In this document: positions 1 through 33,019 of the stretch, in pieces
Layout: each line of letters opens with the position of its first letter
How positions within the stretch are numbered: position 1 is the stretch's first letter
IMG/VR virus record: IMGVR_UViG_3300044577_000044
Span: 1 to 33,019 of that record
Reading direction: 5' to 3' (one strand)
Source: a virus
Length of the DNA stretch: 33,019 nucleotides
Position numbers and translations under genes: made by a program
The notes under the pieces: model-generated
Told to the model about the DNA's origin: nothing
Seen by the model: the letters and a program-made list of their open reading frames with translations, nothing else
Databases searched by the model: none

Positions 1-951
1 GGGAGGGGGGACCGCCGGCGGCTCCTCGACCGGCACCGCCTCCGGGGCGAAGACGGGCGCGGCCGCCGGCACTGGTGGCGGTCTGGGTGCCCGAGGAGCT
101 AGAGGCTCTCCTGGGGAGACCTCGGGCGGTACAGGGGGGGGCGAGGGGACGACGCTTGCTCCGCCGCCGAGCAACGCGCCGACGCCGGCGCCGACCTTGG
201 CGCTCTCAACCACGCCTTCGAGCCGCGCCTGCTCGGGATTGTAGACCTGGCGGGCGATCTCGTTCTGGATGCCTTGCTGGACGGCTTCCTGAGTGCCTTC
301 CCAAGCGCCCTGTTTCACCATGTTGATGGCGAATTCGACCAGCCCGGTTCGCTTGATGGGATTGCGGACGACGCGGAGCAGGCGGGCGATGGGGATGAAC
401 TCGGTCGCGCCCGGACCGACACCCAGCAGGGTCGCGAGCCGCGTCTCGGCGCCGGTGGCGCCGGCGTCTTGCGCTCGCACGCGGGCTTCCTCGACGCCCA
501 TGCTGACACCCGTGCCAAAGCCAAGCGCTGGATTAACCGCGCCGGCCGCCAAGATCGGGACCGTACTGGCCAAGCCGCCGACGAGCTGGTTGGCGTAGGT
601 TTGCTCGACTTCGGGATCGATGGGAAAGGCGGCGGTCATGCTCTCCTTGGCGCCACGGATGAACTGGTCGAATTTGGTCGGTCCTTGGCGGGCCGCTTCG
701 GTTTCCGGGGTCAGTGGTGGGTATGCCTGTTCGACCAGTCCGCCAACACCGCCCGCCACGCCCAGGGTTGAGGTAGCGAGGTCGCGGGTGAAACGGTTGA
801 GGTAATCCCAGACCCCGAAATCGAAATCCTCGGGCGTCATTTCGGGGCCGCCAAGCGGCCGGCCGGGGCCGATATCGGCGAACGGGTCCACCGGCGGCGC
901 GGTGGCGGCCGGCTCAAGAATGTCGGCGAAAGGATCGCGCGGGTCGGGCAT
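1..951 (-). CDS. Large virion/ejection-type protein, N-terminal 317 residues only (partial)
   Basis: The frame is open from an ATG two bases after the stop of the preceding gene and runs off the window edge without a stop, so the protein is longer than the 317 residues visible. The N-terminus carries two copies of a DPFADI motif (about residues 5-10 and 23-28). A small-residue hydrophobic stretch (about 55-75) and a second Ala/Gly-rich stretch near residue 140 follow, and then a Pro-rich linker from about residue 275. I recognise no catalytic motif in the visible part. Its place after two ejection-type genes at the end of the tail block suggests a large internal virion protein delivered with the DNA, perhaps with lytic or polyvalent domains beyond the edge. 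That role is inference from position and composition. Confidence 0.75.
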   Translation of the reverse strand, partial: MPDPRDPFADILEPAATAPPVDPFADIGPGRPLGGPEMTPEDFDFGVWDYLNRFTRDLATSTLGVAGGVGGLVEQAYPPLTPETEAARQGPTKFDQFIRGAKESMTAAFPIDPEVEQTYANQLVGGLASTVPILAAGAVNPALGFGTGVSMGVEEARVRAQDAGATGAETRLATLLGVGPGATEFIPIARLLRVVRNPIKRTGLVEFAINMVKQGAWEGTQEAVQQGIQNEIARQVYNPEQARLEGVVESAKVGAGVGALLGGGASVVPSPPPVPPEVSPGEPLAPRAPRPPPVPAAAPVFAPEAVPVEEPPAVPPP

Positions 952-953
952 GG

Positions 954-2381
954 CTACCTTCTGATCACCGCTGGATCGATGCCGCGTTCTCGCAGGCGCC
1001 GGGCAATCTCGGGCCATGCGCTGGGGTTCCGTTTATAGGCCCGTCGCGCGGAGGCGATCACATCCTCGACCGTGACCTTGGCGGCGCCTTGCGCGGGGAC
1101 GGGCTGCGCGGCGGGTGGCGGTTGCATGGGAGACGGGGCCGTAGGTGGGGGTTGCCTGGCGACGGGCTGTGTTGCTTGGGGCAACATTTGGCGGCCAGGG
1201 TAAGCTTCCGGGCCAACGATGGGCGGCGGGAGCGTGGGCTGCGGGATGGGTCGGCCCTCGAAAGTAGGGCCGAAGCCCCGGCGGTCCTTGGTGGCCGCGT
1301 CTGGCCCAGCTATCAGTTCGTCGAGCGGGAGATCGTTGGGCTGTCCGCCCGAACCCAAGCCACGCTTGATTAGTCCAAGGATTCCCCCGCCGGGTGCGGC
1401 CGGCTCCTCCTCCTCATAGGTCGGTTCCGGCTCCGGCGGCACGTTGGGGCGCAGGGCGAAACGGCGGTGGAAATCCGCATAGCCCGAATCGTCGCCGGTC
1501 TTGCGTTGCAATGCCTTGTTCAAGGCGCGGGCCAGCAGCGGGTCATAATCGACATTTTTCCGACCCAAATGGGCCGCCGACGTGGCTCGCCCCAACAGCT
1601 CTTCACGCCCGAGGCCCATTGCTAGGATTCCTCGTCGCGCCGAATCGATTTCGATGTTGTTTGCGACTTGCGTCTTCGTCAGGGCGTCGGCGCCCGGCGC
1701 GTTGGGGATAACTTCTCCCTCTTCCATTTTGTCAAATCTTTGGAAACGTCGGCCCTTTGCGGTCTGGACCCATACGCCTTCCGTCCTCGCCTTGCGTTCG
1801 ACTGCCGTCAGCTCGTCGTCAAGCGCCATGGCGACACGAAGCTGGTTCTGGACCCATTGCTGGTCGTACTGTGGCGGCGCGGCGTTGACCGACACGCCCT
1901 CTTGCCGCGCCTTTTGCAGTGCCTGGGCGTAGACCATCGGGCGTTGTTCCTCGGGAACATCTTCCACCATCAGCAACAGCCGCGCCGTTATGCCGTTCAC
2001 GCGCTTGTACTGCTTGCGCTGTTCCTCGTTCATTTTCGTGATGGCGTTGAGGTATTGGCTGCCGACCTCAGGATCGGCGGCCATCAGTTCCCGCATCGCC
2101 GGGCTGGCGGCATCGATCATCGGCGAAGCGACGCCTCCCGCGCCACCGGCGGCGCCCGCTAGTTGATCGCCGGGGCCTGCGGTTCCGCCGGACGGCGCCA
2201 CGCCGCTGGTGCCCATAACCTGCGCACCAAGACCTTGAACCAGCTTCAGCTTTTGCAGCTTGGCCTGCGTTAACTGATTCTTGAGCTTGGCGGATTTCAG
2301 GTATGCGGCGGTTATCAGCGTCTTGCCGAGGTCCGGTTGCCGGATGGCGAGCGCGGGATACGTGTTAAATGCCAATGGCAT
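954..2381 (-). CDS. Probable internal virion / DNA-ejection protein
   Basis: A 475-residue protein. The N-terminus (about residues 20-50) is a Lys/Leu/Gln-rich amphipathic helix. The middle is helical and charged, with several Met-Glu-Glu-Gln stretches. The C-terminal third is Pro/Gly-rich low complexity, closed by a small basic helical module (about 440-475) with the pattern ARRAYKRNP. No enzyme motif is seen. It follows a glycine-rich ejection-type gene and precedes the large partial virion gene, the arrangement of P22-like injection proteins (gp7/gp20/gp16 types). The assignment rests on position and composition, not on a recognised domain. An 84-base gap separates it from the upstream gene. 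Confidence 0.7.
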   Translation of the reverse strand: MPLAFNTYPALAIRQPDLGKTLITAAYLKSAKLKNQLTQAKLQKLKLVQGLGAQVMGTSGVAPSGGTAGPGDQLAGAAGGAGGVASPMIDAASPAMRELMAADPEVGSQYLNAITKMNEEQRKQYKRVNGITARLLLMVEDVPEEQRPMVYAQALQKARQEGVSVNAAPPQYDQQWVQNQLRVAMALDDELTAVERKARTEGVWVQTAKGRRFQRFDKMEEGEVIPNAPGADALTKTQVANNIEIDSARRGILAMGLGREELLGRATSAAHLGRKNVDYDPLLARALNKALQRKTGDDSGYADFHRRFALRPNVPPEPEPTYEEEEPAAPGGGILGLIKRGLGSGGQPNDLPLDELIAGPDAATKDRRGFGPTFEGRPIPQPTLPPPIVGPEAYPGRQMLPQATQPVARQPPPTAPSPMQPPPAAQPVPAQGAAKVTVEDVIASARRAYKRNPSAWPEIARRLRERGIDPAVIRR

Positions 2382-2465
2382 CTTGGGTTACCTCATGTCC
2401 AAAGAGAAAGCGTCCCCGAAGAGCCGCATCTTGACTTGGCCCACCTTACTTTTAGGCTGCTTGAT

Positions 2466-3488
2466 TTACTGAAGCAAATTCCACAGCATCAAGTTCTGCA
2501 TGCCGCCGCCGATCGCATTGGCCGCGCCAGCATATCCGCTCGCCCGGGCCGTTCCGGCAGCCATTATGGCGCTGCCTTGTGCCCGGGCGCCCCCCATCAG
2601 CGTGTTAGCCTGTCCAGCGGCGCCTGTCATCAATGCGTTGCTGATATTGCCAGCAGCGGCGCCGCCCAGCGTGGCGCTGGAGGTGGTCGCTCCCTGGCCC
2701 ATGCCCGCAAGACCGGCCAGGCGGTTTGCGTAATTGGTGAATTCCTCGCTCGCGATGCCCTGACCATAGCGGGTCAGCTCGCGCCCGTAACCACCGCCGC
2801 GGAGGCTTCCGCGCGCCGCGGCCGAGCGGTCCCGCGCCCTTATGCCCTCGTCGAAGCGGAACGTATAGCCCGGCGTCTCCATGAAACGGTCGCGCGCCGC
2901 TTGCATCAGCTCTTCCCTGGACTGCCCGGGCCCGACCACATCTGGCGTCGGAGAATCTATGAACTCAGGCGCGTCCGGGTCTATAAGAACCTGGCTCGTG
3001 CCAGAACTGGCAGGACTTCCCGCACGGAAAGATGAATTAGGCACACCATGTATAGGGCTAGAAACTCCAGCCCTAAACATGCCTGCACCACCTCCGCCTG
3101 TGGCGGGTATATTTGTCGTTACAGTTCTCGTCTTTCCAAACTCCGGATTCGGTATTTGCGCGGCGACCCCGGTGGGATCCAGCCCATCTTCCGCCCCCAG
3201 CAGCCCTTGCCGGCCGATGCCATAGAGGGCAGCGTATTCGGCAAGTGCGCTTGTCCCGGTTTCCCGGTAGGGAGCCAAGTCCGTACGCCCCAAGTCAAAC
3301 TGCCGGCGTATCTCCTCGATGCTCAAGCGGGTCGCCTCCGCTTGCAAGCGTGCGGCCTCGCGGGTCGCCTGCGCCTGCAGGGCACCGGCTTGCCCTGCCG
3401 CGCTTGCCTGTGCGCTACCGCCCAAAAGGGATCCTGCGGCGCCGATCACGGACGAGCCGAGAATTGCCGCTCCTGTGCTGATTGCCAT
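2466..3488 (-). CDS. Ejection-type protein with glycine/alanine-rich hydrophobic N-terminus
   Basis: A 340-residue protein. The first 30 residues are a Gly/Ala/Ser hydrophobic segment (glycine-zipper-like, possibly membrane-inserting), followed by an Ala/Gln/Glu coiled coil (about 30-70). The C-terminal half contains the pattern FRFDEG...RDRSAAARG...GG....L.RYG (about 205-245), which I know from internal virion proteins of podoviruses, and then an Ala/Gly-rich tail. It probably crosses or disrupts the host membrane during DNA entry. The ATG follows the TAG of the acetyltransferase gene directly (TAGATG), implying coupled translation. The stretch around 2960-3130 is less GC-rich than its flanks and matches a variable, low-complexity linker. 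Confidence 0.75.
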   Translation of the reverse strand: MAISTGAAILGSSVIGAAGSLLGGSAQASAAGQAGALQAQATREAARLQAEATRLSIEEIRRQFDLGRTDLAPYRETGTSALAEYAALYGIGRQGLLGAEDGLDPTGVAAQIPNPEFGKTRTVTTNIPATGGGGAGMFRAGVSSPIHGVPNSSFRAGSPASSGTSQVLIDPDAPEFIDSPTPDVVGPGQSREELMQAARDRFMETPGYTFRFDEGIRARDRSAAARGSLRGGGYGRELTRYGQGIASEEFTNYANRLAGLAGMGQGATTSSATLGGAAAGNISNALMTGAAGQANTLMGGARAQGSAIMAAGTARASGYAGAANAIGGGMQNLMLWNLLQ

Positions 3489-3938
3489 CTACAACCTCTT
3501 GATGAACGATAATTCCGCCGCGCGGTAACCATGCCGCCTGTAGTACCGCTCGAGCGCATCCGAGCGCAGTCCCTCGACAGTGATCATCGTGAAGCTCATC
3601 GCGCCCTGCTCCCGTCCCCGGTTCTCAAGCGCATCGAACAGGGCAATCGACTCCCGGCCTCGGGCCCCGGGCTCAACCCACCAGAACAATTCCTGCCCGG
3701 TGCGGTGCGTGGTGTTGAAATAGAACGGATAGAGGAGCGCGCCGGCCATGCCCACGACGCCGTCTGCCTCTTCAACGACGAGCAGAACGCCATCATCCGA
3801 GGCGATCAGATGGCTCAGCGTTGCCGTTACCGAGGCGTCGTCCCATTCAGCGATCTCGGGCCAGCCCGCCAGATCAAAGAACTTCTGGCCCATGACCAGG
3901 ATTTCGGGGATGTCGTCTTCCGTCGCGTCCCGGATCAT
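3489..3938 (-). CDS. GNAT-family N-acetyltransferase
   Basis: A 149-residue protein of GNAT length. It begins MIRDATEDDIPEI, the usual first strand and helix of the fold. A central strand pair (about residues 52-70, LLVVEEADGVVGMAGALLYP) and an acceptor half ending in ERYYRRHGYRAAELSF (about 130-146), the typical last helix and strand, follow. The acetyl-CoA loop is the weakest part: PGARGRESIALFDALENRG occupies the place of the usual R/Q-x-x-G-x-G/A motif. The ATG overlaps the previous stop (ATGA). GNAT proteins occur in phage tail clusters but their substrates are unknown; candidates are a virion protein or a host protein. Confidence 0.85.
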   Translation of the reverse strand: MIRDATEDDIPEILVMGQKFFDLAGWPEIAEWDDASVTATLSHLIASDDGVLLVVEEADGVVGMAGALLYPFYFNTTHRTGQELFWWVEPGARGRESIALFDALENRGREQGAMSFTMITVEGLRSDALERYYRRHGYRAAELSFIKRL

Positions 3939-4471
3939 GCGGTGCGTTCCGCCACGATGACGATGGTGCAGGATCCCGCCGTGTAGTCCGTCGCCCCACC
4001 AGAATAGGCGGCGGTTATGTCGGTTCCCGCCGCGCTCGCCAGGGTAAAGTCCGCAGCCGTCGCTGGAAACGGCACGCCGGCATCGCCCCACCTCGCCGCC
4101 GCGAGCGACTGCAAGGTAGCGGCTGGGATTACCGACCAGATTGCGGTGCCGTCACCGATACGGAGCAGCCTGTCGCCGCCCCCGCCAGAGAAGTTCGTCC
4201 CCGCGCCCGACAGGTAAGCCTCGCGGACTTTCCACCGTTCGCCGCTCAGAGCGTCCAGCAGGATGACCGTGCCGCCCGACGCCAGGGCCGCTTGGCCGAC
4301 CGAAGTCTCGAACACCGCCACATCGCCGACGATGGGCTTGCCCGTCGCACCGCCGACGCGGCGGAACATCAACTCGAACCAGTGTCGCCACGTCGGGGAT
4401 GTCAGAAAGTCCGGTCCCGCGATGACGCCCCGCGTCGGCGGCTCGAAGACCGTCGGAGGGGATTCAGGCAT
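3935..4471 (-). CDS. Tail-associated structural protein (unknown)
   Basis: A 178-residue protein that starts at an ATG overlapping the stop of the gp10-like gene by one base (TGATG). It has a Pro-rich N-terminus, a Trp-rich patch (about residues 28-35) and then beta-rich sequence with Gly/Ala/Thr stretches to the end. No known domain is recognised. Short proteins of this build commonly sit directly after the plug protein in phages with P22-like tails, so a needle, plug or tail-accessory role is possible (inference). A longer frame upstream of this ATG exists but lies wholly inside the gp10-like gene and is a shadow. Confidence 0.75.
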   Translation of the reverse strand: MPESPPTVFEPPTRGVIAGPDFLTSPTWRHWFELMFRRVGGATGKPIVGDVAVFETSVGQAALASGGTVILLDALSGERWKVREAYLSGAGTNFSGGGGDRLLRIGDGTAIWSVIPAATLQSLAAARWGDAGVPFPATAADFTLASAAGTDITAAYSGGATDYTAGSCTIVIVAERTA

Positions 4472-5871
4472 CAGGTGCCGCCAAGGGCAAAGTCCAAATG
4501 CGCGGCGATGATGCTGCGTTTCACGGCATCCGCCACCGTCACCCGGTAAATCCGGTTCCGCGCTTGGCCGAGGCGGAGCCAACGCAGCCTCTGGCGATAG
4601 GCTCCGATCTTGCCCATCGAACGGAACGGCTTGCGCGTTGAGTACGTGCGCCCGCCATCGTCCGAATAATCCATCCAGACTTGCGGATCCGAGGCGTCGC
4701 CGCTGGTATCTCCCACCCCGCTCTCGATGTCGAGCTCGAAGCGGCGATGGAAAACGCGGCGGCGGTCGGCGGCCACCGGGGGCCCGGTGAGTATGCCCTG
4801 CATGGTGGAGCCATATTCGTCGAAGGTGTCCATGTCGAGCTCGCCGAGGCGGCCCTGGAAGGCGTCTCCCACGATATGCTTGTCGTAAACGAAGGTGTAT
4901 GAACTGCCGCGCCAATAGGCCAGATCAAGGCTTTCCCGCTCATGCCACAGCTTGGTCGCAACGTCGTAAACGAAGGTCGCAGTGGGGAAGCTGACGTGGT
5001 AAAATTTGTGACCGGAAATCGTGACGAAGAACGCGAAGGCATCCGACAAGTCGGTAAATCCGCGAATCTCCTCCTCGATGGCATGGGTCGAGATGCGCTG
5101 CGGCGTGTAGCCCATGGCCCGGTAGATAATCCCATCGTCGCCGAGCCAAAACAGCGTGTTGTCGTCCGCGGCAACGGAAAACGCCGCCGCGCAGCCCCTT
5201 TCGATGAAGGCCCCCGCAATCCGCTCGAACGGGAAATCCGTGGCGCCGGAATTGAAATAGACCTCAATGGTCTCCTGGCCGAAGACCCACAGTTCGCGAT
5301 GGTTCGAGAACACCGCCACCACCTCGTCCGGATCGCCTTCGGCGTCGGCAAAGTCTGTGGCGACCCAAGCGGTCCCGTCATCCAGCCCGGAAATGTAGAA
5401 CTGGCTGGTGCCCGCCTTGTTGACCACGAAATAGCCGTCCTGAAAGGTCACGGTATCGGCGACCACGAAATCCGCATCGGCGATCTTTACCAGTCCGTTC
5501 GTGGTGTCGTAGATCCATCCATCGGTGCCATCGACGATCATCAATTCCTGCGGGCTGGCGCGGTTGACCGCCATGCCGACCCTACCCACCGATGTATTGA
5601 TGGTGCCGAGAGAAGTGGCCGTTCCGGCCGAATTGACGCTGTAAACCCTATTGCCGCTGACGACGTACAGGACGCCGTTCATGACCTTCGTTCCCCGCTC
5701 GCCTCCGGCAAGCCCGGTGGTAAAACTCTTGGTGCCTGGGGCGTTGAAGACCACCACCTGGCTCTTGGCGTCCGGCGGAGCCTGCTCAGCGAAGTAGTTG
5801 ACCAGCCGTTGCGCCGACAGGGGAAGCGCGCGAGACTTGTAGCTCTGGATCGCGAACTGGACCGGCGGCAT
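4471..5871 (-). CDS. P22 gp10-like packaged-DNA stabilisation / tail hub protein
   Basis: A 466-residue protein. The N-terminus (PVQFAIQSYKSRALPLSAQRLVNYFAEQ) is the characteristic start of the P22 gp10 family, in which the chain first contacts the adaptor and then forms a beta-propeller-like body. Repeated segments with Tyr-rich strands (VLYVVSGNRVYSV, ELWVFGQETIEVYFNSG, NTLFWLGDDGIIYRA) fit propeller blades. In the virion this protein plugs the portal channel after packaging and holds the tail needle and spikes. The ATG at 5871 overlaps the previous stop (TGATG), so I prefer it over the GTG four codons upstream. Length matches the family (about 470 residues). Confidence 0.88.
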   Translation of the reverse strand: MPPVQFAIQSYKSRALPLSAQRLVNYFAEQAPPDAKSQVVVFNAPGTKSFTTGLAGGERGTKVMNGVLYVVSGNRVYSVNSAGTATSLGTINTSVGRVGMAVNRASPQELMIVDGTDGWIYDTTNGLVKIADADFVVADTVTFQDGYFVVNKAGTSQFYISGLDDGTAWVATDFADAEGDPDEVVAVFSNHRELWVFGQETIEVYFNSGATDFPFERIAGAFIERGCAAAFSVAADDNTLFWLGDDGIIYRAMGYTPQRISTHAIEEEIRGFTDLSDAFAFFVTISGHKFYHVSFPTATFVYDVATKLWHERESLDLAYWRGSSYTFVYDKHIVGDAFQGRLGELDMDTFDEYGSTMQGILTGPPVAADRRRVFHRRFELDIESGVGDTSGDASDPQVWMDYSDDGGRTYSTRKPFRSMGKIGAYRQRLRWLRLGQARNRIYRVTVADAVKRSIIAAHLDFALGGT

Positions 5872-6824
5872 CAGGACCCCCACGTCATATCGGGGGCGAA
5901 TGACGTGCCTTCCGGGTCACGGTCCCAGCCGGACGCCGCTTCGTAAAGTATCGCGGCCTCGAGACGAATCTCGTCCCGAAGGTCTTTCGGCACTCCGTAG
6001 GTCGGGGATAGCTTCTTCGCCAGGTTCCACACCAGACAGTCCAACCATTCCTGCGGCAAATCCGGGTTGTGCGCCGAGGTGTCGAAATCCTCGATCTGAA
6101 ACAGGCAGGTCAGACGAAGGCGGTCGGCGGCGGTTTCCGGTTCGGGCCAGGCGTACAGGAAGCCATCGGGTCTTTCGGGGCTGTAAAAGCATTCGTTCGT
6201 CTTGCCGGTGATCGTCTTGTTGGGCAGGCGCTGGTATTCATTGTCGGAGATCATCGCGATCGGAGTGTCGAGGGCGGCCTTGTCGGTGCGCGCGACCTCG
6301 ATGACGCGAAGCGGTCGGCCGATCTTGGTGGTGTAGGCAAAAACCGGCTGGTCGACCGCCGCCGCGCCCGAAAGCGTACCCGTCAGCGTGATGTCAAGCG
6401 AGCTGATCGACTGAACCGTGTCCCAGTCTATCGTGTCGTCGTCCAGGACCACGCCGATGTTGTCGCTGACGGCGATTCCGGTGACGCTGTCAAGGCTGAC
6501 GACCGATGCCCCGGAAGCCGCCGCGGCGGAAAGTTCGGTGTTCACCGCATCATCGAGCTCGGCGGCGTGATCGGTCGAATTCGGGCCCAGCGTGTACTTG
6601 CCCTGGGATTTGTCGAGAAATAGATAGGCTACCCGACGGGTCCACAGCCTAACGCCGTCCGCCTGAAACGCCTTCACCATGCGATTAAGCTGACGGGCGG
6701 CATAGTCGGTGTCCTCGGTAGCAACCGAAACGTCGCCCGCCTCGATGGCCCCGCACAGGATCAGGGCATCGTTGATGATCTCGTTGCGGGTCTGGTCGAA
6801 ATCGACCGAGGCGCTGGTCGCCAT
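5871..6824 (-). CDS. P22 gp4-like head-to-tail adaptor (tail accessory factor)
   Basis: A 317-residue protein. The N-terminal domain (residues 8-75: RNEIINDALILCGAIEAG...ARQLNRMVKAFQADGVRLWTRR) and the C-terminal domain (EYQRLPNKTITGKT...FYSPERPDGFLYAWPEP, then a helical end) match the gp4 adaptor family I know from podoviruses and alphaproteobacterial prophages. The middle insertion (about 90-160, Ala/Ser/Val/Asp-rich) looks like an added beta domain and explains why it is longer than P22 gp4 (about 166 residues). The protein would form a ring under the portal to which the gp10-like plug attaches. It is followed at once by the gp10-like gene with a one-base overlap. Confidence 0.85.
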   Translation of the reverse strand: MATSASVDFDQTRNEIINDALILCGAIEAGDVSVATEDTDYAARQLNRMVKAFQADGVRLWTRRVAYLFLDKSQGKYTLGPNSTDHAAELDDAVNTELSAAAASGASVVSLDSVTGIAVSDNIGVVLDDDTIDWDTVQSISSLDITLTGTLSGAAAVDQPVFAYTTKIGRPLRVIEVARTDKAALDTPIAMISDNEYQRLPNKTITGKTNECFYSPERPDGFLYAWPEPETAADRLRLTCLFQIEDFDTSAHNPDLPQEWLDCLVWNLAKKLSPTYGVPKDLRDEIRLEAAILYEAASGWDRDPEGTSFAPDMTWGS

Positions 6825-6830
6825 GATTTC

Positions 6831-6926
6831 CTACCTTACCCGTGCCTTCTTCTTGGCTGGCTTGGTCTTCTTCCCGCCCTTTGGTTTCGACTTCGGTTTT
6901 GACGGGTAGCCGTATCCTTTCGGCAT
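6831..6926 (-). CDS. Tiny lysine-rich protein (31 aa)
   Basis: The frame reads MPKGYGYPSKPKSKP and continues as a Lys/Pro/Gly tail to a TAG. The ATG overlaps the stop of the HslV-like gene by one base (TGATG), and the gp4-like ATG follows seven bases after its stop. Tiny proteins starting MPKGYGY and rich in lysine recur next to structural genes in alphaproteobacterial phages. I read it as real because of the tight junctions at both ends. The strong positive charge suggests nucleic-acid or capsid contact, but its function is unknown. Confidence 0.65.
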   Translation of the reverse strand: MPKGYGYPSKPKSKPKGGKKTKPAKKKARVR

Positions 6927-7411
6927 CACTTCACCTCCAGCTTATGTAAATTCGGCTCTGCACTGATCACCTCATGCACGACAGGCAGACCGCATCCATT
7001 GACGACCGCACAGGCGACTTCCACGGCCTCAACGGCGCTCACGCCCATGTGCATCGCCGCCATCGCCGCGTGAGTGCCGCTGCCGATGGCGTAAAACGGC
7101 ACTAAAATATCCTGGTTGGTTTCCGGAATCATCCACTCGAACCAATATTCCCAGCGATCGGGGCGCAGAACCAAGGCCCAAAAATCGACTTCGTTGCCGC
7201 TGCCCTTCCGGTTGTGGAGGGCCGGTATTTTATCAAGATCGGCGCCGGCGAAATACCAATCGGCAAACGCCTTGCCATCGACCCAATTCCCTGTCCACCC
7301 GATGGCCACATTTCCTTGGCGCATCAGCTTTCGCATGATGACCTTCAGGCCACCGCCAGTGCCCATGCTGTCCGCAGCGATCACGCCGTCGCGTATGGCA
7401 ACGATGCTCAT
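6926..7411 (-). CDS. HslV/proteasome-beta-like Ntn-hydrolase
   Basis: A 161-residue protein. The start (SIVAIRDGVIAADSMGT) resembles the first strands of HslV and proteasome beta subunits, including the conserved Asp (AADS, residues 12-15). Lys28 is a plausible counterpart of the catalytic lysine. The C-terminal half has the family signature AIGSG..AAMAAMHMGVSAVEAVEVA (about residues 109-133). HslV normally exposes Thr1 as nucleophile; here the residue after Met is Ser2, which could serve in an Ntn hydrolase but departs from the Thr rule. No HslU-like ATPase is nearby. Phage proteins of this type occur in structural clusters, where they may mature virion proteins or remodel host proteins. It overlaps the upstream gene by ATGA. 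Confidence 0.8.
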   Translation of the reverse strand: MSIVAIRDGVIAADSMGTGGGLKVIMRKLMRQGNVAIGWTGNWVDGKAFADWYFAGADLDKIPALHNRKGSGNEVDFWALVLRPDRWEYWFEWMIPETNQDILVPFYAIGSGTHAAMAAMHMGVSAVEAVEVACAVVNGCGLPVVHEVISAEPNLHKLEVK

Positions 7412-7569
7412 AGTGTTCGTCTCGGCCGTTTCTTGATCCGCCGCATGGTCAAGCCGCGACCGGCTGCAATCATTGCGCGCTTAGAGTTTTCGGGGTTGCT
7501 GGGTGCGTCTGGGATATGTGCGCCGTCGTCGAGGCGGACAACCCCACCATCTTCGAGTTTGAAATTCAT
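7408..7569 (-). CDS. Small hypothetical protein (53 aa)
   Basis: The frame runs from an ATG three bases after the fibre gene stop to a TGA that overlaps the HslV-like start (ATGA). The protein has an acidic N-terminal half (MNFKLEDGGVVRLDDG) and a basic C-terminal tail rich in Arg and Lys. No domain is recognised. The tight junctions on both sides and lack of any alternative gene in this interval support it. It could be a fibre-assembly accessory, but that is only positional inference. Confidence 0.65.
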   Translation of the reverse strand: MNFKLEDGGVVRLDDGAHIPDAPSNPENSKRAMIAAGRGLTMRRIKKRPRRTL

Positions 7570-7572
7570 GGC

Positions 7573-8850
7573 CTAAAGTTCCGCATCTGCTTGGGCTTGA
7601 ATATGCAAAAACTCTCCTACGCCATCGCCAGATGCTTGTGGGTTACGAATAACTAAATGGCGGTCATTTGAAGGGCCTTCTAAGGCAGGGGCTCCACTAT
7701 CCCCTGCCGGAGAGGATGTGTTTCGCCAATTCGTGTTGGCAGCATCTGTATTATAGAAAGTCACGGTCGGAGTCGCTCTCATTACAACTGACAAGTTCCA
7801 TGTTGTGGTGTGATTGACAACACCCGCAACGTGAACTCTATATGAGATAGCGCCTTCTTGATTCCCCAAGTTCTGAGCAGGGGCTGTACCATATGGAAAC
7901 GTCTTGGCGTAATATCGCTGACACAGCGTTAATTCCTGCGAGAAGGGTCGCCGCTCGAACGGCGTGACCACCGACCCGACCTCGTACTGGACACCAGTGA
8001 TGAAGACATTGTTGGTCGCGTTGTCGAGCAGATTTACCTGATTGGCAGTAGCAAGTTCCGTAGCGCCGTTCGCGTTCCAAGCATCCTTGGTGGACGTATC
8101 ACCATCGCCGCCAACCGCCATCATAATTTGGAGCGTCAGCCCGATCCCCGCATCATCGGCTATGGCCGTGCCGCCGGTATCACCAGGGACGGTGACGGAG
8201 TGTTTCTCCCATGTATCCGTCGTAGCCACGGTGAACTCAGTACTATATTTCTCGGATGCGTCGTCCCGATCAACGTTGACGGTGAAGATGCCTGTCTTGG
8301 TGCTCTTGAACCAGAACGACAGCTTACCAGCCAGCGCCCCCGTCGCCCCATGACCGAAAAACACACAATCCCGCGCCTCGATCTTATGACTGAGGTAGAG
8401 GGCCGCATCGGCGCCAGCCAAGTCTTCAGCCGTCGTCACGTCCACTTTGAGGCTGCTGGAAAACTTCGTATCGGCCTCCGCGACTGTCGGAACGTCCGTA
8501 TCCTGCGTGATCGTCACAACGGCGGCCGTCGTTCCGGTGTCGATCCATTCCCACCGATCCAGCACGTACTGGGAGGCGGTAAGAGTTGCGAAACTGGTCC
8601 CGCGTTGGGCGACCCGCATGTCGCCGTTGATGACGAGGTTCCGGTTGATTGGGTAGCTTCCTGTGACTGGATCAGTCGTCCCATCACCAACGATTATCTG
8701 ACCTTCGGCGGTGAAATTGAGAATACTGTCGAAAAGATTGCGGAGCGTTGCCTTGGCGCTGTCCCCGCCGCCGGTCGCCTGCAACTCGATTTCGTCGGTG
8801 TCGAGCGGGCTTGCTTTCGATGAGAGGTCGTTGATTTCCTTGTCGGGCAT
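7573..8850 (-). CDS. Tail fibre / carbohydrate-binding virion protein
   Basis: A 425-residue protein. Residues 1-60 form a short virion-attachment segment (DKEINDLSSKASPLDTDEIELQ...GGGDSAKATLRNL). The middle (about 65-305) follows a pattern I know from phage fibres: NRNLVINGDMRVAQRGTSF, a jelly-roll-like carbohydrate-binding region with VPGDTGGTA, then VFITGVQYEVGSVVTPFERRPF and ELTLCQRYYAKTFPYG. A distinct C-terminal tip (about 320-425) has a different base composition. The likely role is host-surface recognition. The ATG overlaps the previous stop by one base (TGATG). Confidence 0.85.
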   Translation of the reverse strand: MPDKEINDLSSKASPLDTDEIELQATGGGDSAKATLRNLFDSILNFTAEGQIIVGDGTTDPVTGSYPINRNLVINGDMRVAQRGTSFATLTASQYVLDRWEWIDTGTTAAVVTITQDTDVPTVAEADTKFSSSLKVDVTTAEDLAGADAALYLSHKIEARDCVFFGHGATGALAGKLSFWFKSTKTGIFTVNVDRDDASEKYSTEFTVATTDTWEKHSVTVPGDTGGTAIADDAGIGLTLQIMMAVGGDGDTSTKDAWNANGATELATANQVNLLDNATNNVFITGVQYEVGSVVTPFERRPFSQELTLCQRYYAKTFPYGTAPAQNLGNQEGAISYRVHVAGVVNHTTTWNLSVVMRATPTVTFYNTDAANTNWRNTSSPAGDSGAPALEGPSNDRHLVIRNPQASGDGVGEFLHIQAQADAEL

Positions 8851-9179
8851 CAGAGATCACTCGCGTTTACGGTGTTTTTGATCAAGCCTGCCACAACGCG
8901 CGTGTTGCCGGACGAGTCGACACGCCGGTTGGCGTTAAAAGTGATCCGCTCGCCTCGTGTCTCGATGAAGGCGTTGGTGGCTTCCGAGCGCGGGTCAGGC
9001 ACGGCCTGGTGATCCTCAAACGAGCGCAAGAAGTCCTGCGGGTGCCTTTCCTCGAAGGATTCGCGACGCACGATGAGGCCGGTCCATTCCTTCAGGCACT
9101 GGGAGCGCTTCATTTTGAAGCCGGTGCGATCGCAAATTACGTTGTAATCACCGGGGTTCCAGAAATCAGCACGGCCCAT
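8850..9179 (-). CDS. Conserved phage structural protein (MGRADFWNPGDYN type)
   Basis: A 109-residue protein. The opening MGRADFWNPGDYNVICDRTGFKMKRSQ and the segment FEERHPQDFLRSFEDHQAVPDPR match a short family I know from podovirus tail clusters, usually just before the fibre gene. Relatives often carry CxxC zinc-binding pairs (CDxCG, VCRxC). Here only isolated Cys16 and Cys28 remain, and the second member of each pair is Thr, Leu or Arg, so the zinc site is probably lost. Function is unknown; fibre attachment is plausible from position. Confidence 0.75.
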   Translation of the reverse strand: MGRADFWNPGDYNVICDRTGFKMKRSQCLKEWTGLIVRRESFEERHPQDFLRSFEDHQAVPDPRSEATNAFIETRGERITFNANRRVDSSGNTRVVAGLIKNTVNASDL

Positions 9180-9181
9180 CG

Positions 9182-9577
9182 TCAGATATCCCGCTTTTTC
9201 ATGTGGAGAGTGAAGGTGCCCTCCTCAACCCCGATACCGTTGGTGGTGAGCATGATGTCGCCGGTGATACCCGTACCGGCGTTGTTCACAAGGCCACCGA
9301 TATCCTCGAAATTCTGGTCGTGGTTGCCGGCCGGGATGTCCACGAATGAAACGTCCGTAGTCGCGTCCCACAGGAGCGTGCAGTGGAAGTTGTCCAGGGC
9401 CGAGACGATCCGCATGACCTTGACGGACGCGCCGACCCCAGGTGTCGGGCTCGAGTAGTCGGACACGTTGATCAACAACAGCGCCGCGGCCTCGTTGCTG
9501 TCGCCCAGAAGGTGAACCTTGACGACGAGATTGCGGGGCCCGTCGATGATGGTTTGCTTGGTCACGGTAATTGCCAT
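9182..9577 (-). CDS. Beta-rich structural protein (unknown)
   Basis: A 131-residue protein, MAITVTKQTIIDGPRNLVVKVHLLGD at the start and alternating hydrophobic strands throughout, ending with a basic KKRDI. The ATG has GGGAG about eight bases upstream. I know similar short proteins in the tail clusters of alphaproteobacterial podoviruses, without assigned function. The beta-sandwich appearance and its position before the fibre genes suggest a tail or capsid-surface protein. Confidence 0.75.
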   Translation of the reverse strand: MAITVTKQTIIDGPRNLVVKVHLLGDSNEAAALLLINVSDYSSPTPGVGASVKVMRIVSALDNFHCTLLWDATTDVSFVDIPAGNHDQNFEDIGGLVNNAGTGITGDIMLTTNGIGVEEGTFTLHMKKRDI

Positions 9578-9589
9578 GTCAGGCTCCCG

Positions 9590-9970
9590 TTAAACTTCGA
9601 TGTAGGTGAGGCACCCAGCCAGGCGGATGGCCGCGCTGAGGTTAAGGTCGAGGCTCTGCCCGCTGCCCGTCTCGAACCAGCCGACGGGATTGAAGGGCAT
9701 GGTGAAGCCGGAATTCGCCGCAAGGTCTATGCCGTTCGTGCCGTCGCCGACCAGGGCGGTATCGGCCCCATCGACGAAATAGACGTCGATATCGCCGGCG
9801 GCAATCATGAAACCGCTCACGACGCGGAGCTTCTTGCCGCTGACGGCGGCGACGATGATGTTGTCACCCGAGCCCGCCACCGCGATATTGGCGAATTGTG
9901 GCGTGGCGGATACGCCATCGACATCGATGACACCGCTTTCGTGCGCGGCCTCGACCCTGGCACCCGTCAT
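9590..9970 (-). CDS. Beta-rich structural protein (unknown)
   Basis: A 126-residue protein starting on the base after the TAG of the coiled-coil gene (TAGATG). The sequence is small-residue and beta-strand-rich, with FANIAVAGSGDNIIVAAVSGKKLRVVSGF (about residues 26-54) and a conserved-looking end (SLDLNLSAAIRLAGCLTYIEV). The pattern of strands and the closing YIEV resemble jelly-roll virion proteins that I know from marine and soil podoviruses. No enzyme motif. It may be a capsid or tail decoration subunit. Confidence 0.75.
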   Translation of the reverse strand: MTGARVEAAHESGVIDVDGVSATPQFANIAVAGSGDNIIVAAVSGKKLRVVSGFMIAAGDIDVYFVDGADTALVGDGTNGIDLAANSGFTMPFNPVGWFETGSGQSLDLNLSAAIRLAGCLTYIEV

Positions 9971-10498
9971 CTAGGCGGCCGCCGCCTCGGCGAGTTCCTT
10001 GACCCTGCCCCTCTGCGCTTCGAGCTCCTCGCGCAGCGCCTTCACTCGGTCGCGCCCGGCCTCGGCCTGGGCCTGGGCCTTCGTAGCGGCGCTCAGGGCC
10101 TCCGTGGCGGCCTCATCCTTCTGCTTGGCCCCGGACAGCAGGACACGCGCCTCGTTGCGCTGTGCGGTCGTCCTGGCCCCGGCATCGTGGGCTTCCTGCT
10201 TGATGGTGGCCCTGCGCTCAGCCATCTCGGTTTTGAATTTCTCGCGTTCCGCCGCCAGGGCCGTCGCGCGCTTCTCGACGGCGCCCAGAACGACCTCCTT
10301 GAGCTCGGCCGCCTCGGCATGGAGCTTCTCGATCTCGGCCGCCTTGCCGATGGTCGCCAATAGCTTCTGGTTACGCGCGATGACCTCCTTCGCCAGCTTC
10401 ATCCACTTTTCGCATTTCTTGGCGTCGACGATGAAGTTGATCAGCGAACTGAGGTTCTTCGCATCCGCAGGGAACAACGGGGTGTGCTCACCTTTCAT
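9971..10498 (-). CDS. Long coiled-coil protein in the tail cluster
   Basis: A 175-residue protein preceded by a strong Shine-Dalgarno AAGGAG eight bases before the ATG. After a short N-terminal domain (about residues 1-45, with LSSLINFIVDAKKCEKWMKLAKE) the rest is an almost uninterrupted coiled coil rich in Ala, Glu, Lys and Arg up to an Ala tail. There are no catalytic motifs. It lies between the seven-repeat protein and two beta-rich proteins. It may be a shaft, spacer or assembly factor for the tail fibres; it is too short for a tape measure of a long tail. Confidence 0.75.
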   Translation of the reverse strand: MKGEHTPLFPADAKNLSSLINFIVDAKKCEKWMKLAKEVIARNQKLLATIGKAAEIEKLHAEAAELKEVVLGAVEKRATALAAEREKFKTEMAERRATIKQEAHDAGARTTAQRNEARVLLSGAKQKDEAATEALSAATKAQAQAEAGRDRVKALREELEAQRGRVKELAEAAAA

Positions 10499-10537
10499 AT
10501 TGGTTCTCCTTCAATCCAACCGAAGAGACGGCGGCCC

Positions 10538-11335
10538 TTATGTGCCCACCCCCAGCAGCGGGAGCGTTCCAGCACGCGGACCTGCGGCGGCACCTGCAGC
10601 CGCCAAGCTGAAATAGAGCCGCGGATCATTGACCGCACCCGCTTTAACAACCTCCAAGCCACGCAGAGGCCGTAGGAAATCAAGAACGGGAGCCGGTGTT
10701 GGTTCCAAACGAAAATAGAGCCGGGGGTCATCAACTTCACCGGCCGCAATACCCTGTTCCGTGGCCCGCAGAGGCCGCAAGAAGTCAAGAACAGGATCTG
10801 GAACAATCGTTGGCTCCAAGCGAAAATAGAGCTGCGGATCATCGACTTTACCTGCCGCGATACCTTGTTCTGTGGCGCGAAGAGGTTGTAAGAACTCAAG
10901 AACCGGGTCCGCTATGATAGTAGGTTCTAAGCGGAAGTAGAGCCGCGGATCATCTACCGCTCCAGCCGGGATACCTTGTTCCACAGCACGAAGAGGCTGT
11001 AAAAAGTCCAGAACTGGAGCCGGTACGATCGTCGGCTCCAGACGAAAATAGAGTCTGGGATCATCTACTGCGCCAGCCGCGATGGCTTCTGGTGGGGCAC
11101 GAAGAGGCTGGAAGAACTCAAGAACAGGAGCTGGCGCCGCCTCCAGACGAAAGTAGAGCCGAGGATTATCTACCGCTCCCGCTGCAATGCCCTGTTCTAC
11201 GGCACGCTGAGGCTTTAGGAATTCGAGAACCGGGTCCGGTACGATCGTCGGTTCAAGACGAAAGTAGAGCCGGGAGCCATCAACCGCGCCTGCCGCGACA
11301 GCCTGCGGAACAGGATGCCGCAGCAGAGCGCTCAT
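10538..11335 (-). CDS. Seven-fold tandem-repeat protein (DPRLYFRLEPT repeat), unknown function
   Basis: A 265-residue protein built almost wholly from seven imperfect repeats of 34-37 residues. The consensus is about RAxEQGIAAGAVDDPRLYF followed by RLEPTIVPDPVLEFLQPL. The first repeat starts after a short N-cap (MSALLRHPVPQ). The last repeat degrades into an Ala/Gly tail ending LPLLGVGT. The unit has one short strand (RLYFRLEP) and one amphipathic segment (PVLDFLRPL) joined by Pro-rich linkers, which suggests a rod or solenoid exposed on the virion. I recognise no known domain. Repeats 2 and 6 are shorter by two residues within the PTIVPDP linker. It could be a fibre shaft, an adhesin or a decoration protein. 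Confidence 0.8.
   Translation of the reverse strand: MSALLRHPVPQAVAAGAVDGSRLYFRLEPTIVPDPVLEFLKPQRAVEQGIAAGAVDNPRLYFRLEAAPAPVLEFFQPLRAPPEAIAAGAVDDPRLYFRLEPTIVPAPVLDFLQPLRAVEQGIPAGAVDDPRLYFRLEPTIIADPVLEFLQPLRATEQGIAAGKVDDPQLYFRLEPTIVPDPVLDFLRPLRATEQGIAAGEVDDPRLYFRLEPTPAPVLDFLRPLRGLEVVKAGAVNDPRLYFSLAAAGAAAGPRAGTLPLLGVGT
10590..11330 (-). repeat. DNA tandem repeats coding the seven-repeat protein
   Basis: The anchor TAGAG (complement of CTCTA in LYF codons) occurs at about 10614, 10716, 10827, 10938, 11049, 11154 and 11265, so spacings are 102, 111, 111, 111, 105 and 111 bases. All are multiples of three, keeping the frame. Copies differ mostly at third codon positions, so the array is old enough to have diverged but still recognisable as one family. 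Confidence 0.9.
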
Positions 11336-11341
11336 GATGTA

Positions 11342-11794
11342 TTATTCGTCCCAGACCATGTAAGTCTGGCAAATCTGACCAGTGCCGTTCTCAAGGATGA
11401 TGCCAATGCCATTTGTGACGGCCTCAACGGCATCCGGCTCGCCTATGATGATCCCGTCGTCCCCGAAGGTCCAGATCACACCGGAGCCAACAGCCGCGCC
11501 AAGCACCGCCCGGTAACCCAAGTCATCGCCGAGCGTCGCATCGGCGGTGTGAGTCGTGAAGGCCGTACAGAGGGCCGGCGGCTTCTTCGGATTATAGCGC
11601 GCCTCGGTAAGACCCGCGCCCTGAGTCCCCGTCGCCGTCAAGCGAGTGAGAAAAACCTCAAGCGCGGTGGCCGTCGTGTTGAACACGCCGACCTCGCGGA
11701 GTGTCCCTACGGTCGCCGCAGGGGAATACAGAGACATCATCGGCCTCAACGATGTGCCTGCCGTAGCTCTCACACCTGCGCTAAATCGTGCCAT
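11342..11794 (-). CDS. Beta-rich virion protein (unknown)
   Basis: A 150-residue protein with MARFSAGVRATAGTSLRPMMSLYSP at the N-terminus, then TLREVGVFNTTATALEVFLTRLT (about residues 31-53) and a Cys-containing end (TGQICQTYMVWDE). This layout resembles short jelly-roll virion proteins of podoviruses, in which the LREVGVFNTT segment is an edge strand. No catalytic motifs are seen. It lies between the 428-residue structural gene and the repeat gene and is probably a surface or tail component. Confidence 0.75.
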   Translation of the reverse strand: MARFSAGVRATAGTSLRPMMSLYSPAATVGTLREVGVFNTTATALEVFLTRLTATGTQGAGLTEARYNPKKPPALCTAFTTHTADATLGDDLGYRAVLGAAVGSGVIWTFGDDGIIIGEPDAVEAVTNGIGIILENGTGQICQTYMVWDE

Positions 11795-11807
11795 TAGTCT
11801 GTTCCTT

Positions 11808-13094
11808 TCATGCTGGGACGTAGGGTGCCATTACCAAATTAACTACAGGTACGGCCGCGACAACATCGGTTTCGATGGCCCAGTAGAACCACTTCTTGGC
11901 GGCGGTCTCGTTCTCAGCGTTGATCGTGTAGGTCCAGTCGCCATCGTTGAATGACGAATGGCTATGGTCCTGAAGTTGCGTTACGGTATCATCAGTGTAA
12001 AAATCTATAGCATTGCTGGAGAATAAGTTGGCCGTGTCAATCGTGGCAGAATCGTCTTCATTATACCAGCTATGACAGCTTTCGTTCCCAGCACCTGTGT
12101 TCGATGATATACCCAGAGCGCCTGCTTCAGCGCCAAATTTTGAGATTGTGCCATCTTCCGCTGTTAAATCAGTAAGACTTAAACCAACATATTGTGGTGT
12201 AAATCCTAACGAAACAGAAGGTGTCCAAGTCGCGCCACTCGTTGGACTATCGACAGAGCCGATCTTACTTTTACGATCGTCCAAGTCCAGCGCCAGCGCA
12301 TAAATTTCCATTCCGTTGCCGGAAGAGACATCACGCTCAGTAAGAGTGTAGCTGGTCGTATCTGCGGCAGTTAGCTCAAGCTGCCAATCTAAATTACCAG
12401 TTTCTGTATGTATACTTAAACATCGAGCAGTTCGCAAACTTGCATAAGGAGTTCCCTCTGCATTATTGTGATCAGAAGACCAACCAATAGCACGATTGAC
12501 AAACGTCGCGTGGTCCGACGTGTCGATATGCGCCACGCCAAAGCTGTTGTTGATGCCGCTGCTGGCGCTGTCCTCGGCGGATATGTCGGTGCCGATGAAG
12601 AACACCAAGTCCTGGTCGATGTTCGTCGTAGTCTTTACGGTGCCACCAACGGAGTTGGGCGTGGAAATACTATCTAGCGAGACCTGAAGGTCGGCACCGC
12701 CGAACATAACAACGGTGACAAAAGGAGTGCCATTGGCAGACGTATTTGTTAAACGGACTCCATCTGTTACTATACTGGCTGTCCCATCGACAAAGACACT
12801 ACCAGCGGCATTCAAAAGCACGTAAGCTTTTGTATTGGACTTTAGTGCGTCGCAATCAACCTTGGCTGAGCCATGTTCATCTTGGTGAGTAATACAGCGA
12901 TGATTCGTAAAATCACTAAAGCCTATAGACATTCTTGAAGTGTTTTGTACGGCCCCGTCGTCTGTTGTATCAAAACCAAGAATAACAATGCATGCTTTTG
13001 GCGTTCCAAAATCAGCCTCTGTTAAATCAACAAATCCAGTGCTACTATTAGATAATTGCCCATGAACAACCGCAACCGTGACATCCCCAGCCAT
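11808..13094 (-). CDS. Large beta-rich virion surface protein with mosaic base composition
   Basis: A 428-residue protein, largely beta strand, made of two similar-looking halves. Both halves contain a segment of the type GF..F.N.RC..H.D or FGAEAGALGISSNTG with clusters of Asp, Ser and Thr. The start MAGDVTVAVVHGQLSN overlaps the YkgJ-like stop by one base (TGATG). I know proteins of this composition from marine phage virions but cannot name the family. Much of the gene is clearly richer in A and T than its neighbours, whereas an internal stretch near 12510-12660 is GC-rich. This suggests domain shuffling. Surface or host-recognition function is inferred. Confidence 0.78.
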   Translation of the reverse strand: MAGDVTVAVVHGQLSNSSTGFVDLTEADFGTPKACIVILGFDTTDDGAVQNTSRMSIGFSDFTNHRCITHQDEHGSAKVDCDALKSNTKAYVLLNAAGSVFVDGTASIVTDGVRLTNTSANGTPFVTVVMFGGADLQVSLDSISTPNSVGGTVKTTTNIDQDLVFFIGTDISAEDSASSGINNSFGVAHIDTSDHATFVNRAIGWSSDHNNAEGTPYASLRTARCLSIHTETGNLDWQLELTAADTTSYTLTERDVSSGNGMEIYALALDLDDRKSKIGSVDSPTSGATWTPSVSLGFTPQYVGLSLTDLTAEDGTISKFGAEAGALGISSNTGAGNESCHSWYNEDDSATIDTANLFSSNAIDFYTDDTVTQLQDHSHSSFNDGDWTYTINAENETAAKKWFYWAIETDVVAAVPVVNLVMAPYVPA

Positions 13095-13639
13095 CAGCCC
13101 GCTTCCGCTACAAACTCTTTATGAGCCTTCATCGCATCCCGGATGATCTTATTCACGTCCAGTCCAGCAACCTGAAGAGAACTCTTCGACGCCTTCATTT
13201 TCGTCGGTCGATCTCCATGCTCCTTCCTGAAAGCGTCAGTCAGTTCCTTCGGCCCCGCCACGCCCACGACAGTCTGCGACGGTTCATCATCCATGATCAG
13301 GCACAGCACGCCACGAGCCTTGGCGATGCGTTCTATCGCAGCCCTGCCCCTGTGCGTTCGACACGCGCCCAACCGGAGCGGCTTGGCAGCTAGTACCTTG
13401 CCCCACGCAGTCTCCCGCATGTCGATCAGGACGTGGGATAAGTTGGGTTGGTCGGCTTCGGCACCAAAACCCTTTATCCAGGTGCATTCGTAATCAGCAC
13501 ACGCAGCGGGACGGCTATCGTATATCTCACAGCCGTACTTTCCGCCGCACAGGTGCTTGCATGGAACCCGTGGCGGCTTCTTAAGCTTGGTTATCGAGGG
13601 CCATCGGCAACAGGCCGAGCATGTACCACAATCACGCAT
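13094..13639 (-). CDS. YkgJ-like CxxCxxCC cysteine-cluster protein
   Basis: A 181-residue protein. It begins MRDCGTCSACCRWPSI, giving Cys4, Cys7, Cys10 and Cys11 of the CxxCxxCC motif. A second group (Cys27, Cys31, Cys37, Cys47, Cys52) lies in the pattern C.IYDSRPAACADYEC, the hallmark of the YkgJ family (putative zinc or iron-sulfur binding). The C-terminal half is unique to it. The start is fixed by the family motif and overlaps the previous gene by eight bases. The metal and substrate are unknown. It sits two genes away from an Fe(II)/2-oxoglutarate dioxygenase, so a shared metal- or modification-related role is conceivable but unproven. Confidence 0.82.
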   Translation of the reverse strand: MRDCGTCSACCRWPSITKLKKPPRVPCKHLCGGKYGCEIYDSRPAACADYECTWIKGFGAEADQPNLSHVLIDMRETAWGKVLAAKPLRLGACRTHRGRAAIERIAKARGVLCLIMDDEPSQTVVGVAGPKELTDAFRKEHGDRPTKMKASKSSLQVAGLDVNKIIRDAMKAHKEFVAEAG

Positions 13640-13883
13640 CGAGATCGCTGCCACCGAGAGGATGAAAAATAATGCTCCGATAGTCGGAAACAAGTTTCAA
13701 GGATACCAGCGGAGTGAACCAATAGATTATGTGGAAATCTGCTTCTCCGTGCTTTCCATAGTCAGTGATAATCGAGTGCCGCCCACAGCGAGGGCACTCT
13801 TGCACGTCTTCTTGTATGCTGGACAAAAGCCCCTCTAGCAGAGAGTCTTCTCCACAACAGCGGCATGTCAGAAGGTGCTTCAT
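13632..13883 (-). CDS. Small zinc-ribbon protein (83 aa)
   Basis: Cys7-x2-Cys10 and Cys30-x2-Cys33 form a classic four-cysteine zinc ribbon (TCRCCGED...ECPRCGRHS). The rest (about 45-83) is hydrophobic and beta-rich with FHIIYWFTPLVSLKLVSDYRS. I place the start at the ATG with AAGG seven bases upstream rather than six codons earlier; the earlier start would overlap the previous gene by ten bases. No function is known. Neighbouring metal-binding proteins (YkgJ-like, dioxygenase) make this a small cluster of metalloproteins inside structural genes. Confidence 0.65.
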   Translation of the reverse strand: MKHLLTCRCCGEDSLLEGLLSSIQEDVQECPRCGRHSIITDYGKHGEADFHIIYWFTPLVSLKLVSDYRSIIFHPLGGSDLDA

Positions 13884-13891
13884 TTTTGACC

Positions 13892-14341
13892 TTAAGCCCA
13901 ACTATTAAAACGCGCCGCCGCTGGCCCGGTGTTTTTCAACGAGTGATTACCGTCCGCGCCACCAATCAGGGTGGCCTTAACCGCGTAACCGAACGTGCCG
14001 TCCAGATCAGTATTTCCAGCCGCGTTCTGCTTCTCACGGGCCAGGATGATCCGGCCTTCCAATACCTGTAGGAACGCCGCCTTGTCGTTCGCCGCCTGAT
14101 ACCAGCCGTTCAAGCTGTCCAGATCGGCACTGTCGTCCGCATGCGTAAAATTATATTCGGCCACCGCCTGCGCCTTGGTGACAACGCTGTAATCCCATTC
14201 CTGGAACACGATGATGAATTCATGGCCCGATATCTTGCGCTCGTCATATTCGGGCGCAGGGTCCAGCGTGCCGGGATACGGATTGGCCGCGTTGCCGCCG
14301 GTCAGCCGTAGAAACATAGATATTCGAGAAGGGTTTGCCAT
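13892..14341 (-). CDS. Structural or accessory protein (unknown, 149 aa)
   Basis: The ATG follows AGGA seven bases upstream. The protein begins MANPSRISMFLRLTGGNAANPYPGT, has a His/Glu segment (ISGHEFIIVFQEWDYSVV, about residues 43-60) and ends with TGPAAARFNSWA. It looks like a compact alpha/beta or beta-rich domain. I do not recognise it. The longer frame upstream of this ATG lies in the end of the dioxygenase gene and is not used. Confidence 0.7.
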   Translation of the reverse strand: MANPSRISMFLRLTGGNAANPYPGTLDPAPEYDERKISGHEFIIVFQEWDYSVVTKAQAVAEYNFTHADDSADLDSLNGWYQAANDKAAFLQVLEGRIILAREKQNAAGNTDLDGTFGYAVKATLIGGADGNHSLKNTGPAAARFNSWA

Positions 14342-14363
14342 TCCGACTTCCTGACTGGAGTTT

Positions 14364-15047
14364 CTATTCCATCCACATGCGGAACAGATCCGCATGTGCA
14401 GCACCGAGTTCGGTCCAAACCTCACGCATCAGATCGTCATCCTGCGACAACGGCTCGAGCTTCTGAAGCGAGCGAATCATGCCCGACAAAATGCCGCGCC
14501 GGTGCTCATCACGCACGTAGGACTGCATCCAGCAGATCAGGGCGACTCTATCGCCCCCCGAAACCGGAGAAACCCAATGCGGTTGGCCACACGGGTAGAT
14601 AACGGCTTGGCCGATGCGGCCCTTGATACTCTGGACGCCGCCGTATCGATCCTCGATGTTCAGCTCCCCGCCGTCATAGCTTTCCGGGTCGCTAAGAAAC
14701 GTCGTACACGCCAGATCTGTCCGCACGCCGGCCATCACTGGAGAGTCGGTGTGCCGCTTATACGTGTTACCGTCTACGTATCGATTGAATTTTGGCGGCG
14801 ACACCCCTTTCACCAAATGCTGGCTCTTTATCCCCAGATCGGCGACGAGGCGCCTGGCGTGGGCCTTGCATAAGCCCGCCACGATGTCGGAACCGCTCGA
14901 GGACGCCTCGGTGTTTTGCTTGATGGTGCCGGTAAGCTCCGGCGTCCGTGCCTGGCCCTGCTTCCAGTGATCTTCGGGCACAGACGCCAGAATCTTGGCC
15001 GTATCGTCCTCGCTATACAGATCGTATAGCGTGAAATAACCCGTCAC
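14364..15047 (-). CDS. PKHD-type Fe(II)/2-oxoglutarate-dependent dioxygenase
   Basis: A 227-residue protein, the length of PiuC/YbiX-like PKHD hydroxylases. The double-stranded beta-helix core shows the metal site His99-x-Asp101 (FNRYVDGNTYKRHTDSP), a distal His157 (YPCGQPHWVSPV) and the 2-oxoglutarate-binding Arg167 (GDRVALICW), all spaced as in the family. Such enzymes hydroxylate amino-acid side chains or other substrates using iron, oxygen and 2-oxoglutarate. The start is a GTG that overlaps the beta-helix gene stop (GTGA). The family is known in cyanophages and other marine phages. Its virion or host target is unknown, and its place between virion genes suggests a structural protein as substrate (inference). 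Confidence 0.9.
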   Translation of the reverse strand: MTGYFTLYDLYSEDDTAKILASVPEDHWKQGQARTPELTGTIKQNTEASSSGSDIVAGLCKAHARRLVADLGIKSQHLVKGVSPPKFNRYVDGNTYKRHTDSPVMAGVRTDLACTTFLSDPESYDGGELNIEDRYGGVQSIKGRIGQAVIYPCGQPHWVSPVSGGDRVALICWMQSYVRDEHRRGILSGMIRSLQKLEPLSQDDDLMREVWTELGAAHADLFRMWME

Positions 15048-16417
15048 GTGGTCTGGATCTCCGCCCCGGCGACGACCGGCGCCCATACGACATACAGCGT
15101 GCAGGCGCCACCGCCATCGATGTCGCCCTCGGCCAGCATGTCGATCAGATCCTCCGTGCCGGTGATCCGAATCGGGTCCGACCAAACGTGCTGCTCGGCC
15201 GTCCCGACCTCGTCGACCGTCGGCGCCGCCCCCACGGTGGCGGGGAAGAACACATCGCCGACCGCGGTGCCGGTGTGGATCTCGCCGAGAGCCATCAAGG
15301 TGATGCCGCTTTCGGTGATCAGCGACATTTCCTCGGTTTCGTTGGCTACCGTGCTCACCACGCCGTAGATGCCATAAACATCGACCGGCCCGTTGATCGC
15401 GAATGTTACCGACGCCTCGCCCTCGTCGTTCATCTCGACCGTCGCGAGCGCCGTTACCTCAAGCCGGCCGCGTCCCAACAACTCGGCTTCCACGGGCGGC
15501 GTTTCAGCGGTTGTCGAGATCGTATTGCCGGAAATGAAGCACGCATCGGCCACGATCGCGGCCGTCACGGCGTCGGTGACGTTGGTATAGCAGCGATTTC
15601 CCTGGATGACGCCGATGGTGCCGGTGAGCAGCGAGATAACCGCGACGGTATTCAGGCCACCCGCCAACGGATCACCGTTCCACAGCACATTGTCCTCGAT
15701 AACCACCTTCTGGGACAGGGTGGTGTCGCCGCGGATGCACGCGGTCGAGTAATCGCCGATCACGGTATTGCGGCGGATCGTGATACCAATGACGGCACCG
15801 TTCAACTCGATGAACGAGACTGCGGCCTGTGCGCCCGCATCCGCCCAACAATCCTCGATAACACCTTCGTCCGCGCCGGCCTCAACGATAATCGTATCAG
15901 CGAATTCATCCGTTGCCGCCTCGGCATCGGCAAACCGGCAATTGCGAATGGTGTAGCGGTCGCCCGCCGCCTCGATGTTGATGGCGTTGGTCACCGCGTT
16001 TGTTCCAGGACGGAAGCGCAGATTTTCCAGCAAGACGTTCGCCGCGCCGATCACAAGCTCGCTGGCGGTGGCGTCATGATCGAAGGTGGGCACGTCTGTG
16101 CCATTGCCGAGGCCGATGATGCTGACGCCGGCCACGTCCACGTCCACGGCGTCCGCGCCAGCCAAGTTCTCGTTATGGCCGGCCTTGACCATGATGATGT
16201 CGCCGCGGTTCGCGATGCATTGGCCGACGGCATAGTCCAAGGTCGAGAACGGCGCGTCGAACGTGCCCTTGTTCTGATCCGAGCCGCCTCTTTGGCCAAC
16301 AAGCAAATTCGTGCCGTTGTAGACCCAATAGACCCTGCCGGCATACGTGTTGAGAAGGGGAAGCCCGCGCACGTTGATGCCGTGAGCGAAGCCCTTCGGG
16401 TAATTGGAAATACCCAT
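15044..16417 (-). CDS. Right-handed beta-helix-like virion protein
   Basis: A 457-residue protein preceded by AAGGAG. From about residue 60 it has repeated rungs such as VSIIGLGNGTDVPTF, VLLENLRFRPG, YTIRNCRFADAEA, GVIEDCWADAGA, ITIRRNTVIGDY and VVIEDNVLWNGD, typical of pectate-lyase-like right-handed beta-helices. Rungs end around residue 305 and a separate beta domain (about 310-457) follows. No catalytic residues are evident. The position directly downstream of the major capsid gene, after a terminator hairpin, suggests a capsid fibre or decoration trimer rather than a tailspike. Confidence 0.82.
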   Translation of the reverse strand: MGISNYPKGFAHGINVRGLPLLNTYAGRVYWVYNGTNLLVGQRGGSDQNKGTFDAPFSTLDYAVGQCIANRGDIIMVKAGHNENLAGADAVDVDVAGVSIIGLGNGTDVPTFDHDATASELVIGAANVLLENLRFRPGTNAVTNAINIEAAGDRYTIRNCRFADAEAATDEFADTIIVEAGADEGVIEDCWADAGAQAAVSFIELNGAVIGITIRRNTVIGDYSTACIRGDTTLSQKVVIEDNVLWNGDPLAGGLNTVAVISLLTGTIGVIQGNRCYTNVTDAVTAAIVADACFISGNTISTTAETPPVEAELLGRGRLEVTALATVEMNDEGEASVTFAINGPVDVYGIYGVVSTVANETEEMSLITESGITLMALGEIHTGTAVGDVFFPATVGAAPTVDEVGTAEQHVWSDPIRITGTEDLIDMLAEGDIDGGGACTLYVVWAPVVAGAEIQTT

Positions 16418-16430
16418 GCTGATTTCTCCT

Positions 16431-16462
16431 TAAAGAGAGGGGGGCCCGAAGGCCCCCGCTCT
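16431..16462 (-). terminator. Hairpin terminator after the major capsid gene
   Basis: On the minus strand GGGGGCC-TTCG-GGCCCCC forms a seven-base perfect stem with a stable UUCG-type tetraloop, extended by AGAG/CTCT below a one-base bulge, then TCTCTTTA. It lies between the capsid gene stop and the beta-helix gene. The T-tract is short, so it may be a partial terminator that lowers transcription downstream of the abundant capsid message. Confidence 0.75.
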
Positions 16463-16498
16463 ATTCGCCGGACGATCCCGGCACTTCAGGATGAGCGC

Positions 16499-17407
16499 TT
16501 ACGCGCCCGGCGAGCCGTAGATTTGACGGAAGTCCGTCATGCCGAACGAATACCGCTCGTAGCACTTGGCCTTGGCGTTCTTCGTGTCGAAGTCGTTGTC
16601 CTGATCGAAGTCGATGGTCTCGCGTTCGTAGTGGATGAGGCCGCGCATCACGTTTGTGCGGATGAACCACGCGTCCACGTCCGTGAAATAATGGTTCACC
16701 TTGATGCCGCCAGGCAGGGCGTTGGTCGACCGCAGCACGTTGATCGCGTTGTTGGCGGTATCGTGCTGGAGCACCGATTTCAGGATGCGGTTCGCCTCGA
16801 ACCACAACTGCCGCGGCACGTGCAGAGACTTCGGCATATTATTGAACTTCAGGCCACGGTCGTTCGTCGCGCCCATGATCTGAATGATCAGATCCTCGAG
16901 CGCCGCCTCCGAGATATCGGCGGCGGTGGCCAGGTGGTTCGACTGGTTGCCCGACTTGGTGCTGTGCGTGGTCGCGATCATCTCGGTGCCGTCGCCGAAG
17001 GTGAACGCCGAGTTGAACGCCCGGTTGTAGACGTTCGCCGCGACGTTTTCTTTGGTCTGGCGGTGCGAGAACGCCAACGCCTGGGCGCGCCGCTTCGAGA
17101 CGACCTCATAAAGGTTATCCTTGAGCTCCTCGTGGGTCACGATGTAGCCCAGCGCGTAGGCCACATGCGTGTATCGTGACACGAAGCCCTGGACCTCGCT
17201 GTCGTAGGAGACCGCCGCACCCTCAGGCTTGACCGGCGCCAAGCCGAAGCCGGTGACCTGCACGTCTTCCTCGTACTGCTTCTGCGAGGAATCGGTCTCG
17301 AAAAGATCGGTGTACTCGACTTTGTGCTCAGTGTAGGTGCGCCCCCACCACTTCTTGATCCCGGGCCAGAGGGCCTTCGGATGGGCGCCAGAGGTAATGA
17401 TTGCCAT
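16499..17407 (-). CDS. Major capsid protein (HK97-fold type)
   Basis: A 302-residue protein with a strong Shine-Dalgarno (GGAGGG) before the ATG. It opens MAIITSGAHPKALWPGIKKWWGRTYTEH. Next come the pattern YTDLFETDSSQKQYEEDVQVTGFGLAPVKPEG (E-loop side) and a long helical segment VTHEELKDNLYEVVSKRRAQALAFSHRQTKENVAANVYNRAF (spine helix, about 91-133). It closes with MTDFRQIYGSPGA. This matches a capsid family I know from podoviruses of Alphaproteobacteria. The position after portal, chaperonin, scaffold and decoration genes fits. Confidence 0.88.
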   Translation of the reverse strand: MAIITSGAHPKALWPGIKKWWGRTYTEHKVEYTDLFETDSSQKQYEEDVQVTGFGLAPVKPEGAAVSYDSEVQGFVSRYTHVAYALGYIVTHEELKDNLYEVVSKRRAQALAFSHRQTKENVAANVYNRAFNSAFTFGDGTEMIATTHSTKSGNQSNHLATAADISEAALEDLIIQIMGATNDRGLKFNNMPKSLHVPRQLWFEANRILKSVLQHDTANNAINVLRSTNALPGGIKVNHYFTDVDAWFIRTNVMRGLIHYERETIDFDQDNDFDTKNAKAKCYERYSFGMTDFRQIYGSPGA

Positions 17408-17420
17408 TGTTCAGCCCTCC

Positions 17421-18038
17421 TTAGACGCCGGCTCGGCCGACGGTGCCCTGGCTCAACCGGTGAAGGTTGATCAAGACTTCCATCCTGCCGTTGGCCGTCG
17501 TGATGTCGTTGTCCTCGCGATTTACCGCCCGGAGTATCTTCAACTCCAGGCCAGCGGTGGTGGCCTCGGTGGTGGAATCGAGCTCCACGCCCGAAAGGCC
17601 CGTGGTGGCGTCGCCGGCGGCCACGATGATGGAGGCATTCAGCCCCATCTCGGTCGCCGCCATGGTGCCATCGGACTGAATCTCGAAGATCACGTCCGGA
17701 TCGTCGCAAACCATCGCGACGCCCTCGGTCGAGGCCTTCGAGTGAACGGTCTCGAGGTCGGTGGGCACGGCCGCAAAGCTGACGATGACACCGATCATGA
17801 TCGCTGCGGCCGCGGAAGCCTCAATTTCCGGCAGCGTGCCGATGGGGAAGTGTCCCGCGCCAGGCACGTCGATGGCGGCGGCATTCGAGCCACCGGCCAC
17901 GATATCGACCGGATCGCCGATGAACAGGGCGGTGCCGTAGCCCGCATTGACGTAATACGGATTTACCGCCCCGTTGTAGGGTGCCCCGTTGCGATGCCGA
18001 ATCGGCCGCATCCCAAAGGGCGCGTCTAGGTTGGCCAT
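17421..18038 (-). CDS. Head decoration / structural protein
   Basis: A 205-residue protein starting MANLDAPFGMRPIRHRNGAPYNGAVNPYYV, a start I know from proteins encoded just before the capsid gene of these phages. The body is beta-rich with small residues and ends RVGMEVLINLHRLSQGT-like (RMEVLINLHRLSQGTVG). GGAG seven bases before the ATG overlaps the T-tract end of the preceding terminator. It probably decorates or stabilises the capsid. Confidence 0.8.
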   Translation of the reverse strand: MANLDAPFGMRPIRHRNGAPYNGAVNPYYVNAGYGTALFIGDPVDIVAGGSNAAAIDVPGAGHFPIGTLPEIEASAAAAIMIGVIVSFAAVPTDLETVHSKASTEGVAMVCDDPDVIFEIQSDGTMAATEMGLNASIIVAAGDATTGLSGVELDSTTEATTAGLELKILRAVNREDNDITTANGRMEVLINLHRLSQGTVGRAGV

Positions 18039-18049
18039 TGTTTTTCTCC

Positions 18050-18076
18050 AAAGAAAAGAGCCGCCCGAAAGCGGCC
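18050..18076 (-). terminator. Hairpin terminator before the decoration gene
   Basis: On the minus strand GCCGC-TTTCGG-GCGGC is followed by TCTTTTCTTT. The T-tract runs into the GGAG ribosome-binding site of the decoration gene, so the hairpin also sits next to translation initiation. It may separate the assembly genes upstream from a capsid-level transcript downstream, or act as an mRNA-stability hairpin after processing. Confidence 0.65.
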
Positions 18077-18104
18077 GTTATGGGCTGAGGGGGCGCAGAA
18101 CGAC

Positions 18105-18686
18105 TCAGGAGCGGACCGAGATGCCCTCGTCTGGCACGTAGTATTTGTCCTCATCCTGGGGTTGCGCCCCGTGAACTTCACCACGCCGCATCGCGGCGTC
18201 TACCTCGTCGATTTTGCCCTGCTTGACGGCCTGGTCCACCTCATAGAACTCATTGCGAATCTCCATAAGAAACGCCTTGAGCGGCGACCCGTCCTCTTTT
18301 GTTCCTACGGTCATCGAGCGGCGCTTGCCGCGGCCGGCCTCGTCGACCTCTATCTCGTCCTCGACAAACTCATACCCCGCCGTCGAGGCGGCGCGGAGAC
18401 GATCGCCGGTATCGTTGATCCAACGCCGGCGATACCCCATCCTCTCCGGAGCCGCCATCTTCGGGCGCGGATCGCCGAGCGGGACGCGGGCGCGCCGGCC
18501 GGTTTCCTCGCGTGTGGTCGGGCGTTCGGCGCGCGGGTTGAGTCCCTGGTCACCGCCATCATTGGTTTCCTCAGCCTTGGGCTGGCCAAGCGCCTTGATC
18601 AGCGTCGCCTTCGACATCTGGAAAGTATTGATGCCACGCTCCTTCGCCTCGGCACGCAGCTCTTTCATCGTGCGTTTCTCGGTCAT
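18105..18686 (-). CDS. SAP-like N-terminal structural/assembly protein
   Basis: A 193-residue protein. The first 35 residues (MKELRAEAKERGINTFQMSKATLIKALGQP) look like a SAP-type helix-extended-helix, a nucleic-acid or protein-binding motif. A Pro/Arg-rich linker follows. From about residue 80 comes a conserved block (MGYRRRWINDTGDRL...YEFVEDEIEVDE...LKAFLMEIRNEFYEVDQAVKQGKIDEVD) that I know from genes just upstream of the capsid gene in related phages. Function unknown; a head-assembly role is likely from position. Confidence 0.75.
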   Translation of the reverse strand: MTEKRTMKELRAEAKERGINTFQMSKATLIKALGQPKAEETNDGGDQGLNPRAERPTTREETGRRARVPLGDPRPKMAAPERMGYRRRWINDTGDRLRAASTAGYEFVEDEIEVDEAGRGKRRSMTVGTKEDGSPLKAFLMEIRNEFYEVDQAVKQGKIDEVDAAMRRGEVHGAQPQDEDKYYVPDEGISVRS

Positions 18687-18690
18687 GTCT

Positions 18691-18858
18691 TCATCCCTTG
18701 GCGAGCGACATCAGCCGCCGCATCTCGTCGATGGTCATCGGCGCTTTGGCGCGGACGCTCAAAACCACCCTGAATGTCCCGAGGTTCCACAACTCGAAAC
18801 TCCGCGCCTTGCCATCGTTGGCCTGTAGGGCACGCCATTCGTAGGATTGCTCGGTCAT
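18691..18858 (-). CDS. Small hypothetical protein (55 aa)
   Basis: The frame reads MTEQSYEWRALQANDGKARSF and continues with LWNLGTFRVVLSVRAKAPMT, then IDEMRRLMSLAKG and a TGA. It ends four bases before the next ATG. I prefer this frame to an overlapping 60-residue frame in the same interval because its composition is protein-like (hydrophobic beta strands plus an amphipathic C-terminal helix) and its spacing is operon-like. No domain recognised. Confidence 0.65.
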   Translation of the reverse strand: MTEQSYEWRALQANDGKARSFELWNLGTFRVVLSVRAKAPMTIDEMRRLMSLAKG

Positions 18859-18921
18859 TACCCATTCATCGCAATCTTGATGCGCTCTCTGCGGCGTCTC
18901 TCTTTACCTAATTAACGGCGG

Positions 18922-19068
18922 TTACGGACCGAGACGCTTAGGTTTTGGGACTTGACGCTTCCGAACCGCACTCCGCGCCGTGCTTGAGGCCTGTGCCGGC
19001 AATGTCGGTGCCTTACGCTTGCGCACGGATTTCAAGGATGTGCGCTTGCCTCTCAACTTGTTAGGCAT
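18922..19068 (-). CDS. Tiny Arg/Lys-rich protein (48 aa)
   Basis: MPNKLRGKRTSLKSVRKRKAP opens a frame with 16 basic residues out of 48 and no acidic residue, ending KRLGP and TAA. AAGGA lies eight bases before the ATG. It sits in the otherwise empty interval between the scaffold-like gene and the 55-residue gene. High basicity suggests DNA or RNA binding or packing inside the head; this is inference. Confidence 0.6.
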   Translation of the reverse strand: MPNKLRGKRTSLKSVRKRKAPTLPAQASSTARSAVRKRQVPKPKRLGP

Positions 19069-19119
19069 GATTTTTTCCTTTCACAGAATCAGATGAAAAC
19101 TGCTCTTCGGTCACCGGTC

Positions 19120-19989
19120 CTACTCCCATTCGTAATCGGCAACGTACTCCTCGCGGGTCATCAGTCCTTGCTTCACGAACCGAGTGCAGGCCGTCTTGGC
19201 GTCCGCGGGTAGATCGGCGAATGTCTTTCCGGCCCCGTTGCCCCGGCGCATGGTGCCGGCCCCGCTGCCCTCGACCCTGGACGGTTTCCGGCGCGCCGCG
19301 TTCTGGAATTTATCGGGGAACTTCGCTCGCACTTCCTCGGCGATCTTATCATAGAACGCTGGGCCCTCATGTTTGCGACCGACGACTGTCGCGATGGACT
19401 CCGCGTAGGCGGTCATCTCAATGTCGTCCCCATACCAGGGGTTATCGGCGCTGAACGGCTTGAAGTTGGGGTCTTCGTCTGGACCCTCCTTGCCCGTTGG
19501 CTTTTTCGCTGGCTCAGGCACTTCCTTGCCGAGCTCGTCGATCTTCTTCGCCGCATCGTCGTAAGCCGCGGTGTCCCCTTCCTCGACCGCCGCTCGCTGC
19601 TCGGTCTTGAGCTCGGCCATGGCGCGGTCATGGGCGCGCTGCTCGACGTTGCGGTAGTGGTCACGGAATTCCCCCATGGTGGTCTTCATTTCGCTGAGCT
19701 CGCCATCCTGGCGCTGTAGCGTGCTCCGGAGAATGGTTCGACCCTGGCGGATGAAGGTCCTCGCATTGACCCATTTCTCAGGGTCGCCGCGCCACTTGTC
19801 CTCGGGGGACCAGCCTTCCTCGGCGGCCAGTTGCTCGATCTCGGTGGGCTCTTCGTCGCCTTCGGTGGCCCTGCCTTCCTGGCCTTGGTCTTCTTGGTCC
19901 CCGGCGCCGTCTCCGGCGTCGTCGCCTTCGCCTTCGGCCGCAACTGAAGCAAGCTGGTCGGCCGTCAATGCCTCATCGTCTACGTTCAT
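19120..19989 (-). CDS. Probable scaffold / head-assembly protein
   Basis: A 289-residue, strongly acidic protein. The first 50 residues are Asp/Glu/Gly-rich. Then EQLAAEEGWSPEDKWRGDPEKWVNARTFIRQG (about 52-83) leads into a coiled coil (about 88-150). The C-terminal region has FADLPADAKTACTRFVKQGLMTREEYVADYEWE. The acidic N-terminus, coiled coil and helix-rich basic-acidic C-terminus, together with the WSPEDKWRGDP motif, are features of scaffold-type proteins I know between portal and capsid genes. Start overlaps the neighbour gene by ATGA. Confidence 0.8.
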   Translation of the reverse strand: MNVDDEALTADQLASVAAEGEGDDAGDGAGDQEDQGQEGRATEGDEEPTEIEQLAAEEGWSPEDKWRGDPEKWVNARTFIRQGRTILRSTLQRQDGELSEMKTTMGEFRDHYRNVEQRAHDRAMAELKTEQRAAVEEGDTAAYDDAAKKIDELGKEVPEPAKKPTGKEGPDEDPNFKPFSADNPWYGDDIEMTAYAESIATVVGRKHEGPAFYDKIAEEVRAKFPDKFQNAARRKPSRVEGSGAGTMRRGNGAGKTFADLPADAKTACTRFVKQGLMTREEYVADYEWE

Positions 19990-20138
19990 CGGGCCACTCC
20001 TTGCAGGGCCGCAAGCTGCTTCTTGGCCATAGCGGTGGCACGGCGCAACCGCGGCTTGTCCTTCCTGATTTCCTCAGCACGCACCAAGGTATGCACGTCC
20101 TGTTCGGCCTCATACTTCTGGTCCTCGGTCTTGGTCAT
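19986..20138 (-). CDS. Small helical protein (50 aa)
   Basis: I choose the ATG with GGAGG seven bases upstream, giving MTKTEDQKYEAEQDVHTLVRA and a helical Lys/Arg/Ala tail (IRKDKPRLRRATAMAKKQLAALQ). It overlaps the scaffold-like gene by ATGA. Proteins like this commonly sit between GroES-like and scaffold genes in this phage type. Function is unknown. Confidence 0.7.
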   Translation of the reverse strand: MTKTEDQKYEAEQDVHTLVRAEEIRKDKPRLRRATAMAKKQLAALQGVAR

Positions 20139-20157
20139 TGGTACATCCTCCATCATC

Positions 20158-20538
20158 TTACGCCGCGTCCAGTCCGACTCGGCTACGCCCTTGCACCCCC
20201 TGGATGGCGCTCTCGTTCTCCACCACGCCGCCGACATCCTTGTCCGTGCATAGCCGGTACTCCTCGCCGTCGGCGCCGGAGATCACGATGCCCTCGTATT
20301 TGCGGTAATACACCCGCGCGCCGGGCTTTAGAACCTCGCGCTCCTCGTCGGGCCAGTCGATGAACGCCTTGCCGCCAATGGCAACCAAGGTGCCTTTCAC
20401 CTGCGCCCATTGCTCCGTCTCGTGCGCCTTCGAGGGCTTGATGATGCCGCCGGCAGAGGTTTCCTCGACCGCATCGGGCAGGATCAGAATCTTATATTCT
20501 ACGGGTCGCAATCCAGAGGTATTTTTCAACTTGGACAT
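20158..20538 (-). CDS. Phage GroES/Cpn10-like co-chaperonin
   Basis: A 126-residue protein. After GLRPVEYKILILPDAVEE (strand one of the Cpn10 barrel) comes TSAGGIIKPSKAHETEQWAQ (about 27-46), corresponding to the mobile loop that binds GroEL, including GGII at residues 29-32. Then GTLVAIGG, LKPGARVYYRKYEGIVI and GEEYRLCTDKDV complete the barrel. The start is supported by GGGGG four bases upstream. It is about 30 residues longer than bacterial GroES because of a C-terminal tail. By analogy to T4 gp31 it may adapt host GroEL for folding the capsid protein; no GroEL is in the window. Confidence 0.85.
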   Translation of the reverse strand: MSKLKNTSGLRPVEYKILILPDAVEETSAGGIIKPSKAHETEQWAQVKGTLVAIGGKAFIDWPDEEREVLKPGARVYYRKYEGIVISGADGEEYRLCTDKDVGGVVENESAIQGVQGRSRVGLDAA

Positions 20539-20575
20539 GCGACCCCCAAGGTTTCCGACCACGACGGCCCGTCGT

Positions 20576-20809
20576 TCATTTTTGTACGGCTTCACTTCCC
20601 GTCTCCTCATAGGTGCTCAGCACGTCCCGGCCATAGTCGAGGTTGATCAAGTCGTTGTAGACCTGCGCCATGGACTGATCGTGCGCGGTCATTTCCTCGC
20701 CGTCGGCCCAGCGCGCCGCGAGCTCATCACGCCGCCCCTTGAGGAACGCCAGAAAGTGCTTGGTCGCCTGGCTGGCCTTCCACGCCTGAAACTGTTCCTT
20801 GGTCCACAT
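20576..20809 (-). CDS. Small hypothetical protein overlapping the portal gene
   Basis: A 77-residue, helix-rich protein (MWTKEQFQAWKASQATKHFLAFLKGRRDEL at the start, DINYLDYGRDVLSTYEE-like motif NDLINLDYGRDVLSTYEE near the end). It overlaps the portal 3' end by 83 bases in another frame. I choose the ATG with AAGG upstream; a GTG lies two codons earlier. The same type of small gene follows the portal gene in related phages, so I take it as real. Confidence 0.7.
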   Translation of the reverse strand: MWTKEQFQAWKASQATKHFLAFLKGRRDELAARWADGEEMTAHDQSMAQVYNDLINLDYGRDVLSTYEETGSEAVQK

Positions 20810-22739
20810 TTTCACCTTGCCTCATGATCGCCTGCGCCCACCCGCTAAGGAGCGCCATTTCCTGCTTGTAGATTTCCAAGTGGGGCCCGGCCTCGACTCC
20901 TTCAGCCTCAGCAATCAGTTTCAGCACCTTGGCGGCGCGCTCCGAAATTTGGCTCTGCAATTCAATACCGCGAAGACGCTGGTCCTCCTTCTTCAGGTCG
21001 ATCTCATCGGCGCGTGCCGCAATCTCCGGGTCCTGCGGCTCCTCCTCAAGAAGAAGTTCATCGATGTCCTCGATGGACGCCGCATCGAACACCCGCTGGC
21101 GAAGCTCCACCTGGTTGACCAGCGGATCGTCGCGGAACTGCATGAGGAACTCCGCACGCCCCAACCGCTGCATGTTGGTGACCACTTTTGGGTCGGCCAC
21201 CGGCACGATGTCGAAATCCCCTTGCGCGTAGTCCTCGGGGCCGATGGCTTCCGGTTCGTCCAGCACCGTGAAATAAGTCTCGGGGTCCAGATAACGTGCA
21301 TTCAGCCTGTACAGCTTGGCATATTCCGATTTGAGCGACCGGAATATCCGCTTGTAGATCGCCGAGAACACGCTCATGCCCTGCTCGATCAACGCCAGCG
21401 TGGTGGTCGGCGACTGGTTCCGGCCTTGCGCCTCGCCGGTCATCACGTCCTTGACCGACGAAATGTCCTTGCCCGCCTCGACCAACATCCCCAGCAGCAT
21501 GAAAAGCACGTTGCTCGGTTCCTTGATCGGCAGCGGAACGAGATTCTCGCGCAGTTTCCCGCCCGTAACGTCGACGGGCTTCCACTCGCCGGGCTTGAAC
21601 CTGATCTGCCCGCCCCTCAGCCGCGCCCCCCGGCCGATGAAACCGCCGCCAAGGTTCGACAGATGGCCGGCATCAAGAAGCTGGTTCAGGGTTGAGTTAG
21701 CCGCTTCGTTGATCGACCTCAGCAAAAAGCCGAACCCGATGTCGTGGAAGCCGCCAGTCGGGTTGGGCAGCAAGCCGTATTTCGTGAAATACTGGTCGCG
21801 CTCGATGCGGGCGATCTCACCGTCTTCGCTGACCGCAATTTGCTCCTCGCGGAAATTGGGGAGAATTCGGACGACCTTCGAGGTTTCCTTGTGTACGGTG
21901 ACGATGTAGGGCTCCACGAAGCCGTCCCGGTCAAGGTCCAGTAATCGGTGCTGTTCGAGGAATTCGTGCGGGGCGTCCTCATCGGCGTCCTTACCAGTGG
22001 CCGGGCCGAATTCCTCCCGGCGGAACACGCCGGAGCGCATTTTCCCCTCGATCTCGAACGGGTACAGCTCAAGTTCTTGAGTAATCCGCGGCACGGTTTC
22101 GAGGTCCCGCGCCCCATCATTCACCACCAGTTTGTCGGGCATGACCAACTCGGAGCGGTTGCGCCCAAGTGTCGCGTCGTAATAGGTCTTGCGGAAGCAC
22201 AGCCCGGAGATCGGGAGGATGTGCAGCAGCTTGTCGGTATCCTCTTCCCATTCGGTCATCTGATCTGTGAGCTGCCAGCTCATGTGGCGCGATATCCGGT
22301 CGCCGCGCAGGCGCTTTTGCCCGTCCTTGTCCGCGCCCACGATCTTGGCCTTGACCACGTCCTTGCCCGCCACGATGGCCGGATAGGCACGGGCGGCGAA
22401 CTGGATGGCTGCGCTGGTCAACAGGGGATACTTGACATTCGCCGCGCCGGGCCAGGGATAGGTCTTCGACTCCGCGCTCTGAAGAGCAAGCTTCAGCGCC
22501 TGGCTGTTGGTCTCCTCCCACTCCTTCCGGGAGGTCTTGTCGATGAGGTACTCGCGGCTGACCTTCTCTCCGATGCTTCCGAGCTCTTCGTCACTCAGCA
22601 AATCGGCGATGTTGTCGGCATCGAGATACTCGCGCAGCAGATCCAGCGGATCGCGCGCCTTGTCTTCCCCGTTGCCCCCGTATTCGCCCTCGTGGGCGGC
22701 AGGGAAGTCCGTGCTTTCGATGACGCCGTGCTCAGCCAT
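20727..22739 (-). CDS. Portal protein (P22-type, podovirus)
   Basis: A 670-residue protein, near P22 portal length. It has the typical SAESKTYPWPGAANVKYPLLTSAAIQFAARAYPAI segment (about 90-125), a clip/wing block with DKLVVNDGARDLETVPRITQE, the block FGFLLRSINEAANSTLNQLLDAGHLSNLGGGFIGRGARLRGG (about 350-395), and the stem/crown helix with DVMTGEAQGRNQSPTTTLALIEQGMSVFSAIYKRI. The C-terminal 70 residues form a long helical barrel-like end. It forms the dodecameric DNA channel at one capsid vertex. It overlaps the upstream gene by eight bases. Confidence 0.93.
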   Translation of the reverse strand: MAEHGVIESTDFPAAHEGEYGGNGEDKARDPLDLLREYLDADNIADLLSDEELGSIGEKVSREYLIDKTSRKEWEETNSQALKLALQSAESKTYPWPGAANVKYPLLTSAAIQFAARAYPAIVAGKDVVKAKIVGADKDGQKRLRGDRISRHMSWQLTDQMTEWEEDTDKLLHILPISGLCFRKTYYDATLGRNRSELVMPDKLVVNDGARDLETVPRITQELELYPFEIEGKMRSGVFRREEFGPATGKDADEDAPHEFLEQHRLLDLDRDGFVEPYIVTVHKETSKVVRILPNFREEQIAVSEDGEIARIERDQYFTKYGLLPNPTGGFHDIGFGFLLRSINEAANSTLNQLLDAGHLSNLGGGFIGRGARLRGGQIRFKPGEWKPVDVTGGKLRENLVPLPIKEPSNVLFMLLGMLVEAGKDISSVKDVMTGEAQGRNQSPTTTLALIEQGMSVFSAIYKRIFRSLKSEYAKLYRLNARYLDPETYFTVLDEPEAIGPEDYAQGDFDIVPVADPKVVTNMQRLGRAEFLMQFRDDPLVNQVELRQRVFDAASIEDIDELLLEEEPQDPEIAARADEIDLKKEDQRLRGIELQSQISERAAKVLKLIAEAEGVEAGPHLEIYKQEMALLSGWAQAIMRQGENVDQGTVSGVEGQPGDQALSGVPQGAA

Positions 22740-23055
22740 GGGCCTGCTCGTCCGCGATGCGGCGGAACTCAGCTCGGATGCGAGCCACCGTCGGCCCATG
22801 ATCCTGCAACGCGAATCCGGTCAGAGAGGACGCCTTGAGATCACCGACGCTATAAGCCTGCGCGCCCTGCCCTTGTGCGGAATACCATTTGTCTCGCACG
22901 TGGTGCCAACCGCAGCGCTCCGGGACACCAGCATGAAACGCCTGGTAAGCCCTCACTCGGTTGGTGATCGCCGTCAGGAATTGCTTGGGCCTCTTCATGC
23001 CCGGACGGATGAACAACTGCCGCACCGCCTCATCGATCATCTGCTCACGGGTCAT
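22732..23055 (-). CDS. Conserved small phage protein between terminase and portal
   Basis: A 107-residue protein (MTREQMIDEAVRQLFIRPGMKRPKQFLTAITNRVRAYQ at the start, then a Gly/Trp segment CGWHHVRDKWYSAQGQGAQ, then a C-terminal helix). The ATG lies one base after the upstream stop (TGACATG). I know proteins of this type at this position in alphaproteobacterial podoviruses. No domain name comes to mind; a structural or packaging accessory role is possible. Confidence 0.72.
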   Translation of the reverse strand: MTREQMIDEAVRQLFIRPGMKRPKQFLTAITNRVRAYQAFHAGVPERCGWHHVRDKWYSAQGQGAQAYSVGDLKASSLTGFALQDHGPTVARIRAEFRRIADEQAHG

Positions 23056-23056
23056 G

Positions 23057-23242
23057 TCAATACCCGCCCACGGTTCCGGCAGACTCCGGCTTGAGAAAAT
23101 GCTTCGCAAAATCCATCTGAAATAAACTCCGCCCCACAGTCGTAAGAAGGCCCGCCGGCGGTCTTTGGCGGCGGTTCAGCCATAAAAGGCTTGCTGCATG
23201 TGTCGGGTGAACGACAAGAGCAAAGAGCCAATATTTGACCAT
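23057..23242 (-). CDS. Tiny hypothetical protein (61 aa)
   Basis: The ATG at 23242 shares a base with the previous stop (TGATG). MVKYWLFALVVHPTHAASLLW is a hydrophobic N-terminus and may be a membrane anchor or signal-like segment; the rest is Arg/Pro-rich. It ends in GGY followed by TGA, as does its upstream neighbour. A TTG one codon earlier is possible but the junction favours the ATG. Function unknown. Confidence 0.55.
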   Translation of the reverse strand: MVKYWLFALVVHPTHAASLLWLNRRQRPPAGLLTTVGRSLFQMDFAKHFLKPESAGTVGGY

Positions 23243-23409
23243 CAATACCCTCCGATATTGCCGTCCGGTTGCGGGGTGTTTGTGAACTCCTCCGGCGCCA
23301 CGTCGCGCAACTCCCCCGCGCTCAGGTGGAAGCGCCGGCGCAAGCGCGTCAGGCTCATGCCGTCCAGGTAGGCCGCGCGTGCCTCGGCGTAGGGGGTCGG
23401 TTCAGCCAT
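23242..23409 (-). CDS. Small HTH-like protein (55 aa)
   Basis: The frame reads MAEPTPYAEARAAYLDGMSL, then TRLRRRFHLSAGELRDVAPEEFTN. The middle looks like a minimal helix-turn-helix (AEARAAYLDG-MSL-TRLRRRFHLSAGELRD) as in resolvase or small regulator C-termini. A GTG six codons upstream is an alternative start. It ends in IGGY. The stop overlaps the next ATG (TGATG). It may help DNA recognition in packaging, or regulate; neither is shown. Confidence 0.55.
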   Translation of the reverse strand: MAEPTPYAEARAAYLDGMSLTRLRRRFHLSAGELRDVAPEEFTNTPQPDGNIGGY

Positions 23410-23441
23410 TGAAGCCAATCCGTTCACTCCAGATCATGCGC

Positions 23442-23600
23442 TCATCCACCCGGCGCCCTCAACCGGGCCACCCGTCTTCGTATGGCGGCGATCTTGTCGG
23501 TCGTGTCCGCGCCGGTGAAGAAATGGACCAGCCACAGCCATATGATCATCAGGGCGCCGGCGAACTGGATCGACTGTTCTGGGCTCCTGAGCATGGCCAT
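23442..23600 (-). CDS. Single-pass membrane protein (52 aa)
   Basis: MAMLRSPEQSIQFAGALMII opens a 52-residue frame with one hydrophobic segment (about residues 12-29, FAGALMIIWLWLVHFFTG) and a basic C-terminus (IRRRVARLRAPGG). The ATG follows one base after the HTH-like gene stop. It could be a small holin-like or spanin-like protein, but one short segment is not enough to decide. A second in-frame ATG is two codons in. Confidence 0.6.
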   Translation of the reverse strand: MAMLRSPEQSIQFAGALMIIWLWLVHFFTGADTTDKIAAIRRRVARLRAPGG

Positions 23601-23601
23601 C

Positions 23602-23934
23602 TCACAACCTCCGTGCTTCGGCGGTCTGTGCAGCGTGCAACTCTTGGAAAACTTCCGCCTCGAAAACCGGCCCGAAATGCGCCACCAGGTCCCACACGTT
23701 CCCGCCGCCCAGCGTGACGCCCGCCGTGTTCGACCCTACCAGCCATTTCTCGATGGTGCTCTCGCTCGCTGATATTTCTTCTGACAGGTAGAAGCAGAAC
23801 TCGTCGATGTTCTGACCTAGCTTGGCCCGCTCGCGGTGCAACGCGCGCTTGATGGCTCGGCGCATTCGGCCCTTGCCTGTCTTTTGGTCGGGCATCAGGC
23901 GGGCTCGTGTCAGGGCTTCGGCGGCTTGGCTCAT
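23602..23934 (-). CDS. HTH-like phage protein next to terminase
   Basis: A 110-residue protein starting MSQAAEALTRARLMPDQKTGKG, seven bases after the terminase stop. Residues about 35-80 show a helix-turn-helix-like block with ISASESTIEKWLVGSNTA followed by NVWDLVAHFGPVFEAEVFQEL. This pattern (helix, SxST/SKW turn-helix, then a helical end) is similar in layout to another gene at 32197-32592. It is likely a DNA-binding protein, either regulating or assisting packaging. Confidence 0.7.
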   Translation of the reverse strand: MSQAAEALTRARLMPDQKTGKGRMRRAIKRALHRERAKLGQNIDEFCFYLSEEISASESTIEKWLVGSNTAGVTLGGGNVWDLVAHFGPVFEAEVFQELHAAQTAEARRL

Positions 23935-23941
23935 GGCGCCT

Positions 23942-25216
23942 CTAGTAGCCACCGATTTCGCTTCTGGTCGCGTCGGCGAGGTCATAATCGTCATCATCAT
24001 CCACCAGTCTGGGCGCGCTAATCGATGGGAATAGTTCGGATAGCCCCCAAACCAGAGCGTCGACCCGATCGGGCGAACCCTCGCCCTCGTACCCGGCGGC
24101 GGTCATCTGGCACATTTGATCTTCCAGTTCGGGCAGGGCCCCGACGTGGCTGATCCGGCCCAGGCTGTAAAGCGCGGCTATGGGCTCGGCCCGGACGTGT
24201 TTGCCCTTGGTGGCACGCACCTCAATGATCGGAACCGTGGGGCGCACCGTTGCCAAGGTGTGGCGCACCATGTCCCCACCCTGGTTGATCTCGATCACGA
24301 TGGCATCGGCCTCGTGCTTGTCGAACAGCGCCACGGCGCGAGTCGCCCACTGCTTGGGCGTGCCCTTCCTGGACCCGTCCTCCAGGACGTAGCCGCGGCC
24401 GTCTGTTCCCTCCGCACAGACGACGATCCCGTGATAGTCTGACCCGGGCTCCGCGCTGACGGCAGGATCAACGGCAACCACACAGCGCCCCAGCTCTGGC
24501 GCCTCATCCCTTCGCCCCTCGTGGATGGTCAGCCGATCCCAGATAGCCCCGATCGCCATCGGCTCGTACTCGCCGAGCCAGATATGGCCGTATCGGTGCC
24601 GGTTGATCCGCTCGTCAAGCAGGCGCTCGTCTTCCAGCACCGCCGGGAAAAAAGGATTGTGCAGGTAACTCGTCCGCACCACCGTGCTGTTTTCTGGTGG
24701 TTCTGGGCCCCGTAGAAAGGCATCAACTGGATCGCTCGCGGAACGCGGGTTCCAGCTAAACCATATCTCCGAGCTACGTTCCCGGATCGTGGGGCGAAGC
24801 AACTCCAATGAGCGCTGCGTGAATGTCTGAGCTTCTTCGACGTAGGCCACATCAAAGGCCTCAAGCGACTTGATGCTTTCGGCCGTGTGGTCCGCCATCC
24901 CCTGGAACAGGATAAGTCCATTCCCTGGCGCCTCGATGCGGTCGTGCAAAATGTTGAACATCGGGCTCAAACTTAGGGATTTGATCTTGTCCTCGATTAG
25001 CAACTTGACCGATTCCCGTAGAGACTTTTGCACCTCCCGCACGCAGACCATACGAGTGCCAGGCTCCAAGAGGCACCGCTCGACACCGAGTTCGGCGAAG
25101 AAATGCGACTTGCCCGAGCCACGCCCTCCATGCGCCCCCTTGTAGCGCGCCGGCGCCAACAGCGGCTCGAAAACCTCAGCCGTTTGGATTCTTAGGACGG
25201 ACGATGCGTCGTTCAA
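23942..25216 (-). CDS. terL: Terminase large subunit (ATPase and nuclease)
   Basis: A 424-residue protein. Walker A is GGRGSGKS (residues 30-37), Walker B and the catalytic glutamates VAYVEEA (123-129). The nuclease domain has VVAVDPAVSAEPGSDYHGIVV (first Asp near residue 250), DAIVIEINQGGDMV and a last acidic cluster near SPDRVDALVWGLSELF. This is the motor that pumps DNA through the portal and cuts concatemers. The start is TTG at 25216, forced by an in-frame TGA just upstream and by the family N-terminus (LRIQTAEVF near residue 8). It overlaps the small-subunit gene by 41 bases. It ends in GGY. Confidence 0.95.
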   Translation of the reverse strand: MNDASSVLRIQTAEVFEPLLAPARYKGAHGGRGSGKSHFFAELGVERCLLEPGTRMVCVREVQKSLRESVKLLIEDKIKSLSLSPMFNILHDRIEAPGNGLILFQGMADHTAESIKSLEAFDVAYVEEAQTFTQRSLELLRPTIRERSSEIWFSWNPRSASDPVDAFLRGPEPPENSTVVRTSYLHNPFFPAVLEDERLLDERINRHRYGHIWLGEYEPMAIGAIWDRLTIHEGRRDEAPELGRCVVAVDPAVSAEPGSDYHGIVVCAEGTDGRGYVLEDGSRKGTPKQWATRAVALFDKHEADAIVIEINQGGDMVRHTLATVRPTVPIIEVRATKGKHVRAEPIAALYSLGRISHVGALPELEDQMCQMTAAGYEGEGSPDRVDALVWGLSELFPSISAPRLVDDDDDYDLADATRSEIGGY

Positions 25217-25472
25217 TGATTTTCAATCCAATCTCGCCCCCCACGTCCAGGGTCGTGGCCGGCTTCGGGTGGACGTACATCGCCGCCGCCTTGGCGCACT
25301 CAATGCGGTCGGCCATTTGGGCTTCCTTGTTCCGCATGCGGTCGAGCAGAAATTGCAACGGCGTCTTGCCGCTCTTGGCGATTTCCGCCTCGCGCTTGGC
25401 GCTGGCCTTGTTGGGCGTGCCCTTTTTGCGCCCCGACCCAGACGTTTTCGGCGAGCCCTTCAGCTTAGCCAT
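25176..25472 (-). CDS. terS: Terminase small subunit-like protein
   Basis: A 98-residue protein: GRKKGTPNKASAKREAEIAKSGKTPLQFLLDRMRN (residues 14-48), AKAAAMYVHPKPATTLDVGG (about 61-80) and a basic end. The GRKKGTPNK opening and the YVHPK motif are typical of small proteins directly upstream of terL in many podoviruses and siphoviruses. Likely function is recognition of the packaging site. It overlaps terL by 41 bases. Small-subunit identity rests on position and motif. Confidence 0.75.
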   Translation of the reverse strand: MAKLKGSPKTSGSGRKKGTPNKASAKREAEIAKSGKTPLQFLLDRMRNKEAQMADRIECAKAAAMYVHPKPATTLDVGGEIGLKIIERRIVRPKNPNG

Positions 25473-25475
25473 GGA

Positions 25476-25496
25476 AACCTATTTTCAACCTATTTT
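25476..25496 (-). repeat. Short direct repeat upstream of terS
   Basis: Two copies of AAAATAGGTT (minus strand) separated by one base lie directly before the terS ATG, and the first overlaps the stop of the 49-residue gene. The AGG of the second copy is at ribosome-binding distance from the ATG. It may only be a duplicated Shine-Dalgarno. Confidence 0.5.
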
Positions 25497-25644
25497 AGGA
25501 CCCCCGCTTCGTTCGCTTGACGTGTCCCGCAACCGTCTTGTTCGACGCCTTGGGCTTGCAGACGCGGAGATACCGTCCGGGCTTGGGCTTCACGGTGCGG
25601 ACCTTCCCGCCGCGCTTGACGCAGCGATCGAACTTGGCTGGCAT
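25495..25644 (-). CDS. Tiny basic protein (49 aa)
   Basis: MPAKFDRCVKRGGKVRTVKP opens the frame, which continues Lys/Arg-rich (VCKPKASNKTVAGHVKRTKRG) to TAA. AGAGG lies seven bases before the ATG. Two cysteines (Cys8 and Cys29) could bind metal, but there is no second pair. Short proteins starting MPAKF and rich in Cys and Lys recur in phage packaging regions. Function unknown; nucleic-acid binding is plausible. Confidence 0.6.
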   Translation of the reverse strand: MPAKFDRCVKRGGKVRTVKPKPGRYLRVCKPKASNKTVAGHVKRTKRGS

Positions 25645-25694
25645 TTCTTACCTCTACCAGAGCGGGAAAGTCTGTGGCATCCTATCCTCCAGGC

Positions 25695-25922
25695 TCAGCC
25701 TGTGACGTGCTTTACCGCCCACATGACAGCTTCTTCGATCTTGGTCTTCGCAAGGGAAACCTCTCGACTGTTCCCCATGCCAGCGACGAATTCGTGGAAC
25801 TCCAATCCCATGTCCTTGATCTTCGACATATTCGCCTTTTCGGCATCGTCGAGGACACGATATTGGTGCCGCATTGTGTTGTTAACGGTGCGCTCATCAG
25901 AAGTGCTGTCAACGTGTGCCAT
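25695..25922 (-). CDS. acb2: Acb2/Tad1-hairpin-domain protein, predicted anti-CBASS sponge
   Basis: A 75-residue protein. The C-terminal part (residues 19-74: HQYRVLDDAEKANMSKIKD, MGLEFHEFVAGMG, NSREVSLAKTKIEEAVMWAV, KHVTG) carries the features of the Acb2 family: a helical hairpin with the nearly invariant SREvSLAkTKIEEAVMWAVKHiT end. Acb2 proteins bind cyclic di- and trinucleotides and so block CBASS effectors; they act as hexamers. The first 18 residues are a variable lead. It opens the late gene block just after a terminator and promoter-like sequence, and the gene stop sits in a small palindrome. The Thoeris inhibitor Tad1 is the alternative function in the same structural superfamily, but length and motif fit Acb2 better. 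Confidence 0.85.
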   Translation of the reverse strand: MAHVDSTSDERTVNNTMRHQYRVLDDAEKANMSKIKDMGLEFHEFVAGMGNSREVSLAKTKIEEAVMWAVKHVTG

Positions 25923-25952
25923 CTTGGTTCACTCCGTTAAGGTTGTGTCACG

Positions 25953-25984
25953 AAAAAACCCCGCGCCGGCTTCCGGGCAGGGTT
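25953..25984 (-). terminator. Intrinsic terminator at the end of the early block
   Basis: On the minus strand AACCCTGC-CCGG-AAG-CCGG-C-GCGGGGTT forms a GC-rich stem with a three-base loop, one bulged C and one G-T pair, followed by TTTTTT. It ends the 26022-26483 gene's transcript and lies 30 bases before the acb2-like ATG. Confidence 0.85.
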
Positions 25985-25993
25985 CGTGTGGCG

Positions 25994-26025
25994 ATAATCA
26001 ACCACAGAACCGATTGACCTGTCAA
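25994..26025 (-). promoter_or_regulatory. Promoter-like sequence before the terminator
   Basis: A perfect -35 TTGACA (26025-26020) is followed 18 bases later by TTGATT (26001-25996) and, in an alternative register, GATTAT. It would start transcription near 25988, just at the 5' arm of the terminator hairpin, so any transcript from it would form that hairpin immediately. It partly overlaps the 3' end of the upstream gene. Confidence 0.5.
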
Positions 26026-26483
26026 CCCCTGCCCATGAAACCCATGGCCAGCGCCAGTTTCTCGAAGGCCAGGCGGACCACGTCGCCGCCACGACGAGGC
26101 AGCGCGTCGTGGATCACTACGTCCTCGATCATCAATCGGCATGGCAGGCTCAGGCGGCGGACGATGCGCCGGTAGGCGGTCTGGGCGTCCGGGTCCGGCT
26201 CGGGCACGCAGGCGCCGCCAATGGTCCTGGGATCCAGCGCGCGGGCATCAGCCACGGCGCTCGCCTTTTCGTGCAGTTCCAGCAAGGCCTCGGCCGCGGA
26301 GTGATGGGTCAAGTCGATCACCCTGGCGTTGAGCAGCCGGTCGATTTGGCGCTGGGTGCGGTTGATTGCGTGGGCGACAATCTTGCCGGTTTCGGGATCG
26401 ATGGCGGTCACCACCTCGGCCACGTCGCGGCCCGCGTTGATCATCACGAAGCGGCCCGGACGCCCATCAAGGGCCCGAGCCAT
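26022..26483 (-). CDS. Hypothetical protein with helical C-terminal domain
   Basis: A 153-residue protein. The N-terminal half is Arg-rich and helical (VVTAIDPETGKIVAHAINRTQRQIDRLLNARVIDL), with residues about 105-150 (TAYRRIVRRLSLPCRLMIEDVVIHD, LPRRGGDVVRLAFEKLALAMG) reminiscent of DUF6456-type C-termini found in phage and alphaproteobacterial proteins. That resemblance is from memory and weak. It overlaps the previous gene by 17 bases and is the last gene before the terminator. Confidence 0.65.
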   Translation of the reverse strand: MARALDGRPGRFVMINAGRDVAEVVTAIDPETGKIVAHAINRTQRQIDRLLNARVIDLTHHSAAEALLELHEKASAVADARALDPRTIGGACVPEPDPDAQTAYRRIVRRLSLPCRLMIEDVVIHDALPRRGGDVVRLAFEKLALAMGFMGRG

Positions 26484-26724
26484 GGGGCGGAACTACGCGA
26501 CCAGACGGATCGGCGCGACCAGGCGGTCGCTCGGGCGCGCCCTTGTCGACACCGCCGTACAGCGCGCCGATCAACAACGCCAGACTGGCCACGGTCGTCG
26601 CAACCCAGGTCTCGCCGAACGAGGCGTTCGGTCCGCCTAGTGCGCCCTCGGTCACCACGAAGCCGTTCTCGACCTCCGTGATGCGGTAGTTCATCAGGCT
26701 TCGCCGGCGCTCGGCTGTCGTCAT
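26467..26724 (-). CDS. Small hypothetical protein with one hydrophobic segment
   Basis: An 85-residue protein starting at the ATG with GGAGGA four bases upstream (MTTAERRRSLMNYRITEV). A hydrophobic stretch (about residues 39-56, ETWVATTVASLALLIGALYGG) may cross the membrane, and the tail is Pro/Arg/Gly-rich. An alternative GTG start at 26811 would overlap the previous stop (GTGA) and add 29 residues. I prefer the ATG because of the strong ribosome-binding site. Function unknown. Confidence 0.6.
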   Translation of the reverse strand: MTTAERRRSLMNYRITEVENGFVVTEGALGGPNASFGETWVATTVASLALLIGALYGGVDKGAPERPPGRADPSGRVVPPHGSGP

Positions 26725-26807
26725 CGCGTCCTCCAATGGGGTTGGTGGCACCAAGGTGGTCGCGCTGGGCAACCAGCGTGGTAAATGGAGCGTGGTGTTC
26801 AGCACGC

Positions 26808-27473
26808 TCACGGCGCGGCGTCGGCCGCCATGTTTTCGCGGAACTGGGCCAATTCGGCTTTCTGCGCCGTGCTCAGTCGGGGCCGCCCCAGCCTTTGGTT
26901 AGGTTCCCGGCTCTCGTGGCCGCGGTCTTTTTCCGCCGGCATGGCCATGTCGACCGCCATGCCGGCGACCAGCTTGCGAACGAATGCCGGGTTGTATTCT
27001 TTGGGCTCCTCGGGCGCTGGCAACGCCGGCTTCGGCGGCGCGAGCAATCGATCGAGGTCGCGCAGCAGCTCCGTCTCCCATCTGATCTCGTCCCAGGCCA
27101 GGGCGCGGATCTGGCCCGGCGTCGGGCGCTTGGCGTCGTCCCGCTGGCGCCACGTGCGGCACGCTTCCATGATCGCAAATTCCGGCAGGTCGCCTAGATC
27201 GTCCGCCCAATCCATCGCCACAGCGGTCTGTAAGTCGGCCGGCATGTTGGGAACGAAATAGTGTGCCAGCAGCACGGCGGCGCGCTTGACGATCCAGGCC
27301 GGCTCAGCCGGTCTCAGGCGGGCCCTCAAGGCGGCCACCACCGCCGGCCCCTCCGCCTTCAGCCTCTCCGGGCTCGGCGGGTTGCGTAGGTTCGTCAGCG
27401 AGTACGCGCGCCGCCTCGGCAAATCCGTCGTAGAGATTGGCGCCGGCATTGGCTGGGCTGTGAGTTCGTTCAT
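26808..27473 (-). CDS. Helical phage protein following the DUF1376 gene
   Basis: A 221-residue protein. Residues about 45-125 (VVAALRARLRPAEPAWIVKRAAVLLAHYFVP...WADDLGDLPEFAIMEACRTWRQRD...RPTPGQIRALAWDEI) match a conserved phage protein I know from replication or regulatory blocks of alphaproteobacterial phages, without assigned function. The first 57 residues, rich in Pro and Arg, lie inside the 3' end of the DUF1376 gene in another frame (170-base overlap). Translation may really begin at a downstream start, for instance a GTG near 27341. Its position suggests a helicase-loader-like partner, which is inference. Confidence 0.7.
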   Translation of the reverse strand: MNELTAQPMPAPISTTDLPRRRAYSLTNLRNPPSPERLKAEGPAVVAALRARLRPAEPAWIVKRAAVLLAHYFVPNMPADLQTAVAMDWADDLGDLPEFAIMEACRTWRQRDDAKRPTPGQIRALAWDEIRWETELLRDLDRLLAPPKPALPAPEEPKEYNPAFVRKLVAGMAVDMAMPAEKDRGHESREPNQRLGRPRLSTAQKAELAQFRENMAADAAP

Positions 27474-28278
27474 CGGTTTTCCGTGTGCTCTGGGGTTTCA
27501 TGCGCCGATCGCGGGCTTCCGCGATGGCATCGGTGAAATAGGCCAGCGAGCGCGGCGGGTCGTGGCCGTTGCGCCGCGCCATCAGCCGCTTGACCGTGGG
27601 CTCGATGTCGAGCTCCCAATCGGCGCCCTCGGCCAGCCAGCTCGCGGCGATCCCCCAATCGCCGAACCAGCCGGGGTCGCCGGCCACGCCCATGATATCG
27701 GCGACACGCCGCCCGACCGCAACGGCCCGCTCGGCTGAGGTCGCGCGCTTCAAAAAATCGGGAATGTCGAGAAGATCGGGGTCGGCAGCAGCAGCCGGCT
27801 GGGTCGCGGCAACAGACTCAATGCTGCTGCTGTTAACCTCTCTCTTTCTTTCTTTCTTATCTAGACTCTGGACGCGTGCGTGCGCGCGCGAGGGGTTTGC
27901 TTGCGTTAAGTCATTGTTTTTGTGGTGAACAGCATCGTTTTCAGATACCTTTCGTCCACCTTTCGCGCCACTTTCAGCGCGTTTTCGGCGCGTTTTCGCG
28001 ACGTTTTCGAGCTCGAAACTCGCACGAGAATTGCTCAGCGCGCCGTCGCGCGCGGCCAATTTACCCTCGTCGATGAGCTGTTGGCGGAGCGCTTTCCATT
28101 TACGGATCGACACCCCGCAGACGCCGGAAAGATAGCGCGCATCGTCCGGTATCGGCCCGCCCCGGTCGTAGATCAGGTCCAGACACAGGCTGTAGGCGCC
28201 CTTCTCCTCGAGCGACAACATCATTGTCGAGGTGATGAAGTCGGCGCCGTAGCGTTTGTACCAAGGGCGCGCGCTCAT
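27304..28278 (-). CDS. DUF1376-family phage replication-region protein
   Basis: A 324-residue protein. The first 90 residues (WYKRYGADFITSTMMLSLEEKGAYSLCLDLIYDRGGPIPDD, then ARYLSGVCGVSIRKWKALRQQLIDEGKL) are the DUF1376 winged-helix-like domain, known from YdaU-type and primosome-like phage proteins. A Lys/Arg/Ser-rich linker follows, then a second conserved helical block (about 190-265, FGDWGIAASWLAEGADWELDIEPTVKRLMARRNGHDPPRSLAYFTDAIAEA). The tail is Gly/Pro/Glu-rich and overlaps the next gene. It likely takes part in phage DNA replication initiation. Start overlaps the sigma-like stop by ATGA. Confidence 0.82.
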   Translation of the reverse strand: MSARPWYKRYGADFITSTMMLSLEEKGAYSLCLDLIYDRGGPIPDDARYLSGVCGVSIRKWKALRQQLIDEGKLAARDGALSNSRASFELENVAKTRRKRAESGAKGGRKVSENDAVHHKNNDLTQANPSRAHARVQSLDKKERKREVNSSSIESVAATQPAAAADPDLLDIPDFLKRATSAERAVAVGRRVADIMGVAGDPGWFGDWGIAASWLAEGADWELDIEPTVKRLMARRNGHDPPRSLAYFTDAIAEARDRRMKPQSTRKTDERTHSPANAGANLYDGFAEAARVLADEPTQPAEPGEAEGGGAGGGGRLEGPPETG

Positions 28279-29006
28279 GGCGTGTACCAGCCGTGGCTTC
28301 GCGCCTCGGCCGCCTCCGCCTCCCGTTCCCGCACACGTTCAATATCGGACATCTCGACGAGAAACGGGGCAACTTCAGCAAGGCGCCTTATGGTTCCGGG
28401 ACGACGAAGTTTCCGTAGGGCTTTCTGCTCAATCTGGCGCGCACGCTCTCTGTTCACGCCGCCGATCATGAGGGAAACCTCTTCAAAAGTATTTTCGGCA
28501 TCAGTGAGTCCTTTGCCAATGTTATTTTTCTTACTCTGACCCACTTCGCCACTGAGACCAAATCGAGCCTTGATAACGATCGCCTCGCGTTCTGTGAGGA
28601 CTTCGTCAAGGATGGCCTCAAGGGTTTCGGCTGCCTCAACTTCCTGAAACCTTTGATCTGGAAGCAAATGATCGTCGGGAACCGATAGGGCGCTGGTGAG
28701 GCGCTCCATTTCGTCCAGGCTGACCTCAAATGAGGCGGTGTTCTTGAGCAAAGGATCCCAGACGTGTTGATGTGGAAATAAATCGTCACATTTACAGCCG
28801 AGTTTTTTTGCGACCCTCCGGACGGGCTTGCGCCACTCGCCCCGTTTCGTCATTGGGGCCTTCTTGAGGGAAGCGAGCCCATAAAGTGTGGCAGAATTCA
28901 TGCCAATAGCAGTCGCCAGATGGTTGATATTGTCAAATCCGGCGGCCTCCATGCGTCGTAGAAACGGCGCGTTTCTGACCTTAATCTCGATTCTGTAATC
29001 TTTCAT
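28275..29006 (-). CDS. Sigma-70-like phage transcription factor
   Basis: A 243-residue protein. The N-terminal part (residues 9-80: RNAPFLRRMEAAGFDNINHLATAIGMNSATLYGLAS...PHQHVWDP) holds a HTH of the type I know from phage sigma-like proteins. The region about 118-210 resembles sigma-70 region 4 (AILDEVLTEREAIVIKARFGLSG...TFEEVSLMIGGVNRERARQIEQKALRKLRRP), with the -35-recognising HTH in ERARQIEQKALRKLR. No region 2 for -10 binding is visible. It may direct host polymerase to late genes, or act as an adaptor. Its DNA between about 28430 and 28980 is less GC-rich than its neighbours. Confidence 0.82.
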   Translation of the reverse strand: MKDYRIEIKVRNAPFLRRMEAAGFDNINHLATAIGMNSATLYGLASLKKAPMTKRGEWRKPVRRVAKKLGCKCDDLFPHQHVWDPLLKNTASFEVSLDEMERLTSALSVPDDHLLPDQRFQEVEAAETLEAILDEVLTEREAIVIKARFGLSGEVGQSKKNNIGKGLTDAENTFEEVSLMIGGVNRERARQIEQKALRKLRRPGTIRRLAEVAPFLVEMSDIERVREREAEAAEARSHGWYTP

Positions 29007-29028
29007 CTCGGCAGCGGCTTGTCGGCGA

Positions 29029-29904
29029 TCATTGGGCCCCCTCCGCCTGCATGATGGAGCGGCCGATCATTTCAACGACTTGGGGCACGACGGCGTTGCC
29101 GAGGGCTCTAAGTCGGTCCACCCGGTTGGGAACCCCATGAGCCACTCGACCCACGTCGGGTTCAGGGAGCCACCGAGCCGGTGCCTCTGTGCCGCGCTCG
29201 CTTCGCCGCGGCCCTTCGCCATGCCCAGGTCCGGCGTCGGCCACAGCGACCTGTTCACCGCCCGCCCGAGTTCGTTCCCGCTCGGGCCGTTGCTCTTGCC
29301 ATCTGGGCTGAAGCCGTGCGCGGTGGGCCACATTTTCTTCGCCACATGAACCCGCAAGCTGTTTCTCGTCGCCGTGTGGTCCGTGGTCTTTTCCCAATCC
29401 GTCACCGTGCCGTGCTTCGCTTCTTGTGCCAACGGCGTGGGCCACAATCCATAGCCGCTCTCGTCTGTGCGGGGCATCGACGGCACAAGCCGGAATAGCA
29501 AACGTCCGGCAGGCGTAGCCACATCCCTCCAGGTCAGAAAGCACTTGGTCGAGGCCCAAATGGATGAGCCCAGCAACATTTTCTCCAAGTACCCAAGTGG
29601 GCCGGAGTTCGTCCACGAGCCGATACATTTCTGGCCAGAGGTGGCGGTCATCGTCCGCACCCGCTCGCTTCCCGGCGACACTAAAGGGCTGGCAAGGGAA
29701 GCCGCCGGAAATAAGCTGGACTGGTCCAACGGCATCGCCCCTCAGTTCCCGGATGTCGCCGTGACAGGGCACGTCGGGCCAGTGATGGGCGAGTACCTTG
29801 CGGCAATAGTCGTCGGTCTCGCAGAACGCCACGGTGGACATGCCGGCCCGCTCAAGCCCAAGGCTGAAACCGCCGATCCCGGAAAATAGGTCCAGCACAT
29901 TCAC
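29029..29904 (-). CDS. C5-cytosine DNA methyltransferase
   Basis: A 291-residue enzyme with all main motifs: I NVLDLFSGIGGFS (residues 2-14), IV GGFPCQPFS with nucleophile Cys71, VI ENV (108-110), VIII APHRRERLW (144-152) and IX/X RALGNAVVP (266-274). The start is a GTG after GGTGAGGG, giving the canonical MNVLDLFSG. The region about 155-255 (target-recognition side) is Arg/Glu/His-rich and shares its DNA with an alternative frame that also looks family-like (see findings). It methylates phage DNA, probably to escape host restriction; no cognate nuclease gene is nearby. Confidence 0.92.
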   Translation of the reverse strand: MNVLDLFSGIGGFSLGLERAGMSTVAFCETDDYCRKVLAHHWPDVPCHGDIRELRGDAVGPVQLISGGFPCQPFSVAGKRAGADDDRHLWPEMYRLVDELRPTWVLGENVAGLIHLGLDQVLSDLEGCGYACRTFAIPACAVDAPHRRERLWIVAHAVGTRSEARHGDGLGKDHGPHGDEKQLAGSCGEENVAHRARLQPRWQEQRPERERTRAGGEQVAVADAGPGHGEGPRRSERGTEAPARWLPEPDVGRVAHGVPNRVDRLRALGNAVVPQVVEMIGRSIMQAEGAQ

Positions 29905-29944
29905 AACGCCCTCACCATTCGCCGTGGTGATTCCCGTTGGCCGC

Positions 29945-30322
29945 TCAGGTCGACGCCGCCTGGGCACCCTCGCCGTTGGCCGCGCGGCGTCGGCCCTTGC
30001 CCTTGGTCTCGTCCTCGTCGGCTGCCGCCAAGCCGAGCTCGAACTGCACCGGCAGGCCGAAGGCCTCGCGGCACAAGGCGTAGCCGTCGTCGACGTTCTT
30101 GCGCTTGGACTCGTCGGTTTCCAGGTAACGCAGGGCGGCATCGAAGGTGTTTTTGGGGATGCCCACCGCCTCAACCTTGGCGCGCGCCGAGGCGATGTCG
30201 GCGTTGGCCGCGGCGCGTACGCGCTTGGCGTCCTGCACCGCGTTGAGCGCGGTCTTGATGACCAGCAGGATCTCGGTCTTGTTGCCGGCGATGTCGGGGA
30301 TTTCTTTCTTCGGTCGTGCCAT
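29945..30322 (-). CDS. Small coiled-coil protein of phage recombination region
   Basis: A 125-residue protein (ARPKKEIPDIAGNKTEILLV at the start; then AKRVRAAANADIASARAKVEA, helical; then VGIPKNTFDAALRYLETDESKRKNV and AFGLPVQFELG). This layout recurs in alphaproteobacterial phages, sometimes with a GapR/DUF2312-like annotation; I see the coiled coil but not the GapR DNA-binding end. The C-terminus is basic (KGKGRRR). It sits between the RuvC-like gene and the methyltransferase, so a role with DNA is likely. Confidence 0.72.
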   Translation of the reverse strand: MARPKKEIPDIAGNKTEILLVIKTALNAVQDAKRVRAAANADIASARAKVEAVGIPKNTFDAALRYLETDESKRKNVDDGYALCREAFGLPVQFELGLAAADEDETKGKGRRRAANGEGAQAAST

Positions 30323-30323
30323 T

Positions 30324-30872
30324 TTAGGTCTCCATGGGTTGGGGTTGGTTGAACAGGTCCGGCCGCACGGCCGGCGGTGGCGGGTACTGGTCGGGATGGT
30401 GGCGGTGCAGTTGGGCGCAGGCGTAGGCCATCACGCCGATCGCGTCGGCCTCGTTGTGGTCGGTCGGGTCGAAGCCACAGCGGCGCAGGTTCTCGAGGAT
30501 GTCGGTCTTGGTCCCGTTGCCGCGCCCCGTGACGTGTTTCTTGATGGTCTGGACGGGGACGCCCAGGCAGGCGATGTCGCGGTGCTCGCACCACATCAGT
30601 AGGACCGCCTCAAAGCCGCCCCACATCTGCACCGCGCGCGCGCCGTGGTTTCTGGCGATAAACGTGACTTTCTCGTAGGCGACCAGCGCCAGCGCGCCAT
30701 CCGCAGCCTCGAGGCACCAACTCAGATGCTCCTTGAGCAGGCGGAAACGGGAGCCGGGCTGGTTATCCGCAATGGGAGCGCAGTCCAGCACGCCCGACAG
30801 ATTCGCGCGATCGTCGCGCCGCATCGCCCAGCCGGTCGCGGTGCCCAGGTCGAGGCCCAGGACCGCGCTCAT
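30324..30872 (-). CDS. RuvC-like Holliday-junction resolvase
   Basis: A 182-residue protein of RNase H fold. Asp8 in VLGLDLGTATGWA, Glu67 in LVAYEKVTF and His139/Asp143 in TDHNEADAIGVMAYA make the four-acid (here with His) catalytic set of phage RuvC-like enzymes. A conserved block (GVPVQTIKKHVTGRGNGTKTDILENLRRCGF, about 104-134) matches the family. Role: cut branched replicative DNA before packaging. The ATG overlaps the membrane-protein stop by ATGA. The C-terminus is Pro/Gln/His-rich. Confidence 0.88.
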   Translation of the reverse strand: MSAVLGLDLGTATGWAMRRDDRANLSGVLDCAPIADNQPGSRFRLLKEHLSWCLEAADGALALVAYEKVTFIARNHGARAVQMWGGFEAVLLMWCEHRDIACLGVPVQTIKKHVTGRGNGTKTDILENLRRCGFDPTDHNEADAIGVMAYACAQLHRHHPDQYPPPPAVRPDLFNQPQPMET

Positions 30873-30982
30873 GCCGCGCACCACAAAACACCGAACAGCA
30901 CCGCGATCGCCGCGAACCCGATCAGCAGCCCGGCAGTGGCGCCCCAGATCACCGCGTTGCCGATTCTGCCGAGTAAGGCCAT
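30869..30982 (-). CDS. Tiny single-pass membrane protein (37 aa)
   Basis: MALLGRIGNAVIWGATAGLL begins a 37-residue chain with one transmembrane segment through residue 35 and two cysteine-adjacent end residues (WCAA). It shares bases with both neighbours (TGATG upstream, ATGA downstream), which supports it as a gene. Function unknown. Confidence 0.65.
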   Translation of the reverse strand: MALLGRIGNAVIWGATAGLLIGFAAIAVLFGVLWCAA

Positions 30983-31272
30983 CACGTGGCCAGCCCCATT
31001 GCGCGCTTGACGCGGATGTCCATCAAGATCGCTAACCACGCGGCCAAGGCATCGCACCGCAGTGCGCGCAGCGACCCGAGGAACGCTCGTGGCCGCCGTC
31101 GATGATCATCCGAGCGCATGGCCCGCTGACAAAACTTTTGAAGCGCGCGGCTCACCACCTTGTACTCGTCGCGCAGGCGCCCATCGGCCAGCTTCCAATG
31201 GCGCTGGCATATCCATTGGTCGTGGCGCCCGCGCGATCGGTAGCATCGACAGCCGGGAACCTGGCAGACCAT
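30982..31272 (-). CDS. Small zinc-binding protein (96 aa)
   Basis: Cys3, Cys8 or Cys10, Cys22 and His25 (VCQVPGCRCYRSRG...WICQRHW) form a compact zinc site. The rest is helical and Arg-rich. I know this opening (MCxVPGCxxYRSR) from phage proteins in replication blocks. The ATG lies two bases after the methyltransferase stop. The role is unknown; protein-protein or nucleic-acid contact is likely. Confidence 0.7.
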   Translation of the reverse strand: MVCQVPGCRCYRSRGRHDQWICQRHWKLADGRLRDEYKVVSRALQKFCQRAMRSDDHRRRPRAFLGSLRALRCDALAAWLAILMDIRVKRAMGLAT

Positions 31273-31274
31273 TA

Positions 31275-31877
31275 TCACGCCTCCTCCGGCTTGCGCAGCC
31301 AGCGCAGTTGAGACGGGCCCATCCAATCCTTATCCCACACGAACCAGGCGTAGGCGGTCTTGGACCCGGCGTGCTTTGCGCCCTCTTGGTTCCAATCGTA
31401 AGGCAGGTCATGCCCCGGCGCGATCGGCACCCGGTTGGCGAACACCAGCACGCGGGCCAGCGGGGTTTCCTCGAACAGGTCGGCGCGGCGTTTGCTTTCA
31501 AGGAACGGCAGGCGCAGGAGAAAGGCGACCTTGTGGCGCGCCACGTTTAGGGCGACGCGAACGAAATTCTCCGCGTCCGCGTAGGGCGGGTTCGAGATGA
31601 TGTTGTCGGTCGCGGTGAAGTCCTGGTTGATCTCGAGGAAGTTCGCGACGTGGATGTGGAATTTCTCCGGCGCGTCGCGGTCGGCCAAGTCCGCGCCGAA
31701 CGTGTTGAAACCACGCTCGCGCGACGCGCCGACGATCGTGCCCACCCCGGCCGCCGGATCGAACACCGAGCCGACGAAGCGCTCGGCCGCGAACAGGGCT
31801 TCCACCGCCCACGCCGGCTCGACGTAGAAGTCGCCAGCGACCCGCTCGTAGCCCGTCGTATGCTCGTGCAGGCTCAC
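31275..31877 (-). CDS. N6-adenine-type SAM-dependent DNA methyltransferase
   Basis: A 200-residue protein. YERVAGDFYVEPAWAVEAL (residues 10-28) precedes motif I FDPAAGVGTI (39-48) and the catalytic motif IV NPPY (96-99). The arrangement is that of phage gamma/alpha-type amino-methyltransferases. The last third has a Trp-rich segment (KTAYAWFVWDKDWMGPSQLRWL). Start is a GTG that overlaps the previous frame by GTGA. Together with the cytosine enzyme it gives the phage two modification activities. Target sequence unknown. Confidence 0.86.
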   Translation of the reverse strand: MSLHEHTTGYERVAGDFYVEPAWAVEALFAAERFVGSVFDPAAGVGTIVGASRERGFNTFGADLADRDAPEKFHIHVANFLEINQDFTATDNIISNPPYADAENFVRVALNVARHKVAFLLRLPFLESKRRADLFEETPLARVLVFANRVPIAPGHDLPYDWNQEGAKHAGSKTAYAWFVWDKDWMGPSQLRWLRKPEEA

Positions 31878-32200
31878 GCCGTCACCGCGCGCTTCCTATT
31901 TTTGCGCCACCAAAGAGGGCGCAAAAATGAAGCCGCCTGTTGGCCGCCGCATAGCTCGTGCATAAAAACCGCCACAAATGAAAAAAGCTGGTGGGCGCGC
32001 CGCCGCTCGTGTTGACAAGAGTGTACAAGGATGTCTCCACCCATTACGGCAACGCGCCCGAAACTTATGCCGCAGCTATTGGTTGGCGGCCGTCGGCGCC
32101 GGCGCTTTTCAGGCGCGGAGAGTGGTCCGCGTGGGCGGGACGCCAGAGCCGTAACGGCCGGCCGCCGGGAGCCGTCGAATTGATCCCCGTCCAAACTCAT
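31874..32200 (-). CDS. Doubtful ORF (108 aa) between two operon genes
   Basis: The frame joins its neighbours by ATGA and GTGA, which argues for a gene, but the protein is not convincing: Arg/Pro-rich N-half and a C-half with low-complexity and Trp-Trp-Arg-Lys, with no recognised domain. A perfect 11-base inverted repeat lies inside its end, and a TTTTTT run and TTGTCAACA-like element near 31990-32020 suggest regulatory DNA. Either a fast-evolving gene or mostly non-coding. Confidence 0.4.
   Translation of the reverse strand: MSLDGDQFDGSRRPAVTALASRPRGPLSAPEKRRRRRPPTNSCGISFGRVAVMGGDILVHSCQHERRRAHQLFSFVAVFMHELCGGQQAASFLRPLWWRKNRKRAVTA
31898..31928. repeat. Perfect inverted repeat (11-base arms, 9-base loop)
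   Basis: ATTTTTGCGCC and GGCGCAAAAAT flank a nine-base centre. Each strand ends in AAAAAT, not a T-run, so it is not a classical terminator. It sits 20 bases before the methyltransferase GTG and could be an operator or an mRNA hairpin. Confidence 0.8.
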
Positions 32201-32592
32201 GTCTCATCCCCGTCGTCTGCGTCTGGCCGGCGACGCATGAGGTCGACCGTGTGGACATATTTCGACGCCGCGTCGCGCGCCGCGAGAGCGGCCTTGCCGG
32301 CCACGCCGTGGCGCATCATCGCGGCCTCGTCGGTTGTCATGCACGCGATGTCGAGCTCGGCGAAGACCTCTGTGAGGAACGACGCGCCGAACGCCTCGGC
32401 GAGGGCGAACAGGTTGCCAAGATCGCACGGATAGGCGCCGTCGTACCACGCCTTGGCCGAGGACTCCGAAGCGCCGGTAGCGTCGACCACGCCGTTGATC
32501 ACGGCGGCCCGCGTGCCGTCGCCCCTGAGCGTCCGCAGCGCGCGCGACAGCCCCGCCGCCGCCATCTCGGTTTCGCGCGACGGCCCGGGCAT
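32197..32592 (-). CDS. HTH-like phage regulatory protein
   Basis: A 131-residue protein starting MPGPSRETEMAAAGLSRALR, one base shared with the DUF3268-like stop (TGATG). Residues about 32-75 (INGVVDATGASESSAKAWYDGAYPCDLGNLFALAEAFGASFLTEVFAEL) look like a helix-turn-helix (SESSAKAWYDG) followed by a helical block; the layout resembles the 110-residue protein at 23602-23934. It is likely a DNA-binding regulator. Longer frames upstream lie inside the next gene. Confidence 0.72.
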   Translation of the reverse strand: MPGPSRETEMAAAGLSRALRTLRGDGTRAAVINGVVDATGASESSAKAWYDGAYPCDLGNLFALAEAFGASFLTEVFAELDIACMTTDEAAMMRHGVAGKAALAARDAASKYVHTVDLMRRRPDADDGDET

Positions 32593-32912
32593 CAGGCGGC
32601 CTCCCGGAAGCTCCGCACCGCGCGCGGATCGGCCCCGGCGCAGAGCGCGCGCACGCGCCAGAGCGCGGCCGCGTCGAATCGGCCGAAATGGCAGCTCTCG
32701 ATCGGCACGCCGAGCTGGTGGGCGAGCCAGGCGTAGGCGCGGTCGCGCTGGCGCCGCCACACGCGCCGACGGGCCTTCGCCTGCCGCGCGGTTCCTCGCA
32801 CTCCCACCGACTGCGTGACGGCGCCGCCCAAGTCGGTCCACAAGGCGTCGAAGGCGTGATGCGCCGCGTCGCGCAGCAACCGGAAATCCGCTTCGCCGCG
32901 CGCGTCCGTCAC
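32592..32912 (-). CDS. DUF3268-like (zinc-finger-containing family) protein
   Basis: A 106-residue protein. The pattern RRVWRRQRDRAYAWLAHQLG...ESCHFGRFDAAALWRVRALC (about residues 49-93) matches the C-terminal part of DUF3268 phage/bacterial proteins, as I recall them. The N-terminal zinc-finger half is absent, so this is a short form. The start is a GTG overlapping the upstream frame by GTGA. Function unknown. Confidence 0.7.
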   Translation of the reverse strand: MTDARGEADFRLLRDAAHHAFDALWTDLGGAVTQSVGVRGTARQAKARRRVWRRQRDRAYAWLAHQLGVPIESCHFGRFDAAALWRVRALCAGADPRAVRSFREAA

Positions 32913-33019
32913 GGGTCAGGCCTTTGCCCGGCTTTCATTTGAGTTTTCCGTCTGTCGTCGCCGGTTGGCCGTAACCCGGCCATGTGGAAGAACTGACCGG
33001 AGAGCCTACGCCCTTGCAG
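32909..33019 (-). CDS. C-terminal end of an upstream gene (partial)
   Basis: An open frame enters from the window edge and ends in a TGA that overlaps the next gene's GTG (GTGA). The visible residues include GQFFHMAGLRPTGDDRRKT. An internal ATG would give only 24 residues. The operon-style overlap is the main support; identity unknown. Confidence 0.45.
   Translation of the reverse strand: MQGRRLSGQFFHMAGLRPTGDDRRKTQMKAGQRPDP

Follow-up and report, generated by a model that had tools for sequence, protein, structure and literature searches.

A putative Acb2-type sponge for cyclic oligonucleotides encoded upstream of the terminase genes of a viral genome

Introduction

What is encoded by a short reading frame that lies ahead of the terminase genes of a virus, and could its product interfere with host defence? 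The question is raised by a 75-codon frame in a 33,019-nucleotide stretch of viral DNA (IMG/VR virus record IMGVR_UViG_3300044577_000044), the whole of which was analyzed and is termed the window. An earlier note had attributed the product to the Acb2 family by its motif, and had pictured the gene as standing alone between a terminator and the terminase genes with promoter-controlled early expression. We propose, with a probability of about 0.85, that the gene encodes an Acb2-type sponge for cyclic oligonucleotides. The assignment draws on sequence profiles and a predicted fold; ligand binding and protection against CBASS would follow by analogy with the characterised Acb2 proteins.

Results

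Coding status of the minus-strand frame

The acb2-type gene occupies positions 25922–25695 on the minus strand, and its 75-residue product (P0002) has the C-terminus SREVSLAKTKIEEAVMWAVKHVTG. It was recognised by its match to the family profile PF24729, its relatives, the codon-position bias and the helices predicted by AlphaFold2. An overlapping plus-strand ORF (25674–25940) would encode 88 residues and might be the true gene, the 75-codon frame being then spurious; in 73 of 130 loci, the window among them, one antisense frame is indeed open. However, comparison of the minus-strand frame with 47 relatives of equal length gives 693, 468 and 1857 changes at codon positions 1, 2 and 3, respectively. 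Third positions take most of the changes, and the plus-strand ORF is therefore accidental. The 75-codon ORF evolves as a protein-coding sequence. On the codon pattern and the PF24729 match of the 75-residue product, the plus-strand ORF was discarded as the true gene, the chance that it is so being negligible.

Family assignment

The profile PF24729.2 (Acb2/Tad1, hairpin domain) matches residues 21–74 of the product with positions 2–57 of its 58, with an E-value of 5e-18 and 65.5 bits for a curated cut-off of 27. This is far beyond chance, the bits being more than twice the cut-off; the model takes in the hairpins of both Acb2 and Tad1. A search against the profile of this hairpin family had been suggested in the earlier note, and its outcome is in favour of the identification. 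PHROG families 1454, 717 and 15810, all without assigned function, match more weakly than PF24729, and no match to the product was found in PADLOC and NCBIfam. Searched as a single sequence against the PDB with phmmer, the product gave E-values of 0.14–0.81 and no significant match to Acb2, the first five rows being Tad1 chains (0.14–0.16). A profile made from the alignment of 57 sequences (A1, the product and its relatives) matched T4 Vs.4 (E = 0.0017), Acb2 homolog 43 (0.0031), Pseudomonas p26/Acb2 (about 0.02) and Tad1 (about 0.07).

Predicted fold

The monomer was modelled with AlphaFold2 on a 54-row alignment (A2), with a mean pLDDT of 83.5 and a pTM of 0.62. The model is all helical, without β-strand. 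It consists of two long helices (residues 26–47 and 53–73) predicted with confidence, with block pLDDT values of 97–98 in their core, preceded by an uncertain N-terminal helix (residues 9–18, pLDDT of about 56). A short helix and two long ones also make up the Acb2 protomer as described in part of PMC10419184. Structural comparison with VIA-align ranked T4 Vs.4 first (7uq2, Z = 6.6, 2.4 Å over 60 residues), followed by Pseudomonas Acb2 (8h2j, Z = 5.9, 3.9 Å over 63 residues; 8h2x, Z = 5.9, 2.0 Å over 58 residues), all with Z-scores below 8, which can reflect merely a common helical arrangement. The next row after the Acb2 entries is an unrelated helical chain with Z = 5.4, so that the Acb2 scores lie within the chance range for helical hairpins; Tad1 scored 4.5. 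With Foldseek, the best Acb2-family row had an E-value of 0.83, the others being higher, which is not significant.

Ranked on the sequence profile first and the fold second, the evidence supports the product as an Acb2 member. The identity first read from the motif is thus borne out by the curated profile, by the predicted fold, and by the alignment of profile A1 with the PDB entries, which includes the N-terminal Tyr/Lys segment presented below.

Ligand segment and pocket

In the alignment of profile A1, residues 10–29 of Pseudomonas Acb2 (8h2j) face QYRVLDDAEKANMSKIKDMG of the 75-residue product, and an N-terminal YR-L...K segment is common to both proteins. What makes this match informative is its reach into the N-terminal part. 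It follows from the alignment that Tyr21 and Lys36 correspond to Tyr11 and Lys26 of Pseudomonas Acb2, which we take to be experimentally tested dinucleotide-binding residues. Both are invariant in A1 (57 of 57 rows). The N-terminal Tyr that is a feature of Acb2 is represented by Tyr21, a putative ligand residue from its place in the alignment. The ranges superimposed by VIA-align begin at residues 16/3 (7uq2), 13/3 (8h2j) and 18/8 (8h2x); if gap-free, they again superimpose Tyr21 on residue 8 of T4 Vs.4 and residue 11 of Pseudomonas Acb2. In the wider set, the R[HQ].Y pattern is missing in 8 of 122 distinct relatives, two of them with Cys.

In T4 Acb2, Tyr8 binds cyclic dinucleotides and Phe82 stacks on them, as stated in part of PMC12657218. 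The position of Phe82 is occupied by Thr74 in the 75-residue product. This pairing was counted from the shared MW, with the numbering of the PDB chain taken as one ahead of the native numbering, an offset derived from T68M in part of PMC12657230; VIA-align, whose superimposed range finishes at 75 on 83, agrees with it. Since Phe82 corresponds to Thr74, the pocket would not be identical to that of T4 Acb2. A Phe of the T4 type is not general, as Ala stands there in relatives from Pullulanibacillus (L135) and a deltaproteobacterial bin (L136).

N-terminal extension

Codons 1–21 (25860–25922, minus strand), including the putative ligand residue Tyr21, form an N-terminal extension delineated from A1 and the motif of the relatives. 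A1 shows no variation at D9, R11, N14, N15, R18 and H19 in any of its 57 rows, and in the wider set the pattern D.R..NN..RH.Y occurs in 104 of 122 distinct relatives, window included. Most of the extension, that is the residues before 21, falls outside the PF24729 match, which begins at residue 21. The relatives were found with patterns drawn from the 75-residue product, one of the six covering NNTMRHQY, so that the search somewhat favours conservation of the extension; one scan of relatives relied solely on the K[IT]EEAVM and Y[RK]VL..xEK patterns. The low pLDDT would fit a segment that takes on order only upon oligomerisation or with a ligand in place. Two relatives (L068 and L091) have a small insertion within the NN-RH segment (NNEEDNTMRH and NNTNTMRH, respectively), which disturbs the usual spacing.

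Surroundings and expression

The acb2-type gene is preceded by an ORF of 153 residues (26483–26022, minus strand), for which no Pfam or PHROG match was found. Between the two lies a terminator-like hairpin leading into a run of T residues (25985–25956, minus strand), with a fold energy of −21.1 kcal/mol and a z-score of −2.73, compared with −0.76 on the plus strand; a longer piece around it reaches −24.4 kcal/mol (z = −3.5). The hairpin was not listed by a consensus terminator scan. Its end is 33 nucleotides from the start codon of acb2, which is preceded by GGAG. The promoter scan detected no promoter-like site between hairpin and start codon, the nearest listed match sitting inside the gene. 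A TTGACA hexamer (26025–26020) precedes the hairpin, with no good second hexamer by eye. An early promoter of acb2 was accordingly not retained. A dedicated promoter is no likelier than read-through or transcription from upstream, and the promoter-controlled early expression initially imagined is therefore without support; the positions of the gene in relatives, both early and late, also speak against it.

Downstream, a possible basic ORF of 49 residues and uncertain status (25644–25495, minus strand) appears from translation between acb2 and the terminase genes; it had no tblastn match at the best 80 of at least 599 large-terminase loci. It is followed by a candidate terminase small subunit of 98 residues (25472–25176, minus strand), which matches phrog_641 (terminase small subunit, E = 6.6e-8) and phrog_15261 (no function, E = 2.5e-16) and has no Pfam match. 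The terminase large subunit (25216–23942, minus strand) matches the Pfam families Terminase_3 (E = 2.1e-27) and Terminase_6C (E = 3.5e-20). The placement between a terminator-like hairpin upstream and terminase genes downstream therefore holds, and "alone" is only approximate because the possible 49-residue ORF separates acb2 from the terminase genes.

Elsewhere on the minus strand of the window, a 243-residue protein (28275–29006) matches sigma-70 region 4 (E = 1.3e-8) and phrog_351 (sigma factor), and is a possible phage transcription regulator. A C5 cytosine methyltransferase (29029–30594) has a Pfam match over positions 2–167 only of the 324 in the model. A second, different frame (29067–29735) has no Pfam match; the ends of both presumably resemble a methyltransferase C-terminus, which suggests a frameshift or overlapping coding.

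An accessory gene with scattered relatives

The G+C content of acb2 is 52.2%, compared with 61.5% for the window, which places it at about the 6th percentile of 228-nucleotide windows. IMG/VR loci with a close large terminase were examined with flanks of up to 4 kb on each side, keeping the best 80 of at least 599; DNA upstream extended over at least 800 nucleotides in 67 of them and at least 1500 in 52. No significant copy was detected with the acb2 profile at any of these 80 loci, where the only three profile rows (E = 0.069) all lie downstream of the terminase. One of the 80 (L152) has large and small terminases that are 76 and 81% identical to those of the window. At another locus (L154), a homologue of the upstream 153-residue ORF (40% identical) is followed by roughly 200–250 nucleotides without acb2 and then by a small-terminase match. 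Given the lack of a significant copy at the 80 loci, acb2 was rejected as a conserved member of the packaging block.

Identity to relatives reaches 85% in other phages and 84% in genomes, and in two scans of IMG/VR relatives were confirmed on 222 and 460 stretches, which overlap. At 138 loci, the window among them, 1017 neighbouring ORFs were sorted into 810 groups, of which 691 had a single member and the largest was common to 10 loci; the number of groups is inflated because ORF picking was crude and included spurious ORFs, some antisense in the window itself. When 148 neighbours were compared with PHROG, the 25 families listed out of 219 included endolysins, terminases, portals, head proteases, DNA polymerases, an exonuclease and integrases. 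The position of the gene is scattered, early in some relatives and late in others. From its low G+C content, the lack of a significant copy at the 80 close terminase loci and these scattered positions, acb2 is probably an accessory gene acquired from elsewhere.

Two relatives, 85 and 80% identical (L003:5001-5693 and L015:5001-5729), are fused in frame to tails of 155 and 167 residues, respectively, each with two hydrophobic segments. For these tails, Pfam yielded nothing below E = 0.95 and PHROG nothing at E = 0.01. They may anchor the sponge in the membrane, or may have arisen by chance fusion to an adjacent membrane protein.

Hosts and co-occurrence with CBASS

Alphaproteobacteria are named for 25 of the 32 genome loci carrying a relative, which makes an alphaproteobacterial host plausible. 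The family is uncommon in this class, with 6 of 385 sampled genomes over the cut-off, including one already known as a carrier. No open-access paper was found that joins "Acb2", "anti-CBASS" and "Alphaproteobacteria"; Acb2 was announced in a Microbacterium phage in part of PMC13348362.

The CD-NTase domain PF18144 exceeds its threshold in 6 of 19 carrier genomes versus 43 of 446 in two order-level samples (27 of 297 and 16 of 149 taken separately; Fisher p = 0.009), the carriers being hand-picked from the 32 loci and the comparison unmatched for phylogeny, genome size and completeness. Dropping four carriers seen in the order-level listings, where further ones may remain, gave p = 0.007. A class-level sample, with PF18144 over the cut-off in 2 of 190 and at E = 0.001 in 5 of 190, was left out of the comparison, as many small genomes appear in its listed part; its place was taken by the order-level samples, which give a weaker contrast. 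The CD-NTase excess in carrier genomes is no more than a hint of a link to CBASS.

Discussion

By analogy with the characterised Acb2 proteins, compact homohexamers that sequester cyclic di- and trinucleotides, the 75-residue protein would assemble into a homohexamer. The hexamer would capture, and leave intact, cyclic oligonucleotides from host CBASS enzymes, possibly along with related signals. With the signal mopped up, the CBASS effector would stay off and the infected cell would be neither killed nor stalled by it. Carriage of acb2 might be costly in certain hosts, as Acb2 also triggers the Panoptes defence according to parts of PMC12657218 and PMC12657230.

Two other activities were weighed for the same hairpin. 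It could belong to a sponge of the Tad1 type, aimed chiefly at Thoeris signals (gcADPR) and not at CBASS nucleotides, since PF24729 takes in Tad1 hairpins as well as Acb2 and the first five phmmer rows are Tad1 chains. However, according to part of PMC12043709, Tad1 has an N-terminal antiparallel β-sheet domain before its helical hairpin, for which there is no room in a 75-residue product modelled without a strand. Moreover, the alignment of profile A1 with Pseudomonas Acb2 takes in its N-terminal segment, and VIA-align places T4 and Pseudomonas Acb2 above Tad1. Tad1 identity was rejected on size and fold, and a chiefly Thoeris-directed sponge appears highly improbable. There is also a small chance that the family hairpin has been turned to another task, such as a structural or lysis-associated role, as the endolysins, terminases, portals and head proteases among the neighbours and the two fusions with hydrophobic tails might suggest. 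Yet DNA polymerases, an exonuclease and integrases are neighbours as well, no neighbour group reaches beyond 10 of 138 loci, and the Tyr and Lys of the ligand segment are invariant in A1.

The product as an Acb2-type sponge is very probably a well-supported but ordinary member of the family, and adds a strongly supported branch to the Acb2 sponges. A bolder proposal, which we hold to be rather unlikely, is that it represents a distinct, mostly alphaproteobacterial Acb2 subfamily, in which the D-R-NN-RH extension would build an additional part of the pocket and replace the Phe82 contact of T4. Its ligand range would then differ, perhaps with a signal new to Acb2, and a few members would be membrane-anchored. 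The invariant residues of the extension are concrete mutation targets for asking how Acb2 proteins choose their ligands.

Comparison with known systems

Three named phages and viruses carry orthologues that are 57.5–60.6% identical over 95–97% and all annotated as hypothetical protein. Unlike in the window, the gene sits between the head-to-tail adaptor and stopper genes in Sinorhizobium phage Aussie, near an exonuclease and recT in Podoviridae sp. ctCJ8213, and among unnamed genes in "Dunaliella viridis virus SI2". The latter (HQ332136.1, L084) was deposited with an algal host and is classed in Caudoviricetes; the host entry may be doubtful.

Among the proteins of known structure, Tad1 (7uav, 8smd, 8kbf) shares the C-terminal hairpin with the SRE...EEA.MW motif, but the listed chains have 115–138 residues and N-terminal β-sheets, whereas the 75-residue product is all helical in the model. 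Acb2 homolog 43 (9ptq) is matched by profile A1 over the hairpin. Its aligned part is preceded by just 16 residues, compared with about 32 in the 75-residue product, leaving no room for the full extension; no literature on the 9ptq structure was found, the phrase "Acb2 homolog" being met in one review. T4 Vs.4 (Acb2, 7uq2), the first row of VIA-align, has the AKTK...A.MWA motif in common with the product, and differs by the replacement of Phe82 by Thr74 and by a Tyr8 closer to the N-terminus. Pseudomonas Acb2 (p26; 8h2j, 8h2x) shares the hairpin domain, the YR-L...K segment and the arrangement of a short helix and two long ones, with 21–22% identity over the aligned part. The 75-residue product has about ten more residues before the Tyr, with a conserved pattern, and a much shorter link between the long helices, the aligned stretches of p26 being 25 residues apart.

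Follow-up and report, generated by a model that had tools for sequence, protein, structure and literature searches.

A phage cytosine-C5 methyltransferase gene with a nested gene under selection, very probably encoding two parts of one enzyme

Can one strand of phage DNA hold two conserved proteins in two frames over the same bases, and what does the second protein do? Where two constrained proteins share a long stretch of the same strand, the known examples are usually isolated ones. The window, which is the whole stretch of 33,019 nucleotides analysed here, is a fragment of tailed-phage DNA whose genes include terminase, portal, primosomal (DUF1376), sigma-region-4 and RuvC-like ones and another methyltransferase-like gene. 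It carries a methyltransferase gene (alpha) in which a second open reading frame (beta) is nested (Table 1). The earlier note on this DNA suggested that the segment holds conserved signal in two frames, and this was borne out by the match of beta to the family phrog_1008 and by purifying selection on beta. Our results indicate that the locus very probably encodes one cytosine-C5 methyltransferase made as two overlapping-frame proteins, with beta giving recognition and motif IX in trans.

Reading frames of the locus

Alpha matched PF00145 with an E value of 1.5e-43 over residues 1-162 and phrog_363 with an E value of 1e-86, and its match to M.HhaI covered residues 3-155. The frame ends normally, as the earlier note had read it, with the C-terminal reading ...VGRVAHGVPNRVDRLRALGNAVVPQVVEMIGRSIMQAEGAQ* and the stop codon at 29029-29031. 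The GTG at 29904 is its probable start, as the listed ORF of 521 aa from 30594 extends back across an upstream gene. Alpha has motifs I-VIII and X of the cytosine-C5 methyltransferases of PF00145; the residues of the catalytic motifs I-VIII (PCQ, ENV, RxR) were nearly invariant among 59 relatives, and motif X was aligned. Between motifs VIII and X of the alpha chain, neither a recognition region nor motif IX was found by alignment, in the structural model or from the near-neutral evolution of this part, and in hhalign the C-terminal part of alpha aligned to the canonical enzymes at motif X only. The AlphaFold2 model of alpha was confident for most of residues 1-160 and for about 270-290 and disordered at about 161-260, with pLDDT values of about 94 for residues 280-289, 85 for residues 270-279 and below 50 across the bases of the WPTP repeats of beta. 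With Foldseek, the model matched about 162 columns of M.HaeIII and M.HhaI. Alpha may also have a part of its own at the motif IX region, since its VGRVAxGVPxRVDR block, which overlies motif IX, is conserved too.

Table 1. Features of the locus and of two neighbouring genes, in positions of the window
Feature	Position	Strand	Basis or remark
Alpha, Dcm-type cytosine-C5 DNA methyltransferase, 291 aa	29029..29904	(-)	Motifs I-VIII and X; no motif IX in alpha frame
Alpha motif IV (GFPCQPFS)	29680..29703	(-)	Translation; P-C-Q invariant; overlapped by N-terminal half of beta
Alpha motif VIII (APHRRERLWIVAHA)	29434..29475	(-)	Final part of alpha alignable to canonical enzymes ahead of motif X
Alpha motif X (RALGNAVVPQVVEMIGRSI)	29053..29109	(-)	Mostly past the end of beta; aligned to canonical and single-chain motif X
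Beta, nested ORF, 222 aa, ATG start	29067..29735	(-)	+1 frame relative to alpha; phrog_1008, open frame, purifying selection
Beta residues 88-188 (WPTP repeats), probable target-recognition segment	29172..29474	(-)	hhalign, regional selection, alpha model
Beta motif IX-like block (LNPTWVEWLMGFPTGWTDL), residues 191-209	29109..29165	(-)	Most conserved block of the family; motif IX position
GAGGGG, Shine-Dalgarno-like site directly 5' of beta ATG	29738..29743	(-)	Sequence
Second methyltransferase-like gene, different family	31275-31877	(-)	phrog_799, E 6.9e-48
Protein with sigma-70 region 4 domain, directly downstream of the methyltransferase	28275-29006	(-)	

In the beta frame, the sequences that had been quoted from 29534 onward are all present: TWRDVATPAGRLLFRLVPSMPR, then GYGLWPTP, MWPT, SLWPTP, LNPTWVEWLMGFP and GWTDL. 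Its beginning had been placed opposite PCQPFS, and the actual start lies about 13 codons earlier. Beta matched phrog_1008 over most of its length (residues 7-212, E 1.5e-29). In Pfam, the beta of the window had no family match and 110 members of its family gave single chance-level matches only; the beta profile matched no solved structure up to an E value of 10, and beta modelled alone was of low confidence. In the window, GAGG stands four bases ahead of the beta ATG. Of 205 loci, 174 carry a start codon together with GGAG, GAGG or AGGA at the conserved beginning of beta, where the other start-like codons of the same genes would lead one to expect 46.7 (sd 5.7), and the upstream stop in the beta frame immediately precedes the beta start (median 0 codons). 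Downstream of the locus, the product of the gene with the sigma-70 region 4 domain is possibly a phage transcription regulator.

Open-frame, shuffling and substitution analyses

The loci found with beta as query were the best 80 of at least 597 confirmed matches on viral contigs and the best 80 of 238 in bacterial genomes. Six annotated phage records bring the set to 166 loci, and in every one the two frames are open and stand to each other as they do in the window (+1). Since these loci had been selected on beta, the search was repeated with alpha alone, and the beta frame was open in 80 of 80 loci; the two sets partly overlap because some contigs recur. When the synonymous codons of alpha were permuted in 155 loci, the beta frame gained 3.7 stops on average while none was observed, down to loci of 36% GC, and the third frame of the same loci held 12 stops on average. 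Canonical single-chain C5 enzymes taken as controls had no beta ORF. Against a beta profile built without the window, the +1 frame of the window scored 269 bits, and 500 synonymous shuffles of its gene scored 78.5 +/- 14.8 bits with a maximum of 128. The start of this frame had looked random in the earlier note, but the N-terminal half of beta is constrained and reached 167 bits, whereas the shuffles went no higher than 104 there. The share forced by alpha was about 62 of the 167 bits in the N-terminal half and only 7 of 84 in the C-terminal half.

A codon alignment of the 205 loci, with rates taken from pairs 80-97% identical, showed how the two frames change. The difference rates of alpha at codon positions 1, 2 and 3 were 0.046, 0.015 and 0.232 upstream of beta, 0.116, 0.054 and 0.088 inside the overlap, and 0.072, 0.059 and 0.242 past the beta stop. 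Position 3 of alpha is position 2 of beta, and position 1 of alpha is position 3 of beta; this shift of codon phase is therefore the signature expected of dual coding. Among alpha-synonymous changes, the constraint ratio of beta was 0.26 in the overlap versus 0.79 and 0.93 outside it, from a count of 3105 overlap substitutions in 47 independent pairs. Over motifs IV-VIII the ratio was 0.08 for alpha and 0.23 for beta; over VIII-IX alpha was near neutral (0.76, interval 0.59-1.04) whereas beta was constrained (0.34, interval 0.22-0.49), and in the motif IX block both frames had low ratios. These ratios are rough figures, since doubly synonymous sites are few and the counting was simple, and in them the order of constraint of the two frames reverses where a bipartite enzyme predicts it. 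Beta is thus under purifying selection.

A shadow ORF, whose openness and apparent conservation would come merely from the conservation of alpha and a codon use with few stops, was rejected by the synonymous shuffling, the codon-phase rates and the alpha-selected control set. Part of the similarity is indeed forced by alpha, as the average of the shuffles shows (78 bits, mostly in the N-terminal half), and GC-rich DNA often has long ORFs by chance. However, the absence of stops where 3.7 per locus were expected, a real score well over all 500 shuffles, a constraint on the third positions of alpha that is confined to the overlap and the excess of beta starts with a Shine-Dalgarno site make this explanation extremely unlikely. 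Beta is not a shadow ORF. The earlier note would have been given up had the second frame only shadow homologues or lacked purifying selection, and both proved otherwise. From the conserved beta family, the purifying selection and the start and Shine-Dalgarno site of its own, both frames are most likely expressed.

Nature of the second protein

Homology to single-chain and split enzymes points to the function of beta. In hhalign, beta residues 88-207 aligned with the VIII-X segment of single-chain mycobacteriophage methyltransferases at 97% probability (E 9.5e-11). At what is apparently the same genomic position, judged from shared flanks, some mycobacteriophages carry the overlapping pair (L340, L346) and others a single chain (L351/L385, Cornucopia gp70). 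The frame of this chain runs on from motif VIII through LLPTP repeats and PRLAAAFPEWMMGWPAGWVT to motif X, IIGNGVVPQQ. The single-chain relatives thus have the TP-repeat...MMGWP segment in the methyltransferase frame, between VIII and X, which agrees with the former suggestion that families had switched frames. In the split genes Noelle gp77/gp76 and NiebruSaylor gp6/gp5, the second gene consists of the beta-like segment and motif X. The LNPTWVEWLMGFPTGWTDL block sits at the position of canonical motif IX (for example PRRLTPKECQKLQGFPDWFE before YKQFGNSV). When beta was compared with the canonical enzymes directly, the alignment fell on motif IX at an hhalign probability of 2-4%, which is not significant alone; the block is called motif IX-like from its position and the single-chain intermediates. 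Within the single-chain enzymes, no counterpart of the N-terminal half of beta was found.

Some mycobacteriophage loci depart from these arrangements. In L348, the alpha ORF is broken by a frame change after motif VI and carries on in a different frame, and the beta-like ORF too is cut; the copy is either damaged or affected by a sequencing error. L395 and L397 each have two methyltransferase ORFs of the alpha family close together, one of which is a complete single chain.

Because the C-terminal half of beta is homologous to the VIII-X segment, and the alpha reading of VIII-IX is predicted to be disordered and is near neutral, beta most likely supplies recognition and motif IX, and is the probable target-recognition and motif IX subunit. 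In the proposed enzyme, alpha would contain the AdoMet-binding and catalytic motifs I-VIII plus motif X, and beta would be translated in the +1 frame from its own ribosome-binding site within the alpha gene. Beta would bring the target-recognition segment and motif IX, which alpha lacks, in trans; alpha and beta would then assemble into a working methyltransferase, for which beta would be needed. The role may be that of an orphan phage methyltransferase modifying phage DNA, for example against host restriction; an orphan gene would agree with the neighbours scanned, where no restriction gene could be recognised. This reading is based on the conservation of both frames and the selection on them, the start signal, the homology of the C-terminal half of beta and the absence of motif IX from alpha.

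Beta might also be a real protein with a separate job, anti-restriction or regulatory for example, rather than an enzyme subunit. Its constrained N-terminal half without a counterpart in single-chain enzymes would suit such a job, as would a beta-like ORF standing without an open methyltransferase frame (L175:2750-3148), though this is perhaps a remnant. What makes a separate job improbable is that alpha has neither motif IX nor a folded recognition region in the alignment and the model, that nearly all copies of beta were seen inside an alpha gene, that the C-terminal half of beta is homologous to a segment of the enzyme itself, and that bipartite enzymes have a precedent. Programmed frameshifting, in which ribosomes on alpha would shift to the beta frame and make a chain of I-VIII, recognition segment and IX as the alternative or main product, draws on the existence of single-chain enzymes and on the beta frame continuing the logical order of the enzyme after motif VIII. 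We consider it hardly likely, since beta has its own start and Shine-Dalgarno site, the part of beta upstream of motif VIII is constrained (0.23) although a shift would not need it, and a chain made by one shift would be without motif X, as the beta frame ends ahead of it. One enzyme made of two proteins is the reading that we retain.

A Paenibacillus bovis plasmid (NZ_CP021170.1) carries an intact overlapping pair and, a short way downstream of it, the ORF at L175:2750-3148 (YWPTPMAS...INPAWIECMMGFPEGWTSLD), a further beta-like ORF that stands alone. This ORF is either a remnant or a free beta, and a search for its relatives found none.

Origin, spread and comparison with known systems

The catalytic domain was placed in a rapidly built tree in which branches are long and 13 canonical enzymes form the outgroup (support 99). 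The single-chain and most of the split enzymes, mainly from actinophages, were separate from the overlapping ones, and a tree holding the 50 overlapping rows together was not rejected (p-AU 0.615), which is no proof of one origin. In the tree classes, six further loci were counted as overlapping; five of them have a motif X-like stretch (YGNAIN or LGNLNPP) at the C-terminus of alpha, and the sixth, L322, is only doubtfully of this class. The simplest view is that the overlapping form is the derived one, given that canonical enzymes consist of one chain. By the route that we envisage, the VIII-IX segment of a single-chain ancestor would have gone out of frame with both readings staying open, and the N-terminal half of beta and the VIII-IX reading of alpha would be later overprinted sequence. 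There is about an even chance that the pair is a mosaic of frames, in which each protein is half ancestral and half overprinted with functional new halves, which arose once and spread across phages of many phyla, and that for many phage 'Dcm' proteins the recognition domain has been looked for in the wrong frame. The constraint on the N-terminal half of beta over IV-VIII (0.23) and on the VGRVAxGVP block of alpha over IX is the basis for calling the new halves functional.

The nested gene was found in hundreds of loci, with at least 597 viral and 238 bacterial-genome confirmed matches, and the titles of the genome contigs included Bacillota, Pseudomonadota, Bacteroidota, Chloroflexota and Actinomycetota. 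In most of the records opened, alpha alone was listed. The nested ORF is marked 'internal gene' in the Paenibacillus larvae phages (Diva gp50, Lily gp63), and in one Xanthomonas phage record both ORFs are labelled methyltransferase. Our literature search found no paper on a nested gene family of this kind in phages, which does not prove that none exists. Five loci on the chromosome of a Roseovarius MAG (OX638333.1, L090-L094) had identical match statistics and identical beta ORFs and are apparently five near-identical copies of a region. In a prophage of E. coli Ec1117 (NZ_CP126602.1, L422), a broken methyltransferase copy is annotated as two partial pseudogenes and adjoins a frameshifted MT-A70 methyltransferase gene.

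Several hundred loci share this one overlap, and the single-chain and split relatives reveal the nature of the second protein. If the proposed enzyme is real, half of the enzyme is missing from the annotation of many orphan phage cytosine methyltransferases, recoding of alpha for expression would destroy beta, and recognition specificity should be sought in beta. The loci also form an unusually large data set on the origin of overlapping genes and the division of function between frames.

Several known systems resemble parts of this arrangement. M.HhaI and M.HaeIII have the large catalytic domain that alpha matches, but their recognition region and motif IX are in the same chain. Cornucopia gp70 (QBP31548.1) has the same catalytic part and the same TP-repeat and motif IX segment, all in one frame and one chain. 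The family phrog_1008, labelled DNA methyltransferase, with Diva gp50 and Lily gp63, is the protein family of beta in the nested position, annotated without a mechanism.

Among two-polypeptide enzymes, M.EcoHK31I was reportedly described by Lee, Kam and Shaw in 1995 with the small-subunit gene nested in a different frame of the large-subunit gene and with an activity that requires both polypeptides; the beta gene of the window is likewise nested in the alpha gene in another frame. According to a published account of this bipartite Escherichia coli enzyme (YGGCCR), the large subunit has motifs I-VIII and X, the small polypeptide has motif IX, and the predicted target-recognition domain (TRD) is placed in the large subunit (PMC3404938). 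By that description the pair of the window has the same split, I-VIII and X on the large subunit and IX on the small polypeptide, with motif IX assigned by position and single-chain intermediates. It differs in that homology and selection place the recognition segment in beta, and in that M.EcoHK31I belongs to a restriction-modification system whereas the genes of the window type are orphan phage or prophage genes. A search of plasmids and E. coli genomes for M.EcoHK31I or a restriction-gene neighbourhood found neither, and the regions opened held orphan prophage copies only. M.AquI (CYCGRG) is described in the same account as one enzyme of two polypeptides, the second with motif IX (PMC3404938). 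Its small subunit also has motif X, an arrangement found in some mycobacteriophage relatives such as Noelle gp77/gp76, whereas in the window beta ends before motif X, which is in alpha. The bipartite overlapping design thus has a precedent in M.EcoHK31I; what is new is its spread through phages, the evidence for selection and, as we infer, the place of the recognition region in beta.
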